This document shows, in pieces, positions 1 through 64,000 of a stretch of 64,000 bases of DNA. Position 1 is the stretch's first letter; every line of letters starts with the position of its first letter. A program made the translations under genes and the position numbers. The notes beneath the pieces are model-generated. The model saw only the letters and a list, made by a program, of their open reading frames with translations. It ran no database searches and was not told where the DNA came from. The DNA is from Caldicellulosiruptor changbaiensis (GTDB lineage Bacteria; Bacillota; Thermoanaerobacteria; Caldicellulosiruptorales; Caldicellulosiruptoraceae), in NCBI RefSeq assembly GCF_003999255.1, contig NZ_CP034791.1:2706501-2770500 (forward strand). Direction: 5' to 3'.

Positions 1-603
1 AGATTGAGCTTGATTTCCACCGCTTTTGACCTCAGTGTCAAGAAGCCTTGATAACATCAGTGCTACAGCCCAGCGCGGAACCTTTTGCGAAGCAGAAAGG
101 TTTATTCCTTTTATAAGCCCAAGCTCAGATGCTTTGTCAATGTAGTTTTGTGGCCAGATGCCAGAAAGATCTGAGTCAGAGTACCCAAGCATCCTAACAA
201 TAGCAGTTGTCGCCTGGGCAAAGGTAATCGGGTCGTTTGGATGGAACTTATTGTCTGCCATTGGTGTCATGTATTTTTTCTTTACCGCCCAGTTGACATA
301 TCCACAAAGCGCAGTAGCCGGCTTTATATCAGGATACTGTGAATACCCTTTCTGAAGGTTTGCCTCATCCTCTGCGTTTGAGATCTTGACAATCGCAGCT
401 GCGAACTCACCGCGTAAGACAGCAGCATTTGGCTTGAAATAGTCCTTGTAAACAAGAATCCCAAGCTTATTTAACTTTTCTACTGCCTGCTTGTAACTTG
501 CATTTGATGGAATGTCTTTGTATGCAGCAAAAGCAGAAGACAAACCAAAGTTTACAACCACAAAGCAAAGTAACAAAATGACTGCTAAAAACTTTTTTCT
601 CAT
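1..603 (-). CDS. SLH-domain surface protein, N-terminal part (cut by window edge)
   Basis: An open frame runs from an ATG at 603 off the left edge, so only about 200 N-terminal residues are visible. It starts with a signal peptide (MRKK, then a hydrophobic stretch ending SSAFA). Two S-layer homology repeats follow: one near residues 35-80 (YKQAVEKLNKLGIL..., with LRGEFAAAIVKIS) and one near 90-150 (GYVNWAVKKKYM, FHPNDPITFAQATTAIVRML). A third begins at WPQNYIDKASELGLIKG. SLH repeats bind pyruvylated secondary cell-wall polymer, so this is an exported, wall-anchored protein. A good ribosome site (TGGAGGGG) precedes the ATG. The C-terminal function is not visible. Confidence 0.88.
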   Translation of the reverse strand, partial: MRKKFLAVILLLCFVVVNFGLSSAFAAYKDIPSNASYKQAVEKLNKLGILVYKDYFKPNAAVLRGEFAAAIVKISNAEDEANLQKGYSQYPDIKPATALCGYVNWAVKKKYMTPMADNKFHPNDPITFAQATTAIVRMLGYSDSDLSGIWPQNYIDKASELGLIKGINLSASQKVPRWAVALMLSRLLDTEVKSGGNQAQS

Positions 604-623
604 CTTTCATATCCCCTCCAAGC

Positions 624-1802
624 TTATTCGTATCTTAGCGCTTCTATCGGGTTGAGGCGCGATGCTTTTGATGCCGGGAACAGTCCAAAGACTATCCCTA
701 TAGCAAGTGAAATTGTAAATGCAAGAATGGCCCATGGTATTGAGAATATAGCTGTTGCAATATTAAGTTTTGACATTACTCTTATTGTCACAAATCCCAG
801 AATTATACCTACCACTCCACCAAGTCCTGTCACAACAGATGCCTCTATCAAAAACTGAACAAGTATATTTCTTCTCTTTGCGCCGATTGCTTTTCTGATT
901 CCAATCTCTCTTGTCCTCTCTGTCACAGACACAAGCATGATGTTCATAATGCCAATTCCACCGACAATGAGCGAAATTGCAGCAATTCCGGCAAGCATAA
1001 GCGTGAGTGTCTGGGTTACACTGTTTAAGGTGTCAAGTAGCTGGGCTGTGTTGAAAACTCTAAAAGCTGTAGAGTCGTTATAAATCTTCATGAGAAAATC
1101 GTTGAGATAGTTCATTACAGCTTCGCTTCTGTTGCCATCTGTGATTTTTATCGCAAAGTTTCGAATGATTGCGTTTCGTGTAAGCCTTTGCGCAACTGTT
1201 ACAGGGACTATCACCTGGTCATCGTCTGACTGCTCCTGCGAATTTGCACGCTCTTCTAAAACACCAACAACTGTGAATATCTGCCCGTTTATCTTTATCT
1301 TTTGCCCTATAGGGTTTTGCCCATTAAACAAATCCTTTACGATGTACGTCCCAACAAGCGCAACCTTTTGACGGTAGTCCACATCAATGGGCAAAATAAA
1401 CCTTCCGCTGCTGACGTTGACGTCTCTGACAGTGCTGTAGTCTGCTGTTGTTCCAACCAGGGTTGTATCGTGGGTGTTTGTCCCATACTTGAGCGTGACA
1501 GAGCTCGATACAGTTGGAGCTATTGCCTCAATATCGTCTTGGTGCTGCTCGGCAAACTGCTGAAGCTCTTCATATGTGACGTTCCTGTTACTGTTTCTTC
1601 CTGTGATGTTTATTTGAATGAGATTTGTTCCAAGCCTTTGAAGCCTGTCTGTTATGCTTTTGGTGCTTCCCTGGGCAAGCCCAACAACTGCAATCACCGC
1701 CCAGATACCGATGATGACACCAAGCATAGTAAGAAAAGACCTTAGCTTATTTGAAAGGATGCTCTTTATTGCCATCTTGAAAGCCAAAGCAAACTGAGCC
1801 AC
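624..1802 (-). CDS. MacB/FtsX-type ABC transporter permease
   Basis: The 392-residue protein has the MacB permease layout. One N-terminal membrane helix sits in the LRSFLTMLGVIIGIWAVIAV region, followed by a large extracytoplasmic MacB_PCD domain (about residues 45-240). Three C-terminal helices carry the FtsX core, with GGIGIMNIMLVSVTERTREIGIRKA as the family's hallmark. It is translated just after the ATPase gene (3-nt gap) and lies downstream of the HlyD-like adaptor, so the three form one operon. Such systems move peptides or small molecules outward by mechanotransmission rather than by a classical channel. Substrate unknown. Length is normal for the family. Confidence 0.93.
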   Translation of the reverse strand: MAQFALAFKMAIKSILSNKLRSFLTMLGVIIGIWAVIAVVGLAQGSTKSITDRLQRLGTNLIQINITGRNSNRNVTYEELQQFAEQHQDDIEAIAPTVSSSVTLKYGTNTHDTTLVGTTADYSTVRDVNVSSGRFILPIDVDYRQKVALVGTYIVKDLFNGQNPIGQKIKINGQIFTVVGVLEERANSQEQSDDDQVIVPVTVAQRLTRNAIIRNFAIKITDGNRSEAVMNYLNDFLMKIYNDSTAFRVFNTAQLLDTLNSVTQTLTLMLAGIAAISLIVGGIGIMNIMLVSVTERTREIGIRKAIGAKRRNILVQFLIEASVVTGLGGVVGIILGFVTIRVMSKLNIATAIFSIPWAILAFTISLAIGIVFGLFPASKASRLNPIEALRYE

Positions 1803-1805
1803 CTG

Positions 1806-2483
1806 TCAGCTCACCTCCTTGTCCTCTATTATTTGACCGTCCTGAATCCGCACAATTCTTCTTGCCTGAGCTGCTATGTTGTTGTCGTGTGTGATTAAAA
1901 CAATTGTGCTACCCTGTGCATGAAGTTCCTTAAATATTTGAATTATCTCAGCACCTGACTTTGAGTCCAAGTTCCCTGTTGGCTCGTCAGCAAGAATTAT
2001 TGCTGGGTTTGTGACAAGCGCCCTTGCAATTGCAACTCTCTGCTGCTGACCGCCAGATAGCTCTCTTGGTCTGTGATGCATTCTATGTTCCAAGCTAACC
2101 CTTGCAAGAGCTTCTTTTGCAAGCTTGTGACGCATAGAGGCCGGAACACCTTTGTAGATTAAAGGAAGCTCAACGTTTTCAAGAGCTGTGAGCTGTGGTA
2201 TTAAGTTAAAGTTTTGAAATACAAAGCCTATCTTGCTGTTCCGAATCTCAGCAAGCTGGTTGTCATTTAGCCTGCTGACTTCATGACCATCCAGTATGTA
2301 TGTGCCAGATGTTGGTGTGTCAAGACAGCCTATGATGTTCATAAGAGTTGATTTTCCTGAGCCGGATGGACCCACTATTGCAACAAACTCGTGAACATTG
2401 ATTTTCAGGTTAATACCGTTTAAAGCATACACCTCATTTTCGCCCATTTTGTAGATTTTGTAGATATCATAAAGTTCGATCAT
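1806..2483 (-). CDS. MacB/LolD-type ABC transporter ATPase
   Basis: This is a 225-residue nucleotide-binding subunit. Walker A is GPSGSGKST (about residues 39-47), the signature is [15 protein letters not shown], and Walker B is [12 protein letters not shown] followed by the H-loop (ITHD). The GNLDS wording is typical of the MacB/LolD/FtsE subfamily that pairs with FtsX-like permeases. It sits between the adaptor gene and the permease gene in one operon. It supplies ATP hydrolysis for the export complex at the inner face of the membrane. Confidence 0.95.
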
Positions 2484-2508
2484 AGCAAACTTTCACCTTC
2501 TTTTTTTA

Positions 2509-4503
2509 TTACCTGTTTGTGTTACTTCCCTGAGAACCAGACGACTGATTTGTTCTGCCAGTACCGCTTTGGTTTTGTCTGAACTGTCTGAACTCGCCTG
2601 GCATTCCACCACCTGGTCCGCCAAACCCGCCCATTATGTTAAATCCCTGCTGAGTTTGCGTTTGTGTGCTTGTTGAGCCTGTAGAAAGCGGTGGCAGGAC
2701 AACGATATCGTCTTCGCTAAGTCCGCTTACAATCTCGATGTATGAGTCATTGTTTATACCAACCTCAACAGGTCGCAAAACTGCGCCTTTGTAGTAACTG
2801 TTGTTAAGTAAACTTGCCATCCTTCTTGTTCGCAGCTGCGAAGAGCTACCTGTGCCTTGACTATTTTGCGACCATGAACCTCTTGACTGGCTATTTCCTG
2901 ATTGCTGTGCACTTTCTGTGTTGCTGCCTTCTTGCTGCTGCCATCTTTGTCGCCAGTTTTGTGAGCCTTGAGCAGAGCTTTGCTGATTATTTCCAAAACC
3001 TCCCTGCGGGAAAAATCCGCCAGTTTGCTCTTGCTGAGAGCTATTTTGACTTGAGCTTTTTACAAACACAAAGTACCTGTTGCCGAATTTCTGGACAGCT
3101 TCAAGCGGCACCATCAAAATATCTTGTTTCTGGTTTACTATTATCTCAGCGTTTGCATTCATGCCAATCTTGAGGTTCTTGGGATTGTCAATTGAGATCG
3201 TAACAGAGTATGTTGTAACGCCGTTCTGGGTTGTTCCCTCAAGCGGGATTTTGGATACTTTCCCTGTCAGCGGGTTTGTCTGTGTCTCTGGTAGAGCATC
3301 AACTGTTATATTTACTTTTTGCCCTACTTTTATTTTAGCAATATCAAGCTCATCTATGTCAACCCTAAATACTAAATTTTTGTTATCAAATACAGTTGCA
3401 AGTATCTCTCCCGCTTTTATGTTATCGCCTTTCTTGAAGTTTATGTTGGTCACAACACCGTCAAACGGAGCTTTGATATAGTAATTTTCCAAATTATCCT
3501 CTGCATCCTTTAGCTGGTCCTGCAAGTTTTTAAGCTGTGTCTGGTAGTTCTTGAGCTGTTTTGACAGGTCATCGTTTGAAAGTTTTAAAAGCACAGCTCC
3601 TTTTTCAACAAACTGGTTGTTTCTTGCAAAAATCTCTTCAACCTCACCGTCAACCTTTGCCTTGACATTTTCCTTGTCTACATACTCCAAGGTTGCATCC
3701 TGCGTGCTAAGATATACTTCAGCTCCTACCTTTATCTCAGCACTTGCCTTCATACCTTCCTGCAGAGCACCGGGGTTTGAGATTGTGATCTCAACATCAA
3801 AAACTTTGCCACCGTAGTCATTTGTGTAAGTTGTGTTCCCAAGATAGCTTGCTGTGCCCTGGATTGACTGTGAAATGTCAGGAATGTAAACAACTGCTGG
3901 CGCACCTATCTTGACCTTGCCGAAAAGCGCTGCTGAAAATGGTAATGTAACTTTCAGCTTTGATGTATCAATTATTGTCAAAACGGTTGAACCTTTTGAA
4001 ACCCTGTCTCCTTCTTGAGCATTCAGATTTTTAACATACCCTGAAATGGGTGCGGTGATAACAAGGTTTTTGATGCTCTCCTGAACATCTGCAATTGAGG
4101 AGTTCACATCGTCAATCTGACTCTTAATTGAATCAATCTTGTCCTTTGCATCCTGGCTTTCAAGCTCAAATATGATATCTCCTTTTTTGACTGTGTCGCC
4201 ATCGTTAAAGTTGACTCTTGTTATTGTTGAGCTGACAGTAGATGTCAAATCAACACTCTGAGCAGACTCAATCGGACCGGAGCCCGAAACGGTGACAGTG
4301 ATGTCTCCTCGTGTCACTCTTGCCGTTCTCTGCTGAACTGTTTGCGTTTGATTCTTTTTGCCCTGAATGAACTTGTAAATGCCAAACCCACCTGCCGCTA
4401 AAATGGCTACAACTAATATAGAAATTATAATCCTTTTTGCAGCTTTGTTTTTAAACCCAATCTTAATCTTTGGAGATTTTAATGATTTAATTTTAAATGC
4501 CAT
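2509..4503 (-). CDS. HlyD/MacA-like efflux adaptor, unusually long
   Basis: The protein is about 664 residues from the ATG at 4503, which has a GGAAGGG ribosome site seven bases upstream; an upstream GTG at 4509 is possible. One N-terminal membrane anchor (IIISILVVAILAAGGFGIY) is followed by repeated biotinyl-lipoyl/beta-barrel units. ITAPISGYVKNLNAQEGDRV and IKAPFDGVVTNINFKKGD are two separate lipoyl-like hairpins, with a coiled-coil (about residues 315-345) between them. A Gln/Ser/Gly/Asn-rich low-complexity stretch occupies roughly residues 475-560 and again the C-terminus. MacA-type adaptors are usually 350-450 residues, so both the doubled lipoyl architecture and the Q/S/G inserts are odd. 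It is first in the export operon with the ATPase and permease. Confidence 0.9.
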   Translation of the reverse strand: MAFKIKSLKSPKIKIGFKNKAAKRIIISILVVAILAAGGFGIYKFIQGKKNQTQTVQQRTARVTRGDITVTVSGSGPIESAQSVDLTSTVSSTITRVNFNDGDTVKKGDIIFELESQDAKDKIDSIKSQIDDVNSSIADVQESIKNLVITAPISGYVKNLNAQEGDRVSKGSTVLTIIDTSKLKVTLPFSAALFGKVKIGAPAVVYIPDISQSIQGTASYLGNTTYTNDYGGKVFDVEITISNPGALQEGMKASAEIKVGAEVYLSTQDATLEYVDKENVKAKVDGEVEEIFARNNQFVEKGAVLLKLSNDDLSKQLKNYQTQLKNLQDQLKDAEDNLENYYIKAPFDGVVTNINFKKGDNIKAGEILATVFDNKNLVFRVDIDELDIAKIKVGQKVNITVDALPETQTNPLTGKVSKIPLEGTTQNGVTTYSVTISIDNPKNLKIGMNANAEIIVNQKQDILMVPLEAVQKFGNRYFVFVKSSSQNSSQQEQTGGFFPQGGFGNNQQSSAQGSQNWRQRWQQQEGSNTESAQQSGNSQSRGSWSQNSQGTGSSSQLRTRRMASLLNNSYYKGAVLRPVEVGINNDSYIEIVSGLSEDDIVVLPPLSTGSTSTQTQTQQGFNIMGGFGGPGGGMPGEFRQFRQNQSGTGRTNQSSGSQGSNTNR

Positions 4504-4537
4504 ATGCACACCCTTCCTTTCACACTTTTCTGCTTTT

Positions 4538-5359
4538 TTACTTTGAACTGCTCTGGCTGTATGTTCCCATCACCATAATCCTTTTTGCAGTTGTTTTTTT
4601 ACTGTCAGAATACCAGATGTACACTATGTTGTTTGCTTTCAAATCCTTTACAGTCAGCTTCTTTTCTGTCATCTGACCATTTTGAAATGTTCTTGTAACA
4701 ATCACTGTCGACTTTGAAATTGCTATTGTCTTTGTTTGGCTTGATAGCTTTAGATTCATCATGCCTCTGCCAAATCCACCTTGAGGTGGCTGAGAAGCCA
4801 TTCTTTGCTGAGTTTGATTGTTTGATGTGTTTTGCCTTGGCTGTGGTCTTTGTATTGTTGCAACTGTGATGGTTATTTTGTTTGACTCAACTTTTTTGAT
4901 AACACCAATAGCTTCTGGTGTCTGATACGGGTCGTATGTACCCTGGATAAGAATTCTTGAGATGGTTTTCTTTTTGCTATCTGCATACCAGATGTACAAG
5001 ATGTTGTTTGCCTTTAAGTCCTTTGTGGATAACTTCTTCTCTGTTATCTGACCATTTTGAAATACTCTTGTTACGATTGATGTTTTGCTTGAAACTGTGA
5101 TTGTCTGTGTCTTGTTAGTCAGCTCAATTCTACCTCTTCCAAATCCTCTACCATCGCTTTGAGAAGAGAGCTTTGCGATGTAGATTGTGATTTTACTGCC
5201 AGATAAACTCTTTACAACGCCAATTAAATCTGGCTGGGAATTTTGAGCACTGTTCGATTGGGCATATGATATATTCCATGGTAAGATCAACACTGCAATT
5301 ATAAAAGTCAATATTAACATAAGGGACATATAAGCTTTTAGGCTTTTCGTTATTCTCAT
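4538..5359 (-). CDS. Secreted protein with two ~85-residue internal repeats
   Basis: I do not recognise a named family. A signal peptide (hydrophobic MSLMLILTFIIAVLILP region, cleavage near SYAQS) leads into two tandem homologous units, roughly residues 45-145 and 148-268. Each begins IGV(V/I)K and contains TxTI(T/A)(V/I)S, (V/I)TR(V/T)FQNGQ(I/M)TEKKL, KDLKANNI(L/V)YIWY and ends in QGTYD/MGTYS. The pattern suggests small beta-barrel (OB- or DUF5666-like) units. A Gln/Asn/Pro-rich linker lies inside the second unit. It lies 28 bp upstream of the HlyD-like gene on the same strand, so it is probably co-transcribed and may act outside the cell with the exporter. That link is inference. Confidence 0.75.
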   Translation of the reverse strand: MRITKSLKAYMSLMLILTFIIAVLILPWNISYAQSNSAQNSQPDLIGVVKSLSGSKITIYIAKLSSQSDGRGFGRGRIELTNKTQTITVSSKTSIVTRVFQNGQITEKKLSTKDLKANNILYIWYADSKKKTISRILIQGTYDPYQTPEAIGVIKKVESNKITITVATIQRPQPRQNTSNNQTQQRMASQPPQGGFGRGMMNLKLSSQTKTIAISKSTVIVTRTFQNGQMTEKKLTVKDLKANNIVYIWYSDSKKTTAKRIMVMGTYSQSSSK

Positions 5360-5486
5360 TTTTTTATTTGCGCCTCCTTCTGTGAAGATTTTCCTCTTTA
5401 AATATATTAGCAGTAATTTGTGAATAAATTTTTAAATTTTTATAAACAAATTTTAATGAAATGTGAAAATTGTGAAATGAGGAAAA

Positions 5487-5516
5487 TAAAAAAGGTGGGC
5501 TAAATAATACCCACCT
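5487..5516 (-). terminator. Rho-independent terminator after the YwgA-like gene
   Basis: The inverted repeat AGGTGGG...CCCACCT with a 10-nt loop is followed on the minus strand by TTTTTT. It lies about 60 bp beyond the stop of the YwgA-like gene. Confidence 0.75.
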
Positions 5517-5576
5517 CGCTTTTAGTCATAACCAGAAAAATTTAGCGAAGATAATAACATTATCTTTTTCATCAGT

Positions 5577-6140
5577 CTAACCCTCTATTTTTACAAAACC
5601 GTTTTCTTCTAAAAACTTAATGGCTTCCTCTATTTTTTTCTCGGTGTATTTATTGCCTTTTAACCTTTTCACTTTTTCTATAATTTCTTTTTTATTAAGC
5701 TCATCAGTCCCTCGAATTTTTAGTTGATTTATCACGTAATCCACTGTTGCAATTAACTCCAATTCAGAAGCGTTAAAGCTCGACAAGTTTTTTATTAAAT
5801 CTTTAATCTCTTTTGAGTCTATCATCTCTATATCATGATGGCTCAAATATTTTTCATCATCAGATACTTCTTCAGGAATTATTTCATGAGTGTATCCATC
5901 TTTTGGATCAATTCGTACTAATCTATTCATTTCTAATCTGTGTATATCATATTCTAACTGGCTACTGTACGGACCATAATAGTGAATCGAAAAATTATAG
6001 TTAAGGTTTAATCCCTTTCTCTGCAGCAAATACACCACTTTTTGCAAAAACTTCTTACCTACTTTGTTTCCTGTACGTGAGCAATGTTTAGTAAACTCTT
6101 TTATCAAATACCACAATATCAGGTCTCTATTTTCTTTCAT
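5577..6140 (-). CDS. YwgA-like protein, possible Panacea-fold regulator
   Basis: The 187-residue protein resembles Bacillus YwgA. Residues 25-75 read KKFLQKVVYLLQ...IHYYGPYSSQLEYDIHRL. The pattern (K-x-LQK-x-xY plus YGPYS) recalls the SocA/DUF4065 Panacea domain of antitoxins. The C-terminal 60 residues are charged and helical (ELNKKEIIEKVKRLKG). It is the second gene of a two-gene unit, 24 bp after the HD phosphohydrolase gene; the same neighbour order exists in Bacillus (ywfO/ywgA). Function unknown; the Panacea link is inference from motif shape, not a search. Confidence 0.6.
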   Translation of the reverse strand: MKENRDLILWYLIKEFTKHCSRTGNKVGKKFLQKVVYLLQRKGLNLNYNFSIHYYGPYSSQLEYDIHRLEMNRLVRIDPKDGYTHEIIPEEVSDDEKYLSHHDIEMIDSKEIKDLIKNLSSFNASELELIATVDYVINQLKIRGTDELNKKEIIEKVKRLKGNKYTEKKIEEAIKFLEENGFVKIEG

Positions 6141-6164
6141 AATGTAGGTACCTCCCTCCCCTTT

Positions 6165-7457
6165 TTAATTTGAACGTTTCATCATATTCTGTATTTCATT
6201 TACTATTTCCTCTGCTTCTTCCTTTTTATCCTCAGTAACATATATCCTTTTTATATTTATTGGTTCAGTCATCTTTTTTATAACCTCTGAAGCAATACTT
6301 ATAGACATCACTTCTTTGTTTTTCTCGTCTATTATAGGGATTGCTTTTTCACTATCAAGTTCATATTTTACAGGTATCTGATGAATCATTTTGTCAGCCG
6401 AATCAAAAAGAAGATTTTCTTTGCCAATTTTTCGTATAAGACTGTTTTTTATCAAATTATAAATAGATTCTTGATCTTTGTTAGCATGAGGTGGTGTTTC
6501 ATAAATACAGCTCATTATCTTTCTCTTTAAAAGTCTTTCTGCACATTCATTTTCTTTGCTCTTTTCTCTGATAAGTTCACTGATTGTTACATCGTCATAT
6601 TCTAAAAATTCATTAATGTCTTTGGGATATTTACCCTCTTTCAAAGTAGACTTCAAAAAAGAAAAAAGCATATTATCCAAGAACCTTCGAGTTTTGTGAA
6701 AGTAAACTTGTGTAAACATAAAATATCGAGCTAAAACAAACTCTTCAAAAGCGTGCATTCCGCCTTTTTCAATAGCAAGATGAAGTATACCTTCATCATT
6801 CTTCCAAATGGTAAGAGTGTTTATTAACCTTTCCAAATCAAACTTTCCATAGCTTACACCACAGTAAAGTGAATCCCGTAAAAAATAATCCATCTTGTCA
6901 CAGTCTAATTCACTGTCCATAAACTTTCTTAGAAACATGAAATCAGGATTTTCTATATTTTCTCCTTTGTATATAGAACAAATCAGCTCAGGAGTAATAT
7001 CATAGTCTTTACCGTAGAGTTTTTTGAATCTCTCTCCTATCTCATGAATATAATCCCCTATCTCTGTTTGTGTTGCTATCATGCAACTGTAATCTTCATG
7101 TTTCAAATCATCTGGAAAAAGCTCTTCTGTAGCGTGAGAAAAAGGAGCATGTCCGATATCATGAATCAAAGCTATAAGTCTCAATATCTGAGTATACCAT
7201 TCTTTTTGAGGAATATCAAAAATATTTGTCTTCTCAACAACTGTCCTGAATGCTTTTGTAACAAGATGCATAACGCCCAATGAATGTCCAAACCTTGAAT
7301 GTTCTGCTCCATGATAGACGTAATGGGAAAATGCCAGTTGTTTTATATTGCGTAATCTCTGAAATGGAAAAGAATCTATGATTTTCAGTTCTAAATCATT
7401 AACTTGAATAAAACCATGAACTGGATCTCTGAATTCATAAATTTCATTTGCACTCAT
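6165..7457 (-). CDS. HD-domain phosphohydrolase, YwfO/dGTPase-like
   Basis: The 430-residue protein carries an HD metal site: the first His in HSRFGHSLGVMHL (about residues 53-65), the HD pair in LIALIHDIGHAPFSH (about 94-108), and a later conserved Asp in SELDCDKMDYFLRDS. This is the SAMHD1/dGTPase/YwfO branch, whose members remove triphosphate from dNTPs. The N-terminal DPVHGFIQ motif is typical of that branch. The enzyme would be cytoplasmic and metal-dependent. It has its own strong promoter at 7547-7575 and is co-transcribed with the YwgA-like gene. Confidence 0.88.
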   Translation of the reverse strand: MSANEIYEFRDPVHGFIQVNDLELKIIDSFPFQRLRNIKQLAFSHYVYHGAEHSRFGHSLGVMHLVTKAFRTVVEKTNIFDIPQKEWYTQILRLIALIHDIGHAPFSHATEELFPDDLKHEDYSCMIATQTEIGDYIHEIGERFKKLYGKDYDITPELICSIYKGENIENPDFMFLRKFMDSELDCDKMDYFLRDSLYCGVSYGKFDLERLINTLTIWKNDEGILHLAIEKGGMHAFEEFVLARYFMFTQVYFHKTRRFLDNMLFSFLKSTLKEGKYPKDINEFLEYDDVTISELIREKSKENECAERLLKRKIMSCIYETPPHANKDQESIYNLIKNSLIRKIGKENLLFDSADKMIHQIPVKYELDSEKAIPIIDEKNKEVMSISIASEVIKKMTEPINIKRIYVTEDKKEEAEEIVNEIQNMMKRSN

Positions 7458-7546
7458 TTTGACTCTCCAATTTCAAAATACCTTGTCTAAATATATTTTT
7501 CAAAGTAGAAGTTCTTGTGACAAAAGAAAATATGTTCTGTGTATTT

Positions 7547-7575
7547 ATTATAACAAAGAGAATAAATTTTTGCAA
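7547..7575 (-). promoter_or_regulatory. Sigma-A promoter for the YwfO-like/YwgA-like operon
   Basis: On the minus strand TTGCAA and TATAAT are separated by exactly 17 bp, about 90 bp upstream of the HD gene start. Confidence 0.7.
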
Positions 7576-8032
7576 ATATATTTTATTTGAAGTAATATCT
7601 TTTTAGTTGTCTTATTTGCCATTTAAATTGAAGTACGGCTTAAAAAATTAATTCGATGAATAAAAGTTTTATGGAAATGTCTTTCGGAAACATTTGATTT
7701 CATTAGTGCAGAGTATGCTAACAGTATAACATAAGGGTTTAATGCAAAGCTAAATGTATTAAGGTCAAGTCCAAATTTTTGTGTAAAGTCTCCTTCTGGC
7801 TAGAATATGAGCTTTTTGGTACATTTTAATTAGTCGAATAAAATTCCAAGTTTTTCTAAATTATAGTTTACTAATTTTGCCGTAATCAGCAGAAATATCT
7901 TTAACACCCATTCACAAACTAATAGTCTTAATGATGATCATTTTTTTAATGATAAAATAGAATCGGTTCTTTCCAAAATCAATTGAATAAATATTATTTT
8001 TTTAGCTATAATGAAAGGACCATTAAATTAAA
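7576..8032. other. Gene-free AT-rich stretch
   Basis: No start-to-stop reading frame with a recognisable product is present. A short frame near 7690-7800 reads like worn coding sequence on either strand, but stop codons interrupt it and I cannot name a parent. A small hairpin (AAATGT...ACATTT) lies near 7676-7696. Nothing else is seen. Confidence 0.4.
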
Positions 8033-10204
8033 CTATTTAGATCCTTCCAACTGCTTAATTGATGTTGCAGGAGTAATCAGTCCTTCTGCCTCAGTAGGAA
8101 TTAATTGGATTATATCATCTGAGGTTAATCCTTCAAATGTGTATTCTTCGTCCTTAATCATGCTTTTTACATATTGTCCATTTTTATAGAGTTTGCCATT
8201 TACGACTGCTTTTATCTTAAGCAGTCCCTTGCTTGCATCAATATCAACAATCTTCATTGAGGGCTGAATCTGCACTGAAGCTGTGCCAAACCTTCCATCC
8301 ACACTCCAGACTCTAATCTGATATGATGTCTTGCTAAACTCACCCTGGTAAACCATTGTTGCAGTTGTACCTTTTATATCTTGAGTCGAAGCAATTACTT
8401 GCTGACCATCAAGAAGCTCAACAGATTTAATTGTAACATTCTCTGCAAGCTTAATATCAAAAATGATTTGATTTGTAATCACGACTTCCATCTTTTTTTG
8501 AGAAGATGAGTCTATCGGCTGCACATCAACCTCAACTGTATACGGTGAATTTGCCCAGTGATTGTAAAAGTCATAAACCCAAATGTAGTACTGGCCAGGG
8601 TCAAGTGTTAAAGTTGCTTCTTCTGACTTTCCAAATCCTATATTGTCCATTTCATAGTTATATACCACAGTATCACCACTATACTTTCTAACATTCCCAA
8701 CAACATCAAGGTTGGAAGAAACATTTGATATCTTTATGTGTACATTGGATGTTGTTTTGATATCAAATACAAAAAAATCATCATCCCCCGGCTTGTCAAT
8801 TTTTTCGGTAACTGCCTGAAAAGGAGTAATTTTTTTTGCATTTGATGGCATATCCCCAGCATCCTGGCTCAAATCAGGTAGAACCTGTGATAAGGCTGCA
8901 TATGCATCTACCCTGCCATATCCTAAATACTCATCCCATAAAATGCTTGGATCTTTTCTGTATGCAGAAAGTTCCAATGCCCACTCAATCTCATCAGGTC
9001 CCCAATCGGGATGTATTGATTTCAAAAGTGCAGCAATGCCACTTACAATTGGTGCTGCCACTGAGGTACCACTTTCAGTTGTGTATCCATCCTTTACACT
9101 ATCGTAATCAGCATTTGTTATAATGGTGCTCAAGATATTTGTACCTGGTGCTGCTATGTCAATGTAACTACCGAAATTGCTAAATTTTGCTCTGTTGTCA
9201 TCAGTAGCTGTTGCCGAAACTGCAATGACCGGCGGAATTGCAGCTGGAAAAGTCCACTCGTCTGTTGCATCATTTCCTGCTGCTGCAACAACTACTATCC
9301 CTTTTTGATATGCTTGCATGATTGCATCAGTAATTGACATAAGCGGCAAATTAGACGAGAAATATCCACCAAGGCTTAGGTTTATAACATCTACATTCTG
9401 TGATATAGCATAAAAGATTGCCTCAACAACTGTTGATGCTGTAAAATAACCGTCTTTGTCACCTGCTTTTATTGGAAGAATCTTGGCGTTGCTTGTAATA
9501 CCTGCAATCCCAATATTATTGTCAGTCACTGCTGCGATTATTCCTGCGACATGCGTTCCGTGACCATTGCCATCCATTGGGTCATTGTCTGCGTTTACAA
9601 GATCAATTCCCGGCAAAACTTTGCCTTGTAGGTCTGGATGTGTGTAGTCAACACCTGTATCTATGACAGCCAACATAGTGGATTTTTGTTCAATGAACCT
9701 ATCCCACACCTCTGGCATTTTTATTTTGCTAAGATACCACTGCGAAAGATAGTATGTATCATTAGGCATCTTTTGAATTTTGAATATGTAGTTAGGTTCA
9801 GCAAATTCAACAGCTGGGTCGTTTTGTATTTGTGAAAGAGTTCTTTGGTAGTCTTGATTTTGGGGGACCTTTACAATAATGTAATTATTGCTTTTAAAAC
9901 TGTTTGAATACTTTTCTTTAGTACAATTGTATTTGTTAGCATCAAATATTTTTCCTTCACGAAGTTTTACTATGATTTGTCTATTATGGACCTTTGTCAC
10001 ATCAACATTGTGCACATTATTTTGTAAAAGCCTTTGATAGTCTCTTTGGTAAGATAGTATTTTATCATTTAAAAGAGCTTTTTTAATTTTATTTTGAAAT
10101 TGTAAACTATCAAAATGTGTTTCATTTTCAGCATAAACCATGCCAATCAAGAAAAAACATTTAAATAACAAAACAAAATATATAATTATTATTCTTTTTT
10201 TCAA
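8033..10204 (-). CDS. Secreted subtilisin-like serine protease (S8) with C-terminal PPC-like domain
   Basis: The 723-residue protein starts with a signal peptide (MKKRIIIIYFVLLFKCFFLI). An inhibitor-I9-like propeptide follows (about residues 70-145). The S8 catalytic domain contains D182 (AVIDTGVDYTHPDL), H215 (GNGHGTHVAG), oxyanion N311 (VVAAAGND) and S381 (SGTSVAAP). The Ser motif reads GTSVAAP where most subtilases have GTSMAAP. A pre-peptidase C-terminal type beta domain (about 455-560, ATLTLDPGQYYIWVYDF) and a further beta-rich C-terminal region follow. It probably degrades extracellular protein or processes surface proteins; the two genes upstream encode large surface proteins, but no specific link is shown. 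Confidence 0.93.
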   Translation of the reverse strand: MKKRIIIIYFVLLFKCFFLIGMVYAENETHFDSLQFQNKIKKALLNDKILSYQRDYQRLLQNNVHNVDVTKVHNRQIIVKLREGKIFDANKYNCTKEKYSNSFKSNNYIIVKVPQNQDYQRTLSQIQNDPAVEFAEPNYIFKIQKMPNDTYYLSQWYLSKIKMPEVWDRFIEQKSTMLAVIDTGVDYTHPDLQGKVLPGIDLVNADNDPMDGNGHGTHVAGIIAAVTDNNIGIAGITSNAKILPIKAGDKDGYFTASTVVEAIFYAISQNVDVINLSLGGYFSSNLPLMSITDAIMQAYQKGIVVVAAAGNDATDEWTFPAAIPPVIAVSATATDDNRAKFSNFGSYIDIAAPGTNILSTIITNADYDSVKDGYTTESGTSVAAPIVSGIAALLKSIHPDWGPDEIEWALELSAYRKDPSILWDEYLGYGRVDAYAALSQVLPDLSQDAGDMPSNAKKITPFQAVTEKIDKPGDDDFFVFDIKTTSNVHIKISNVSSNLDVVGNVRKYSGDTVVYNYEMDNIGFGKSEEATLTLDPGQYYIWVYDFYNHWANSPYTVEVDVQPIDSSSQKKMEVVITNQIIFDIKLAENVTIKSVELLDGQQVIASTQDIKGTTATMVYQGEFSKTSYQIRVWSVDGRFGTASVQIQPSMKIVDIDASKGLLKIKAVVNGKLYKNGQYVKSMIKDEEYTFEGLTSDDIIQLIPTEAEGLITPATSIKQLEGSK

Positions 10205-10340
10205 TAAAAATTAATCCCCTTTCATTTGAGTTTTTTTATAATTTGTATTATAGCAGTTATTAGTAATAAGTGCTATATTTTTTCGCTTAATCTTGTTACT
10301 TAAACGTATATTTTTAGAGTCCGCTTACTTTATGAGCTAT

Positions 10341-10380
10341 AAAAAAGTGGGACATGCTTTCAACATGTCCCACTTTTTTT
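10341..10380 (-). terminator. Terminator after the Ig-like surface protein gene
   Basis: A 16-bp perfect stem (AAAAAAGTGGGACATG / CATGTCCCACTTTTTT) with a 7-nt loop lies 19 bp past the stop. It has A/T tracts on both sides and could work in both directions. Confidence 0.85.
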
Positions 10381-10398
10381 ATCATTTTAAGGTAAATA

Positions 10399-13287
10399 TT
10401 AATTACCAATTTTGCCATCTAGTAATTCAGTTTGATCACTATCTTGCCATGGTAATACTTTAGCCCCACCATTTGTCAGCTGGTTGCCATCTTTGTCAAG
10501 TATTGTATTGGATATTACTAATACATGCGGCAAATCTTTACCAGCTAACCAGCCATTAGGTAATTGTATTGTTACTGAGTCAATTACATCGTCAGTATCA
10601 TCATAACCGGCAATATTTGCGAATATTTGCGTGCCAGTTGGTAATTGCATACCATCTAATACATAGTTTGCAACTCTGAGTGCACTGTTTGCACTATCAA
10701 GTTTAATTGGTTTGCTAAATTTAATGTAGATATAGTCATACGAATTTGGATTATCTTCTGCATATGTGGTCTCATTTACAATCTTATCGCCATCACAATC
10801 TGCTGCAACCCACAATACTCTAAATGCTGTTGGAGCAGTTTGTTGTGCAGCGACTGTAAAGTTCTTTGTTGCAGATGCTGCTGTGTTACCAACGTCATCT
10901 GAAATTGACCTTACAACAATCATCCAATCTCCTGCATCAAGAGGAGTTTCAGGGGTTACTTTGATAACTTTATCAAATTTATCCAGTGCTGTTGTATCAA
11001 CTGTTGCATTTACAGTCTTGCTATTGTCAGTCTTAATAAACTGTGCTGTTGCTATTGGCAATGAAGGTTGATTCTGAGCAAGAGTTGGTAGACCATCAAA
11101 TCCTTTTACAGGCTCAGACATTGTAACTTTATAGTATTCAGGAATACCATTGCTGTCTGCATCTACTGGCTCAATATTAACAATTGATGGTGAAGTTACA
11201 TCTGGGGTAAGCATTGGTCCACCAAGTGTGAGTATTATCTCATCATTTGTCTTGCCATTAGCAGCCGCTTTTACGGCATTAGCATTAATTACTATTCTGT
11301 ACTTGTCGTTATAATAATTTGTGTTTGTTGCCGATGTATTGTAGTAATATGTCCAATCAACAACAGCTTCCAATTTATATATTGTTGTATCAATCATTGT
11401 AACCTTTATCTCTTGCCTACCAATTCCTGCACTACCAGTTGGAGTTTCCACAAAATAAACCTTATCACTAACATCCTCCCATGTGCCCGTTGAAGAATTC
11501 CACTTTTGCATCTTGAGTTCATTCGATGTCAAAGTATCGCTCAATTCTTTATCAAAAGAAATTACCCATTGCTCAGGCGACTGAACATCAATTGTTGCCG
11601 TCGGTTTTGTATTATCTTCTGGAACTGTAAAGTCTAAAGTCTGTGTTTCCATAACATTCGCACCTGGATCTGTCAAACCTGCCCAATCCTGAATTCTTGC
11701 TCCCTGAATTGTATGAGTGCCTGGTGTAAAGTACTTATCAGCTCCCAACTTAATAGTAACAACATGCCTTGTGTCCTCACCAGTAGTTGTGTTAAATGTA
11801 CCTACACTAACAGTAGCATTACCCCATGCCGTTGTATTCGACAACGGAATTCCATCAATTACCCAATTTTCTGGATTCACAGCAGAACCTCTTTCAACTG
11901 CCTCAGAGAAGATTACCTTCACAGTATTCAAACCTTCTCTTGCTACACCAAGCATTGATGGTTTTCTTGCATCAGTTATTACACAATACTTCGTGCTCAA
12001 TACTGGAATTGAGCCGGTTCTGTCTTCAAATGTAACCTTTACTTGAGCATTATCAACTAATGCATTACCACTACCATAAACAACATCATCAACATCAAGC
12101 AACAACATTAATGCTTTTGAGTTACCTGGAACTGGCAATAATCCTTTTACATTTTTTAGCATTTCCACATTATTTACAACACTATAAACTGACACTGTAG
12201 CTTTGTTTGGATCAATCACATACTTTGTACCTGGTACAGCATACTTCTCTGGAGTTACATCCTTATTGAAGTACAAAATAACTCTATCAGCTTGAGATGC
12301 TTGAATTTCAGTAAGTGAAGCACCAACAGTTTGGTCAACACTTGAATCTGGATTTGGATCTAAGACAATATAACCTTCTGCCTTTACGCCTATCAAATTC
12401 TTATTTGCAGCTTCAACAATTGTAGCAGTTATAAGAGCATTTTGTTTTGTTACAAGAGTTTCTGACCTAAATAAGTTAGTAGCTACACCATTTTGCATTG
12501 TAACTCTATTAGTTGCAAAACTACCAAATGTAGTTGTGAATGCTACTTCCACATCACCTATATCTGCTAAAAGCTGCCCTGTTGTATCATACACTTTAAA
12601 TCTCACTGTTGTTTGACTGATTCCATCAGCTTTGAGTATAGAATCTTTAATCTCTAATACAGGATTAAATAAGAGCTGCCACCCAGGCATTGTAAAAGTA
12701 TATGTTACTGTATTTTGAACAACACCGTTTACTTTCAAACCTGAAGCAGTCAGCGTATAATTCTTATTAACCTCAAGACCTGCAACGTCTAAAACAACTT
12801 CACTTTTATCTGCTTGTATAGTTGCTGCATTTATTGTTGCACCTGGAATTGTAAAGTTCTCCTTAGCAGCTGTGTCAACTGCAACTGAAAACTTTACTTT
12901 TACTTTAGTCTCTGTCAATACATTTACAGAAACAATCTTAAATTCGACACCTTGTGAACTATATACAACATTTCCTGTTGTATCTTTATATGTGCCTTGC
13001 AAATCGCCAGGTTGAATATCGCGCAAAGCTGCAGTAAAACCTTTAGAAGCTACCTCATCAGCTTTCGCTATTTTGCCATTTGCATCAATATACGCAACAT
13101 TGGACAACCCTGCAGTCGTCATCTCCTGCATTATTGTAGCTTTATTGTTTACATAATCAGTCAAGCTGTAGTATTTACCAACACTGCCACCAATATAAAT
13201 ACCCTGTGGAAGTGCTGCAAATGCTACTGTCGAGAGCAGAAAAGTCACTAACACAACAAAACTCACTATCCGTGCAATTTTTTTCAT
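10399..13287 (-). CDS. Large secreted protein with SbsA/Big-type Ig-like repeats
   Basis: The 962-residue protein has a clear signal peptide (MKKIARIVSFVVLVTFLLSTVAFA). An N-terminal unit follows (about residues 27-115: GIYIGGSVGKYYSL, DEVASKGFTAAL, TYKDTTGNVVYSSQG), and then many beta-sandwich repeats of the bacterial Ig-like type. Typical repeat phrases are VKVKFSVAVDTAAKENFTI, VKVIFSEAVERGSAVNPENW and YKVTMSEPV. Near the C-terminus an Asp-rich DCDGDKIVNETTY stretch looks like a calcium loop. No SLH repeats are seen, so it may be released or held by its neighbour. It lies 148 bp downstream of the SLH/Ig-like gene on the same strand; the two share repeat style. Role probably structural. Confidence 0.82.
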   Translation of the reverse strand: MKKIARIVSFVVLVTFLLSTVAFAALPQGIYIGGSVGKYYSLTDYVNNKATIMQEMTTAGLSNVAYIDANGKIAKADEVASKGFTAALRDIQPGDLQGTYKDTTGNVVYSSQGVEFKIVSVNVLTETKVKVKFSVAVDTAAKENFTIPGATINAATIQADKSEVVLDVAGLEVNKNYTLTASGLKVNGVVQNTVTYTFTMPGWQLLFNPVLEIKDSILKADGISQTTVRFKVYDTTGQLLADIGDVEVAFTTTFGSFATNRVTMQNGVATNLFRSETLVTKQNALITATIVEAANKNLIGVKAEGYIVLDPNPDSSVDQTVGASLTEIQASQADRVILYFNKDVTPEKYAVPGTKYVIDPNKATVSVYSVVNNVEMLKNVKGLLPVPGNSKALMLLLDVDDVVYGSGNALVDNAQVKVTFEDRTGSIPVLSTKYCVITDARKPSMLGVAREGLNTVKVIFSEAVERGSAVNPENWVIDGIPLSNTTAWGNATVSVGTFNTTTGEDTRHVVTIKLGADKYFTPGTHTIQGARIQDWAGLTDPGANVMETQTLDFTVPEDNTKPTATIDVQSPEQWVISFDKELSDTLTSNELKMQKWNSSTGTWEDVSDKVYFVETPTGSAGIGRQEIKVTMIDTTIYKLEAVVDWTYYYNTSATNTNYYNDKYRIVINANAVKAAANGKTNDEIILTLGGPMLTPDVTSPSIVNIEPVDADSNGIPEYYKVTMSEPVKGFDGLPTLAQNQPSLPIATAQFIKTDNSKTVNATVDTTALDKFDKVIKVTPETPLDAGDWMIVVRSISDDVGNTAASATKNFTVAAQQTAPTAFRVLWVAADCDGDKIVNETTYAEDNPNSYDYIYIKFSKPIKLDSANSALRVANYVLDGMQLPTGTQIFANIAGYDDTDDVIDSVTIQLPNGWLAGKDLPHVLVISNTILDKDGNQLTNGGAKVLPWQDSDQTELLDGKIGN

Positions 13288-13346
13288 AATCTCTGAAAAC
13301 CTCCCTTTTTATAAATTTAAAAGCTACTAACACCTTTTATGTTTAC

Positions 13347-13390
13347 TATCACTGACAGGCAAGGCTATAAGTGCCCGCCTGCCAGTGATA
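13347..13390 (-). promoter_or_regulatory. Intercistronic stem-loop between the two surface-protein genes
   Basis: TATCACTGACAGGC pairs with GCCTGCCAGTGATA (14 bp, one mismatch). There is no U-run after it on the minus strand, so it is more likely an mRNA-stabilising or partly terminating structure than a plain terminator. Confidence 0.5.
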
Positions 13391-13435
13391 TAGATACCAA
13401 AAATCCGTCAACATCTATAATACCTTGTCAAGCAA

Positions 13436-16400
13436 TTACTTAATTGTAATATTAACAGTATAAGTAACACCATTAATTTTAACTACTGCTTGAGTTGGTT
13501 GACCCTCAACTACACCTTCTATCTTGTATTCATTTGTTCCGCTTACAGTTACCTTCATAGCTGTATTGTTTACTGTAACGCTTTCTACTACATTTCCTGC
13601 CTTAACAGTTACTTTCCCAGCAACAACATATGTTGTTCCAATAAATTGTGCTGCAGATATATCCGCACTAACAATTGGGTTCTCTTGTGCAGGTGGTTGT
13701 GTTGAGCCACCGCTTGATGTATTTGCAACATAGACGTCAGCTGGTGATACGTAGCCAAGTACATTGCCATTTACATCTTTTACGTTTACATCAGGTGTTA
13801 CTACAACTTTGTATACACCTGCTGCCAATACACCATTTACATCCTTATTAGCTGTACCAAGGATTAATGTCTTGCTGTCTGCCCATGTGTATGTCTGGTA
13901 ATCTATTTTGTCGCTACCCTTGTAGAGTGCAACGCTTGTGAATGGATTAAATGGATTCATGTTTTCGCTGAATGCAAGTTTGATTGTGCCATACTTGTCG
14001 CCAGCTGAGATACTTACAGTTGGTCTGCATGCATCTGTGAGGTTGTTCAATACAAATCCTGCAGGTCCAAGTTTGTTGCCAAAGATGTCAACTGTTGCAA
14101 CACCACTTGGGTTGAGCTTGAGACCAACAAGTTTTCTCTCATTGTTTACTGTAACTGTTGCATCAGTATTGAGATTGCTGTTGAGTGTAATTGTTATCTT
14201 AGAGCTATCAAAGGATACACTTGCTGGATATGTTGCTGCAACATCATTTCCTTTTGCATCTTTGTAGAAGATTATAAAGTCTGTTGGAGCAACTGTCAAA
14301 AGTGCATTTCCTGAATAGTAAACCTCAATTGTATTCTGTGCTGTCAACTTAGCCCCTGTAATTACTGTGCTTGCAGCCTTTGTTGACCATGTTGTTACAA
14401 CCTTACCTGACAGTGTATTGCCATTGAGGTCTGCAACATTTGCAACAATTAATCCTGTAATGTTATCAGTTTGTGGGCTGCTCTTAAAGTCAATTACAAC
14501 TGTCTTGCCATCCCCAAGCAAGCTCATGTAAGCACTTGAAATTGAAGAAACAGCCTTAGATGTATTGTCGCTATACAAGAATGTGTAGTTAGCAGGATTT
14601 ACAGCTGTTGTTGCACTAACTTTCTCATTGTATACAATGTATATCTTTGCTATCTTGCCATCTGTTGTGAGTTCTTTGTAAATTCCTGCTACATTTGGAG
14701 CTGACTTATCAGAGATTGTTACACTCAAGCTTGCTGGAATTATCTCATTTCTTAATGGTGTTGCATCCTTAACACCAGAGATATTGAGTGTATATGTTGA
14801 ACCAGCACTCAAACCGGAGAATGTTAATTTAACTTTGCTGTTAGCATCGCCATATGCAATGCTTGTTGGTGTGTAAATTGTCCCATCACTTGCTTTAAGT
14901 TCATACTTTTCACCAATGTTGATTCTTACATCTTTATTGAACACAACTGTCAACTGATTCTCAGAATCAACTGATACACTTACAACAGCTGGTCTTGTAA
15001 CATCAACTGTTGGTGTAACTGTTACACTGAGTCCAGTTGTTGTATTGCCAGATGAATCTGTCACATCAAACTTAATTGATGCACCAGATGCTGGCAATGC
15101 GTTGTCAGGATTGAAGTACATTGTAACTTCTGAACCATTATATTCAATACCAGTTCCATTACCTTTAGTTGTATCAAGCGAACCAGCTGGTGATACGCTT
15201 ACATTTGTAACTCTTGCAATATCTTTGTTGAATTTCAAAACTACCTTTGTCTGTGTTGCTGAAACTACTGATGGCCCTGAAACTGGTGTATCATCTTTTG
15301 ACATTGCAAATGTCTTAACAGGTGTTACCAGTCCATATCCTGCATAGTCAGTTATATTGTTGAACTGAACTGTATGATTACCTGCAGCAAGTGGATTATA
15401 GAATGTTATTGTGTAAATTCTCTTTGTTGCATCAGCAGATACAGATGCTGCTGCATAAGTATTGTCAATTAAGTAGTTAATTGGGTTATCTGCACCTTGA
15501 ACAGGCTCGCTGAATGTAACAACAATCTTCATCAAACCTGATGCAACAACACTTTCAACCTGAGGTGCTGTTGTATCCATAAAGTTAGAGATTGTTGCTG
15601 TATAATCAGCGCTCATACCAACATTCTTTGAAACTGTTACTGTCACTGTATCATCTTTGGAGAATTTGTCAGCCAAAAGCAATGTTACTGACTTCTTATC
15701 AGATGCCAAAGCTGCATTTGAAACCGATACTGTTGCTGTTCCTACCTTTACAGTATAGTTACCAGTTGTTGTTGCATATGTGTCATTGTCAACCGCTCTG
15801 TTGAATGTAACCTTTATCTCTTTGTAGTTGAGTGCCTCAACCTTTGTAACTGTGAGTGGCACTGGAACTGCTACAAACTTCAAACCTGTGTCTTTACCCT
15901 TGAAGTAGAGTTTGTATGTTGCATTTGCTGTTTGAGCAGCTGTTTTAAGAACAATCTTGCCGCTTGCAAAGTCGGACTTTTCTGTATCAATCAGAGTTAC
16001 TGCAACTGTCTTTGTCTCATCAGATGCATCTTTAATTTCGAAATCAAGAGGAATTACATCTCCATCTTCAAGTGTTGCAGGCTCATTGTTGAGGTATACA
16101 TCAACTGAAACCTGAATTGTGTCGTTAGCAAGTGGTTTTACGTCTTTAACAACAACTGTCTTCTCTGGTGGGAAGAATGCATTTGCGAATGCTACTGCTG
16201 CTTGACCTCTCTTTACTATTGTTCCAATTCCAACTTCATCTTCAATACCATTGAAGAAACCAAGGTCAAGAGCTTTTCTTACGTAGTTGAGAGGCCATGT
16301 TCCTGCTGCTGGGCTCTCGCCTTTTGCAGCAACAAGCATCTTGCAGAGCTCTTCAAATTTGACTTTTCTGTCTGGCTTGAATGTTCCATCCGGGTAGCCA

Positions 16401-16750
16401 TTTACAATGCCGAGGTCTTTACCTGCCTCAACATATGCAAATGCCCAGTGATCCTGTGGAACATCGCTGAAGGATTGTTCTGCATAGACATAGTCTTTTA
16501 CAACATCTTCTTGACCTGTTGCTCTGATGATCATTGCTAAAATCTCTGCTCTTGTAAGTTCCTTGTCGAGCATCAGGTCGCCTTGCTCATTACCTTTCAA
16601 GATGCCTTTGTCTTGGAGAATCTTTGCTGCCTGGTCATACACAGAACCTGTCTCTTGTGTAGCTTCGTCCTGTGCAAACGCAGGCGCAATTATTGAGAGG
16701 GCAAAAAGCAATACTGTTACGATAGCGATGAGTCTTTTGAATTTTTTCAT
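13436..16750 (-). CDS. SLH-anchored Ig-like (SbsA-type) surface protein
   Basis: The 1104-residue protein begins with a signal peptide (MKKFKRLIAIVTVLLFALSI...AFAQ). About three SLH repeats occupy roughly residues 35-200 (SVYDQAAKILQDKGIL, WAFAYVEAGKDLGIVNGYPD, WPLNYVRKALDLGFFNG). The rest, about 900 residues, is a train of SbsA-type Ig-like domains with repeated VTF(N/S)(R/E)(A/P)V phrases. This is the architecture of S-layer or S-layer-associated proteins of Gram-positive thermophiles. A consensus ribosome site (AAGGAGG) and a long 5' stem-loop suggest high expression. It could be the main S-layer protein or an accessory one; the sequence alone does not decide. Confidence 0.88.
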   Translation of the reverse strand: MKKFKRLIAIVTVLLFALSIIAPAFAQDEATQETGSVYDQAAKILQDKGILKGNEQGDLMLDKELTRAEILAMIIRATGQEDVVKDYVYAEQSFSDVPQDHWAFAYVEAGKDLGIVNGYPDGTFKPDRKVKFEELCKMLVAAKGESPAAGTWPLNYVRKALDLGFFNGIEDEVGIGTIVKRGQAAVAFANAFFPPEKTVVVKDVKPLANDTIQVSVDVYLNNEPATLEDGDVIPLDFEIKDASDETKTVAVTLIDTEKSDFASGKIVLKTAAQTANATYKLYFKGKDTGLKFVAVPVPLTVTKVEALNYKEIKVTFNRAVDNDTYATTTGNYTVKVGTATVSVSNAALASDKKSVTLLLADKFSKDDTVTVTVSKNVGMSADYTATISNFMDTTAPQVESVVASGLMKIVVTFSEPVQGADNPINYLIDNTYAAASVSADATKRIYTITFYNPLAAGNHTVQFNNITDYAGYGLVTPVKTFAMSKDDTPVSGPSVVSATQTKVVLKFNKDIARVTNVSVSPAGSLDTTKGNGTGIEYNGSEVTMYFNPDNALPASGASIKFDVTDSSGNTTTGLSVTVTPTVDVTRPAVVSVSVDSENQLTVVFNKDVRINIGEKYELKASDGTIYTPTSIAYGDANSKVKLTFSGLSAGSTYTLNISGVKDATPLRNEIIPASLSVTISDKSAPNVAGIYKELTTDGKIAKIYIVYNEKVSATTAVNPANYTFLYSDNTSKAVSSISSAYMSLLGDGKTVVIDFKSSPQTDNITGLIVANVADLNGNTLSGKVVTTWSTKAASTVITGAKLTAQNTIEVYYSGNALLTVAPTDFIIFYKDAKGNDVAATYPASVSFDSSKITITLNSNLNTDATVTVNNERKLVGLKLNPSGVATVDIFGNKLGPAGFVLNNLTDACRPTVSISAGDKYGTIKLAFSENMNPFNPFTSVALYKGSDKIDYQTYTWADSKTLILGTANKDVNGVLAAGVYKVVVTPDVNVKDVNGNVLGYVSPADVYVANTSSGGSTQPPAQENPIVSADISAAQFIGTTYVVAGKVTVKAGNVVESVTVNNTAMKVTVSGTNEYKIEGVVEGQPTQAVVKINGVTYTVNITIK

Positions 16751-16783
16751 AACTACTCACCAAACCTCCTTGTATGATTTTTT

Positions 16784-16821
16784 AGTGATGAGGCTATACT
16801 AATTTTTATAGCCTCATCACT
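16784..16821 (-). promoter_or_regulatory. Perfect 14-bp stem-loop in the 5' leader of the SLH/Ig-like gene
   Basis: AGTGATGAGGCTAT pairs perfectly with ATAGCCTCATCACT across a 10-nt AT loop. On the minus strand it is followed by AAAAAATC, not U's, and lies about 35-70 nt before the ATG. It fits a 5' stabiliser of an abundant mRNA better than a terminator of the chemoreceptor gene upstream. Confidence 0.55.
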
Positions 16822-16910
16822 TACAGCTAAAATTTTAACAACAGCATTTTAATAAGTCAATAGGGGTTTAGCATTTGTAACCAAACTGTAAAATTGGTGA
16901 AATAATTTTA

Positions 16911-19037
16911 TTACACTTTGAAAACCTGCATTGCCTCTTTTAAATCCTGTGCAAGCTTATTTAACTGCTCTGTCATAGCTCTGAGCTCTTCAATTGCAGC
17001 AAGCTGCTCTTCAGTGGATGCAGAAACCTCCTCAGAAGATGCAGCAGTCTCTTGTGATATTGCCGAGATATTCTCGATACTCTGAACAATAGTATCTTTT
17101 TCTTTATCAATTGCCAAGATGGACTGATTTATATTTTCTATACCGCCAATTAGTTCATCCATTGCAGATTTTATGCTTGAGAATGCCAAAGAAACGTTTC
17201 TGACAGCTTCATTCTGCTTTTCAATAACGTCTTCTACTCTACCTGCAACATCCTGAGCAGCTTTTGTCTGGCTGACAATCCTCTTTATCATATCCTCAAC
17301 TTCTCTTGTTGACTCTTTTGACTGGTCGGCAAGCTTTCTAATCTCGCTTGCAACAACAGCAAAGCCACGTCCAGCATCTCCTGTTTTTGCCGCCTCAATT
17401 GAGGCATTTAGAGCCAAAAGCTTTGTTTGCTCTGATATGCTGCTGAGTACCTGAATAATCTTGCCAATTGATCTTGAATATTCTGCAAGCTGGTTAATTG
17501 TTGAAATCATTGTATCTGTAATTTGCATAGTGTCGTGCGAAACAGAATCCAAGGTCGAAACTGCGCCTTCTCCTTTTGTTGAAAGTTCAGCTACATTCTT
17601 TGAAAGCTTCTCCATCTTATTTGAAGCATCAACAATTGTTTCTATCCTCTCACCAAACTTTGAAACTATCTCAACAACGTTGCTCGCCTCTTTTGCCTGA
17701 TTAGATGCACCTTCTGCAATCTCTGAGATTGCTTTTGCAACTTCATTTGATGCTGCAGCAGTCTCACCGGCAATGGTCGAAAGAGTAGAAATAGAGCCTG
17801 TTACCTGGTCGCTAAGCTTTACTCCCTTTTCAATGAGCCCTTTTATGTTCTTTATCATGTTGTTAAAACTGTGTGAAAAATATCCTATCTCGTCGTTTCG
17901 CTCAATGTTCAGGCTTACTGTCAGGTCACCTTTTTCAGCAACTGCAAATGTGTTTGTAACAAGCTCTAAATCCTTTACCATCCTGAGCGCAAAGAAAATT
18001 CCAACTGCAAGCGCAGCAAGGGTGAAAATTATTGTAAGTACAATCACAAAAATCTCAAGTTTCCTTGCAGAGCTAAGTAGCATCTCAATAGGAATCATGC
18101 TTACAATTATCCATTCTTGCTCGGGTATGCGCGAATATGTAATCAAAAATGGTTTGCCGTCAAATACTGTGTTGAAAGCTCCTTTTGGATTTTTCCCCTT
18201 TGCCTCAGCCAGTATCTTTTTTATAAAAGGTGTGTCTGCTTTTGGCGAAAGCTTTCTTGTTGTTTCCCATTCGCTTGGCAAAATAACTTTTCCAGATGGT
18301 GAAACAGCAAGCATGTACCCGCCCTGCTGGGAAATATTTGTAGACTGAAGAGCAGATCTTAGCCACTGAAGACTTACGTCAATTAGCAAAACACCAAGTG
18401 TTTGAGAAGATGAAATGTCTTTAAACGGCATACCTATAGCAAAAGCATACTGCGGTATTGTCTGGCTCTTTTGGTTTGCTACCTCATCTAAAGCCTGATA
18501 GTGGTTGTCCAAAAACACAGGTCCGTCTGCCTGCATTATCTTTTTGTACCAGTCAGCCTGTTTTAACTTGTTAAAATCTATGTATTCTGCAGAAAAGTAT
18601 GGATACAAAAGTGAATTATCCTTGTTTACCAATATATACGCTGCAGAAAGCATGATGTTTGTGACAAAAACATTTTGAATCATCTTGTCAGCATCAGTTT
18701 TGAGTCTGTATTTGTCATAATCTTCTAATGTCATCTGACGCGACTCTGAATAGAGTTTTTGGATAACATCGTTTGACATAAGCTGCAGTGCCTGATCTCT
18801 GACAGTGTCAAAGACAAGCTGAAAATAGTGGCTGTTTGCCTCTGTCGCTGCAAGATACGACATTTTGCTCTCGTTTATAACTGAATTTACAGACATAGAG
18901 ATTGAAATAACGTCAATTATAATAATTGGAATGAGCAAAACCCCCACAACAAGAAGACTGAGCTTTCTGCCAAGACCTTGTTTTAATATGGATTTTTTGA
19001 AAAACGATAATGGGTCTTTTTTAGACAATTTCCTCAC
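16911..19037 (-). CDS. Methyl-accepting chemotaxis protein with extracellular Cache domain
   Basis: The 708-residue receptor has a membrane helix near residues 25-50 and an extracellular double-Cache region (about 55-320: [31 protein letters not shown]). A second helix ([19 protein letters not shown]) is followed by a HAMP linker and the signalling coiled coil. The conserved hairpin tip reads [16 protein letters not shown] and [17 protein letters not shown]. It senses a small molecule outside and signals to CheA/CheW. No pentapeptide tether is seen. Monocistronic as far as visible. Confidence 0.95.
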
Positions 19038-19127
19038 CTTCTAAATTTTAATTTTTATATCTTTGATTATACATCATTTAACAGAGAATGTGTCAAGAGA
19101 GTTTTAGGCAAAATTGCAAAAATAACA

Positions 19128-20360
19128 TTAAAATCTCACAGTTTTATCCCAAACAGGTTCCAAATTTTTTCTTCGTGCTTTAAACTGAAGCCAATATCCT
19201 TTCAGAACAAGATATATCCAGAATTGAGCATAAGTAAAATACATTAAAAAAGCATACATTATATTTCTTATATTTATCTCCTTCTCAACTACGGCAGAAG
19301 CCACTATTTGGACAACATATATGAATAATGTTTCAAACCAAAGTACAAACAAAGGAACAGAGAATTTTATATTAACCAAATTTAGAATCCCCATTACAAA
19401 CCATATATCGGAAACTAATACGAGAGAAACGAATAAATAGTAAATAGATATCATTTGAACAACATTGAATATATTCATTCCTCTAATCAGGCTCTTTTCG
19501 GAAAGAACTTTGGCTATAAGATAGAGATTCCCCTGCATCCACCTTGTCCTTTGTCTAATCCACACTCTCAGAACTTCAGGTTCTTGTTCCCATGTTACAG
19601 AATCAGGTACTATTGGCAATAAATAATGTGCTGCATATATTCTCAAAGATAATTCAGCATCTTCAGCCAAGGCATAAGGGTCCCAACCATTTATCCTTTC
19701 CAAAACATGTCTTTTCAAAAGCATATTTGTACCTGTTAAGGTTCCTAATTTAAATAATTTCCATCTTCCAGATTGCATAAGCAATTGAAATATCATAAAT
19801 TCTAACCCTATCATTCTTGTTAGTGAATTCTTATGCATATTAATTGTTTTCACATAACCTACAGCACCTGCATATTCCTCTTTCTCTAAAGCTTTTTGAA
19901 CAAGTTTAATTAAAGCAAATCTCTCTGGTTGATTGTCTGCATCATAAACGGCTATCATCTCTCCTTTAGAGATAGACATACCATAATTTAATACTCTCGC
20001 TTTGCCTTTTGGTTTTCCTGGTGGCACCTTTATATGATGAACATTTGTATAAAGCCTTGCAAAGTAATCTGCAATATCGCCAGTATTGTCTGTAGAATTA
20101 TCATTAAGAACATAGATATTTAACTCACCAGGATAATGTAAATTTACCATTGCATCCAAAGTATCAAATAGCACTTTGCCCTCATTATAAGCTGGTATCA
20201 GAATATCCACGCTTGGATACTCCTTCAATTCGATTTTCGTCTCTTTATATTGAACTTTAAATATTAATCCAAACACTGTTAATATTGAATAATAGAAAAT
20301 TAATAACCAAAAGAGTATTGCAACAGTTATCACTACCATTGATAATATCACTTTTATCAC
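19128..20360 (-). CDS. Processive family-2 glycosyltransferase (membrane)
   Basis: The 410-residue protein has an N-terminal membrane helix and a GT-A catalytic domain: DILIPAYNEG (52-61), the DxD in VYDADNQP (D140/D142), the catalytic-base region LAEDAELSL (E233/D234) and QRTRW (Q270-W274). Three or more C-terminal helices follow. The Q-x-x-R-W motif and helices mark the processive cellulose/hyaluronan/PNAG synthase type that couples polymerisation to export. The start is a GTG. A frameshifted gene with a GGDEF-like region lies just upstream on the same strand, hinting at signalling-linked exopolysaccharide, but no PilZ domain is visible. Sugar substrate unknown. Confidence 0.9.
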   Translation of the reverse strand: MIKVILSMVVITVAILFWLLIFYYSILTVFGLIFKVQYKETKIELKEYPSVDILIPAYNEGKVLFDTLDAMVNLHYPGELNIYVLNDNSTDNTGDIADYFARLYTNVHHIKVPPGKPKGKARVLNYGMSISKGEMIAVYDADNQPERFALIKLVQKALEKEEYAGAVGYVKTINMHKNSLTRMIGLEFMIFQLLMQSGRWKLFKLGTLTGTNMLLKRHVLERINGWDPYALAEDAELSLRIYAAHYLLPIVPDSVTWEQEPEVLRVWIRQRTRWMQGNLYLIAKVLSEKSLIRGMNIFNVVQMISIYYLFVSLVLVSDIWFVMGILNLVNIKFSVPLFVLWFETLFIYVVQIVASAVVEKEINIRNIMYAFLMYFTYAQFWIYLVLKGYWLQFKARRKNLEPVWDKTVRF

Positions 20361-20481
20361 CCATCCACATGATAATCAATCATGTATATTATTTACTAAA
20401 TTGAATATGTATTTTTTGAAAGCCATAAAATTACTTACAAGGCTCTCTGCTTTTACATTAATATGTTTTTTACTTCTGGAT

Positions 20482-21190
20482 TTAAAATCTTATGGTAAAA
20501 AGATTTTTCTTAATTCTATCTTCAACAAGCATAGCACCGTGTTTATCAATATTTTGTAATAAAACCAATAAAATGTTATTTTCCACATAGCAAATTATAT
20601 CATAATTTTTTCTTACCGAATCTATTAAATTTTTGCCAATTGTTTTTATAAAAGTTTTGGATATTCTATTATTACTGCTTATGCTACTTACTTCTATTAC
20701 CATGAGCTGAGCTTCCTCATTTCGTCTTCTGAGAGCAGTAAAAATTATTTCTGCTCTTTCTAAAAACTCATTGAAAGTTAACACTCCAGCTTCAGGATGT
20801 AATTTTTCTAATTGTTTTATCTTCTCCTTTAATTCTTCACTGTTGTCAATAATTTTTTTGAGATACAACGATTCAAGCCAGATTGAAATTGTTAAAATTA
20901 TAATCAAAATTTGTTGGAAAACAATTTTAAATTGGTTTATCCCATATCCAATTCTTATCCAGGAAAATATAATTATATAGAATGCACTAAATAAATTCCT
21001 GTTACCAAAAATACGAAACTTTTAAGCTAATTATATAAAAAGTCAAAAAAACCAAAAAGGATGAAAAAACAAGATAGTATCTTCTTATTTTTAACGGTAC
21101 AAAGGTAGTAAAAAGATGATAGAAAAGGAATTGTGCAATTATTGCAACTATAAAATTAGCATAAAGAAGAGTTTTTTCATTTTTGTACAC
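20482..21190 (-). pseudogene. Membrane protein with degenerate GGDEF-like domain, frameshifted
   Basis: Two reading frames form one gene if one T is removed from a T5 run (21007-21011, AAAAA on the plus strand). The 5' part starts at a GTG (21190) and has two to three membrane helices up to KVSYF. After the shift it continues GNRNLFSAFYIIIFSW and more helices (about 20908-21005), then LESLYLKK, a coiled coil and a C-terminal domain of about 110 residues. That domain has the spacing of a GGDEF fold (GVLTFNEFLERAEII, DIICYVENNILLVLLQN) but lacks the GGDEF loop, so diguanylate cyclase activity is unlikely. Intact length would be about 234 residues. Real mutation and sequencing error are both possible. 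Confidence 0.65.
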
Positions 21191-21390
21191 TCCACCGCTC
21201 TCCGACTAACACTTAGCTTGGATTATCGGATATATTTGAATTTAATTTAAATTATAACAAATAAACTTTTGAGCGCATATAAGAATTCCAAACATTTGTA
21301 ATTTTAAAAATTCAACTTTTAAAGTATTTGTTACTTTTTTGCGTTTTATCGACGTTAATTTATAGATGGAATTGGTGAAGAAGACAAACA

Positions 21391-21450
21391 AAAACCTCCT
21401 TCTCAAACTTTTTTTGAACATCCAGCTTTATTTGAGAAGGAGGGTTTTAT
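21391..21450 (-). terminator. Terminator of the branched-chain amino-acid binding protein gene
   Basis: AAAACC(C)TCCTTCTCAAA pairs with its complement across about 25 nt, followed by a T-rich tail on the minus strand. It lies 25 bp past the stop. Confidence 0.75.
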
Positions 21451-21475
21451 TATAGTATTTATCTTGCTTTATTTA

Positions 21476-22648
21476 CTATGGATTTAACTTCTGTTTAAAT
21501 CTGTGCACGCCATTTTTAATCTCAATTATCACTGCAGACTTTTTAGCGTTGTGTTTTGAGTCAATTGAAATAATGCCTGTTAAGCCGACAAAGTTTTTAG
21601 TATTCTCAAGGGCTCTTCTCAGTTTTTCTCTGTCAGTTGTAGAACCTGCACGTTTTATTGCATCTGCCATAAAATATCCTAAGTCATACCCAAGTGCTGA
21701 GAGGGCATTTGGTTCTATCTTGTATTTTTTCTTGTACTTCTTGACAAACTCTTGTACCCTTTTGTCTGTATCCTGTGATGAGTAGTGGGTTGAGAAAAAG
21801 ATATTTGTTGCATATTTTTTCCCTGCCTTTTCGACAACTTTTGGATCATCAAAGCCGTCTGTACCAAGAATTGGCATCCACATTCCAAGTTCTCTTGCCT
21901 GCTTGATTATAAGTCCTGCATCGTCATAGTAAACAGGTGTAAAGATAACATCTGGCTTTTTGTCCCTTATCTTTGTCAATATCCCATTAAAATCCTGTTC
22001 ACCCTGCTGGAACGCTTCTTCTGCTACAACTTTACCGCCACCTTTTGTAAATGTCTCTTTAAAGTTCTTGTAAAGACCTTTGCTGTAATCAGACGCTGCA
22101 TTGTAAAGAATTGCTGCTGTTTTTACTTTTAACGTCTTGAGTGCAAAATTTGCCATAACGCTTCCTTGGAATGAGTCATTAAAGCATATTCTAAATACAT
22201 ATGCCTTTGTCTTTCCAGTTCTTTCATCAATTGTAACTGAATCATCTGTGGCAGTAGCTGACACAAGCGGTACTCTGTATCTTGTTGCGGCAATTGAAGC
22301 AGATTTTGTTGCACCTGATGTCACAGGGCTTAACAGGGCTAAAACATTCTCTTTTGTTGCAAGCCTTGTTGCAATATTTAGCGCTTCTGTCTTGTCAGAT
22401 TTGTTGTCAAATACAACAAGCTCTATTTTCTTTCCTAAAACTCCACCCTTTTTATTAATCTCTTCAACTGCCATCTTAAGGCCTTCTAAAGTCCTCTGTC
22501 CGTACTGCGCAACAGCACCAGACAACTCAAGATTAACCCCAAGCCTTACTGTTTTTGAGCTTGAAGCAAAAGCAAAGGCAAATAAACCTAAGATTAAAAT
22601 TAAGGCAGATGCAATGATTAGAATTTTTTGGAGCATAAGTTTTCTCAC
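21476..22648 (-). CDS. Branched-chain amino-acid (LivJ-type) ABC substrate-binding protein
   Basis: The 390-residue protein has a signal peptide (LILGLFAFAFASS) and the Peripla_BP_6 fold: KTVRLGVNLELSGAVAQYG, GLKMAVEEINKKGGVLGKKIELV, PLVSATATDDSV, ILYNAASDYSKG and GTDGFDDPKVV. The family binds leucine/isoleucine/valine or related ligands. No permease or ATPase gene (livH, livM, livG, livF) lies next to it, so it is an orphan here, using a transporter elsewhere or acting as a sensor ligand-binding protein. It has its own terminators on both sides. Confidence 0.9.
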   Translation of the reverse strand: MRKLMLQKILIIASALILILGLFAFAFASSSKTVRLGVNLELSGAVAQYGQRTLEGLKMAVEEINKKGGVLGKKIELVVFDNKSDKTEALNIATRLATKENVLALLSPVTSGATKSASIAATRYRVPLVSATATDDSVTIDERTGKTKAYVFRICFNDSFQGSVMANFALKTLKVKTAAILYNAASDYSKGLYKNFKETFTKGGGKVVAEEAFQQGEQDFNGILTKIRDKKPDVIFTPVYYDDAGLIIKQARELGMWMPILGTDGFDDPKVVEKAGKKYATNIFFSTHYSSQDTDKRVQEFVKKYKKKYKIEPNALSALGYDLGYFMADAIKRAGSTTDREKLRRALENTKNFVGLTGIISIDSKHNAKKSAVIIEIKNGVHRFKQKLNP

Positions 22649-22689
22649 GAAAAACCATCCTCCCGTCCTAAGATATACTTTGCAGTATC

Positions 22690-22737
22690 AAAAAAGGGCA
22701 AAGGAAAACCTCTACAAAAGGCCACCTTTGCCCTTTT
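22690..22737 (-). terminator. Terminator of the MqsR-like/Panacea operon
   Basis: AAAAGGGCAAAGG pairs with CCTTTGCCCTTTT and is followed by TTTTTTGA on the minus strand, about 90 bp past the antitoxin stop. Flanking AAGATAT/ATATCTT can extend the stem. Confidence 0.7.
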
Positions 22738-22823
22738 GTGCATATCTTAATAATATGTGTTGAGAATATTTTAATTTAACAAACAAGACTTGTCAATAAA
22801 AATATTAGAAACAGGAATCTATG

Positions 22824-23849
22824 TTATTTCTGTAGTGCTTGACTGTCTAAACTCACTGTCTTTGCATACTCATATGAGATTAGTTCACGCAACGGGGTTT
22901 GCTGCCATCCAACTTCTTTGTGAGACAGCTCTGAAATAGCGATGCATGTTTTATCTTTCAATGCATCAATGACCATATTAATGGTCTGCAATTCTTCTTG
23001 GGTAAATACTGATAAGTCGTAGTTGCCTTTGCTTTTAATCTTTGTTTGGATTGCTCCATCAGGAGTCTCATACTCCTCAATAGTGTATTTATCACTTGGG
23101 TATGCTGCTATTTCTTTGTATGCGAATTTTTCAATCACTGGCCCATAAGCATATTTGATGTATCTTAAGCCAGTTATTGAACGTAAACAACGTTTAAAGT
23201 GCATAAAATCAATATACCATAAAAACTTATTAAGACTGCTCAAATATAAATTTTCAACTTTTTCAGCAATGTAGCTTATCAAATTCTCCAGCTTTTCAAA
23301 GTCAAACCTTCTGAATCCATTGTAGATATCTTCTGGATGTTCAAGCTCTGCAGAGATAATTTTTTTCTTCAAATCAGCAAGAGAGTCTCTGATTTTCTCC
23401 ATTGTTTTTTGATATGTTCTTTCAGTTATTCTCCCAGATTTAAATGCTTCTTCCACTTTTTCTTTGAAAAACCCTTCAGATGTTAAAATCAGTTTAAGAA
23501 TATCACTATGTGATTTAGAAGGCAAAGCTCCTCTTTCATACCTGTTTATTGTCATCTTGCCCCAGCCAAGTATCTGCCCCAGCTCTCTTTGAGAAAGTCC
23601 ATATTTTTCTCTTATCTTCTGGATTTCTTCAGGGGTAATCAAGCCTGTCAACTCTCTATAGCGTTGATAGAGCCTTTTTAGATTTTCGTTTTCGATGTCT
23701 GGCACAAACAACTCAGTATCGCACTCACTGCAATGTGGAACATGTTCTTCAACATTGACTTGCACACCTTTATATTCTCTAACCAGATTTTTTTCAACTT
23801 TAATTTCAACATGCTTTTTACACTCCGGACAATATGCCCTATTCATCAT
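22824..23849 (-). CDS. Antitoxin: MqsA-type Zn-finger + HTH + SocA/Panacea domain
   Basis: The 341-residue protein has three parts. Residues 1-50 form a YgiT/MqsA-like zinc finger (YCPECKKHVEI ... HCSECD, four Cys in CxxC pairs). Residues 70-130 are an XRE-type HTH (IREKYGLSQRELGQILGWG, MTINRYERG). Residues 180-335 form a SocA/DUF4065 Panacea domain (LNKFLWYIDFMHFKR, SITGLRYIKYAYGPVIEKF). Panacea domains act as versatile antitoxin modules that neutralise unrelated toxins. The start overlaps the end of the upstream MqsR-like gene by 11 nt, typical of a coupled toxin-antitoxin pair. The HTH probably binds the inverted repeat at 24273-24292. Confidence 0.88.
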   Translation of the reverse strand: MMNRAYCPECKKHVEIKVEKNLVREYKGVQVNVEEHVPHCSECDTELFVPDIENENLKRLYQRYRELTGLITPEEIQKIREKYGLSQRELGQILGWGKMTINRYERGALPSKSHSDILKLILTSEGFFKEKVEEAFKSGRITERTYQKTMEKIRDSLADLKKKIISAELEHPEDIYNGFRRFDFEKLENLISYIAEKVENLYLSSLNKFLWYIDFMHFKRCLRSITGLRYIKYAYGPVIEKFAYKEIAAYPSDKYTIEEYETPDGAIQTKIKSKGNYDLSVFTQEELQTINMVIDALKDKTCIAISELSHKEVGWQQTPLRELISYEYAKTVSLDSQALQK

Positions 23850-24201
23850 TCTTTTTCACCCCCTTTTCTTGAGATTCATCCTCATGAAAAGAAATGCACA
23901 CCACTTCTTCTGGTGGATTGTACCTTAGTTTTATGTATATACAAACATCCAGGTATCTGCTGTTTTTGAAAATCCAAATGTCACCTTCTTTACCATCAAG
24001 ACGGTCTTGTTCTGGTCCTTTGACGTAATCTCCTGGCTGAAGGTCCAACAATATGTCCTTTACATCGTCTATTAGCAAACCCCATTCTTTCAAGAATTTT
24101 ATGTTTTTCTCTCTTTTGACAAAACCCCATTTCCCTGCTACTATTAGTTTTTTAATTTCGAGTAGATAACTTTTGATAACCTCTTCTTTTAGCTTTTCAA
24201 T
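23839..24201 (-). CDS. MqsR-like toxin, apparently with a non-standard AUU start
   Basis: From the ATT at 24201 the frame codes 120 residues. Its layout (LEIKKLIVAGKWGF, then GLLIDDVKDILLDLQPGDY, DIWIFKNS, CIYIKLRY, VCISFHEDE) matches MqsR mRNA interferases: a K-K-L-[IV]-x-A-G helix followed by a RelE-like sheet. Between the in-frame TGA at 24249-24247 and codon 39 there is no ATG, GTG or TTG. The first standard start is TTG at 24093, which would delete the conserved first helix. An AAGAGGG ribosome site stands 9 nt before the ATT at 24201. An out-of-frame ATG inside the promoter leads to a quick stop. Toxin family by motif reading only; a lost base upstream is an alternative. Confidence 0.6.
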   Translation of the reverse strand: MEKLKEEVIKSYLLEIKKLIVAGKWGFVKREKNIKFLKEWGLLIDDVKDILLDLQPGDYVKGPEQDRLDGKEGDIWIFKNSRYLDVCIYIKLRYNPPEEVVCISFHEDESQEKGVKKNDE

Positions 24202-24249
24202 CTCAATCGCCCTCTTTCGTGCAACTTTAAAAACACTTTTTGCATTTTC

Positions 24250-24292
24250 ATTATATCATATAAATTTTATTATTGCCACTATTTGATGGCAA
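24250..24292 (-). promoter_or_regulatory. Promoter and operator of the toxin-antitoxin operon
   Basis: On the minus strand TGGCAA and TATAAT are 17 bp apart. The -35 box is one half of a perfect inverted repeat TTGCCA-N8-TGGCAA (24273-24292), a natural autoregulatory operator for the HTH antitoxin. Confidence 0.65.
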
Positions 24293-24320
24293 TATTCAAC
24301 TTTGGATAAGATAATGAAGC

Positions 24321-25316
24321 TTACTTCATAACCTCAAACCTTGAGGTAAACTCCAAAAGCTCATCTAAAGCCTCAAAATTTAAGTTTGGTGCATTTTCAG
24401 CTTTTATCTGGACAAGGTCTAAGATTGCAACCTCTAAAGCTGCAATGCCAGTTCTCTCACCTATCCCTCTTATAGAGCAGTTTACCATTGAAGCACCGTA
24501 TAGCCACGCACAGACTGCATTGCTCTGAGCTTTGTAAAAATCGTTGTGACCATGCCACTCAAGCCTCTCTGGTGGTATATTGGTGCTCTTTGAAATTGTG
24601 TAAATAATTTTAGGAACGCTTCGTGGCAAGCTTGCATATTCATATGGCACACCAAACCCTAAAGTGTCGCACAGTTTAAAATACACCTTTTTGTCACTCT
24701 TTTTTGCCATCTCTTCAATTGCCAAAATGAGTGGAATGACAAAATTTTCAATATCTGATCTTGTGATGTCTTCAAGATGAACTCTTGGTGTAATACCAAG
24801 TGAAAAGGCTTCTTGTATAACATCGATGTACTGGGCGGCAATTTCTGACCTTGTTTTTTGAAACTTTTTGTAGATGTGATAGTCTGAGCATGACATTAAA
24901 ATCCCTACCTCATCAAGCCCAAACTCTTTTGCAAGTTTTAGTTCATCTTTTTTACTTCTCACCCACCCAACTACCTTTGGAAATTTGAATCTTTTTTTCA
25001 AGCATTCCTGAACACACTGTTTGTGATAATTTGTATAAAGAAAAAATTCGGAGTATTTTATAGTTCCAGTGCCATTGTCAATGTAGTGAAGATATTCAAA
25101 AATCTTTACTACATTTTCTTTTCCTATATACGAAATAGCTTGCTGACCTTCTCTGAACGTGCTGTCTGTTACATATAGCTTTGACGGTATATTGAGGGGA
25201 ACAGAAATACTATCAAATATAACTCTTGGAATACTCTCATATGGAAATATTTCTTTAAAGTAATTAGGAGCGCCTTTTTCAAAATTTTGAAAACTCTTTT
25301 TTACTGCATCTACCAT
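24321..25316 (-). CDS. Homocitrate synthase / Re-citrate synthase-like enzyme, short C-terminus
   Basis: The protein is 331 residues from the ATG at 25316 (AGGATGTGAG site upstream); a longer frame starts at 25355. It is a DRE-TIM metallolyase: TDSTFREGQQAISY holds the catalytic/metal Asp-x-Thr-x-Arg-x-Gly-x-Gln, and LEWHGHNDFYKA holds the two metal His. Internal phrases (SEFFLYTNYHK, SCSDYHIYKKFQKTR, HLEDITRSDIENFVIPL, LPRSVPKI, GIGERTG) match the Re-citrate synthase branch better than classical NifV. Relatives run about 100 residues further, through a P-x-x-G...AGIHADG segment absent here; the frame ends at FTSRFEVMK. Position after modAB in the nif block suggests it makes homocitrate for FeMo-cofactor. 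Substrate is inference. Confidence 0.78.
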   Translation of the reverse strand: MVDAVKKSFQNFEKGAPNYFKEIFPYESIPRVIFDSISVPLNIPSKLYVTDSTFREGQQAISYIGKENVVKIFEYLHYIDNGTGTIKYSEFFLYTNYHKQCVQECLKKRFKFPKVVGWVRSKKDELKLAKEFGLDEVGILMSCSDYHIYKKFQKTRSEIAAQYIDVIQEAFSLGITPRVHLEDITRSDIENFVIPLILAIEEMAKKSDKKVYFKLCDTLGFGVPYEYASLPRSVPKIIYTISKSTNIPPERLEWHGHNDFYKAQSNAVCAWLYGASMVNCSIRGIGERTGIAALEVAILDLVQIKAENAPNLNFEALDELLEFTSRFEVMK

Positions 25317-25351
25317 TTTCTCACATCCTAACAGATTTATAGTCAAGTTTT

Positions 25352-26116
25352 TCAATAGTCAACGTTGTTCAAAAGTTTCTTTGTTAAGTAAAGAATTAAA
25401 TATGAAATTATTATCATCACAAAACTTACAGAATAAGTTTCCTCCTGATTTTGCACATATAGTTTGTACAAATAAAGTGAGATTGTTTGAGTTTTTCCAA
25501 AGACATTCCCCGCAAAGACAACTGTTGCGCCAAACTCGCCAAGCGCCCTTGAAAACGTGCCAAGTATCCCTATCACAAGCCCTTTTCTCGCAACTGGCAA
25601 GTACACACGCCACAAAATTCCAAGCTCATCAAGCCCTAAAATGAAGCCTTCTTCTTTTAGCTGTTTGTTTATGGCCAAAAACGAAGAGTATGCTACTTTC
25701 AAATAGTATCCAATACTAACAAAAAGCTGAGCAAGTATTACTGCAAAGGTGGTAAAAGGTATCTGAAGAGAAGCTTTGTCAAGTATTCTCCCTACAAATC
25801 CGACTTTGCCATACAAAAGAAGCAAGAGCACTCCCATCAAGATCGGTGGTAGAACGTTTGGAAGGTCTATTATCAGCTCAAGAAAAGCGATTCTTCTTTT
25901 TGTGCTGGCAAGGAGGTATGCAAAAGGTGTGCCTATTAAAAATGCCAAAATACAGCAGATGCTGGCTGTAAAAAAAGAAAGCCCAAAGGCTGTGATGGTC
26001 TCTTTTTTTGTTATCATATTAAAAAGTTTTGAGTATGGTACAACAAAAAGTAAATTTAAAAAAGGTAAAAGCAAAAATATTAAAAACGGAACTGAAAGAA
26101 TAAATACCTTTTTCAT
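25352..26116 (-). CDS. modB: Molybdate ABC transporter permease ModB
   Basis: The protein is about 254 residues from the ATG at 26116; a GTG at 26137 is possible. It has five to six membrane helices. The EAA loop reads EEGFILGLDELGILWRVYLPVARKGL, and an upstream DLPNVLPPILMGV motif is characteristic of ModB/CysT permeases. The C-terminal half carries GTFSRALGEFGATVVFAGN, the strongest ModB word. It follows modA and precedes the synthase gene, within the nif block, supplying Mo for the cofactor. No modC ATPase is in the window. Confidence 0.92.
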   Translation of the reverse strand: MKKVFILSVPFLIFLLLPFLNLLFVVPYSKLFNMITKKETITAFGLSFFTASICCILAFLIGTPFAYLLASTKRRIAFLELIIDLPNVLPPILMGVLLLLLYGKVGFVGRILDKASLQIPFTTFAVILAQLFVSIGYYLKVAYSSFLAINKQLKEEGFILGLDELGILWRVYLPVARKGLVIGILGTFSRALGEFGATVVFAGNVFGKTQTISLYLYKLYVQNQEETYSVSFVMIIISYLILYLTKKLLNNVDY

Positions 26117-26163
26117 AATAAGCTCACACGCTTTCACAAAAGAAACTTGATCGGTTTTCTTTG

Positions 26164-26970
26164 CTATTCATATCCTGCTGACTTTAAAATAGCTTTGACT
26201 TTTTTTGAACTTAAAAACTTTATAAACTCCTTTGCAAGCCTATTTTTCTCAGATGTTTTGATTACCCCAACATAATGATAAGCCTGAACATTGTACTCAT
26301 CAGGAATAGAAACAATACCCAGTTTTGAATTTATGGCATCTGTGAAATAAACAACACCTGCGTCAGCCTGCATTGCCTTAACTTTTTGGATAACATCAGT
26401 AATCTGAAACTCTTGTGAGATGACATTTTGCAAAATCTTTTTGTACAGGGCAGGGTCTTTGCTTTTTACTTTGTTTAGAAACTGTTGTGTCCACATACCA
26501 ATTGGTGAAACAGGGTCTGCTATGCAAAGCTTTACACCCTTTTTAGATATATCCTCAAAGCTTTTCACCTTTTTCGATGAGCTGACAATAGCAAGAGTAG
26601 TTTTAGCAAATGTCAAGTAACTATTTATATACCTCTTTCCTTTTATTTCATCAATGTATCTTTTGTCTGCTGAAAAGAATATATCACAAGAAGCGCCACT
26701 TTTGAGCTGCGTCACAAGTACATGAGTGCCTGCAACATTCATTTCAATCTTGCAATTTTTCTCTTTTTCAAACTGGTCAGCTATTTTTTCTATAACCGCT
26801 TCTAAAGTATTTGGTACAAAAAGGACAAGTTTATCATTTTTAGAGCTTTGAGCTTTGGTAGTCTTTGAAAAAGCAAATCGAGAATAGGTACAAAACAAAG
26901 CTGCCACAAGTACAGCTATTACAAAAATTGAGATTACAAATAATTTTATCCACTTTGACCTAATTTTCAT
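26164..26970 (-). CDS. modA: Molybdate-binding protein ModA
   Basis: The 268-residue protein has one N-terminal hydrophobic segment (signal/lipoprotein-like; a Cys at LFCTYS is not a clear lipobox) and a ModA fold: LVLFVPNTLEAVIEKIADQF, AGTHVLVTQLKSGASCDIFFSAD, VKLCIADPVSPIGMWTQQFL and QADAGVVYFTDA. The anchor words S-G-A-x-x-D-I-F-x-S-A and A-D-P-x-x-x-P-x-G are typical of molybdate/tungstate binders. It is next to modB and the nif genes. Whether it prefers Mo or W cannot be told from sequence. Confidence 0.92.
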   Translation of the reverse strand: MKIRSKWIKLFVISIFVIAVLVAALFCTYSRFAFSKTTKAQSSKNDKLVLFVPNTLEAVIEKIADQFEKEKNCKIEMNVAGTHVLVTQLKSGASCDIFFSADKRYIDEIKGKRYINSYLTFAKTTLAIVSSSKKVKSFEDISKKGVKLCIADPVSPIGMWTQQFLNKVKSKDPALYKKILQNVISQEFQITDVIQKVKAMQADAGVVYFTDAINSKLGIVSIPDEYNVQAYHYVGVIKTSEKNRLAKEFIKFLSSKKVKAILKSAGYE

Positions 26971-27010
26971 TCTATATCTCTCCTTTTCTTCCTGAAGAAA
27001 CGGTCATTTT

Positions 27011-27343
27011 TTAAGTCATAAAAAGATCCAAAACCTCTTTGATAGCATCTTTCACAAGCCCATGTCTTTCTAAAACAATCTTGTCAGAAAGCTTTTCCAA
27101 GGCACAAAGTCCAACTTTGTTTGCTATTATCACATCACAGTCTCTTAGCATCTCAACTCTCTTTTCCATCCTCTCCTGGCTGCTGCAACTCTCAATTCCT
27201 TGGTCTTTAAACTCTCTAACACAGATTAGATCGCAGCTGCCATCGTCAAACAAATCAACAATCAAAAAATTCTCGCTGTTACCAAAGTGTCTGTTCACAA
27301 GCTTTCCATCACTGGTGGCAATTGCAACTCTTTTTCTTTTCAT
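27011..27343 (-). CDS. NifX/NifB-C-terminal-like FeMo-cofactor carrier domain
   Basis: The 110-residue protein has the dinitrogenase iron-molybdenum cofactor biosynthesis fold: VAIATSDGKLVNRHFGNSENFLIVDL with the conserved His-Phe-Gly, and CDVIIANKVG near the C-terminus. In many diazotrophs this domain is fused to the end of NifB; here NifB lacks it and this gene lies 26 bp downstream of nifB, so it is probably the detached partner that carries NifB-co or cofactor. Confidence 0.88.
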   Translation of the reverse strand: MKRKRVAIATSDGKLVNRHFGNSENFLIVDLFDDGSCDLICVREFKDQGIESCSSQERMEKRVEMLRDCDVIIANKVGLCALEKLSDKIVLERHGLVKDAIKEVLDLFMT

Positions 27344-27369
27344 CTTTTATCCCACCACCAAAAATTTTT

Positions 27370-28173
27370 TCAAATCATAAGCATGCCAATTGCATCAGAC
27401 CTGCACTGGTTGCAGTGGCTAATCTGGTCAATGATACTCTCACACCTTTTTCTGATGTTATTTACTGCATCGCAAGACGGCCTTTTCAGATGCGAAAACT
27501 TGGCATACGGTCGCAATGGCATGATGTTCATAACACTGACTCCAAGTGCTTTGACCGTCTTTGCAATCTCTTCTATGTGGTCCTGGTTTATGTCAGGAAT
27601 CAAGACAGTGTTTACCTTCACAACAAGCCCTGCTTTGCACGCCTTTTCTATACCCTTTTGCTGTTTTTCAACCAAAAGCTTTGCTGCATCCTCGCCAAAG
27701 TACAAAACCTCATCGTACAGGGCAAACTCATAAATCTCTTTTGCTACCTCAAAGTTTACTGCATTGACAGTTACGGTTACAAATCTTACATTGCTTTTTA
27801 AAAGATCTTCAATTCTGTCTTCAAGCAAAAGCCCGTTTGTGCTGATACAAAATATAGCACCTTTGTCATAGCTTTTTATGAGCTCGAAGGTTTTAAAAGT
27901 CTCAGGGTTGAAAAGTGGGTCGCCAGGCCCTGAAATTCCAACAATCTTTAGCCTGCTGTCTGATGAAGCATACCTTTTGTATCTTTCTAACGCCTGCTCA
28001 GGTGTCAAAACCTCAAGGCAGGCACCAGGGTGGTTTTCGTTCATGCATGAGATGTTTCTATCACAATAGTTACACTTTATATTACACGCTTTTGCAACAG
28101 GAAGATGTATTCTTCCAATCTTGCTTGCTGCATCTTTTCCAAAACATGGATGACCATAGTTTCTATTTCCCAT
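27370..28173 (-). CDS. nifB: NifB, FeMo-cofactor radical SAM enzyme (short form)
   Basis: The 267-residue radical SAM protein has the NifB opening GHPCFGKDAASKIGRIHLPV and the SAM cluster motif C30-x3-C34-x2-C37 (ACNIKCNYCDRN). Other NifB words are GISGPGDPLFNPETF, CISTNGLLL, VTVTVNAV and MPLRPYAKF, with C-terminal CDAVNNIRKRCE. NifB builds the carbide-containing [8Fe-9S-C] core common to all nitrogenase cofactors. The short form without a NifX tail is also known in archaea. It follows nifE with a 1-nt gap, so translation is coupled. Confidence 0.96.
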   Translation of the reverse strand: MGNRNYGHPCFGKDAASKIGRIHLPVAKACNIKCNYCDRNISCMNENHPGACLEVLTPEQALERYKRYASSDSRLKIVGISGPGDPLFNPETFKTFELIKSYDKGAIFCISTNGLLLEDRIEDLLKSNVRFVTVTVNAVNFEVAKEIYEFALYDEVLYFGEDAAKLLVEKQQKGIEKACKAGLVVKVNTVLIPDINQDHIEEIAKTVKALGVSVMNIMPLRPYAKFSHLKRPSCDAVNNIRKRCESIIDQISHCNQCRSDAIGMLMI

Positions 28174-28174
28174 C

Positions 28175-29464
28175 TCAAATCAGCCTCCAAACAGGTGCAA
28201 AGACTTCTTTGTATACGTCAATAAGCAAATGCAAAAAACCTTCAAAACAGGCATACGGCTTTGTCTCTTGAGGCAGAACCAAAAACGGCACGCCAAACTT
28301 ATGAGAAAGGTACCACTCTCTTGTTCCACCAATGAAAAGGTCGGGCGAAAATCTTAATATTATCTCTTCAACCTCTGCACAGTTAAAATCATCCACCAAT
28401 ATGCTGTCAGGAAGTATACAGCGCGCTATCTCGTAGTCGTTTGAACATCCAAACTGGCTACCACAAACCAAGATTTCAAGCCCTGCTTCTTTGAAAGCAT
28501 TTGTCATAAAACCTATGCGCGATGCCCCTAAAAGTACGATTGCCTTTTTGCCTTGCAATTTGCTTTTGAAAAACTGTATCTTGTGTTTTATCTTTGAAAA
28601 CTCTTCATCTGCAACAATTTCAGCAGCCTTTTCTTTTCCAAAAAATTTTGCTATCTTTTTAAGTGAGGTTATAGTATTCTCAATTCCGTAGAAAGAGACC
28701 TCCATATACGGTATTGAAAACCTCTCTTTCATAAATTGAGCAAGTAATAGTCCAGAACTTCTGCAAAGCAAAAGATTTAGCCTTGCATTTACGCTTTTTT
28801 CCATCTGAGAAAGACAACAATCACCTGTGTAGGTGCAAATTACATTTATTCCTATTTTTTCTAAAAGTCTTTTTATAGCTTGGCTCTCTCCTGCTACATT
28901 GTACTCGCCAATGATATTAACAGAATTTTCAATTTCACCTGTCTTTTTAAAATTTTTGAGTATATAGTTTGCAATTGCTCTTTGTGCGATGTGATGCCCA
29001 TCTGCTTGTGAATACCCTGAAAATCCAGGAACAACAACTGGGATTAGAATTTTGTTAACCCTGTCTTTCACCCTTTTAATTGACCATTCAATGTCCTCGC
29101 CAATTTGCGAAGCTGTGCATGTTGCGTAAACAAACACAAGGTCGTAGCTATCAAAGATTTTGTCTGCCTCAACTATGCTCTCTTCCAATTTTTTTGCCGC
29201 ACCAAATATGATGTCTTTTTCTACAAGGTCTGTTGAGAGTATCATGTAGTTTTTCTTTCTGACATTCTGACCGTAAAATGCGCAGTCAGCCGGTGCATGA
29301 ACAAGATGAAGAGAGTTTTTAATAGGGGCAAGTACCCAGCGCGCACCGTAAAAGGTACATGCGCGCTGGGACATAATCCCTGGGATTGTGGGCCTTTGAC
29401 ACTCAGGAACTCCATGTTTGGTTATATGCTTATCTCTTTGCTGCAAAAGATTTTGAAGCTTCAT
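28175..29464 (-). CDS. nifE: NifE, FeMo-cofactor scaffold alpha-like subunit
   Basis: The protein is about 429 residues from the ATG at 29464 (GGTGAGG just upstream); upstream starts exist to 29488. It is NifD-like but has the NifE order: MSQRACTFYGARWVLAPIKN, HAPADCAFYGQN, TDLVEKDIIFGAAKKLEE, YATCTASQIGEDIE and GFSGYSQADGHHIAQ. The three cluster Cys (RAC, ADC, ATC) and a later Cys (LLLCRSSGLLLAQ) are kept. Catalytic NifD words are changed, fitting a scaffold. NifE normally works with NifN, but no nifN gene follows; nifB starts immediately. It may form a homo-oligomer or pair with NifK-like protein. Confidence 0.9.
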   Translation of the reverse strand: MKLQNLLQQRDKHITKHGVPECQRPTIPGIMSQRACTFYGARWVLAPIKNSLHLVHAPADCAFYGQNVRKKNYMILSTDLVEKDIIFGAAKKLEESIVEADKIFDSYDLVFVYATCTASQIGEDIEWSIKRVKDRVNKILIPVVVPGFSGYSQADGHHIAQRAIANYILKNFKKTGEIENSVNIIGEYNVAGESQAIKRLLEKIGINVICTYTGDCCLSQMEKSVNARLNLLLCRSSGLLLAQFMKERFSIPYMEVSFYGIENTITSLKKIAKFFGKEKAAEIVADEEFSKIKHKIQFFKSKLQGKKAIVLLGASRIGFMTNAFKEAGLEILVCGSQFGCSNDYEIARCILPDSILVDDFNCAEVEEIILRFSPDLFIGGTREWYLSHKFGVPFLVLPQETKPYACFEGFLHLLIDVYKEVFAPVWRLI

Positions 29465-29501
29465 AAACCTCACCGCTTTCATATACAAAAATTAAAAAAC
29501 T

Positions 29502-30881
29502 TTACTGATGCAGCTTATCATGCGGATATGAATAATCCAAAATGGTATTGACAATCAAATCCAAAAGCCATATACTGCCTTTGTACCCTGTTATTCCGTA
29601 CCTAAAATACCCTACTCTGTCGTACACAGGAAAACCAATTCTAACAAGCGGACATTTTATTGATTTGGTGACCTCAACGCCTTTTGAATTTCCAAGCACA
29701 ACATCAACCCCTGCCTCTTTTGCCAAGTACTCAAACTCGTAAAGGTCGCTGTCAACAAGAATCTCTCCTTCTATGTTGTACTCATCAAATATAGCTTTTA
29801 TCTCATCTGTGAATGTTGGGCTTGGGGTTGCGGTTTCAACTACCTTAACATCCATTCCAAGCTCACACAAAAATCTTGTGACACCAATTACAATGTCAGG
29901 GTCGCCAAATACAGCGGCCTTTTTCATCATTGTGTACTGGCATGTGTCTGCCATGGCATCTAATAAAAGCCCTCTTTCAACTTTTAGTTCATAGGGTATT
30001 TCAACCTCATATACTTGTGAGAGATTTTCAATGAACCTGTCAGTGTTGGCAACACCCACAGGGAAAGGTCCCAACATGCTCTTTACACCAAATTCGCTTT
30101 CCAAATACTTGGCAGCAGAGCCTCCGGCATGTGGACAAAGCGCAACTGCTACCTTGCCGTTTGCACTGTCTTCAAGCTCTGAATAAGGTGTGCCACCTTC
30201 AGGGTAGAGTGGTTTTGGCGGCATAAGTGGTGAGTTTAGAGTTTTTGAGATATCAAATAGTACCGAATAATCAATCTTCATAAGGTCTAAGATGTGTTTT
30301 ATCTCCTCAATATCGCCAGGGTTTATCATGCCAGGGATGATATATGCTTTGCCATTTTCCTCTTTTTTCTTTGCAAAGTACTTTACATATGAGATAGTTG
30401 CTGTGTCATACCCTTTTACATGCGTTCCTGCATAACTTGGCGTGTGAATTGGTACAATATATACACTATTTGCCGCTTCACTGCTCAGCTCCTCAGAAAG
30501 CTTTTTGTACGCCTCTTTGATAAACGCCTCAATGTCATCGCCTATTGTCTCGCTCGAACATGTGGTGATTACACCAATTACTGTTGGTGAGTATCTCAAA
30601 ACAAGGTTTCTGATACCTTCTATGAGGTTTCGGCGCCCACCAAAGACAGCCGCATCCTCATGGAATGATGTCACTGCAATGTTAACCGGCTCTTTAAAAT
30701 GTCTGTTGAACTGGTATCGCACATAAGTACAGCAACCTTGTGAACCCTGGACAAGCGGAACTGCTTTGTCTATACCAAGGGTTGCGTACATTGCACCAAT
30801 TGGCTGGCACATCTTTGGCGGGTTAATTGTCACATGCCTGTTTGCCTTTGAGATTAAAGGGTTAGCCAGTTTGGTTGCCAT
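29502..30881 (-). CDS. nifK: Nitrogenase beta subunit NifK
   Basis: The protein is about 459 residues from the ATG at 30881, chosen because AGGTGGAG lies six bases upstream; the frame extends to 30914. The P-cluster Cys are in PPKMCQPIGAMY, SQGCCTYVRYQF and TTCSSETIGDDIE. FHEDAAVFGGRRNLIEGI is the NifK signature. The start overlaps the end of nifD by 28 nt, so the two are translationally coupled. It is shorter than Group I NifK (about 520), as in Group III and Vnf/Anf types. Confidence 0.95.
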   Translation of the reverse strand: MATKLANPLISKANRHVTINPPKMCQPIGAMYATLGIDKAVPLVQGSQGCCTYVRYQFNRHFKEPVNIAVTSFHEDAAVFGGRRNLIEGIRNLVLRYSPTVIGVITTCSSETIGDDIEAFIKEAYKKLSEELSSEAANSVYIVPIHTPSYAGTHVKGYDTATISYVKYFAKKKEENGKAYIIPGMINPGDIEEIKHILDLMKIDYSVLFDISKTLNSPLMPPKPLYPEGGTPYSELEDSANGKVAVALCPHAGGSAAKYLESEFGVKSMLGPFPVGVANTDRFIENLSQVYEVEIPYELKVERGLLLDAMADTCQYTMMKKAAVFGDPDIVIGVTRFLCELGMDVKVVETATPSPTFTDEIKAIFDEYNIEGEILVDSDLYEFEYLAKEAGVDVVLGNSKGVEVTKSIKCPLVRIGFPVYDRVGYFRYGITGYKGSIWLLDLIVNTILDYSYPHDKLHQ

Positions 30882-32248
30882 TTTGCACTCCACCTCTCTC
30901 CTACAAAATTCCAAACAGGTGCGTATAATGATTTGTAAAGGTCTCTTGCAAAGTTTACAAGTCCCTCAAAAGCTACATACGGCCCATTCTCATACGAATG
31001 TGAATTGAGTGACGGCACACCCAGCTTGTGCGCAAGGTATTTCTCTTTAAGACCAGTGAGGAATATATCAGGTTTGTATTTTTGGATTACCTCTTCAAGC
31101 TCAAGCTCGTTGGGATTGTCTATGACAAGCACACCATCGTCTGCCCTTGCATTTATCTTTTCATAGTCATCCTCATGCCCAAATGTGGTAGCACATGCAA
31201 CAACTTCTATTCCAAGATCACGCATAAGCGGTATCCAGTGCCAAACACGCGGTGCTCCAACATAAATCATTGCACGCTTGCCGCGAAGCTTTTCTCTGTA
31301 AAACTGAAGCCTTGGCATGATTGATTCAAGCTCTTCTTCAATGACCTCTTCAACCTTCTTTTGGATTCCGAAAAACTCGCCAATTTCACGAAGTGAGTTG
31401 ATTGTCTCTGTTATACCAAAAAGTGTGACACGAATAAACGGTGTTCCATACTTTTCCTTCATCAGCCTTGCTATATATGTTGCTGACCTTTGACAATGCA
31501 CAATGTTGAGTTTTGCATGGTGCATCTTGCAAAGATTGTCATATGAAGCGTTGCCGGTAAATGCTGTGATAATTCTAAGTCCTATCTTGGTAAATAGCTT
31601 TTCAAGCACCCAGTAATCTCCATCAATGTTGTACTCGCCTATGATATTAACATCATACGGCGTTGGGTCTTCAAGTTCTTTTGTCCCAACAATCTTTTCA
31701 AAGATTGTGTGGTTTGCTATATGATGTCCTTTGGATTGGCTAACACCACAAAATCCTGGTGAGTTGAAGGCAACTACTGGTTTTCCAATTGCTTTTGAAG
31801 CTTTTTTAGCAACTGCTTCTAAGTCATCGCCAATCAGGGCAGTAGGACATGTTGCATAGATGAACACTGCTTTTGCTTCAGGAAATTCCTGGTTTGCTTC
31901 GATGATGGCGTTGTAAAGCTTCTTTTCCCCTCCAAAGACTATATCCTTTTCCTGCATATCTGTTGAAAAGCAGTATTTTCTGTGAAACTCACTGTCTGAA
32001 AGATGTCTTCGAGACGACCATGTATAGTAAGCACAGCCAACTGGACCATGGACTATCTGAATTACATCTTTAACAGGTCCTCCAACAACACCTCTTGCTC
32101 CTGCAAATGCACACCCACGTTCTGTCATGTCGCCGGGCACTGTCCTGACGTTGCATACAGGTATCACAGGATTTTTCTTATCAGTGATATATGTGTGTCT
32201 TCCTCTTTCTTCAATGCACTTGTCACAATCAAGAGTTACAAATGGCAT
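30854..32248 (-). CDS. nifD: Nitrogenase alpha subunit NifD, divergent active-site surroundings
   Basis: The 464-residue subunit keeps the P-cluster ligands C46 (ERGCAFAG), C72 (HGPVGCAYY) and C134 (YATCPTALIGDD), and the cofactor ligands C252 (IVHCQRSATYI) and H417 (NSHSYENGPY). GVSQSKGHHIAN contains the equivalents of Q191 and H195. Around the cofactor it differs from Group I NifD: CQRS in place of CYRS, GAPRVWHW in place of the PRHV-type loop, and HSYENGPYVAFEG, which resembles VnfD/AnfD (AYHNGPY). No delta subunit gene (vnfG/anfG) lies between nifD and nifK. Position after nifI2 and the modAB genes argue for Mo dependence. Confidence 0.95.
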   Translation of the reverse strand: MPFVTLDCDKCIEERGRHTYITDKKNPVIPVCNVRTVPGDMTERGCAFAGARGVVGGPVKDVIQIVHGPVGCAYYTWSSRRHLSDSEFHRKYCFSTDMQEKDIVFGGEKKLYNAIIEANQEFPEAKAVFIYATCPTALIGDDLEAVAKKASKAIGKPVVAFNSPGFCGVSQSKGHHIANHTIFEKIVGTKELEDPTPYDVNIIGEYNIDGDYWVLEKLFTKIGLRIITAFTGNASYDNLCKMHHAKLNIVHCQRSATYIARLMKEKYGTPFIRVTLFGITETINSLREIGEFFGIQKKVEEVIEEELESIMPRLQFYREKLRGKRAMIYVGAPRVWHWIPLMRDLGIEVVACATTFGHEDDYEKINARADDGVLVIDNPNELELEEVIQKYKPDIFLTGLKEKYLAHKLGVPSLNSHSYENGPYVAFEGLVNFARDLYKSLYAPVWNFVGERWSAKWQPNWLTL

Positions 32249-32278
32249 TTTTATTCAGCCCCCTTTTTTTACAATTTT

Positions 32279-32653
32279 TCATACCAAAGCCTCAAAGCCT
32301 TTTTCCCTTGTCCTGATTCTTATGCTATCTTCAACAGGTAGGACAAATATCTTTCCATCTCCTACCTGACCTGTGCGGTTTACCGCCATGATGATGTTGA
32401 CAACTCTTTCTACATCCTTGTCATCAACAATGATTGTAATCATGCGTTTTGGAACAAACTCCATAGCAGATGATGAAAGCACCATCTCGGTTGCCTTGTC
32501 AACCTCAATAGCTTTTACCTCACCAACAAGTCCACGCTGCCTGCCACGCCCCAACACTTTTTGGAATGTGGCAGCAGGGTATCCTGCTGCCGCCAGTACA
32601 TCTTTTGTCACGCCAACCTTGTTCATTCTGATAATTGCTATTATCTCTTTCAT
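32279..32653 (-). CDS. nifI2: NifI2, PII-like nitrogenase switch-off protein
   Basis: The 124-residue PII-family protein opens MKEIIAIIRMNKVGVTKDVLAAAGYP and has the PII C-signature GQVGDGKIFVLPVEDSIRIRT. Its T-loop (RQRGLVGEVKAIEVDKATEMVLSSS) is longer than in GlnB, as in NifI2. NifI1/NifI2 complexes bind NifDK directly and stop it when ammonium or 2-oxoglutarate/ATP status signals nitrogen sufficiency. It sits between nifI1 and nifD, the order seen in methanogens and some clostridia. Confidence 0.93.
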   Translation of the reverse strand: MKEIIAIIRMNKVGVTKDVLAAAGYPAATFQKVLGRGRQRGLVGEVKAIEVDKATEMVLSSSAMEFVPKRMITIIVDDKDVERVVNIIMAVNRTGQVGDGKIFVLPVEDSIRIRTREKGFEALV

Positions 32654-32691
32654 TTTGGAAACTTCACCACCTTACGTTTTTGTAAATAAAT

Positions 32692-33009
32692 TTAAAGCTT
32701 CTTCTCACCTGTTCTGATTGTATACGCCTCTTCAACAGGGCTTATAAAAATTTTGCCATCTCCAAAGTTTCCTGTGTATGCATTTTGTAGAATGATATCT
32801 ACAACTTTTTGGCAATCCTCATCCTCAACAACCATCATCAGCATTGTTTTTGGAAGTTCATCATATAGGATACTCCCTGTCCTGATTCCCTTTTGTTTGC
32901 CTCGACCAAATACATCAATCTTTGTCATAGAAACAAAACCATTTGAGTCAAGTGCACGAACAACCTTTTCTTGCATCTCCGGCCTTATTATCGCCCTTAT
33001 CATCTTCAT
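32692..33009 (-). CDS. nifI1: NifI1, PII-like nitrogenase switch-off protein
   Basis: The 105-residue PII-family protein opens MKMIRAIIRPEMQEKVVRAL and has GNFGDGKIFISPVEEAYTIRTGE. The T-loop (GRGKQKGIRTGSILYDELPK) is short and lacks the uridylylated Tyr of GlnB. It lies directly after nifH and before nifI2. Together with NifI2 it provides post-translational control of nitrogenase. Confidence 0.93.
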   Translation of the reverse strand: MKMIRAIIRPEMQEKVVRALDSNGFVSMTKIDVFGRGKQKGIRTGSILYDELPKTMLMMVVEDEDCQKVVDIILQNAYTGNFGDGKIFISPVEEAYTIRTGEKKL

Positions 33010-33054
33010 AACTCAAAATACCTCCCTGAACTTTTCTACTTTTTTTGATGTATG

Positions 33055-34073
<1,019 letters not shown>

Positions 34074-34103
34074 AATATAAGGTAAAATCTATAAAAAGGG
34101 CAA
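34074..34103 (-). promoter_or_regulatory. Candidate nifH promoter
   Basis: On the minus strand TTGCCC and TATATT are 18 bp apart. The -35 box overlaps copy 1 of the repeated GGCAA...CAAAA motif. A sigma-54 GG-N10-GC box was not seen here. Confidence 0.5.
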
Positions 34104-34266
34104 CAGCAGACACCAAAATTTTTGGGTTTTCTCAAAACTTTTGATAACACGTGGCAATGGCAGGCACAAAACACATTATTCACTTTTTCAAAAGAGAGGG
34201 GCGCAAGAGGCAAGGCAGATTTATTATCCTCTCAATTTGGGGGTGTTTTGGATGCCTGCTGTTGCC
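34099..34266. repeat. Three copies of a ~20-bp motif upstream of nifH (possible operators)
   Basis: Copies: GGCAACAGCAGACACCAAAA (34099-34118, plus), GGCAATGGCAGGCACAAAA (34153-34171, plus) and GGCAACAGCAGGCATCCAAA (34247-34266, minus strand). Copies 1 and 3 are inverted and could also pair as RNA or DNA. The placement at the -35 region and upstream suits a repressor or activator that controls nif. Confidence 0.5.
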
Positions 34267-34318
34267 AAATTGTAAGCGGGAAACTATTGACCGAAGATAA
34301 AGGCAAGTCCCCCAAATT

Positions 34319-34675
<357 letters not shown>

Positions 34676-34701
34676 TTAAGATTTGGCTTATCTACATATT
34701 T

Positions 34702-36039
34702 TTACTTAACCGTTTGAGATTTTATTACAAAGTCGCCATACGCTGCTGTGCCATGTTCTGTAACATCCAGACCTTCTATCTCTTCCTCTTCAGAGACTCT
34801 CAAACCAACTGTGATTTTTATAACTGCGAATAGGATGAAAGCTGTGATTGTTGTCCAGATAAACGTTGAAACAACTCCGGCAAGCTGCACTAAAAATTGT
34901 TTTATTCCACCGCCATAGAAAAGACCTCCATCTGTTGCAAAAAGACCAACCATCAGTGTACCAAACGCACCACATACGCCATGCACTGAGATTGCACCGA
35001 CTGGGTCATCAATTTTTAGCTTTTTGTCAATGAACTCAACAGCGACAACTACAAGTATTCCTGCAAGACCACCAATAATTGCTGCACCCCAAGCGTTAAC
35101 TGATGCACATCCTGCTGTAATTGCAACAAGACCAGCCAAAGCACCGTTTAGTGTCATACTAACGTCTGGTTTTTTGTACTTTAGCCATGTATATATCATT
35201 GCTAAGTTTGCACCCATCGCAGCTGCCAAGTTGGTATTGACTGCAATATCGCCGATTTTGTCGTTCATACCTGAAAGAGTAGATCCTGGGTTGAATCCAA
35301 ACCAGCCAAACCACAAGATAAATGTGCCAAGAGCTGCTAAGGTTATGCTATGGCCTGGGATAGCATTGACCTTGCCATCTTTTGTGTATTTTCCTATTCT
35401 CGGTCCAAGCATTGCGGCACCTATCAGTGCACTCCAGCCACCAACAGAATGTACAACAGTTGAACCTGCAAAGTCAATAAAGCCGAGCTTGCTAAGCCAG
35501 CCGCCACCCCATGCCCAGTGACCTACAACAGGATATATTATGAATGAAATAACTGCGCTGTAGATACAGTAAGCAATGAACTTTGTTCGCTCAGCCATAG
35601 CACCAGAGACAATCGTTGCGGCTGTTGCTGCAAATACTGTCTGGAACATCAAGAATGATGTAAGCGGAATTGAAAGCCCTAAATGTTTGAATGAGTCGCT
35701 CAAGAAAAATCCTGACGTTCCTATAAAACCACCAGCGTCTTTGCCAAACATGAATGCAAACCCGAACAACCAGAAAATTACAGAACCAATTGCAAAGTCC
35801 ATTAAGTTTTTCATCACAATGTTGCTTGCATTTTTCGCTCTGGTAAAACCTGCTTCAACCATTGCAAACCCTGCTTGCATGAAGAAGACCAAAAACGCTG
35901 TAATAAGAACCCACACATTATCAATTGCTGTTGCAACCTTTTCAGGTGTAATCTGGTCAGCTTTTGCTGGGCTAAATCCTAATATCAAAGCAAGGATTAA
36001 AAGTACAATACCAAGCAGGATTTTAAAACTTCTATTCAT
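34702..36039 (-). CDS. amtB: Ammonium transporter AmtB
   Basis: The 445-residue protein has an N-terminal signal-like helix (ILLGIVLLILALILGFSPAKA) and eleven further membrane helices. Amt words: FFMQAGFAMVEAGFTRAKNA, DFAIGSVIFWLFGFAFMFG, GGWSALIGAAMLGPRIGKY, LGTFILWFGWFGFNPGS, and DDPVGAISVHGVCGAFGTL. The pore His pair (VHSVGG and VHGVCG) is present. The C-terminal EEEIEGLDVTEHGTAAY is the GlnK-docking tail. It imports ammonium and, with GlnK, reports nitrogen status to the nif system downstream. Confidence 0.96.
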   Translation of the reverse strand: MNRSFKILLGIVLLILALILGFSPAKADQITPEKVATAIDNVWVLITAFLVFFMQAGFAMVEAGFTRAKNASNIVMKNLMDFAIGSVIFWLFGFAFMFGKDAGGFIGTSGFFLSDSFKHLGLSIPLTSFLMFQTVFAATAATIVSGAMAERTKFIAYCIYSAVISFIIYPVVGHWAWGGGWLSKLGFIDFAGSTVVHSVGGWSALIGAAMLGPRIGKYTKDGKVNAIPGHSITLAALGTFILWFGWFGFNPGSTLSGMNDKIGDIAVNTNLAAAMGANLAMIYTWLKYKKPDVSMTLNGALAGLVAITAGCASVNAWGAAIIGGLAGILVVVAVEFIDKKLKIDDPVGAISVHGVCGAFGTLMVGLFATDGGLFYGGGIKQFLVQLAGVVSTFIWTTITAFILFAVIKITVGLRVSEEEEIEGLDVTEHGTAAYGDFVIKSQTVK

Positions 36040-36622
36040 TTTTAACCCTCCTCATTTAATTGAAAGTTGATTTGAAGTTGGAAAACACTTTTTCACACCT
36101 CCCTGCGCCCCTCTTTTCAGAAATAAATTTATGTGGTATAATAAAAAAGCTATTTTAAAGAAAAAAGTAAAAGAAAAAACATTGCAAATGGGTTGTGTGT
36201 GGAGTATTATCCCATATGGGGTAAAAGAAGTATTGAATAAATTGCGGTAGTAATTAAAAAAGGCAAAGGCAACCTTTTGAAAGGCGCCTTTGCCTTTCTT
36301 TCTTTATTCTCTTTGTTTACTCTCATTATATTCTTCATTTTGCAATTTGTCAATATCAAAATTGCATTTTAATTTTTATAAAGTTTTTGAGGTAATTTTT
36401 AATTGTTTTGGTTACAATATATAAAAAGTAATTTATATTTGTACAATTTGTGTTTCGCTAATTCAACCTTGTAATACTCTATTTGTCAATTACTGCCTGA
36501 AAACAAATACGAGCAACATAACCTGAGATAAGTTATTTAAATCTAAATTAAAATTTAATTCAAGCAAATACGTTTATGTTATAATGATTACAGAAGAAAA
36601 AACAAAAAAGGAGTCAGTTTTG
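36040..36622. other. Divergent intergenic region between amtB and the AbiEii-like gene
   Basis: This region holds a TATAAT (36139-36144, plus strand) after a weak -35, a 10-bp palindrome CCCATATGGG (36211-36220), a strong terminator-like hairpin (36256-36300) and, at the right end, TATAAT at 36580-36585 for the AbiEii-like gene. Between the first TATAAT and the hairpin lie about 150 nt with no reading frame of note, so a short non-coding transcript is possible. The amtB promoter itself is not clear. Confidence 0.4.
36256..36300. terminator. Terminator-like hairpin, readable from both strands
   Basis: AAAGGCAAAGGC pairs with GCCTTTGCCTTT; inner AACCTTTTGAAAGG can pair too. It is followed by CTTTCTTT on plus and TTTTTTAATT on minus. 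No annotated gene points into it from either side at short range. Confidence 0.6.
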
Positions 36623-37333
36623 ATGGATATGGAAATATTAGACCCAGAAGGATATGAAATATGTAGAAATATCGCTAAAAGCAATTTGGCAAAAAAATTC
36701 TACCTTGCAGGTGGTACTGCATTGGCATTACAGCTTCGCCATAGAAAGTCATATGATTTGGATTTTTTTCAAAAAGAAGTTAGCGAAAAAATAGAATTCG
36801 AATATATTTACAATGTCTTAACTCAGTATTTCTCTAAAAAAGATGTAAATATCGTTGTAAAGCAAGTTGACCAGATGACTTCAACTATATGTAGAGTAAA
36901 GGTAAGTTTCATTGCACATCCTTTTCCTTTGATTGAGCCATTAGTCCAAGGTGATAAAATAGACATTCGACTAAAAGGAATTGAGTTAGCATCTCCTAAG
37001 GAAATAGCTTTGATGAAAGCGTACACTATCGGCAGACGACCAACATTCAGAGATTATATTGATTTATATTTTCTACTTAAAAAAGGTATTGTAACTTTAG
37101 AATATATCTTAGAGAAAGCACCCCAGAAATTTGTAATAGAGGGTGAACCAGTTTTTTCAAAGAAATTATTCTTAGAACAGCTTATGTATACAGATGATTT
37201 AATTGACAAAGAAACAGCATTAATCTCTGTAATTGGGGAAGCACCAAATGTAGATGAAATAGAAAGTTTTTTAACTTTGCAAGTTAAAACAGCAATTGAA
37301 AAGTATATAAAGAAAAGAGGTATGCTACTGTGA
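36623..37333 (+). CDS. AbiEii/AbiGii-type nucleotidyltransferase (toxin family)
   Basis: The protein is about 236 residues from the ATG at 36623, preceded by AAGGAG at ten bases; the earlier ATG at 36584 lies inside the -10 box TATAATG. The nucleotidyltransferase motif is FYLAGGTALALQLRHRKSYDLDFF (G-G-T ... R-x-S-x-D-x-D) and the second metal Asp region is DKIDIRLKGIELASPKEIALMKAYTIGRRPTFRDYIDLYFL. AbiEii toxins of abortive-infection systems transfer nucleotides to tRNA or other targets. It overlaps the next gene by 4 nt. Such pairs are often in accessory regions. Confidence 0.85.
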   Translation: MDMEILDPEGYEICRNIAKSNLAKKFYLAGGTALALQLRHRKSYDLDFFQKEVSEKIEFEYIYNVLTQYFSKKDVNIVVKQVDQMTSTICRVKVSFIAHPFPLIEPLVQGDKIDIRLKGIELASPKEIALMKAYTIGRRPTFRDYIDLYFLLKKGIVTLEYILEKAPQKFVIEGEPVFSKKLFLEQLMYTDDLIDKETALISVIGEAPNVDEIESFLTLQVKTAIEKYIKKRGMLL

Positions 37334-37668
37334 AACTTCCTGAGGATTTTAAAATTTTATTCAAAAATTATAACTTTGAAATGTTAGACACAGAAAAACA
37401 CAAAGAATTAATAATAAAGACAGTATTAGCAAAAGGCAATTGGGAACATATTGAAAAACTTTTTACTTTTTATAGCTTCAACGAAATAAAAGATGTATTC
37501 TTAAAAGACTTCTATGGTGCTAAAGAACTTCCTATACCTACAATTTATCTTTGGGGAAGTATATTTCTTGATGAAAAAGAGTATTGGGAATATAGAAATA
37601 TGAGAAATAAGATGAACTTGGTAGAAAAGTGGAAACAGACAAGAAAGATACACAACACTACCAAATAA
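37330..37668 (+). CDS. Small partner of the AbiEii-like gene (DUF6922-like)
   Basis: The 112-residue protein overlaps the nucleotidyltransferase gene by 4 nt (ATGA-type coupling shifted: GTG start within CTGTGA). Its sequence (LPEDFKILFKNYNFEMLDTEKHKELIIKTVLAKGNWEHIEKLF) resembles small proteins found beside AbiEii genes and probably serves as antitoxin or regulator. In many loci that partner is encoded upstream of the toxin; here it is downstream. No DNA-binding HTH is obvious. Family name given from memory. Confidence 0.65.
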   Translation: MKLPEDFKILFKNYNFEMLDTEKHKELIIKTVLAKGNWEHIEKLFTFYSFNEIKDVFLKDFYGAKELPIPTIYLWGSIFLDEKEYWEYRNMRNKMNLVEKWKQTRKIHNTTK

Positions 37669-37682
37669 ATATTTGGGGAGCT

Positions 37683-38288
37683 CTAAATATTATTGACATG
37701 TTCTTTTTGAGCAATTAGCAGGAACATCTCACTGCTATCAATATTGCAAATGATATTTAGCTCTGCTTTTAGGCACATGTCTATGATTTCATTCATCGGC
37801 GGCAGAAAATGATTCTTTACTGGTTCAGGAAGGTCTTTATGAAGGCTATTTATTCTATCTCTTGACTGTGAATGAGCAATTGCAAGCTTGCCACCTTCTT
37901 TTAGCATCTGAGAAAACTTTTTCACTGCCATTTCTTTGTCTTCTATATGGGGAAAGACTGAGTAGCATATGATAGCATCAAAGTATTCCTTGAAAGGAAG
38001 CTCCATTGCATCGCAGCAAACAAAATCTACATTATCTATTTCTTTGTACTTTTCTTTTGCTCTTTCAATCATCTTCTTTGAAATGTCCACCCCGAGATAG
38101 CTTCCTTGCTGCCCGACAAATTTTAAAATATATTCTATCAAAACTCCTGTGCCACATCCAATATCTAAAACCTTATCACCCTTTTTGAGCTGAATTTTTT
38201 TTATTATTTCATTTAGCTTTTGAGGGTCGTGCCATGCAATTTCATCCCACTTTTCTGCAAGCATGTCAAAATATTTCTGTACGTCCAT
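37683..38288 (-). CDS. Class I SAM-dependent methyltransferase (UbiE/MenG-like)
   Basis: The 201-residue protein has motif I VLDIGCGTGVLIEYIL, motif II-like GVDISKKMIERAKEKY, and the post-motif NVDFVCCDAMELPF and FDAIICYSVFPHI. No C-terminal substrate domain is present, and the substrate is unknown. It is convergent with the AbiEii partner gene and stands alone on its strand before the oad operon terminator. Confidence 0.85.
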   Translation of the reverse strand: MDVQKYFDMLAEKWDEIAWHDPQKLNEIIKKIQLKKGDKVLDIGCGTGVLIEYILKFVGQQGSYLGVDISKKMIERAKEKYKEIDNVDFVCCDAMELPFKEYFDAIICYSVFPHIEDKEMAVKKFSQMLKEGGKLAIAHSQSRDRINSLHKDLPEPVKNHFLPPMNEIIDMCLKAELNIICNIDSSEMFLLIAQKEHVNNI

Positions 38289-38344
38289 GTTTATTTTTCA
38301 CCTCTTTCATAATAAGATTTTTGAAAAAATTTGTATGAGACAAA

Positions 38345-38400
38345 AAGCAAAAGCCCACAAAAGGAAAATTCGAGATGCTTCTTCCCCTTCGTGGGCTTTG
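38345..38400 (-). terminator. Terminator of the oad operon
   Basis: AAAGCCCACGAAGG pairs with CCTTTTGTGGGCTTT and is followed by TGCTTTTTG on the minus strand, about 90 bp past oadB. Confidence 0.65.
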
Positions 38401-38490
38401 TTATTCTATATTGTTTTTTAGCTATTATTAAATGTATTATCAGATTTTCTTTTTAATGAAAACTTTTTAACAGTGGAAAACTCTTTTTGA

Positions 38491-39627
38491 TTATTTAAAC
38501 AGGGTCAAGAGCACACCTGCTGCAACTGCAGAGCCTATAACCCCTGCAACGTTTGGACCCATTGCGTGCATCAAAAGAAAGTTTGACGGGTTCTCCTTTT
38601 GCCCAACAACTTGAGAAACACGTGCTGCCATAGGAACAGCTGAAACCCCTGCAGATCCAATCAGAGGATTGATTTTCCCGCCAGAGAGTTTGTACATTAT
38701 CTTGCCAAACACAACACCGCCAACTGTTGCAAATATGAATGCCAAAAGTCCCAAGAAGATTATCGCAAGTGTCTTTGGATTTAAAAACCTGTCTGCACTT
38801 GCCGTTGCACCAACAGAAAGTCCTAAAAAGATTGTGATGATGTTAATAAGTGCATTCTGAGCAGTTTCTGAAAGTCTTTCAACAACTCCACATTCCCTGA
38901 AAAGATTGCCAAGCATGAGCATGCCAATCAGTGGTGCAACAGATGGCAAAAGTAGAGATACAATTATTGTCACAGCAATAGGGAAAACTATCTTTTCAAG
39001 TTTTGAAACCTCTCGAAGCTGATCCATCTTGACCATGCGCTCTTCCTTTGTTGTCAAAAGCTTCATGATTGGTGGCTGGATAAGCGGAATTAGCGCCATG
39101 TAAGAATATGCAGCAATTGCAATAGCTCCAAGAAGGTGTGGCGCAAGCTTGGTGGTGAGGAAAATTGCAGTTGGACCATCAGCACCACCAATTATGCCAA
39201 TAGATGCTGCTTCTTGCGGTGTAAACCCAATAAGAAGCGCTACCATAAAAGCAAAATAAATTCCAAACTGGGCAGCAGCGCCAAGAAAAAGACTACTTGG
39301 CATTGCAATTAGTGGCCCAAAGTCTGTCATCGCCCCAACACCAAGAAAAATCAGTGGTGGATAAATCCCAAGCTTTACTCCTTGATAAAGATAATAAACA
39401 AGCCCGCCCTTGTCTTGGCTTGACAAGAAAGAAAGTGGCAGGTTTGCAAGCATCATACCAAATGCAATAGGCAAAAGCAAAAGCGGTTCAAACTTTTTGC
39501 CAATTGCAAGGTACATCAAGACGCATGAAATCCCAAGCATAATAGCCTGACCTAAGGTTATCTTTGCAAAACCTGATGTTATGAGTATATCAGTGATTGC
39601 TTTTATTATCATATTGAAAAATTCCAT
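38491..39627 (-). CDS. oadB: Na+-translocating decarboxylase beta subunit (OadB)
   Basis: The 378-residue membrane protein has about nine to ten helices. [20 protein letters not shown] contains the conserved Asp of the Na+ pathway (D203 in Klebsiella OadB); [20 protein letters not shown] and [26 protein letters not shown] are the other family words. It couples decarboxylation of carboxybiotin to Na+ export. It is last in the order oadA-oadG-biotin carrier-oadB. Confidence 0.93.
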
Positions 39628-39652
39628 CTCTGCTTCTCCCCTTCTTTGGTAG

Positions 39653-40003
39653 TTACTTTAAGATTGCTAAAATATCACCACTTGCAACCTGAGCTCCTTT
39701 TGATACAACTACCTTTTCAACAGTGCCATCTTCCGGTGCCATAATCTCATTTTCCATCTTCATCGCCTCTAAGATAAAAAGAACATCACCTTTTTTGACC
39801 CTTTGCCCCTCTTGGACATTCACAGCCAAGATTTTTCCTGGCATTGGCGCAGAAATCTTTATTCCTCCGGCTACTGCTTTGCCAATCTCCTCTGCTGATA
39901 CCTTTTTTGAAGTTTCATTAGCCTGTTTTGAACCATTGCCGTTTTCTACTCTTTCAACTTCAACCTCAAACTTCTTACCATTAACTGTTACAATATATTT
40001 CAT
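39653..40003 (-). CDS. Biotin carboxyl carrier subunit of the decarboxylase
   Basis: The protein is about 116 residues from the ATG at 40003; the frame begins at 40024. The biotin site is [19 protein letters not shown] (Lys in EAMKME), and the N-terminal part ([19 protein letters not shown]) is the usual carrier N-domain, joined by a Lys/Ala/Ser-type linker. OadA lacks its own biotin tail, so this free carrier shuttles the carboxyl group between OadA and OadB. Confidence 0.93.
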
Positions 40004-40050
40004 CTCAAAAATCACCCTCCGCAAAAATAAGTTTTATTTCAAAACATTTT

Positions 40051-40419
40051 TTACCTGTTAACAGGTTTTATTGATTTTATTTTTAGCTCAGAAAGTGGAA
40101 TACTGGTGTCGAATGAGACTGCTGCCAAAATTGCCGCAACCTCTTCATCATCAGCGTCAATTACCAAAGCTTCACCTGAGACAAAACCTGTTTTGTCTGC
40201 TGGTTTGTACTCCTTCGTCTCATCTATGGTGAGATTCAAATCTTCATCAATACCTCTTTCTTTTTGTGGCAGTTTTGTGATCCTTTGTAAAATCTTTGAA
40301 AGAAGGCTTATAATCAAGCTCAAAAGTGCCAAAACAGCAAAGACAATGAGCATTCCAATAATAGTGACTTCAAACCCTAAGATGAGCCTCTCACCCAGTG
40401 TACTGTAGTTGTAGTGCAT
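40051..40419 (-). CDS. OadG-like small membrane subunit
   Basis: The 122-residue protein has one strong helix near residues 13-40 (LILGFEVTIIGMLIVFAVLALLSLIISLLS) and a charged cytoplasmic tail with EEVAAILAAVSF. This is the OadG/MmdD layout, which holds the alpha and beta subunits together and may bind Zn at its tail. It lies between oadA and the carrier gene. Confidence 0.85.
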   Translation of the reverse strand: MHYNYSTLGERLILGFEVTIIGMLIVFAVLALLSLIISLLSKILQRITKLPQKERGIDEDLNLTIDETKEYKPADKTGFVSGEALVIDADDEEVAAILAAVSFDTSIPLSELKIKSIKPVNR

Positions 40420-40440
40420 CTTTTCTCACCTTCTTAAAAC

Positions 40441-41835
40441 TTATGATTTTAAACCTTCAATTGTATACACAATCTTTCGCATCTGGGCGGTCTTCGGTTT
40501 ACTTCTATTTTTCAAAAACTCTTCAGCAACCTGCGGGAAGAGAATGTAAGATAAAACATCCTCATCAGTCTTTGCAAAGTCTTTTATCTGCTGTTTTGTC
40601 TTTTCGAAAATGGGCTCTAATGTGTCTGCAAACCTTCCTTCAATCGGCTTTTCGCTGCCAAGCACCTTTTTTACAAGCTCAGGATTTATCTCCCCAGGCG
40701 GTTTTCCATACTCTCCTTTTATATATGCCTTTACCTCTTTCAAAATCACCTTGTACCTCTCGCCAGCGAGGACATTTGCAGCAGCCTGTGTTCCAACCAT
40801 CTGGCTCATTGGTGTGACAAGTGGTGGGTAGCCTAAATCCTCTCTCACTCTTGGCACCTCCATCAAAACTTCATCAAGCTTATCCAAAGCGTTTTGCTGC
40901 TTTAGCTGCGCAATAAGGTTTGAAAGCATCCCACCTGGAATCTGGTAGATGAGCGCATCTGTGTCTGTTGACAAAACAAAAGGATTAAGAATACCATTTT
41001 GTATAAACTTGTCTTTTACAGGCTTGAAAAAGTCGTTTATTTCTTTTAGAATTTTGTTATTTAGCCCTGTTTCAAAACCCATTTGCTTGAGTGCATAGTC
41101 CAAAGTCTCTGTTGGTGGCTGTGATGTGCCCCCTGAAAAGCTTGAGATTGCTGTGTCAATACCATCAACACCGGCTTCTACTGCCTTTAGGTATGTGAGA
41201 ATTCCAAGCCCTGTTGTGGAGTGTGTGTGAAGGAAAACTGGTACCTTTACGTTTTCTTTTAGTGCTTTCACAAGATCATAAGCTTCTTTTGGACTCATGA
41301 TACCTGCCATGTCTTTTATACAGATGGAGTGAACACCCATATTTTCAAGGTCTTTGCCAATCTTTACGTACATCTCAAGATTGTGGATTGGGCTTATAGT
41401 ATACACAATTGTGCCCTGTGCATGACCACCTGCTTTGATTGTCTCATCAACAGCAACTTCAATGTTTCGCAGATCATTTAAAGCATCAAATATCCTTATT
41501 ATATCCATGCCATTTTCAATAGATTTTCGAACAAACATCCTCACAACATCGTCTGGGTAATGCTTGTAGCCCAAAAGGTTTTGACTACGTAAAAGCATCT
41601 GAAGCTTCGTGTTTTTCACTTTTGATCTTATTTTTCGCAAGCGTTCCCAAGGGTCTTCATTTAAGTACCTAAGACATGAGTCAAATGTTGCACCGCCCCA
41701 GCACTCAATTGAATAATACCCTGCAGAGTCTATTCTGTCTAAAATACCTTCAAAATCTTCCAAAGGCATCCTTGTTGCAATTAGTGATTGCTGGGCATCC
41801 CTTAAAACGGTTTCTGTAATGAAAATTCTCTTCAT
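40441..41835 (-). CDS. oadA: Oxaloacetate decarboxylase alpha subunit, carboxyltransferase part
   Basis: The protein is about 464 residues from the ATG at 41835 (AAGGGG nine bases upstream). Its DRE-TIM barrel opens FITETVLRDAQQSLIATRM, with the metal/catalytic words ECWGGATFDSCLRYL, ICIKDMAGIM and FLHTHSTTGLG. The PYC_OADA domain (residues 300-460, GGMLSNLIAQLKQ) follows and the frame ends before any biotin domain. In this organism it may run for oxaloacetate decarboxylation with Na+ export or, less likely, in reverse for anaplerosis. Confidence 0.93.
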   Translation of the reverse strand: MKRIFITETVLRDAQQSLIATRMPLEDFEGILDRIDSAGYYSIECWGGATFDSCLRYLNEDPWERLRKIRSKVKNTKLQMLLRSQNLLGYKHYPDDVVRMFVRKSIENGMDIIRIFDALNDLRNIEVAVDETIKAGGHAQGTIVYTISPIHNLEMYVKIGKDLENMGVHSICIKDMAGIMSPKEAYDLVKALKENVKVPVFLHTHSTTGLGILTYLKAVEAGVDGIDTAISSFSGGTSQPPTETLDYALKQMGFETGLNNKILKEINDFFKPVKDKFIQNGILNPFVLSTDTDALIYQIPGGMLSNLIAQLKQQNALDKLDEVLMEVPRVREDLGYPPLVTPMSQMVGTQAAANVLAGERYKVILKEVKAYIKGEYGKPPGEINPELVKKVLGSEKPIEGRFADTLEPIFEKTKQQIKDFAKTDEDVLSYILFPQVAEEFLKNRSKPKTAQMRKIVYTIEGLKS

Positions 41836-41982
41836 TTTTTTCAACCCCTTCTACCACCTGCTTTGAATTTTGCTGCCAATTTTATTTTGGTCAATTTTTT
41901 AACAATAAGCGCACGGTATTTATTGTATCATCTTTACTTAAATTTTTCTACATTAAACCATACAAACCTGTTTGTGAACATT

Positions 41983-42057
41983 TCACATTGATTGCTTTAT
42001 ATCTGTGCCTACCACTTCCGAAAACCTGGCAAGATTGTTATATATATGCATGGAAAT
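41983..42057 (-). pseudogene. Remnant of a chemoreceptor 3' end
   Basis: The minus strand reads ISMHIYNNLARFSEVVG then TDIKQSM and stop. It lines up with the last 22 residues of the chemoreceptor at 43304-44833 (ISMPVYDGIGKLLGVIGADI), and the DNA beyond the stop (CTGTTTGT..AACAT) also matches. A TAG precedes it, and no upstream coding remains. Confidence 0.65.
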
Positions 42058-42065
42058 CTACAAAA

Positions 42066-42113
42066 AATAAAAGCGCTTTGAGGCTACCACCCCAAAACGC
42101 CTTTGTTTTGGAG
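42066..42113 (-). terminator. Terminator after Rpn copy 1
   Basis: CCAAAACAAAGGCGTTTTGG...CCTCAAAGCGCTTTTATTTT on the minus strand forms a GC/GU stem with a T-rich tail. The same element follows Rpn copy 2. Confidence 0.6.
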
Positions 42114-42171
42114 AATGTTTGAATTTGTTGTCTTTATTATAACACAGATATATACAAATAGCAAAGAAAAA

Positions 42172-43161
42172 TTAGGAATATTCCGTATATTCTTCTCTTA
42201 TCTTCTTTATCCTCTCAATCTCAACTCCAGTTGCTTCAGCTATAAAATTATCATCAAACCCTTTTTGTATAAGCCTTCTCACAATTTCCTCTTCTTTCCG
42301 CTGTATACCTTCCTTTATACCTTCCTTTATACCTTCCTGTATACCTTCCTCATAGCCCTTTTCTTTGCCTTTTTCTTCTGCTTCTCTGTAATACTCCTGT
42401 ATCAGCTGCTGAACATTGAATATAAACTCTCCCACATCTTCCACCCCCTCAGCTTCTATCTTCTTCAGCAGTTCATCTATCTTGCTTTCAATCTCCTCTC
42501 TCACCTGCGGTTTTACTATCCTCAAAAGCCATGAACAAAACACTTTTACCTGCACCTGTGGTAACTTACAAACATATTCTGACACTTCACTGAGCTTCTC
42601 TACAAACTCCTCTGCATTCCTTCTTGACTTTTCTAAATACAAAATAATACTTAAAAGGTCTAACCTGCTTCTTAGCTTTTCATCATCAAGCCTGTTTACA
42701 TCAACCAAAATATAGTTAAACATATCATCCTTGAATATATCAAAACCTTTAAATATCTGGGTCGGTATATTCCACCCGCTTCTACCATTGTACAGCACTA
42801 TCGGAACAATCGGCGGTAATAACTCGTCTCCTTTCTCTTCCATGTGCCTTTTCCATATAAGAGTCATATACTCAAATAACCTTCTTGGCATATTCCTGTC
42901 CGCAGTAGATTGCGGTTCTATTAACACATAAAAGTATATGTCCGTATCTTCTAATCTCGCTCTATATATCACATCTGCTTCTTTTTCCACAAACTCGTCC
43001 TTGATAAAACTCCTGTCAACAAACTCTAAACTCTCAGCATCTATCCTGTTTACCCATTCTCTATTTATATTGCTCCTTAAAAAGTTTAAAAATACTTCCT
43101 TGAATTGAAATAATCTCTTGAATGTTAAATCATACTGGTTATGCGGTACTTTCTGCTGCAT
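42172..43161 (-). CDS. Rpn-family recombination-promoting nuclease, copy 1
   Basis: The 329-residue protein is a PD-(D/E)XK nuclease of the Rpn/PDDEXK transposase-like family. The N-terminal third opens HNQYDLTFKRLFQFKEVFLNFL; the nuclease core is EKEADVIYRARLEDTDIYFYVLIEPQS (D-x..E-x-Q), then RLFEYMTLIW and PIVLYNG. A coiled region follows with a tandem four-residue repeat (EGIQEGIKEGIKEGIQRKEEE) and a short helix-turn-helix-like end (EEIVRRLIQKGFDDNFIAEAT). Rpn proteins promote RecA-independent recombination in E. coli. Copy 1 has one more GIKE unit than copy 2. Confidence 0.85.
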   Translation of the reverse strand: MQQKVPHNQYDLTFKRLFQFKEVFLNFLRSNINREWVNRIDAESLEFVDRSFIKDEFVEKEADVIYRARLEDTDIYFYVLIEPQSTADRNMPRRLFEYMTLIWKRHMEEKGDELLPPIVPIVLYNGRSGWNIPTQIFKGFDIFKDDMFNYILVDVNRLDDEKLRSRLDLLSIILYLEKSRRNAEEFVEKLSEVSEYVCKLPQVQVKVFCSWLLRIVKPQVREEIESKIDELLKKIEAEGVEDVGEFIFNVQQLIQEYYREAEEKGKEKGYEEGIQEGIKEGIKEGIQRKEEEIVRRLIQKGFDDNFIAEATGVEIERIKKIREEYTEYS

Positions 43162-43303
43162 CTACTTCATCCTTATAATTAATTTTTCCCCAGCTATAGC
43201 TTTTTCTTCTGTCTAAAATTATACCATAATGAAAAAGAGCATACAAGCTACATCTCACTATTATTACTTAACCTCACAAACCTGTTTGTAAACATCTTAC
43301 TAT

Positions 43304-44833
43304 CTACAGCTTTATATCTGCGCCTATCACACCCAAAAGTTTACCAATACCATCATATACAGGCATAGAAATTGTGATGCAGTAGTTTCTTGTTATAGCT
43401 GAGATGTAAGCTGAAGATACATATGTGTGACCTGCCACTGCCTTTGTGAACCATTCCCTGACCTTTGCATTTTCTATACCCTCTGGTGGATTTGAGTAGA
43501 TGAACGTTCCATCAGGGTTGTTTGTCCACAGAGCCTCAAATATATTAGAAAACTTTTGCAGACTCTGGTCTATAACCTCTTTATGATTGAGCTTTTTCTG
43601 CCAGCTTGAAACAAGTTGCGGAATTACTTCATTTTCAATTATTTCAATAGCCTCTGTAATGCGCTGCTGGTTTACCTCTATCTCTACTCTCTTTGTAATT
43701 TTTGCTGAGATGTCATTTCTGACAGACTCAAACTCCCTGCACATGTCAACAAGCCTGTTCATAAGCCGCATAAGCCTTTCTGCGGTTTTTTTACTTACCT
43801 CTACAGAACTCAAAATTTTGTTGGTGCTACTATCGACAGTAATGTAGCTATTTTCCAGCCTTGTTACATAGTGCTTAAGGTCATTCACAATAGAGTACTG
43901 GACAGTAAGCTTTTCTGATGCTTGGGAAATCTTCTTGTTTATGTAGCCAACAAGCTGCGATACTTGATTTAGTTTCTCAAAAGTAGTCTTGCCATATTCT
44001 ACCTGCCTTGATATAATATCCTTACTTTTCTCGCTGAGGCTTGAAATTCCATCAACTATGCCAGAAATTTCAATGATAAAGTCTCCAATCTCGTCTGCAG
44101 TTGATTTCGTGTCATTTGAAAGTCTTCGAATTTGGTCAGCAATTACATGAAAGCCTGTTTTGAAATTCTCGCCAAGTACGTTTTCAAGCTTTGCAGATTC
44201 AATTGAAGCGTTCAGTGCAAGAATGTTTATCTGCTCTGAAATTTTCACAATTGTGCCAAGAAAATCTTCTACCTTTTTGAAAACAGCTTTGAGCTTGGTT
44301 ATTTGATCAGCCATTTTATGTGTGTACGCTGTATTTTCTGAAACCATATTTTCCAAATCGGTTGAAACCTCTGCAAGCAGTTTTTGAATGTCTTCTTGAA
44401 TATTCTGGTTTTTTTCTTTGAAATGAACCATGAATTCTTCAAGGCTTGAGACATTTTCATAGGCGCTCTCAATGTGCTGAAGGACAAGTTTCAGACCTAC
44501 CAAAAGCCCTGAGATAGAATTTTGAATGTCTTTGCTGTTTGAAAGCACAAGATTGGACTGCTGCTGATTCTTTTCTGCGTTTGATTCAATGTCATAAGCA
44601 ACTGACAGGATTTTGTTGTACGCAAGGTCGATTTCTTTAAATATGTCACTTAGAAACCCCTGAAAAGATGCTGCCCAGTCTTTCACAGGTGTCAAAAAGA
44701 GCTTTTCAATTGCGTTGAGGTTGTTCTTTCCCTGCAAAATTGAAATTGTCTTGTCAACAAAGATTTTTAAAATTAGAACCGAAAAGACAACTGATAGCAC
44801 AATCGCACCCAGGATAGTCAATACAACTTGCAT
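43304..44833 (-). CDS. Chemoreceptor-like protein with C-terminal Cache/PDC domain
   Basis: The 509-residue protein has one N-terminal membrane helix (LTILGAIVLSVVFSVLILKIF) and then the signalling coiled coil with the tip region [20 protein letters not shown] and GFHVIADQIRRLSNDTK. The usual order is reversed: a Cache/PDC-like sensor sits at the C-terminus (about residues 425-509: NPDGTFIYSNPPEG, VREWFTKAVAGHTYVSSAYI, CITISMPVYDGIGKLLGVIG). With one helix only, that sensor is cytoplasmic. The tip is less conserved than in the other receptors here (SAKLENVLGENFKTGFH instead of [12 protein letters not shown]). It lies between two Rpn copies. Confidence 0.85.
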   Translation of the reverse strand: MQVVLTILGAIVLSVVFSVLILKIFVDKTISILQGKNNLNAIEKLFLTPVKDWAASFQGFLSDIFKEIDLAYNKILSVAYDIESNAEKNQQQSNLVLSNSKDIQNSISGLLVGLKLVLQHIESAYENVSSLEEFMVHFKEKNQNIQEDIQKLLAEVSTDLENMVSENTAYTHKMADQITKLKAVFKKVEDFLGTIVKISEQINILALNASIESAKLENVLGENFKTGFHVIADQIRRLSNDTKSTADEIGDFIIEISGIVDGISSLSEKSKDIISRQVEYGKTTFEKLNQVSQLVGYINKKISQASEKLTVQYSIVNDLKHYVTRLENSYITVDSSTNKILSSVEVSKKTAERLMRLMNRLVDMCREFESVRNDISAKITKRVEIEVNQQRITEAIEIIENEVIPQLVSSWQKKLNHKEVIDQSLQKFSNIFEALWTNNPDGTFIYSNPPEGIENAKVREWFTKAVAGHTYVSSAYISAITRNYCITISMPVYDGIGKLLGVIGADIKL

Positions 44834-44863
44834 CTTGCAAAACCCCCCTGAAAAAAGTTTTAC

Positions 44864-44916
44864 AAAAAAATTAAAGGCGCTTTGAGGCTCATCACCCCAA
44901 AACGCCTTTGTTTTGG
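44864..44916 (-). terminator. Terminator after Rpn copy 2
   Basis: AAAGGCGTTTTGGGG pairs with CCTCAAAGCGCCTTT and is followed by AATTTTTTTG on the minus strand. Confidence 0.75.
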
Positions 44917-44976
44917 AGAATGTTTGAATTTGTTGTCTTTATTATAACACAGATATATACAAATAGCAAAGAAAAA

Positions 44977-45954
44977 TTAGGAATATTCCGTATATTCTTC
45001 TCTTATCTTCTTTATCCTCTCAATCTCAACTCCAGTTGCTTCAGCTATAAAATTATCATCAAACCCTTTTTGTATAAGCCTTCTCACAATTTCCTCTTCT
45101 TTCCGCTGTATACCTTCCTTTATACCTTCCTGTATACCTTCCTCATAGCCCTTTTCTTTGCCTTTTTCTTCTGCTTCTCTGTAATACTCCTGTATCAGCT
45201 GCTGAACATTGAATATAAACTCTCCCACATCTTCCACCCCCTCAGCTTCTATCTTCTTCAGCAGTTCATCTATCTTGCTTTCAATCTCCTCTCTCACCTG
45301 CGGTTTTACTATCCTCAAAAGCCATGAACAAAACACTTTTACCTGCACCTGTGGTAACTTACAAACATATTCTGACACTTCACTGAGCTTCTCTACAAAC
45401 TCCTCTGCATTCCTTCTTGACTTTTCTAAATACAAAATAATACTTAAAAGGTCTAACCTGCTTCTTAGCTTTTCATCATCAAGCCTGTTTACATCAACCA
45501 AAATATAGTTAAACATATCATCCTTGAATATATCAAAACCTTTAAATATCTGGGTCGGTATATTCCACCCGCTTCTACCATTGTACAGCACTATCGGAAC
45601 AATCGGCGGTAATAACTCGTCTCCTTTCTCTTCCATGTGCCTTTTCCATATAAGAGTCATATACTCAAATAACCTTCTTGGCATATTCCTGTCCACAGTA
45701 GATTGCGGTTCTATTAACACATAAAAGTATACATCCGTATCTTCTAATCTCGCTCTGTATATCACATCTGCTTCTTTTTCTACAAACTCGTCCTTGATAA
45801 AACTCCTGTCAACAAACTCTAAACTCTCAGCATCTATCCTGTTTACCCATTCTCTATTTATATTGCCCCTTAAAAAGTTTAAAAATACTTCCTTGAATTG
45901 AAATAATCTCTTGAATGTTAAATCATACTGGTTATGTGGTACTTTCTGCTGCAT
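44977..45954 (-). CDS. Rpn-family recombination-promoting nuclease, copy 2
   Basis: The 325-residue protein differs from copy 1 at a few positions only (for example S30 to G, I74 to V, A86 to V) and lacks one GIKE unit. The nuclease core (EADVIYRARLEDTDVYFYVLIEPQS) is intact. Both copies look expressible, each with the same upstream region (TATAGC...ATTATACC) and terminator. Confidence 0.85.
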   Translation of the reverse strand: MQQKVPHNQYDLTFKRLFQFKEVFLNFLRGNINREWVNRIDAESLEFVDRSFIKDEFVEKEADVIYRARLEDTDVYFYVLIEPQSTVDRNMPRRLFEYMTLIWKRHMEEKGDELLPPIVPIVLYNGRSGWNIPTQIFKGFDIFKDDMFNYILVDVNRLDDEKLRSRLDLLSIILYLEKSRRNAEEFVEKLSEVSEYVCKLPQVQVKVFCSWLLRIVKPQVREEIESKIDELLKKIEAEGVEDVGEFIFNVQQLIQEYYREAEEKGKEKGYEEGIQEGIKEGIQRKEEEIVRRLIQKGFDDNFIAEATGVEIERIKKIREEYTEYS

Positions 45955-46096
45955 CTATTTCATCCTTATAATTAATTTTTCCCCAGCTATAGCTTTTTCT
46001 TCTGTCTAAAATTATACCATAAAGACAAAGACCATACAATCTTCATATCACTATTATTATTTAACCTCACAAACCTGTTTGTAAACATCTTACTAT

Positions 46097-46123
46097 CTAC
46101 AGCTTTATATCTGCACCTATCAT
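46097..46123 (-). pseudogene. Chemoreceptor 3' tail remnant upstream of Rpn copy 2
   Basis: The minus strand reads MIGADIKL-stop, identical to the end of the 509-residue receptor (VIGADIKL). Homology stops upstream of this point. It was carried with the duplicated unit. Confidence 0.65.
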
Positions 46124-46154
46124 AAAACTATGTACTTATGTTTACATACAAAAA

Positions 46155-46203
46155 CAAAAACTAAAGGCGCTTCGTGTAACTGCTACACCAAAGCGCCTTT
46201 GGA
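46155..46203 (-). terminator. Terminator of the 697-residue chemoreceptor gene
   Basis: AAAGGCGCTTTGGTGTA pairs with TACACGAAGCGCCTTT and is followed by AGTTTTTGTTTTTG on the minus strand. Confidence 0.8.
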
Positions 46204-46256
46204 TTAGATTGCAGTTTTTAGTATTTAAATATATATTCCAAAAAATGTTAAAAGGT

Positions 46257-48347
46257 TTATTCTACTTTAAATACTGATACTGCCTTATTCAGCTCTTCAG
46301 ACAAATTTCTAAGAGAATATACCATATTCTGCAACTCCTCTATAGAAGCAAGTTGTTGTTCAGTTGCAGCAGAAACTTCCTCTGATAAAGCCGCAGTTTC
46401 TTCTGAAACAGCAGAAATGTTTTCAACACTGTTGAAAATTTTATCCTTTTTTGAATCTATAACTCTTAAAGTTTTAATTGCCCTTTGCAGACCCTCAAGC
46501 AAGTCAGAAATAGCATTTTTCATTTCTGTAAAAGAAATCTCAACACTTCTTATCGAATCTTCCTGTAGTTTTATTATATTTTCAACGTCGTCCACAACTT
46601 TTTCAGAAAATTTTGCTTTTGATAAAATATTTTTAACAATCTCTTCAACACCTTTTGTCGCGTCTTTAGACTGTTGAGCAAGTTTTCTTATTTCACTTGC
46701 AACAACAGCAAAACCTTTCCCACTTTCGCCTGCTTTAGCAGCTTCAAGTGTAGCATTTAACGCTAAAAGTCTTGTTTGTTCAGATATACTCGAAAGCAGA
46801 TTCATAATTTTGTTTATCTTCTCTACCCATCCAATTAGCTCTCTTACACGCAAAATCATATCTTTTGTGGTCTTCTGTGAGTTACCTGCAACCTGTCTCA
46901 ATACTTCTATTGCAGAATAACCTCTATCAGTTTTAACCAAAACTTCTTCTGAAACCTTGTTCATTCTATTAAAATCTTCAACCATATTAATCACGTCTTT
47001 TGTAAATCCACTCATAGCTTGTGAAATCAATGTAGCTTCGTTAGCCTGTGAACAAGCACCTTCAGCAATTTCTGAAATTGCTTTTGCCACTTCATTCGAA
47101 GCAGCAGTTGTTTCTGAGGCAATAGTTGCTATAGTAGAGATGGTCTTATTTACCTGTTCAGAAAGCTGCTTAACCTTACCGACTAATTCTCTAAGCTGGC
47201 TTACCATTTTGTTAAAGCCATCTGATAGAATACCAATTTCGTCATTTAATGATACATGAGAGAATGCTGTCAAATTTCCTCCTGATGCCTTATTCATTTG
47301 TTCTAATACAACTTTTACACTTTTTGTAATTTTCAATGTGCCAAAAAAGCTTCCTCCAATAACAAATACACCAAATATCAAACTAATCAAAATGATAACC
47401 AGTTGCAGCTTAGATATCTTAGATGTTATGTCATTTTTAGGTATTAATGAAGCATATATAAATCCACTATCTGAGCTTTTCGAATAACTTACTATCCATA
47501 CATCAGGTAAATTTGTTTCAAAAATATCTGCATCCTTTTTATCTGCCTTTTCTGAAATTGTAGTTTTAATAACATTTATTTTGGATTTTATTGCAGTAGA
47601 TAAATTTTTTGAAGTAATTATTTTACTGTCTGGTGTAATAACAAAAGATATGCCATTTTTAGTTATTTTGATATTTGAGAGCATTTCGTCAAATACATCT
47701 TTACCGATGTCTATTACAATCAATCCTATTTTATTACCAGTTGAAGGATCATATAATACCCTCACTACGGATATTGAATAATCTCTTACATCTGAACCAA
47801 CTTCTTTAAGAATATCATTAAAATACTGATTATGATCAGCGCACCATATAAAACCCTGGTCACTTTCAAAAGCCATCTTAACCCAGTTGCTTTTAAACAA
47901 ATTATTAAAATCAATGTTATCAAAGCTGATAGTAGGATAGCCCAAAGAAGATTCTTTATTTATGAGAATATAAACACTTGAAATGAATTTATTTGATGAA
48001 ATAATACTCAACAGCGCTTTTTGGGCTTCTTTTTTCCACTCAAGTTTTTCATAGTCATCATTACTTGTTTTTTGAACGTTTATGTATTTTTTTAAAGTTT
48101 CATTTGTAGCAAGCTGAAATGACAAGTCTTTTGCACGTTCTAATATTTGGTCAAAATATTTGCCCGATTGGAATGTTGAAGTTGAAATACTGTCTTCTAT
48201 GTTTTGCCTTAACATAGATGTAGAAAAAGTAACTGTAAATATGTCTATTAACAAAACCAAAATTAAAACAACTAAAAACAGAAGAATAGCTATCTTCCCT
48301 GGCAAGGTTGACGCTAAACTTTTTGCTTTTTTCACAATCGCCTTCAT
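46257..48347 (-). CDS. Methyl-accepting chemotaxis protein with extracellular Cache domain
   Basis: The protein is about 696 residues from the ATG at 48347 (AGGAGGTG four bases upstream); the frame opens at 48398. Helices lie near residues 18-42 ([19 protein letters not shown]) and near 315-340 ([20 protein letters not shown]). Between them is a double-Cache sensor ([34 protein letters not shown]). HAMP and the signalling domain follow with the tip [16 protein letters not shown] and [17 protein letters not shown]. It lies just downstream of the sugar ABC operon, so a sugar ligand is plausible but unproven. Confidence 0.95.
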
Positions 48348-48365
48348 GCCACACCTCCTATTGTT

Positions 48366-48434
48366 AAAAATTAGGCTATCTAAAAGGAAAATAGGCAAGT
48401 TTATTTATATTCTAAAGTCCTTTTAGATAGCCAT
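48366..48434 (-). terminator. Terminator of the sugar ABC operon
   Basis: A 14-bp perfect inverted repeat (GGCTATCTAAAAGG / CCTTTTAGATAGCC) with a 31-nt loop is followed by TAATTTTT on the minus strand, just past the permease stop. Confidence 0.75.
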
Positions 48435-48439
48435 AAAAA

Positions 48440-49288
48440 TCACTCTTTTACAGCTCCTGCTGTAAGACCAGACACAATCCTTTGCTGGAATATAAATACC
48501 ATTAGTACAAGAGGAATCATAACTACAATTGCAGCAGCCGAAATCTCATCCCAAGGAATTGTGAACCTTCCCTGAAACATGACAATTCCAACTGAGACTG
48601 TTCTCCAAATGTCATCAGTGTTTATGACCAAAGCAAACAGAAATTCATTCCATACAGAAATAAATATAAGTATAGCTGCTGTAAAAATGCCGGGTGCTAT
48701 AAGAGGCGTAATTATTTTATAGAAAATCTGAAATGTATTGCATCCATCAATTTTTGCTGCTTCGTCAATTTCATGAGAGACACCTTGGTAAAATGTTGTC
48801 AGATACCAAATAGCAAGTGGCAGTGAAAATGTGGTGTATGGAATTAAAAGCCCAAAAAAGCTGTTTCTAAGTCCTAAGTTTTTTACTATAACGTAAATAG
48901 GAGATACAATTGTAATTTGTGGAAACATTGAAACAGCCAATGAAAGACTCAAAACAAGGTTTTTTACCTTTGGTGAGATATTTGTCTTTGCAATTGCATA
49001 TGCTGCAAAACTTGCTATTACAATGGATATAATAGTGGTCTCAAGGCCGATTACAAAGCTGTTTAAAATATACCTTGCAAATGGTCTTTCGGTAAATACC
49101 ATCTTGTAGTTGCCAACATGAGGTTTTAATGTTATCAGTGATGAAATATTAAATATTTCACTTTTTGGTCTTATTGATGTAAGAAGTAGCCAGTAAAAAG
49201 GAAACAAAATTACAATTAGTGCTAGCACAATTATTATGTTCATAACAATCTTTGCTATCTTTTCGCCTGTTAATTTCTTTTTCTTCAT
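48440..49288 (-). CDS. Sugar ABC transporter permease, MalG type
   Basis: The 282-residue protein has six membrane helices. The EAA loop is HEIDEAAKIDGCNTFQIFYKIITPLIAPGI, with the opening LFPFYWLLLTSIRPKSEIF typical of CUT1 MalG-like subunits and the C-terminal FIFQQRIVSGLTAGAVKE. It is the last gene after the binding protein and the other permease. No ATPase gene is nearby; such systems in Firmicutes share a common MsmX/MsmK-type ATPase. Confidence 0.94.
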   Translation of the reverse strand: MKKKKLTGEKIAKIVMNIIIVLALIVILFPFYWLLLTSIRPKSEIFNISSLITLKPHVGNYKMVFTERPFARYILNSFVIGLETTIISIVIASFAAYAIAKTNISPKVKNLVLSLSLAVSMFPQITIVSPIYVIVKNLGLRNSFFGLLIPYTTFSLPLAIWYLTTFYQGVSHEIDEAAKIDGCNTFQIFYKIITPLIAPGIFTAAILIFISVWNEFLFALVINTDDIWRTVSVGIVMFQGRFTIPWDEISAAAIVVMIPLVLMVFIFQQRIVSGLTAGAVKE

Positions 49289-49297
49289 TTTACCATA

Positions 49298-50581
49298 TCA
49301 CCTCTTTTGATGTGAGAATACCTCAGCGCCAAGGATTTTTATATAGATAAAGCTTATAATGGTTACCATTATGAAAATCAGTACGGCTAAGGTTGAACCT
49401 CTACCAAAGTCAAGTTGGTTAAACAAAGTTTTATAAGTGTAGATAGAGACTGTCTCAGTTGAGTTTGCAGGACCGCCGCCTGTTAAAACATAAATGAGGT
49501 CAAATACTCTAAATGCATCCAGGGTTCTAAAAAGCAGAGCAACAAGTATGGTTGGTTTTAACATAGGCAAAGTAATCCTGAAAAACTGGTAAACTGCATT
49601 TGCACCATCCACTTTTGCGGCTTCATACAGCGATTCCGGAATTGTCTGAAGCCCTGCAACAAGCAAAATTGCAATATAGGGTGTTGTTTTCCAGATGTCG
49701 GCTGTCATTGCAGCTATCATTGCATTTGTAGTACTTGATAAAAGGTCTGCCGGACTTTTGATAAGTCCAATGTCTGCAAAAAACTTTGACATAATACCAA
49801 CCTGACCATCATACATAAACTTCCACATCAAAGCCGATATAACAGTAGGAATTGCCCAGGGCATAAGAACAATGCTTTTGAAAACATTTTTCAGGCTTGT
49901 TACTTTGTGCATAACAACAGCAAGCATAAGACCAAATACAAGTTCAAAAAATACTGTTACAACTGTAAACAAAAGTGTATTTTTTATGGCTGACAAAAGC
50001 CTTGAATCTTTTAGATAGTAGCTATAGTTCTGAAGACCAACAAAGTTTGGTTTCACAATAACCAAGTCAAGCGCCAAAAGTGCCTGTTTTAAATCATTGG
50101 TTTCTTGTGTGTTCGGCAATGAATTTGCAAGTGCTATGAGTTTTTGGACATACTCATTGTATTGATTTATCTCTTTTCTCGAAACAGATAAATATTTGAG
50201 CTTTATATCAACTGGCTGAAAATTGTTCAAAAGGTCATTTACTTTGTTGAGCTGTGATATCTTTTCATTGGTATTGAATATGCTCTTTTCCAGCTCAGGC
50301 AGTAAAGATTTTATTCTATCTACTATCTTTTTCTGTTTGCTATCCAAACTTTGGCTGCTTACACTGTCAAGTATTGATGATGCTGTAAAGACTGTATTTG
50401 CGTAGTTCTCAACATCTATCTTATATGATAAAGACACCTCACTCTTGGTTGGGTTGTTGAGCTGAATGTCAAAAAGGCTGTAGACAAAAACCTGCACAAG
50501 AGGAATAACTGCGACAAATATAAATATCAAAACTGCAGGAAGCAAAAATAAATACCCAAATAGTTTTTCCTTTCTGTCCAT
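49298..50581 (-). CDS. Sugar ABC transporter permease, MalF type, with long extracytoplasmic insert
   Basis: The 427-residue protein is about 130 residues longer than usual CUT1 permeases. After the first helix (FLLPAVLIFIFVAVIPLVQVFVYSLF) comes an insert of about 140 residues (roughly 45-185) rich in Leu/Lys/Asn with coiled-coil character (DSKQKKIVDRIKSLLPELE, NEKISQLNKVNDLLNNF). The common permease core follows (PNFVGLQNYSYYLKD, LVMHKVT-like, EAAKVDGANAVYQFFRITLPML). The extra loop faces outside and may dock the binding protein. It follows the binding-protein gene after a stem-loop. Confidence 0.92.
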   Translation of the reverse strand: MDRKEKLFGYLFLLPAVLIFIFVAVIPLVQVFVYSLFDIQLNNPTKSEVSLSYKIDVENYANTVFTASSILDSVSSQSLDSKQKKIVDRIKSLLPELEKSIFNTNEKISQLNKVNDLLNNFQPVDIKLKYLSVSRKEINQYNEYVQKLIALANSLPNTQETNDLKQALLALDLVIVKPNFVGLQNYSYYLKDSRLLSAIKNTLLFTVVTVFFELVFGLMLAVVMHKVTSLKNVFKSIVLMPWAIPTVISALMWKFMYDGQVGIMSKFFADIGLIKSPADLLSSTTNAMIAAMTADIWKTTPYIAILLVAGLQTIPESLYEAAKVDGANAVYQFFRITLPMLKPTILVALLFRTLDAFRVFDLIYVLTGGGPANSTETVSIYTYKTLFNQLDFGRGSTLAVLIFIMVTIISFIYIKILGAEVFSHQKR

Positions 50582-50605
50582 CTTTCCCCTCCCCTTTAAA
50601 CTTTA

Positions 50606-50638
50606 TTGGCAGGCTTAAAAAGAATTTAAGCCTGCCAA
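50606..50638 (-). promoter_or_regulatory. Intercistronic stem-loop after the binding-protein gene
   Basis: TTGGCAGGCTTAAA pairs perfectly with TTTAAGCCTGCCAA over a 5-nt loop. No U-run follows. It fits the common hairpin that keeps binding-protein mRNA levels above those of the permeases. Confidence 0.6.
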
Positions 50639-50659
50639 CTTCTTTATTGAGATTGTCTT

Positions 50660-51937
50660 TTACTTTTGAGTCTTTACAAGCTCTTTTAATTTCTTGTCCA
50701 AATCAAGGACAGCTGTTTTTACATCCTTCTTACCATTTACAATGTTGGAAAACTCAATCTGCATTGCATCTGAAAGCTTTGGATAAATTGGTGAAACAGG
50801 TCTTGGAACAGCAGCTAAAATAGCTTCTATAAACTTCTTGTCGCCAATAAGTGGATTTGCTTTTATAACATCTTTGTCGTTAAAAAGTGGCTTGTAAACA
50901 GGAACATTTCCGTTGTAAATGGCCATAAGTTTTTGTCCTTCTCTTTGCACAAGGAACTTCAAAAGTCTCCATGAAGCTTCAGGATTCTTTGTGTATTTGT
51001 TAATACCAACCATCCAACCACCAAGCGCTGCAGCTGAACCCTTTGAACCCTTCGGAAGTGGCAGAATGCCAACTTTGCCTTTTACTTTTGATTGTGGACT
51101 ATTTACCATAGCCCACATGTATGGCCAGTTTCTTGCAAAAACTGCAAGACCGTTTATGAAAGCTGTATGTGTCTCAATCTCTGTAAATGTGTTGATGTTT
51201 GGTGGAACAATACCAGATGTTATAACCTTTCTCATCATGTTAAGTCCATCAATTGTTCCTTTGTTATTAACTACAATATTTCCACTCTCATCAACAACTC
51301 TGCCGCCATATGAAGCAATATACTCTATCGCATCACAAACAAGACCCTCATATTGTTTTGCTTGCATCAAAAATCCATATTTTGTACCCTTTTTACCCTT
51401 GTACTTTTTAGCAACTTTAATCAAATCATCCCATGTCTTTGGAAGTTCATTTTGAGGAACAATGTCTTTTCTGTAATAAAGAAGTCCTGCATCAATAAAT
51501 CTTGGAAATGCCCACATCTGACCTTTGAATCTTGCAGCATCAATTGTCCCTTTGATGTAGTCATTAAGATTAATCTTGTCGCGCTTTATAAACCTGTCAA
51601 GTGGAAGTGTGTAGCCTGCTTGAGCAAACTCAGCTGGCCAGATAACATCCATGTCAAATACATCAATGTCAGAACCACCGGCGCTCATTACTGTCACAAG
51701 CTGGTCATGGTTTTGGCCTGTGTCAGATGGGTTTTCTTTGTAGATTACCTTGATGTCTGGGTTTTTCTTCATAAACTCTTTGATAATCTTTTCTGTTGCG
51801 TGAGTTTCGTCCTTGCCACGTACATAGGTTATTGTGACTTGCTTCTTAGAAGCGGCATTAGTATCAGCAGGGCCAAAAGCTAAAAACAAGCTTACACTCA
51901 GAGCAATTAAAGTAATTACCGCAACAAGCCTTTTCAT
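50660..51937 (-). CDS. Sugar ABC transporter substrate-binding protein (CUT1)
   Basis: The 425-residue protein has a signal peptide (VAVITLIALSVSLFLAFGPA) and the solute-binding family 1 fold: ITYVRGKDETHATEKIIKEF, DIDVFDMDVIWPAEFAQAGY, LPKTWDDLIKVAKKYKGK, and GGWMVGINKYTKNPEASWRLLKFL. No lipobox Cys is at the usual position, so anchoring may be through the uncleaved signal. The ligand is an oligosaccharide by family, not specified by sequence. First gene of the operon under the LacI-type operator at 52174. Confidence 0.92.
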   Translation of the reverse strand: MKRLVAVITLIALSVSLFLAFGPADTNAASKKQVTITYVRGKDETHATEKIIKEFMKKNPDIKVIYKENPSDTGQNHDQLVTVMSAGGSDIDVFDMDVIWPAEFAQAGYTLPLDRFIKRDKINLNDYIKGTIDAARFKGQMWAFPRFIDAGLLYYRKDIVPQNELPKTWDDLIKVAKKYKGKKGTKYGFLMQAKQYEGLVCDAIEYIASYGGRVVDESGNIVVNNKGTIDGLNMMRKVITSGIVPPNINTFTEIETHTAFINGLAVFARNWPYMWAMVNSPQSKVKGKVGILPLPKGSKGSAAALGGWMVGINKYTKNPEASWRLLKFLVQREGQKLMAIYNGNVPVYKPLFNDKDVIKANPLIGDKKFIEAILAAVPRPVSPIYPKLSDAMQIEFSNIVNGKKDVKTAVLDLDKKLKELVKTQK

Positions 51938-52190
51938 AAAAATACAACCTCCTTTTTGTAAGTTTTTGTGATATAATTTTAAATAGGGGTTTTATATCAT
52001 CCCACACACAGCAGTGTGGGACAATACCTTTTTTGGGGCTCGGCTCTTTTTGAAGTGGAAAAAGAGCCGAGCATTTTGTTTTGTCGGGTGGGATACTCTC
52101 CTAAGATTTTATGTCTTTGCGTTGGCAATTTATGTAATATTTTTAGTTTTTAGTTGTTTTTCTATGAAATCTTAGTAATCGTTTACGCTA
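51938..52190 (-). promoter_or_regulatory. Leader of the sugar ABC operon with two stem-loops
   Basis: Between the promoter and the start of the binding-protein gene lie about 250 nt. GCTCGGCTCTTTTT / AAAAAGAGCCGAGC (52038-52072) and CCCACAC / GTGTGGG (52001-52020) form two hairpins. The larger one is followed by T's only on the plus strand, so on the transcribed strand neither is a classical terminator. Confidence 0.5.
52174..52187 (-). promoter_or_regulatory. LacI-family operator upstream of the sugar ABC operon
   Basis: AGTAATCGTTTACG lies just downstream of the -10 box. The same word with one change (AGTAATCGTTTTCG) lies at 55334-55347 before the lacI-type gene. Confidence 0.7.
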
Positions 52191-52195
52191 AATAA

Positions 52196-52224
52196 AATAT
52201 ACTACGTTTTGTTTAACTTGTCAA
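52196..52224 (-). promoter_or_regulatory. Promoter of the sugar ABC operon
   Basis: On the minus strand TTGACA and TATATT are exactly 17 bp apart, with the operator word right behind the -10. Confidence 0.8.
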
Positions 52225-52245
52225 TATGTTTTTAAAAAAACTTTA

Positions 52246-53030
52246 TCAATTTGTGAAGTTTGTATTCTTTGTAGACTCTCTCGGAATGATTGAAGTATCC
52301 AAGATATATTTACCTTTGCTAACAACTCCTCCTTTCAAAATATCTATCAAAAGCCTTGCAGCAAGCCTTCCCATTTCATAACGTGGTTGATGGACTGTGG
52401 TAATTTTAGGTGTAACCATTGAAGCAAGTTCAATGTCGTCAAATCCCATAATTCCAAGCTCATCTGGAATTGAAATCCCAAGTTCTTTTGCCGCATCACA
52501 CGCTCCAATTGCCATCTCATCATTCGAACAGAAAATGGCATCTGGGGGCTCTGGCATAGTCAACAGTTCTTTTGCAAGCTTATATCCACTTTCATATTTA
52601 TAATCACCATATTTTATATATTTCTCGTTGGCTCCAAGTCCAAGATTTTCAAGCGCCATTTTATAACCTTTGAGTCTATCTTGCGAAAGAAGTGCTCCAA
52701 TCTTGCCAGTAATTTTAGCTATTTTTCTATATCCACTTTTGTATAAAAACATAGTCGCATCATAAGCTGACTTAAAATTGTCAACACATACTGTCACAAG
52801 TTCATCTGAAAAATAATCAGAAATGACTACCATTTTAAACTGCCTTGATAGTTCAACAATTCTCTGTGGTTCGCTGAGGCTTCCTGTAAGAAGTATCCCA
52901 TCTGCTATTTGACCCTTCATCATTTTATAATACTCTTCTTCTATTTTTTGGGAATCTGAAAAATTGCCAAGAATTATATTATAACCATTTTCTCTTGCCT
53001 CGACTTCAATCCCTTTTATTAGCTTATTGA
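52246..53030 (-). pseudogene. LacI-type regulator, 3' part (split by IS insertion)
   Basis: The frame continues from the insertion junction at 53030 (NKLIKGIEVEARENGYNIIL) through MMKGQIADGILLTGSLSEPQ to the stop at 52246. It holds most of the periplasmic-binding-like effector domain: DYFSDELVTVCVDN, GALLSQDRLKGYKMALE, IFCSNDEMAIGACDAAKELG, and IMGFDDIELASMVTPKITTV. It lacks the DNA-binding head, which lies at 55062-55307 beyond the insertion. Joined across the 10-bp target duplication the gene codes about 335 residues. As it stands, no functional repressor can be made. Confidence 0.88.
53021..53030. repeat. Target-site duplication, left copy (AGCTTATTGA)
   Basis: It is identical to 55075-55084. 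The two copies flank the double IS insertion, and both fall at the same codons (F-N-K-L) of the interrupted lacI gene. Confidence 0.85.
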
Positions 53031-54139
53031 GGTTGTTGAATAAAAGAAATAACCATATAGAGTAAACATAGTAACAAAAGAAAAAAGCCCCCTTGTGTTA
53101 TAATTTTAATTTAAGAGAAAACCACAACAAAACACAAGGGGGAAAAAGATGACTAAGAATATTAAAGCACAAAATAAGAAATTTTTAAAGCTGCTTTTTG
53201 TAATAAAAAAGGTTACTGAAGTTTTATCGAGGAAGATAAAGCAAAATAGAAGGGGACGACCGAGGAAATTTAATCTGTTTCAGATAATAGCTTGTTTGGT
53301 TTATAAAGTTAAAAAGGGGATAAAGAGTTTCAGAGAATTAGAATATCGAATAAATCAAGACACAGAGTTTAAGCAAGTAGTAGGTATAGAAGAAAGTCCG
53401 GACTATTCATATTTTGCAAAGTTGTCAAGAAAAATAGAAAAAGAATACATGCAAGATATAAAAGACATATTAATAGCTAAGATAGAACCTGATATGAGTA
53501 TAGCGATAGTAGACTCTACGCCGCTGAGAAGTGCCAAAAATGATTCAGAAGCAAAAAATAGGTATACATATTACAATAGGATTTTTCAGGGGATACAAAT
53601 TACATCTTTGTGTACAGGTAAAGAAGAAGTAATACCACTTTTCTGGATTTTAACAGGGGCAAATGAACATGACTCAAGACAAGAAGAGCTTTGTATAGGG
53701 CATGGGGCTTTGGCTGTGAGATTGTATTAGCAGATGCGGGATACGATTGTAGCAGATGGTTTAATATAGCAAATGAGCTTAAAGTTAAATTTGTTGCTGG
53801 GATAAACAAAAGAAACATGAAAGATAAAAACAATGTTAAGAATGTTTTAGAAGCAAGAACATAAGATTTTTAGAAACTGAAGAGGGTAAAAAGCTATACA
53901 AGCAGAGAACAAAGATTGAAAGACTATTTAGCAAATTAAAAGGTGAATATAATCTTGAGAATGTGAGGCTCAAGGGATTTAGAAATTATAAAAGGTATAT
54001 TGATTGGATACTAATTACTTTTCTATTTGAGCAACTTCTTAGAAAGTTAGAAGGTAAGAAGTTTTCTTTCGCTTATGAATGGAATCAATAACTTTTGTTT
54101 ATTTTATGTATTGTTGGTAATATTTTTTATTCAACAACC
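53031..54139 (+). mobile_element. IS4/IS5-superfamily insertion sequence, copy 1
   Basis: About 1.1 kb bounded by terminal inverted repeats: GGTTGTTGAATAAAAGAAAT at the left and TTTTTTATTCAACAACC(T) at the right. It carries one DDE transposase gene in plus orientation and shows the full element, unlike copy 2. Confidence 0.85.
53149..54091 (+). pseudogene. Transposase of IS copy 1 (frameshifted)
   Basis: The start region codes MTKNIKAQNKKFLKLLFVIKK and RGRPRKFNLFQIIACLVYKV, and the first catalytic Asp is in IAIVDSTPLRSAK. Compared with copy 2 there is an extra A in a run near 53556, a missing T near 53613 and a missing T near 53690; the last ends the frame at 53730. The coding continues in another frame with LADAGYDCSRWF (second Asp) and TKIERLFSKLKGEYNLENVRL (catalytic Glu), ending at 54091. 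The three DDE residues all survive, but the frame is broken. Confidence 0.8.
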
Positions 54140-54170
54140 TAAATAATTATATTTTTTTTAACTAAAACTT
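54140..54170. other. 31-bp AT-rich spacer between the two IS copies
   Basis: AAATAATTATATTTTTTTTA-type sequence separates the right end of copy 1 from the left end of copy 2. It is not part of the lacI gene, so the pair entered together or was built from another site. Confidence 0.5.
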
Positions 54171-55074
54171 GAGGTTGTTGAATAAAAGAAATAACCATAT
54201 AGAGTAAACATAGTAACAAAAAAAAAAGCCCCCTTGTGTTATAATTTTAATTTAAGAGAAAACCACAAAAAAACACAAGGGGAAAAAAGATGACTAAGAA
54301 TATTAAAGCACAAAATAAGAAATTTTTAAAGCTGCTTTTGTAATAAAAAGGTTACTGAAGTTTTATCGAGGAAGATAAAGCAAAATAGAAGGGGACGACC
54401 GAGGAAATTTAATCTGTTTCAGATAATAGCTTGTTTGGTTTATAAAGTTAAAAAGGGGATAAAGAGTTTCAGAGAATTAGAATATCGAATAAATCAAGAC
54501 ACAGAGTTTAAGCAAGTAGTAGGTATAGAAGAAAGTCCGGACTATTCATATTTTGCAAAGTTGTCAAGAAAAATAGAAAAAGAATACATGCAAGATATAA
54601 AAGACATATTAATAGCTAAGATAGAACCTGATATGAGTATAGCGATAGTAGACTCTACGCCGCTGAGAAGTGCCAAAAATGATTCAGAAGCAAAAATAGG
54701 TATACATATTACAATAGGATTTTTCAGGGGATACAAATTACATCTTTTGTGTACAGGTAAAGAAGAAGTAATACCACTTTTCTGGATTTTAACAGGGGCA
54801 AATGAACATGACTCAAGACAAGAAGAGCTTTTGTATAGGGCATGGGGCTTTGGCTGTGAGATTGTATTAGCAGATGCGGGATACGATTGTAGCAGATGGT
54901 TTAATATAGCAAATGAGCTTAAAGTTAAATTTGTTGCTGGGATAAACAAAAGAAACATGAAAAATAAAAACAATGTTAGCAATAGTTTTAGAAGCAAGAA
55001 CATAAGATTTTTAGAAACTGAAGAGGGTAAAAAGCTTTTCAAGCAGAGAACAAAATGGAATCTATTTTAGGCTC
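54171..55074 (+). mobile_element. IS4/IS5-superfamily insertion sequence, copy 2 (right end lost)
   Basis: The left terminal repeat (AGGTTGTTGAATAAAAGAAA) is intact. Identity to copy 1 stops near 55053; the last ~20 bases do not match any IS end. The copy directly meets the right target duplication. Confidence 0.8.
54289..55070 (+). pseudogene. Transposase of IS copy 2 (frameshifted and truncated)
   Basis: The start ATG at 54290 is followed by a one-T loss and a one-A loss near 54339-54350, so the long frame begins only at 54435. From there it codes about 211 residues with IAIVDSTPLRSAK and LADAGYDCSRWF, then ends at KQRTKWNLF-stop. The Glu-containing segment (IERLFSKLKG) is missing, so this copy cannot be active. 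Confidence 0.75.
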
Positions 55075-55307
55075 AGCTTATTGAAAAAGTAGTTCTCTAT
55101 ATCAGGTATCATAACCAAGATATTTTTTGTCTGCTTACTTCTCAATTTCCTTGCTGTCTGGTTCGGAGTATATCCTAAGCTGTCTACCAGTTTTAATATC
55201 TCTTCCCTTTTTTCCTGACTCACACCTTCCTTTCCACTTAGTGCTCTTGAAATTGTTGCAACAGAATAGCCTGTTAGTTTTGCTATGTCTTTGATTGTGT
55301 ACTTCAT
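55062..55307 (-). pseudogene. LacI-type regulator, 5' part (DNA-binding head)
   Basis: It starts MKYTIKDIAKLTGYSVATIS, the standard LacI helix-turn-helix, then RALSGKEGVSQEKREEILKL and the hinge region TARKLRSKQTKNILVMIPDI. Real homology stops at ENYFFNKL where the target duplication begins (55075-55084); the last residues SLK come from the inserted DNA. A free 75-residue head could still bind DNA weakly. Confidence 0.88.
55075..55084. repeat. Target-site duplication, right copy (AGCTTATTGA)
   Basis: It matches 53021-53030 exactly; ten bases fits IS4-type elements. Confidence 0.85.
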
Positions 55308-55333
55308 ATTTCATCCCAGCCCTTCTTTTTATC

Positions 55334-55388
55334 AGTAATCGTTTTCGTATTTATTTTAAAATATATCAGGTTACTTTAGCGAAATCAA
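55334..55388 (-). promoter_or_regulatory. Promoter and operator of the lacI-type gene
   Basis: On the minus strand TTGATT (55383-55388) and TATATT (55360-55365) are 17 bp apart. The operator word CGAAAACGATTACT (55334-55347) follows the -10, at nearly the same place as in the ABC operon promoter. Confidence 0.7.
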
Positions 55389-55545
55389 TACATATTTTGT
55401 ATAAAATAAGCTAAAATTTGTTGAACAAATATAATAAAAAAACCACAGGCAATTTACTCCCTTGTGTGCAATACTGTCCTGGGGCTAATTTCTTTTTGTA
55501 TTTTTATAGGACACATATAACAACTCTAATCTGTATTCAAAATTT

Positions 55546-55894
55546 CTACATTAAGCTTTGAAAATGCTTTTTATCAAAAGTAAATATTCTATTGTTTCCT
55601 GATTTTGCTATGTGATGAAAAAGATATGCAGCAATGAAATCAACGTTGCTCTCTTTGTAACTTTTGAGCGCAAAAAGAACAATATCCGCTTCTTCCGCTT
55701 CAATGCCATCAGAACATATACAGGCACTCAGAATATCATACAACCTCTGTAATTGTAATTGCTGCAACAAACAGTTTTAACTTTCCCTGTTCGGCTTTAA
55801 GTATAATCTTCTGAGCTTTTTGAAAAAACTCCTCGTGGTCATGCAATACATATCTCAAAATTACATTCGCATCGAATCATACTTTTTCCATCAT
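55546..55894 (-). pseudogene. PIN-domain (VapC-like) toxin, decayed
   Basis: From ATGs at 55891-55894 the frame reads MEKV-stop-FDANVILRYVLHDHEEFF..., with a TGA (55877-55879) just before the first PIN Asp. It continues to AAITITEVV and hits a second stop; the following part (YDILSACICSDGIEAEEADIV... NVDFIAAYLFHHIAK... IFTFDKKHFQSL) is in another frame, with about ten residues missing between. So one nonsense mutation and one deletion/frameshift are present. Active-site Asp words of PIN RNases (FDAN, ADIV, VDF) are still readable. Confidence 0.7.
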
Positions 55895-56162
55895 GTTGTG
55901 TCTCCCTTGCTCTCTTTCTTACCCAGATTTCTTTTGTTGCATTAGTTTCATGGTCCAAATCTATAAATGCGATTGATGATTTTAGAGAACCTCCAAGCTC
56001 TGATAGTTTTCGTTTTTTTATCACTTCAATTACAACTTTGCCGTTGTCTAGAACAGTGAAAAGTACACTGTCTCCTATCTTCTCCCCACCAATAATTTTC
56101 CTTATCTCAGCGGGCAATTCTACTTGCCCTCTTCCAATAATCTTTGACGTTGCATGTATCAT
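55839..56162 (-). CDS. AbrB/MazE-like antitoxin
   Basis: The 107-residue protein has the AbrB swapped-hairpin head: IGRGQVELPAEIRKIIG, GDSVLFTVLDNGKVVIEVI. The body ends in ATKEIWVRKRARETQ, as in VapB-type antitoxins. The last ~18 residues run over the start of the PIN gene in a different frame, so the natural stop has perhaps been lost. Its toxin partner is decayed, which would leave this an orphan. Confidence 0.72.
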   Translation of the reverse strand: MIHATSKIIGRGQVELPAEIRKIIGGEKIGDSVLFTVLDNGKVVIEVIKKRKLSELGGSLKSSIAFIDLDHETNATKEIWVRKRARETQHDGKSMIRCECNFEICIA

Positions 56163-56291
56163 ACAAAATACCTTCTATATTAATCGCTCTAAGTTTATCG
56201 TAACCCATGAAATTAAAATTTAAATGAATGAATTTATCGTTCATTAAGCGGTGTGCGAATGGGAAAAGCCCAACAACGACTTGAAATAATA

Positions 56292-56335
56292 TTGACAAAC
56301 CAATTAAAACTGTATATACTGTATATATACAGTAT
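56292..56335 (+). promoter_or_regulatory. Promoter and 20-bp palindromic operator of the GntR/ABC operon
   Basis: TTGACA (56292-56297) and TATACT (56315-56320) are 17 bp apart. ATACTGTATATATACAGTAT (56316-56335) is a perfect palindrome covering the -10 and start, a clear site for the GntR/YtrA-type repressor. Confidence 0.85.
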
Positions 56336-56355
56336 GCAAAAGGGGAAAGAAAAAT

Positions 56356-56745
56356 GTGCTAAAGCTTGTGATTTCGCAAATGTCAAACCAGCCCATATAT
56401 GAACAAATCAAAAATCAAATAAAGAAACAGATAATAGAAGGAAGTCTTAAGGCAGGAGATGGTCTTCCATCAATCAGGGTCTTGGCAAAAGAGCTGAATG
56501 TAAGTGTTATCACGACAAAAAGAGCTTATGAAGAACTTGAAAAAGAAGGGTTTATTGTAACAGTGCCGGCAAGAGGGACGTTTGTTGCTGGGATTGATAG
56601 AGAAAAGATTTCTACTTTGGGCGTTCAAGAAATTGAAAATGATTTAAAAGCTATTGTTCAGAAAGCAAAAATACTTGGAGTTGACCTAAAAAAGCTTTTA
56701 GAAACAATTGAAAGATTGTATAAAGGAGAGGAAGGTCAAAGATGA
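56356..56745 (+). CDS. GntR-family repressor, YtrA type
   Basis: The 129-residue protein starts with GTG at 56356; the ATG just before it is out of frame and stops at once. Winged HTH: QPIYEQIKNQIKKQIIEGSLKAGDGLPS, IRVLAKELNVSVITTKRAYEELEKEGFI and RGTFVA. The C-terminal part is a short helical dimerisation tail, as in YtrA regulators that control ABC exporters for cell-envelope stress. It overlaps the ATPase gene by 4 nt and should bind the palindrome upstream. Confidence 0.93.
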   Translation: MLKLVISQMSNQPIYEQIKNQIKKQIIEGSLKAGDGLPSIRVLAKELNVSVITTKRAYEELEKEGFIVTVPARGTFVAGIDREKISTLGVQEIENDLKAIVQKAKILGVDLKKLLETIERLYKGEEGQR

Positions 56746-57620
56746 TTGCTTTGAAAGTAAAAAACCTTACAAAATCCTACAAAAACTTTAGGCTTGAAAT
56801 TCCAGAGCTTATTTTAGAAAGCGGCTATATCATGGGGCTTCTGGGGAAAAACGGTGCTGGAAAAACCACTTTGATAAAGTGCATCCTTGACCTTGCGAGA
56901 AAAGAAAGTGGTGAGGTTTTCATATTCGAAAAGCCTTTTAACTGTGATGAAACCGAGATAAAACAAAGGCTTGGAGTTGTATTAGAAACTCCAATTTTGC
57001 CGGGTCAGTTAAAACCAAAAGATGTAAAAGAGATAATGAAGTCATTTTATAAAAACTGGGATGATAGGCTTTACAACAAACTCTGTGACCTTTTTGAAAT
57101 TGACCAGAACAAAAAGATAATTCACCTCTCAAAAGGAACTGTGATGAAACTGTCTATTGCTTTAGCTCTATCTATAAGACCTGAGTTTTTGATTTTAGAT
57201 GAACCAACATCTGGGCTTGACCCTGTTGCAAGAAATCAGTTTGTTGAGATTCTGCAGAGTTTTGTTCAGTCTGAAGAAAAGGCTGTCTTCTACTCAACTC
57301 ATATAGTCTCTGATATTGAGAATGTTGCAGACTTTGTGACAATCATAGATAATGGCAAAATCATCTTTTCTTCATCGCGTGAAAGCATTGAAGAGGATTA
57401 TTGTATAGTAAAAGGACCTGCTTCAGAGAGTAACAAAATCCCACAAAGTATAGTTTTATCTTGTAAAAAAGGTTCATTTTCGTTTGAAGCTCTTTGCAAA
57501 AAGAATGAAATTGAAAATTGTATGCAGCCGGGCTTTGTTGTTGAAAAACCATCAATTGAAAAGTTCTATGTAATGCTTGTGAGAAGGGATGAAAAGGATG
57601 AAGTATTGGAAGTTCTATAG
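56742..57620 (+). CDS. ABC transporter ATPase, YtrB-like
   Basis: The 292-residue protein has Walker A GLLGKNGAGKTTLIK, a signature LSKGTVMKLSIALAL (LSKGT in place of LSGGQ), Walker B FLILDEPTSGLDP and H-loop YSTHI. The C-terminal 80 residues form a poorly conserved extension. It drives the membrane proteins encoded by the next three genes. Confidence 0.93.
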   Translation: MIALKVKNLTKSYKNFRLEIPELILESGYIMGLLGKNGAGKTTLIKCILDLARKESGEVFIFEKPFNCDETEIKQRLGVVLETPILPGQLKPKDVKEIMKSFYKNWDDRLYNKLCDLFEIDQNKKIIHLSKGTVMKLSIALALSIRPEFLILDEPTSGLDPVARNQFVEILQSFVQSEEKAVFYSTHIVSDIENVADFVTIIDNGKIIFSSSRESIEEDYCIVKGPASESNKIPQSIVLSCKKGSFSFEALCKKNEIENCMQPGFVVEKPSIEKFYVMLVRRDEKDEVLEVL

Positions 57621-58266
57621 GAAAAGTATATATACATCAGTTTTGTATTTCTTTCTATACATTATTGTTCTTTGGATAGTTGGTAACCTATTAAATCCAC
57701 CAGCATCTGCTACTATATTCTGGGAAGAATATTTATCTTACTTTTTTGTAGCTATTTTTCTTACATTTACCATGTTAAATAACCCTTTTACCTCAAATAG
57801 TTTTTCGTATGAAATATCTTTGAGTTTGCTCTTGCCTATTAAAAAATGGCAAATTATAATTAGTCGATTTTTAAAAGACGGATTTTTGTTGTTAATATTC
57901 CAATTTATTAGTCTGATTGGATATATACTTATAACCAATGTTAATTCCTCTTACTTCATACATGATTTTAACAGGAAACTTTTATCATATACATTTACAG
58001 GATTTGTTATGATAATAGTTCTTCAACCTGTTTTTATTGCATTTAGAAAATCAACTCAAAAAAACTTGTATACAGTACTTCTTCTGTTTTGTTTTTACTT
58101 TGGAGTACCTTTTGTTTTTGCTGAACCTTTGCAAATTTTGTATCATAAAATTAAAATTTTTGAATCAATATGCATACTGACAGCTGTTTCGCTTGCATAT
58201 ATTGCTGTATTAATGGTTATTTCATATATTATTTCATACAAAATTCTTTCAAACAGTGATCTTTAA
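57589..58266 (+). CDS. ABC-2-like membrane protein 1
   Basis: The 225-residue protein has six predicted helices, such as YTSVLYFFLYIIVLWIVGNL, FLLLIFQFISLIGYILI and LAYIAVLMVISYIISYKIL. It overlaps the end of the ATPase gene by about 32 nt in another frame (ATG at 57589 or 57598). The phrase LLPIKKWQIIISRF is shared with the two following proteins (LLPIKRKKIVTLEF, LLPVKRKTIAFWIF), which marks them as one family of permease subunits. Confidence 0.8.
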   Translation: MKRMKYWKFYRKSIYTSVLYFFLYIIVLWIVGNLLNPPASATIFWEEYLSYFFVAIFLTFTMLNNPFTSNSFSYEISLSLLLPIKKWQIIISRFLKDGFLLLIFQFISLIGYILITNVNSSYFIHDFNRKLLSYTFTGFVMIIVLQPVFIAFRKSTQKNLYTVLLLFCFYFGVPFVFAEPLQILYHKIKIFESICILTAVSLAYIAVLMVISYIISYKILSNSDL

Positions 58267-58296
58267 AAGATAAATCTTGAAGGAGCGAGGTTAAAA

Positions 58297-59010
58297 ATGT
58301 TTGCTTACATTAAATTGCTTAAAAGGGTTGAAAATAAGATTATTTCAGGTATCGTATTTCTTATTTTTCTTTTGTGTATATCCCAGCCTGTGAGAAAAAC
58401 AGGCAAGATTGATCTTTCTCTCTTTATTGGAACTATCTATACCACCTTTATTCTGTTTATGTTGTTTGCAATAAAATCAAGCTTTTTCGTTCAAAGTACA
58501 AAACTACGTGAACTATATGGCAGTATATCTTATACTTCTCTGCTTTTTTTACTGCCCATTAAAAGAAAGAAGATTGTTACCTTAGAGTTTATTTCAGACG
58601 TTATTATAATTTTGATATATATTCTCTTTTTTAACATCGGAATGTTAATCTTAAAAGTGTTTAATTTAACCCACTCATACACTTTCATTTTATCTTTCTT
58701 CTGGATTTTCTCTATTGTACTTGTATGGTATTCTATCTGTACTATCCTATATTCACTGCTCTACTTTATTAAAAATTCAGCTTTCCAAACAATCTATAAC
58801 ACTATTGTAAACTTTATAATAATATTAGCTGCTTACATACCTTTCTGGTTTGGTTTTCGTCTTTCAGAAATTCATAAAAGAGAGGAAAAATTTATTACAA
58901 ATTTATATACAAACTATAAAAGTGCTTTAATAGTCTTATTTGTATCAATAATACTGTTTTTAATTTCATTCATTGTAAACAAAGCTGCAATTTACAGACG
59001 AGAAATCTAA
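58297..59010 (+). CDS. ABC-2-like membrane protein 2
   Basis: The 237-residue protein has six predicted helices and the family phrase LLFLLPIKRKKIVTLEF around residue 80. It follows with a GGAGCGAGG ribosome site. It has no catalytic motif and probably forms part of the pore with its neighbours. Confidence 0.8.
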   Translation: MFAYIKLLKRVENKIISGIVFLIFLLCISQPVRKTGKIDLSLFIGTIYTTFILFMLFAIKSSFFVQSTKLRELYGSISYTSLLFLLPIKRKKIVTLEFISDVIIILIYILFFNIGMLILKVFNLTHSYTFILSFFWIFSIVLVWYSICTILYSLLYFIKNSAFQTIYNTIVNFIIILAAYIPFWFGFRLSEIHKREEKFITNLYTNYKSALIVLFVSIILFLISFIVNKAAIYRREI

Positions 59011-59065
59011 ACTGCTTTTTATAAGTAAACAGTATTAACGTAATATGTAGAGTGAGGTGAAGTAA

Positions 59066-59803
59066 TTGCATAAATTTAAACCTCATCCCAGTGAGATTAA
59101 AATACATCTTTTAATTATCGGATTTTTTACAGTCCTCTGGTTTAGTTTAAATTTCTTTCTGTTAAATGATAATAGCAATAATTTTGATAGAAATGCATAT
59201 TCTGCATTTGTAATTGCAGTTTCTCTTTTTATTCCGCAAGTTTTTGTAGTTTCTAAAATAGCTTTATTTTTTGATAGAAGTCTTGTAAAATCCAATCATA
59301 TATTGGATTCTGTTTTAAAATTTTACTTTTTGTTACCTGTAAAAAGAAAAACAATTGCTTTTTGGATATTTATCAACGATATTATTTTTTCATTCTTATA
59401 CTGCTCTGCCTTTTTTATCTCAAACTTGTTTGCAATTTTTAGCAAACCAAATAGGATTGAACTTAATATATTTTTGTTTTTCGTCTCACCACTTGCCACT
59501 AACCTATTATTTATTTCATTGTTTTCATTACTTTATTCTTTTCCACATTTTGTTAAAAACAAAATGTTAAAATCATTATCAGAATTGTTGTATGGGCTAT
59601 TACCTTTCTTTCTCTTGATTATTCTTATAACAGTATTAGCTTTAGCAGAAACTGCAACAGTATCAAACGACAATTTAATAGCATCTATTGTGAATCTGTA
59701 CAAAAATAGTCTCTGGTCACCAATATATTTGCTGATTTCGATAATTTTGTTCATTATTTCATACATCGCTGTTTCTGCTTCATTCTACAGACAGGAGGGG
59801 TGA
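59066..59803 (+). CDS. ABC-2-like membrane protein 3
   Basis: The 245-residue protein starts at a TTG (59066) preceded by GAGGTGA. It has six predicted helices and FYFLLPVKRKTIAFWIF near residue 95. Three related permease-like subunits with one ATPase is a YtrCD-like arrangement. Confidence 0.78.
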   Translation: MHKFKPHPSEIKIHLLIIGFFTVLWFSLNFFLLNDNSNNFDRNAYSAFVIAVSLFIPQVFVVSKIALFFDRSLVKSNHILDSVLKFYFLLPVKRKTIAFWIFINDIIFSFLYCSAFFISNLFAIFSKPNRIELNIFLFFVSPLATNLLFISLFSLLYSFPHFVKNKMLKSLSELLYGLLPFFLLIILITVLALAETATVSNDNLIASIVNLYKNSLWSPIYLLISIILFIISYIAVSASFYRQEG

Positions 59804-59870
59804 TATACAAAGAAGGCAATTTAAAAATTATAAATACTAATTAATAAAAATATGTGAAAAGGAGGCAGCT

Positions 59871-60602
59871 TTGTGTATGATTGAACTTATTGAACTTACC
59901 AAAGACTTTGGCAAGGTCAGGGCGGTTGACAGGCTATCTTTTACCATCAACAAGGGCGAAATTTTCGGGCTCCTTGGTGAAAACGGAGCTGGAAAGACAA
60001 CAACTTTAAGGATGCTTGCAACAATGATAAAACCCTCACATGGAACTGCCATAATTGACGGGCTTGATATTACAAAAGAACCTGAAAAAGTAAGGCGCAA
60101 GATAGGAATTCTCTTTGGAAGTGAAAGCGGGCTATATAGCAGGCTCACCGCAAGAGAGAACATCGAATACTTTGCTACTTTGCACGACATGAAAAAAGAT
60201 GAAATTAAAAAGCGGATTGATGAGCTTGTGGAAAGGTTTCAGATGCAAGAGTTTATCGACAAGCCTGCAGGTAAATTCTCAAAAGGTATGAAACAGAAGG
60301 TGTGCTTTGTGCGATCTATCATCCATAACCCTGATGTAATGCTTTTTGATGAGCCAACAAACTCTTTGGACGTCACAAGCGCAAAAGAGGTGCATGACTT
60401 TATCAGGCTTTGCAAACAAGAAGGAAGGACTATCATCTTTTCAAGCCATACAATGAGTGAGGTCGAAAAGCTTTGCGACAGGGTTGCAATAATACACAAA
60501 GGAAGCCTTATGGCAATTGGCACAATTGATGAGATAAAGCAAAGATTTTCTGGAGCAAGCTTTGAAGATGTATTTATTAGATTGGTAGGTGATAACAGAT
60601 GA
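59871..60602 (+). CDS. natA: ABC transporter ATPase, NatA-like
   Basis: The 243-residue protein starts with GTG at 59871 (GGAGG seven bases upstream). Walker A is GLLGENGAGKTTTLRML, signature FSKGMKQKVCFVRSI, Walker B VMLFDEPTNSLDV, H-loop FSSHTM. The overall sequence is closest in style to NatA of the NatAB Na+ exporter. It overlaps natB-like by 4 nt. Confidence 0.9.
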   Translation: MCMIELIELTKDFGKVRAVDRLSFTINKGEIFGLLGENGAGKTTTLRMLATMIKPSHGTAIIDGLDITKEPEKVRRKIGILFGSESGLYSRLTARENIEYFATLHDMKKDEIKKRIDELVERFQMQEFIDKPAGKFSKGMKQKVCFVRSIIHNPDVMLFDEPTNSLDVTSAKEVHDFIRLCKQEGRTIIFSSHTMSEVEKLCDRVAIIHKGSLMAIGTIDEIKQRFSGASFEDVFIRLVGDNR

Positions 60603-61810
60603 GAATAAATATGAAGCATGTGTGGATTGTATTTAAAAAAGAATTAAAGGATGCTTTTAGAGACAGACGCGCTCTTTTTATGAACTTCATCCTGCCTATA
60701 CTTACAACACCCCTTATGCTTCTTGTGATAATCTATGCAACTAAGTCTGCATATGAGGTTAAACCTGAAAAAACAAAGATTTGTATCATGGGTGAGCAAT
60801 ATGCAAAACAACTTGTTGACTTAATCAAAAACTCTCAGTTTGACATTGTTCAATCTTCAAATCCAAAGAAGGATTTGCAAAATGGAAAAATTAAGGCAGT
60901 GATTGAAATTCCACAAAATTTTTCTGACCACCTTTCAAAAGAAAAGCAGGTTAATATAAAGATTTTAGTTGATGGATCTGATTCAAAATCATCAAATGTT
61001 GGTTTAATATTGAGCGAAATCATAACTGACTACGCAAAAAACATAACAAAACAGAGGCTTTTGTCCAAAAATATCAACCCTGAAATTATTGAGCCTATTG
61101 TCATTACAAAAGAAAATGTTGCACCACCCCGCAAAATGGCATTGTTTTTGCTGGCAATACTTGTCCCTATGTTTGTAGTGCTCAATACCTCACTTGGTGG
61201 CATTAATGTTGCTATTGACATAACAGCTGGTGAAAAGGAAAGGGGAACTCTTGAGCCACTTTTAACAACTGCTGCATCACGCATCTCACTTGTAACAGGC
61301 AAATATATCACAGTTTCAATAATGGCAATAATAAGCGGAGTTACCTCACTAATAGGGCTTGGGCTTACATTTTGGTTTTTGCCGTTGGCCTTTGGAGAAA
61401 ATGCAACAAAAGAATTGGGAGATATAGCAGCTCTTGCACTTCCTGTATCTGTTTACATTGCGATGTTTATTGTTGTGGTGTTGACAGCTATAATTTTCAG
61501 TGCAGTTGAAGTTGCCATTGCCTCATATGCAAGGTCGTTCAAAGAGGCTCAAACTTATCTTACACCTATTACCTTTTTGGTGCTAATCCTCGCTTACTTC
61601 ACAATGTATAAAACACCAAATGACTTGGTAGATTCTTACTTTATAATACCGCTTATCAATTCACTTGCAATATTCAAAGAGCTAATATATGGAATCATAA
61701 ATATTCAGCACTTGTTATTATTCATAGTTTCTTCAACCGTATATCTTATTGCCTCTATAATATTTGCTTCAAAGATGTTTGAGAATGAAAAGGTGCTGTT
61801 TAGAAGCTGA
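60599..61810 (+). CDS. natB: ABC-2 permease, NatB-like
   Basis: The 403-residue protein has an N-terminal helix (LFMNFILPILTTPLMLLVIIY), a large extracytoplasmic domain (about residues 45-175) and five to six C-terminal helices. The ABC-2 signature AGEKERGTLEPLLTTAASRISLVTGKYI is clear. NatAB-type systems expel Na+ or peptides/antibiotics. Start may be ATG 60599 or 60611. Confidence 0.9.
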   Translation: MRINMKHVWIVFKKELKDAFRDRRALFMNFILPILTTPLMLLVIIYATKSAYEVKPEKTKICIMGEQYAKQLVDLIKNSQFDIVQSSNPKKDLQNGKIKAVIEIPQNFSDHLSKEKQVNIKILVDGSDSKSSNVGLILSEIITDYAKNITKQRLLSKNINPEIIEPIVITKENVAPPRKMALFLLAILVPMFVVLNTSLGGINVAIDITAGEKERGTLEPLLTTAASRISLVTGKYITVSIMAIISGVTSLIGLGLTFWFLPLAFGENATKELGDIAALALPVSVYIAMFIVVVLTAIIFSAVEVAIASYARSFKEAQTYLTPITFLVLILAYFTMYKTPNDLVDSYFIIPLINSLAIFKELIYGIINIQHLLLFIVSSTVYLIASIIFASKMFENEKVLFRS

Positions 61811-61818
61811 AAATAAAC

Positions 61819-61866
61819 AAAATGGGCCTGTGCTAAAGCCTAAAAGCACAAGCCCATTTTTCTTTT
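61819..61866. terminator. Bidirectional terminator between natB and the monosaccharide permease gene
   Basis: AAAATGGGC(C/T)TGTGCT pairs with AGCACAAGCCCATTTT; it is flanked by T's on plus and by TTTTG on minus. It serves two convergent operons. Confidence 0.85.
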
Positions 61867-61874
61867 TTACATTT

Positions 61875-62888
61875 TTATCTCTTTGCTAAATACTTTCTTA
61901 TATCAAGTGCAACTGCAACAACTATTATAAGACCTTTTATAATCAGCTGCCAGTAAGGATCAACACCAATAAATGTAAGACCATAGTTTATAACACCAAA
62001 TATCAAAACACCTGCTAAAACACCAGGCACTGTTCCAATTCCACCTGTTGTTGAAACGCCACCAACAACGCAGGCTGCAATAGCGTCAAGCTCGTACATG
62101 TTACCATAGTTGTTTGTTGCACCGCCAGTTCTTGCAGCCTCTAAAACACCTGCTAAGCCATATAAAAGTCCTGCAAATGCATAGACAAATATCAATACCT
62201 TTGCAACATTTATACCAGAAACCCTTGCAGCATTGACATTACCACCGACTGCATAGATACTCTTTCCTATGCTTGTCTTGTTAAGTATCACCCATACAAC
62301 TATTGCAACAACCAAAGCTATTATCAAAATATATGGTATTGAATACTCACCAGAAATTCCAATATAGCCTGTACCTAAGTTTGTAAAGTCAGACCTTAAA
62401 CCACCGATTGGCTGTGAGTTGTTTGGCGGAAGGTTAAAATACAGTGAGTTTGCGCCATAGATGATTACCATTGAACCCAAAGTCGCAATAAACGGTGGTA
62501 AGCTCAAACGCGAAATTACTATACCATTTAAAAGCCCAAACAATAAAGTAATTACAATTGCAATTAGTATAGGAACTATCAGTGGTAGCTGTGGAAGGTC
62601 GGGAAAGAACCTTCTTGCATAGTCAGCAGTTTGAAGCATTGACGCAGATACAACAGCAGCTAAACCAACAGCTCTTCCTGCTGACAAATCAACACCGCCA
62701 GTGATTAACACTAAGCTCATACCAAGTGCAATTATTGCCCTTGTTGATGACTGAAGCAATATGTCTCTAAAACATCTCCAAGATAAAAAGTCAGGGCTTA
62801 TAAAGGCAATCACAATTATGAGGGCAAGTAGAATAAAGTAGATTGCATTTTGTGATACTATTTGTCTTATTCTCTTTGCCGATGTCAT
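61875..62888 (-). CDS. Monosaccharide ABC transporter permease (RbsC/MglC type)
   Basis: The 337-residue protein has eight to ten helices. Family words: LALIIVIAFISPDFLSW, ALGMSLVLITGGVDLSAGR, LFGLLNGIVISRLSLPPFIATLGSM, GGNVNAARVSGINV, IAACVVGGVSTTGGIGTVPG and YWQLIIKGLIIVVAVALDIRKY. The end is closest in wording to MglC, so galactose or a related hexose/pentose is possible. It lies 27 bp after the ATPase gene. Confidence 0.94.
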   Translation of the reverse strand: MTSAKRIRQIVSQNAIYFILLALIIVIAFISPDFLSWRCFRDILLQSSTRAIIALGMSLVLITGGVDLSAGRAVGLAAVVSASMLQTADYARRFFPDLPQLPLIVPILIAIVITLLFGLLNGIVISRLSLPPFIATLGSMVIIYGANSLYFNLPPNNSQPIGGLRSDFTNLGTGYIGISGEYSIPYILIIALVVAIVVWVILNKTSIGKSIYAVGGNVNAARVSGINVAKVLIFVYAFAGLLYGLAGVLEAARTGGATNNYGNMYELDAIAACVVGGVSTTGGIGTVPGVLAGVLIFGVINYGLTFIGVDPYWQLIIKGLIIVVAVALDIRKYLAKR

Positions 62889-62915
62889 TTTGAAGTTGAC
62901 CTCCTCAAAAATAAT

Positions 62916-64000
62916 TTAAGCTGAGAATCTTGTTGCAAGTCGCATGATTTCTTCTTCTGTTGCATCTTTTCGCTCCAAGATACCAGAAACTCTACCTTCA
63001 CACATGACAAGGATTCTGTCAGACATTCCTAAAAGTTCTGGCATCTCAGAAGAAATCATGATAATGCTTTTTCCTTCTGTTGCAAGTTGATTTATGAGAT
63101 TGTAAATTTCATACTTTGCACCAACGTCAATTCCCCTTGTTGGCTCATCTAAAAGAAGAATTTCTGGTTCTGTCAAAAGCCAGCGTGCAATTAATACTTT
63201 TTGTTGGTTTCCACCAGAGAGATTCTTTATCTGTGTTTTATATGAAGGTGTTTTTATTTTCAAAACCTTAATAAAGTTTTCGGTGTCCATCACTCTTCTC
63301 TTGTCATTCAAAAGTCTAAAATCATTTAGATATTTCCTGAGACTTGCCAATGTTGTATTTTCTAAGATGTTAAGTTCTGGAACAATTCCTGTGAGCTTTC
63401 TATCTTCTGTTAAAAGTGCAATCTTGTTTTTGATTGCATCCTGGGGGCTTTTTATAACAACTTCCTTTCCTTTTATGTATATCTTCCCTTCTTTAATGCT
63501 TCTTAGCCCAAATATAGCTTCAATCAGCTCTGTTCTCTGAGACCCAACAAGTCCGCCAATCCCTAAAATTTCGCCTTTTCTCAGTTCAAATGAAACATTC
63601 TTAAACGACTTTGGATGAACAGATGTCAAATTTTCAACCCTCAAAATAACCTCTGAGGGCTTGTTTGTCTTTTGTGGGAACCTGTCTGACATCTGGCGTC
63701 CAACCATGTTTGCAATCATCATATCAGGTGTGAGCTCTGATATATTCCACGAACCAACCACTTTACCATCTCGCATGATTGTCACTTCATCTGCTATCTC
63801 AAATATCTCTTCAAGCTTGTGAGAGATATATATGATTGAAACACCTTTTGATTTTAGGTCTTTTATTATCCTAAAAAGATGCTCAACCTCGTTTTCTGTC
63901 AAGGAAGATGTTGGCTCATCCATGACAATAACTTTTGAGTTGTAAGATACAGCCTTTGCAATCTCAATAAGCTGAATTTTAGAAACAGAAAGCTGGCCCA
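62916..64000 (-). CDS. Monosaccharide ABC transporter ATPase (RbsA/MglA type), C-terminal part
   Basis: The frame runs off the right edge; about 361 residues are visible. The first nucleotide-binding domain is present from its signature (GQLSVSKIQLIEIAKAV) and Walker B (VIVMDEPTSSLTENE). The second domain has Walker A replaced by GIGGLVGSQRTEL, as usual in the family, signature LSGGNQQKVLIARWLL and Walker B ILLLDEPTRGIDVGAKYEIY. Sugar transporter with the permease downstream; a binding-protein gene is expected to the right of the window. Confidence 0.94.
   Translation of the reverse strand, partial: GQLSVSKIQLIEIAKAVSYNSKVIVMDEPTSSLTENEVEHLFRIIKDLKSKGVSIIYISHKLEEIFEIADEVTIMRDGKVVGSWNISELTPDMMIANMVGRQMSDRFPQKTNKPSEVILRVENLTSVHPKSFKNVSFELRKGEILGIGGLVGSQRTELIEAIFGLRSIKEGKIYIKGKEVVIKSPQDAIKNKIALLTEDRKLTGIVPELNILENTTLASLRKYLNDFRLLNDKRRVMDTENFIKVLKIKTPSYKTQIKNLSGGNQQKVLIARWLLTEPEILLLDEPTRGIDVGAKYEIYNLINQLATEGKSIIMISSEMPELLGMSDRILVMCEGRVSGILERKDATEEEIMRLATRFSA

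Follow-up and report, generated by a model that had tools for sequence, protein, structure and literature searches.

The window analysed here, 64,000 nt of the Caldicellulosiruptor changbaiensis genome, carries a nif operon in which nifH is followed by two nifI/PII-type genes, nifD, nifK, nifE, nifB and then molybdate-transport-like and nifV-like genes. In the intergenic region between glnB and nifH, three near-identical 14-base words, copies of GGCAAYRGCAGRCA (sites A, B and C), lie within 168 bp. The features of the locus, by window position, are:

33055–33876, minus strand: nifH, which opens the nif operon (genes named after their sequences and PMC8209448).
33982–34055, minus strand: structured 5' leader of nifH, 74 nt, with three nested helices and the outer stem CAGGGGGAGA/UCUCCCCCUG.
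34083–34092, minus strand: ATAGATTTTA, invariant and, of the candidates for the nifH -10 element, the best conserved (putative assignment).
34099–34112, plus strand: site A, GGCAACAGCAGACA, reversed relative to nifH; a 14-bp invariant run that overlaps the putative -35/spacer region.
34153–34166, plus strand: site B, GGCAATGGCAGGCA, reversed relative to nifH, within a 23-bp invariant block (34152–34174).
34195–34209, minus strand: element D, CTCTTGCGCCCCTCT, invariant in nine of nine genomes, about 44–45 bp upstream of B and part of a module that is duplicated in two genomes.
34253–34266, minus strand: site C, GGCAACAGCAGGCA, forward relative to nifH, within a 32-bp invariant block (34240–34271).
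34319–34657, minus strand: glnB (PII), upstream of the array in the window genome and itself preceded by amtB (34702–36039).

A and B are direct copies and C is inverted relative to them, which confirms the two direct and one inverted copies in about 170 bp described by a sequence-only reading of this DNA. The motif core reads GGCA-N6-GRCA, an asymmetric and non-palindromic 10-bp direct repeat; B and C additionally have CAAAACAC in common, offset by 2 bases. The AAAA tail that the earlier reading counted as part of the motif falls outside the conserved core, as A is followed by CCAAAA in one clade of the genus and by TCTAAG in the other.

A search of the whole 2.9-Mb genome for GGCAAYNGCAGRCA returned three exact matches, which are A, B and C. 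All lie in the non-coding DNA upstream of nifH, disposing of the possibility, raised with the original observation, that copies occur randomly in coding DNA. One-mismatch matches number 15 genome-wide, and the nine examined are all inside open reading frames. Allowing up to two mismatches gave 119 matches, about 100 of them listed, with 95 distinct sites outside the nif locus; among these listed sites, 91 of 95 fall inside frames open for at least 90 codons; the remaining four are apparently unrelated, with no link to nitrogen genes. The array motif is therefore not a common codon-driven word that recurs by chance. No convincing further target was found in intergenic DNA of the window genome among the matches listed at this threshold. 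Within the intergenic DNA examined, GGCAAYRGCAGRCA belongs to the nifH promoter region.

Twelve genomes of the genus were searched, nine with nifH and three without; the latter three also lack an adjacent glnB. Conservation in related species, the check proposed with the first description of the motif, bore it out: A, B and C precede nifH in all nine nifH-bearing genomes, in identical order and orientation. In an alignment of these genomes from C to the nifH start, every core column is invariant (42/42); outside the cores this holds for 205 of 368. When triplets of 14-column windows were drawn at random 20,000 times, no draw equalled the core. The longest uninterrupted stretches of invariant columns span 32 bp at C and 23 bp at B, followed by element D (15 bp), A (14 bp) and ATAGATTTTA (10 bp). 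The nine genomes fall into just two clades, and conservation and phasing are therefore worth few independent events. Exact non-nif matches in G006 and G007 were considered as targets and rejected, both being in coding sequence. Of the three nif-less genomes, G002 is the one whose matches were checked in full, and it has no exact match.

The distance between A and B is 53–54 bp in one clade and 42–43 bp in the other, that is, 5.05–5.14 or 4.0–4.1 turns at 10.5 bp per turn. The spacer has thus changed by one helical turn, so that rotational register is kept. C lies 96–100 bp from B and 139 to 154 bp from A. The A–B phasing fits proteins that touch on one face of the DNA; it probably reflects one indel event and, as a single test, is suggestive.

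The best sigma-A-like match at the promoter is TTGCCC, 18 bp before TATATT. The claim that one copy overlaps the -35 holds only in part: A does overlap TTGCCC, yet TATATT, the -10 that goes with it, is not conserved in the second clade, and there is no good conserved -35. The invariant ATAGATTTTA lies 20–21 bp from the start of A. Downstream, every one of the nine genomes can form the leader fold; three pairs differ at both positions between clades, and 96.7% of cells are paired versus at most 55% for slid versions. The compensatory changes separate only two clades and thus amount to few events. The leader could protect nif mRNA at 70–78 °C or could be regulatory. No Rfam family scored above threshold in the leader or the array region.

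Two other elements near the array were set aside. Element D (TGCGCCCCTCT) was rejected as a common nitrogen motif, since its other genus-wide matches examined lie at ribosome-binding sites or start-codon regions of unrelated genes (AGGGGGCGCAAG directly before ATG being the ribosome-binding-site type); an inverted look-alike is present in the amtB leader (36101–36113). An inverted repeat at 34234–34318 was discarded, its left arm not being conserved. Elsewhere in the window, two near-identical ORFs of ~327 aa (42172–43161 and 44977–45954) flank a chemotaxis-receptor-like gene and by eye look Rpn/PD-(D/E)XK-transposase-like.

In two genomes, G008 and G011, genes for a urea ABC transporter (urtABCDE) and urease, named by inspection of the protein sequences, lie between glnB and nifH. 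The corresponding features are:

L056:1865–10570 and L055:2346–12072: urtABCDE–urease insertion, flanked by exact 83/80-bp direct repeats.
34195–34277 of the window, minus strand: module of C and D, 83 bp; in G011 exact direct copies of it flank urt-ure at either end, and in G008 the corresponding repeat is 80 bp long.

No urease accessory genes were seen inside either insertion, and among the 12 genomes urtA was found in these two only. The duplication places a fourth motif copy, C', between glnB and urtA in both genomes. C' is a single copy more than 100 bp upstream of the urtA start codon, and A and B are not duplicated there; any urtA promoter would probably lie downstream of C'. The module repeats are identical within each genome and differ between G008 and G011, which suggests that gene conversion or repeated exchange took place. 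Recombination between them would excise urt-ure and leave the arrangement of the window genome. In each genome the repeat around C' matches the nif copy exactly, so C' may reflect how the operon was inserted and not selection for the site. G008 has, between C' and its intact urtA, a transposase gene and, beside it, a partial urtA that duplicates the N-terminal part (117 aa, 96% identical; L055:9783–11949).

The search for a wider regulon, covering amtB, the ANTAR locus and the intergenic DNA among the listed matches, gave no further members. Upstream of amtB, which the sequence-only reading had named as a possible target, the best match differs at 4 positions, a level also reached by shuffled sequence, and no match with fewer than 3 mismatches lies near the ANTAR locus of the genus. 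In nine nifH-bearing genomes of the class outside the genus, the best matches within 600 bp upstream of nifH have 4–5 mismatches. A scan of 84,980 species genomes (a collection that may leave out records near the window genome) for paired direct sites yielded three hits (a Thermoplasmata archaeon, a Paenibacillus and a Streptomyces), and the stretches examined contained no convincing nifH. On present sampling, the array appears to be a trait of the genus.

We consider it probable that A, B and C are operators of one sequence-specific transcription regulator dedicated to the nif operon. The site is repeated and concentrated at one promoter, conserved across species, and keeps its phasing across a spacing change, as in an operator array. 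A nitrogen regulator fits, as two genomes also have a motif copy ahead of the urea-uptake operon; finding the module in front of a second nitrogen-scavenging operon argues for nitrogen rather than molybdenum as the signal, unless it is a by-product of the insertion. The main part of the earlier proposal, an operator of an unknown nitrogen regulator, is thus supported (the sites are conserved, non-coding, match none of the known patterns tested and have a copy before urt), whereas its extension to a wider regulon that includes amtB found no support. Two regulator molecules or dimers would bind A and B on the same helix face, 4 or 5 turns apart, and contact each other; a third, bound some 9 turns farther upstream at C, would probably join them through bending of the DNA. 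Occupancy of A over the -35/spacer could recruit RNA polymerase under nitrogen limitation. Recruitment seems somewhat likelier than blocking because A covers the -35/spacer of a promoter without a good conserved -35.

Physiological data are available from three strains, in which acetylene reduction drops with ammonium from 610 to 18.8, from 107 to 0.257 and from 363 to 216 nmol per 10^6 cells per 24 h (PMC8209448 Table 1); the effect is weak in C. kronotskyensis (PMC8209448). Given this weak effect and possible post-translational control by NifI1/NifI2, the ammonium data alone are insufficient to establish transcriptional control.

The same sites could instead serve a repressor: with ammonium in good supply, it would draw A, B and C into a loop that covers the promoter, in the manner of NrpR or GalR-type looping. 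We regard this as rather unlikely. The position of A in the -35/spacer region would let a protein bound there keep polymerase out, and the inverted, distal C and the helical phasing of A and B suit a loop. However, a promoter without a conserved good -35 fits activation better, and at urtA the solitary, distant C' would probably have any promoter downstream of it.

Control at the RNA level, in which C pairs with B or A in an amtB–glnB read-through transcript and switches nifH expression by attenuation, is very improbable. C can pair with A along 14 bases, one of the pairs being G-U, and a structured leader lies just downstream of the array, but C–B pairing is broken by two mismatches that persist in nine of nine genomes, and no core shows a compensatory change. 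Moreover, A overlaps the best promoter-like sequence, the C–A distance varies, and the region has no terminator-like site on the nifH strand and no Rfam match. We give still less credence to control of nifH by the ANTAR antiterminator of the genus, with the repeats incidental. One ANTAR protein is encoded in each of the 12 genomes, and the relevant element upstream of amtB is:

36256–36297, minus strand: amtB leader hairpin with the hexaloop AAAGGC overlapping a terminator; ANTAR-like and kept in most of the genus.

This loop matches the A1/G4 hexaloop rule for ANTAR targets (PMC3369931). Yet on the nifH strand, the DNA from the array to nifH holds neither such a hairpin nor a terminator-like site, the predicted leader fold contains no A1/G4 hexaloop hairpin, and the repeats are conserved too strongly to be regarded as incidental. 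Least credible of all is that the repeats are recombination or insertion sites from mobile DNA: exact direct repeats containing C and D do flank urt-ure, but A and B are not part of them, no integrative-element recombinase gene was seen linked to them, and the array is kept in genomes without the insertion.

If the three sites are operators of a dedicated regulator, the gene for that protein is not obvious, as no clear candidate lies within the conserved nif cluster. An XRE/YgiT-type protein adjoining the nifV-like gene was rejected, being present in only one clade. In three genomes, genes for aconitase, isocitrate dehydrogenase and a GntR/FadR-type regulator follow nif (L199:4935–8669, L200:12035–15774 and L202:2470–6245); the two enzymes constitute a route to 2-oxoglutarate beside nif, and in the window these three genes do not adjoin nif. 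GntR/FadR-type proteins are known for short palindromic sites, and this gene was therefore not adopted as the array regulator and is only a lead. No suitable nitrogen regulator appears in the regulon study of C. bescii (PMC8579813), a species that lacks nif genes.

It is conceivable, at slightly less than even confidence, that a nif regulator of a class new to nif recognises GGCAAYRGCAGRCA and acquired the urea-uptake/urease operon through duplication of the operator module, and that together with the leader it works independently of NifA, NrpR, GlnR and ANTAR. How nif is switched in anaerobic Firmicutes without NifA/sigma-54 has been called unresolved, and the Caldicellulosiruptor nitrogenase is possibly of an early-branching type, active up to 78 °C (PMC8209448). 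A 14-bp target in three copies is a direct bait for isolating the regulator, and the repeat-flanked urt-ure exemplifies a natural route by which a new operon can acquire the nif control region.

The statement that no known nif regulator site matches the motif held for the patterns tested: the intergenic region (33877–34318) contains no NifA, GlnR/TnrA, NrpR, NtrC, CRP, FNR or Rex pattern. The array nevertheless resembles several established systems. Like the NifA upstream activating sequences of Proteobacteria, which work with sigma-54, it places several sites upstream of nifH with possible activation from a distance; however, TGT-N10-ACA is absent from this region, none of the 12 genomes encodes the sigma-54 DNA-binding domain PF04552, which a control search did detect in 4 of 14 reference genomes, and Caldicellulosiruptor is reported to have no nifA (PMC8209448). 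With NrpR of methanogens it shares nitrogen-responsive operators, more than one per promoter, at a nif promoter, but the GGAA-N6-TTCC operator is absent here, and the NrpR domain PF01995, detected in 2 methanogens as a control, occurs in none of the 12 genomes. GlnR/TnrA of Bacilli, including the nif control of Paenibacillus, likewise exemplifies Firmicute nif control from near-promoter sites and is set apart by site pattern: TGTNA-N7-TNACA is absent here and the motif is non-palindromic. ANTAR antitermination has its protein and an amtB hairpin in this genus, and GCAAAGGCGC ANTAR-like hairpins precede nifH in several other genomes of the class (L046–L050, L053 and L054); it acts on RNA, whereas the nifH leader of this genus has no such hairpin. 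In its architecture, GGCA-N6-GRCA used in both orientations presumably stands closer to the direct-repeat operators of OmpR/PhoB- or AraC-type regulators than to the sites of palindrome-binding proteins.
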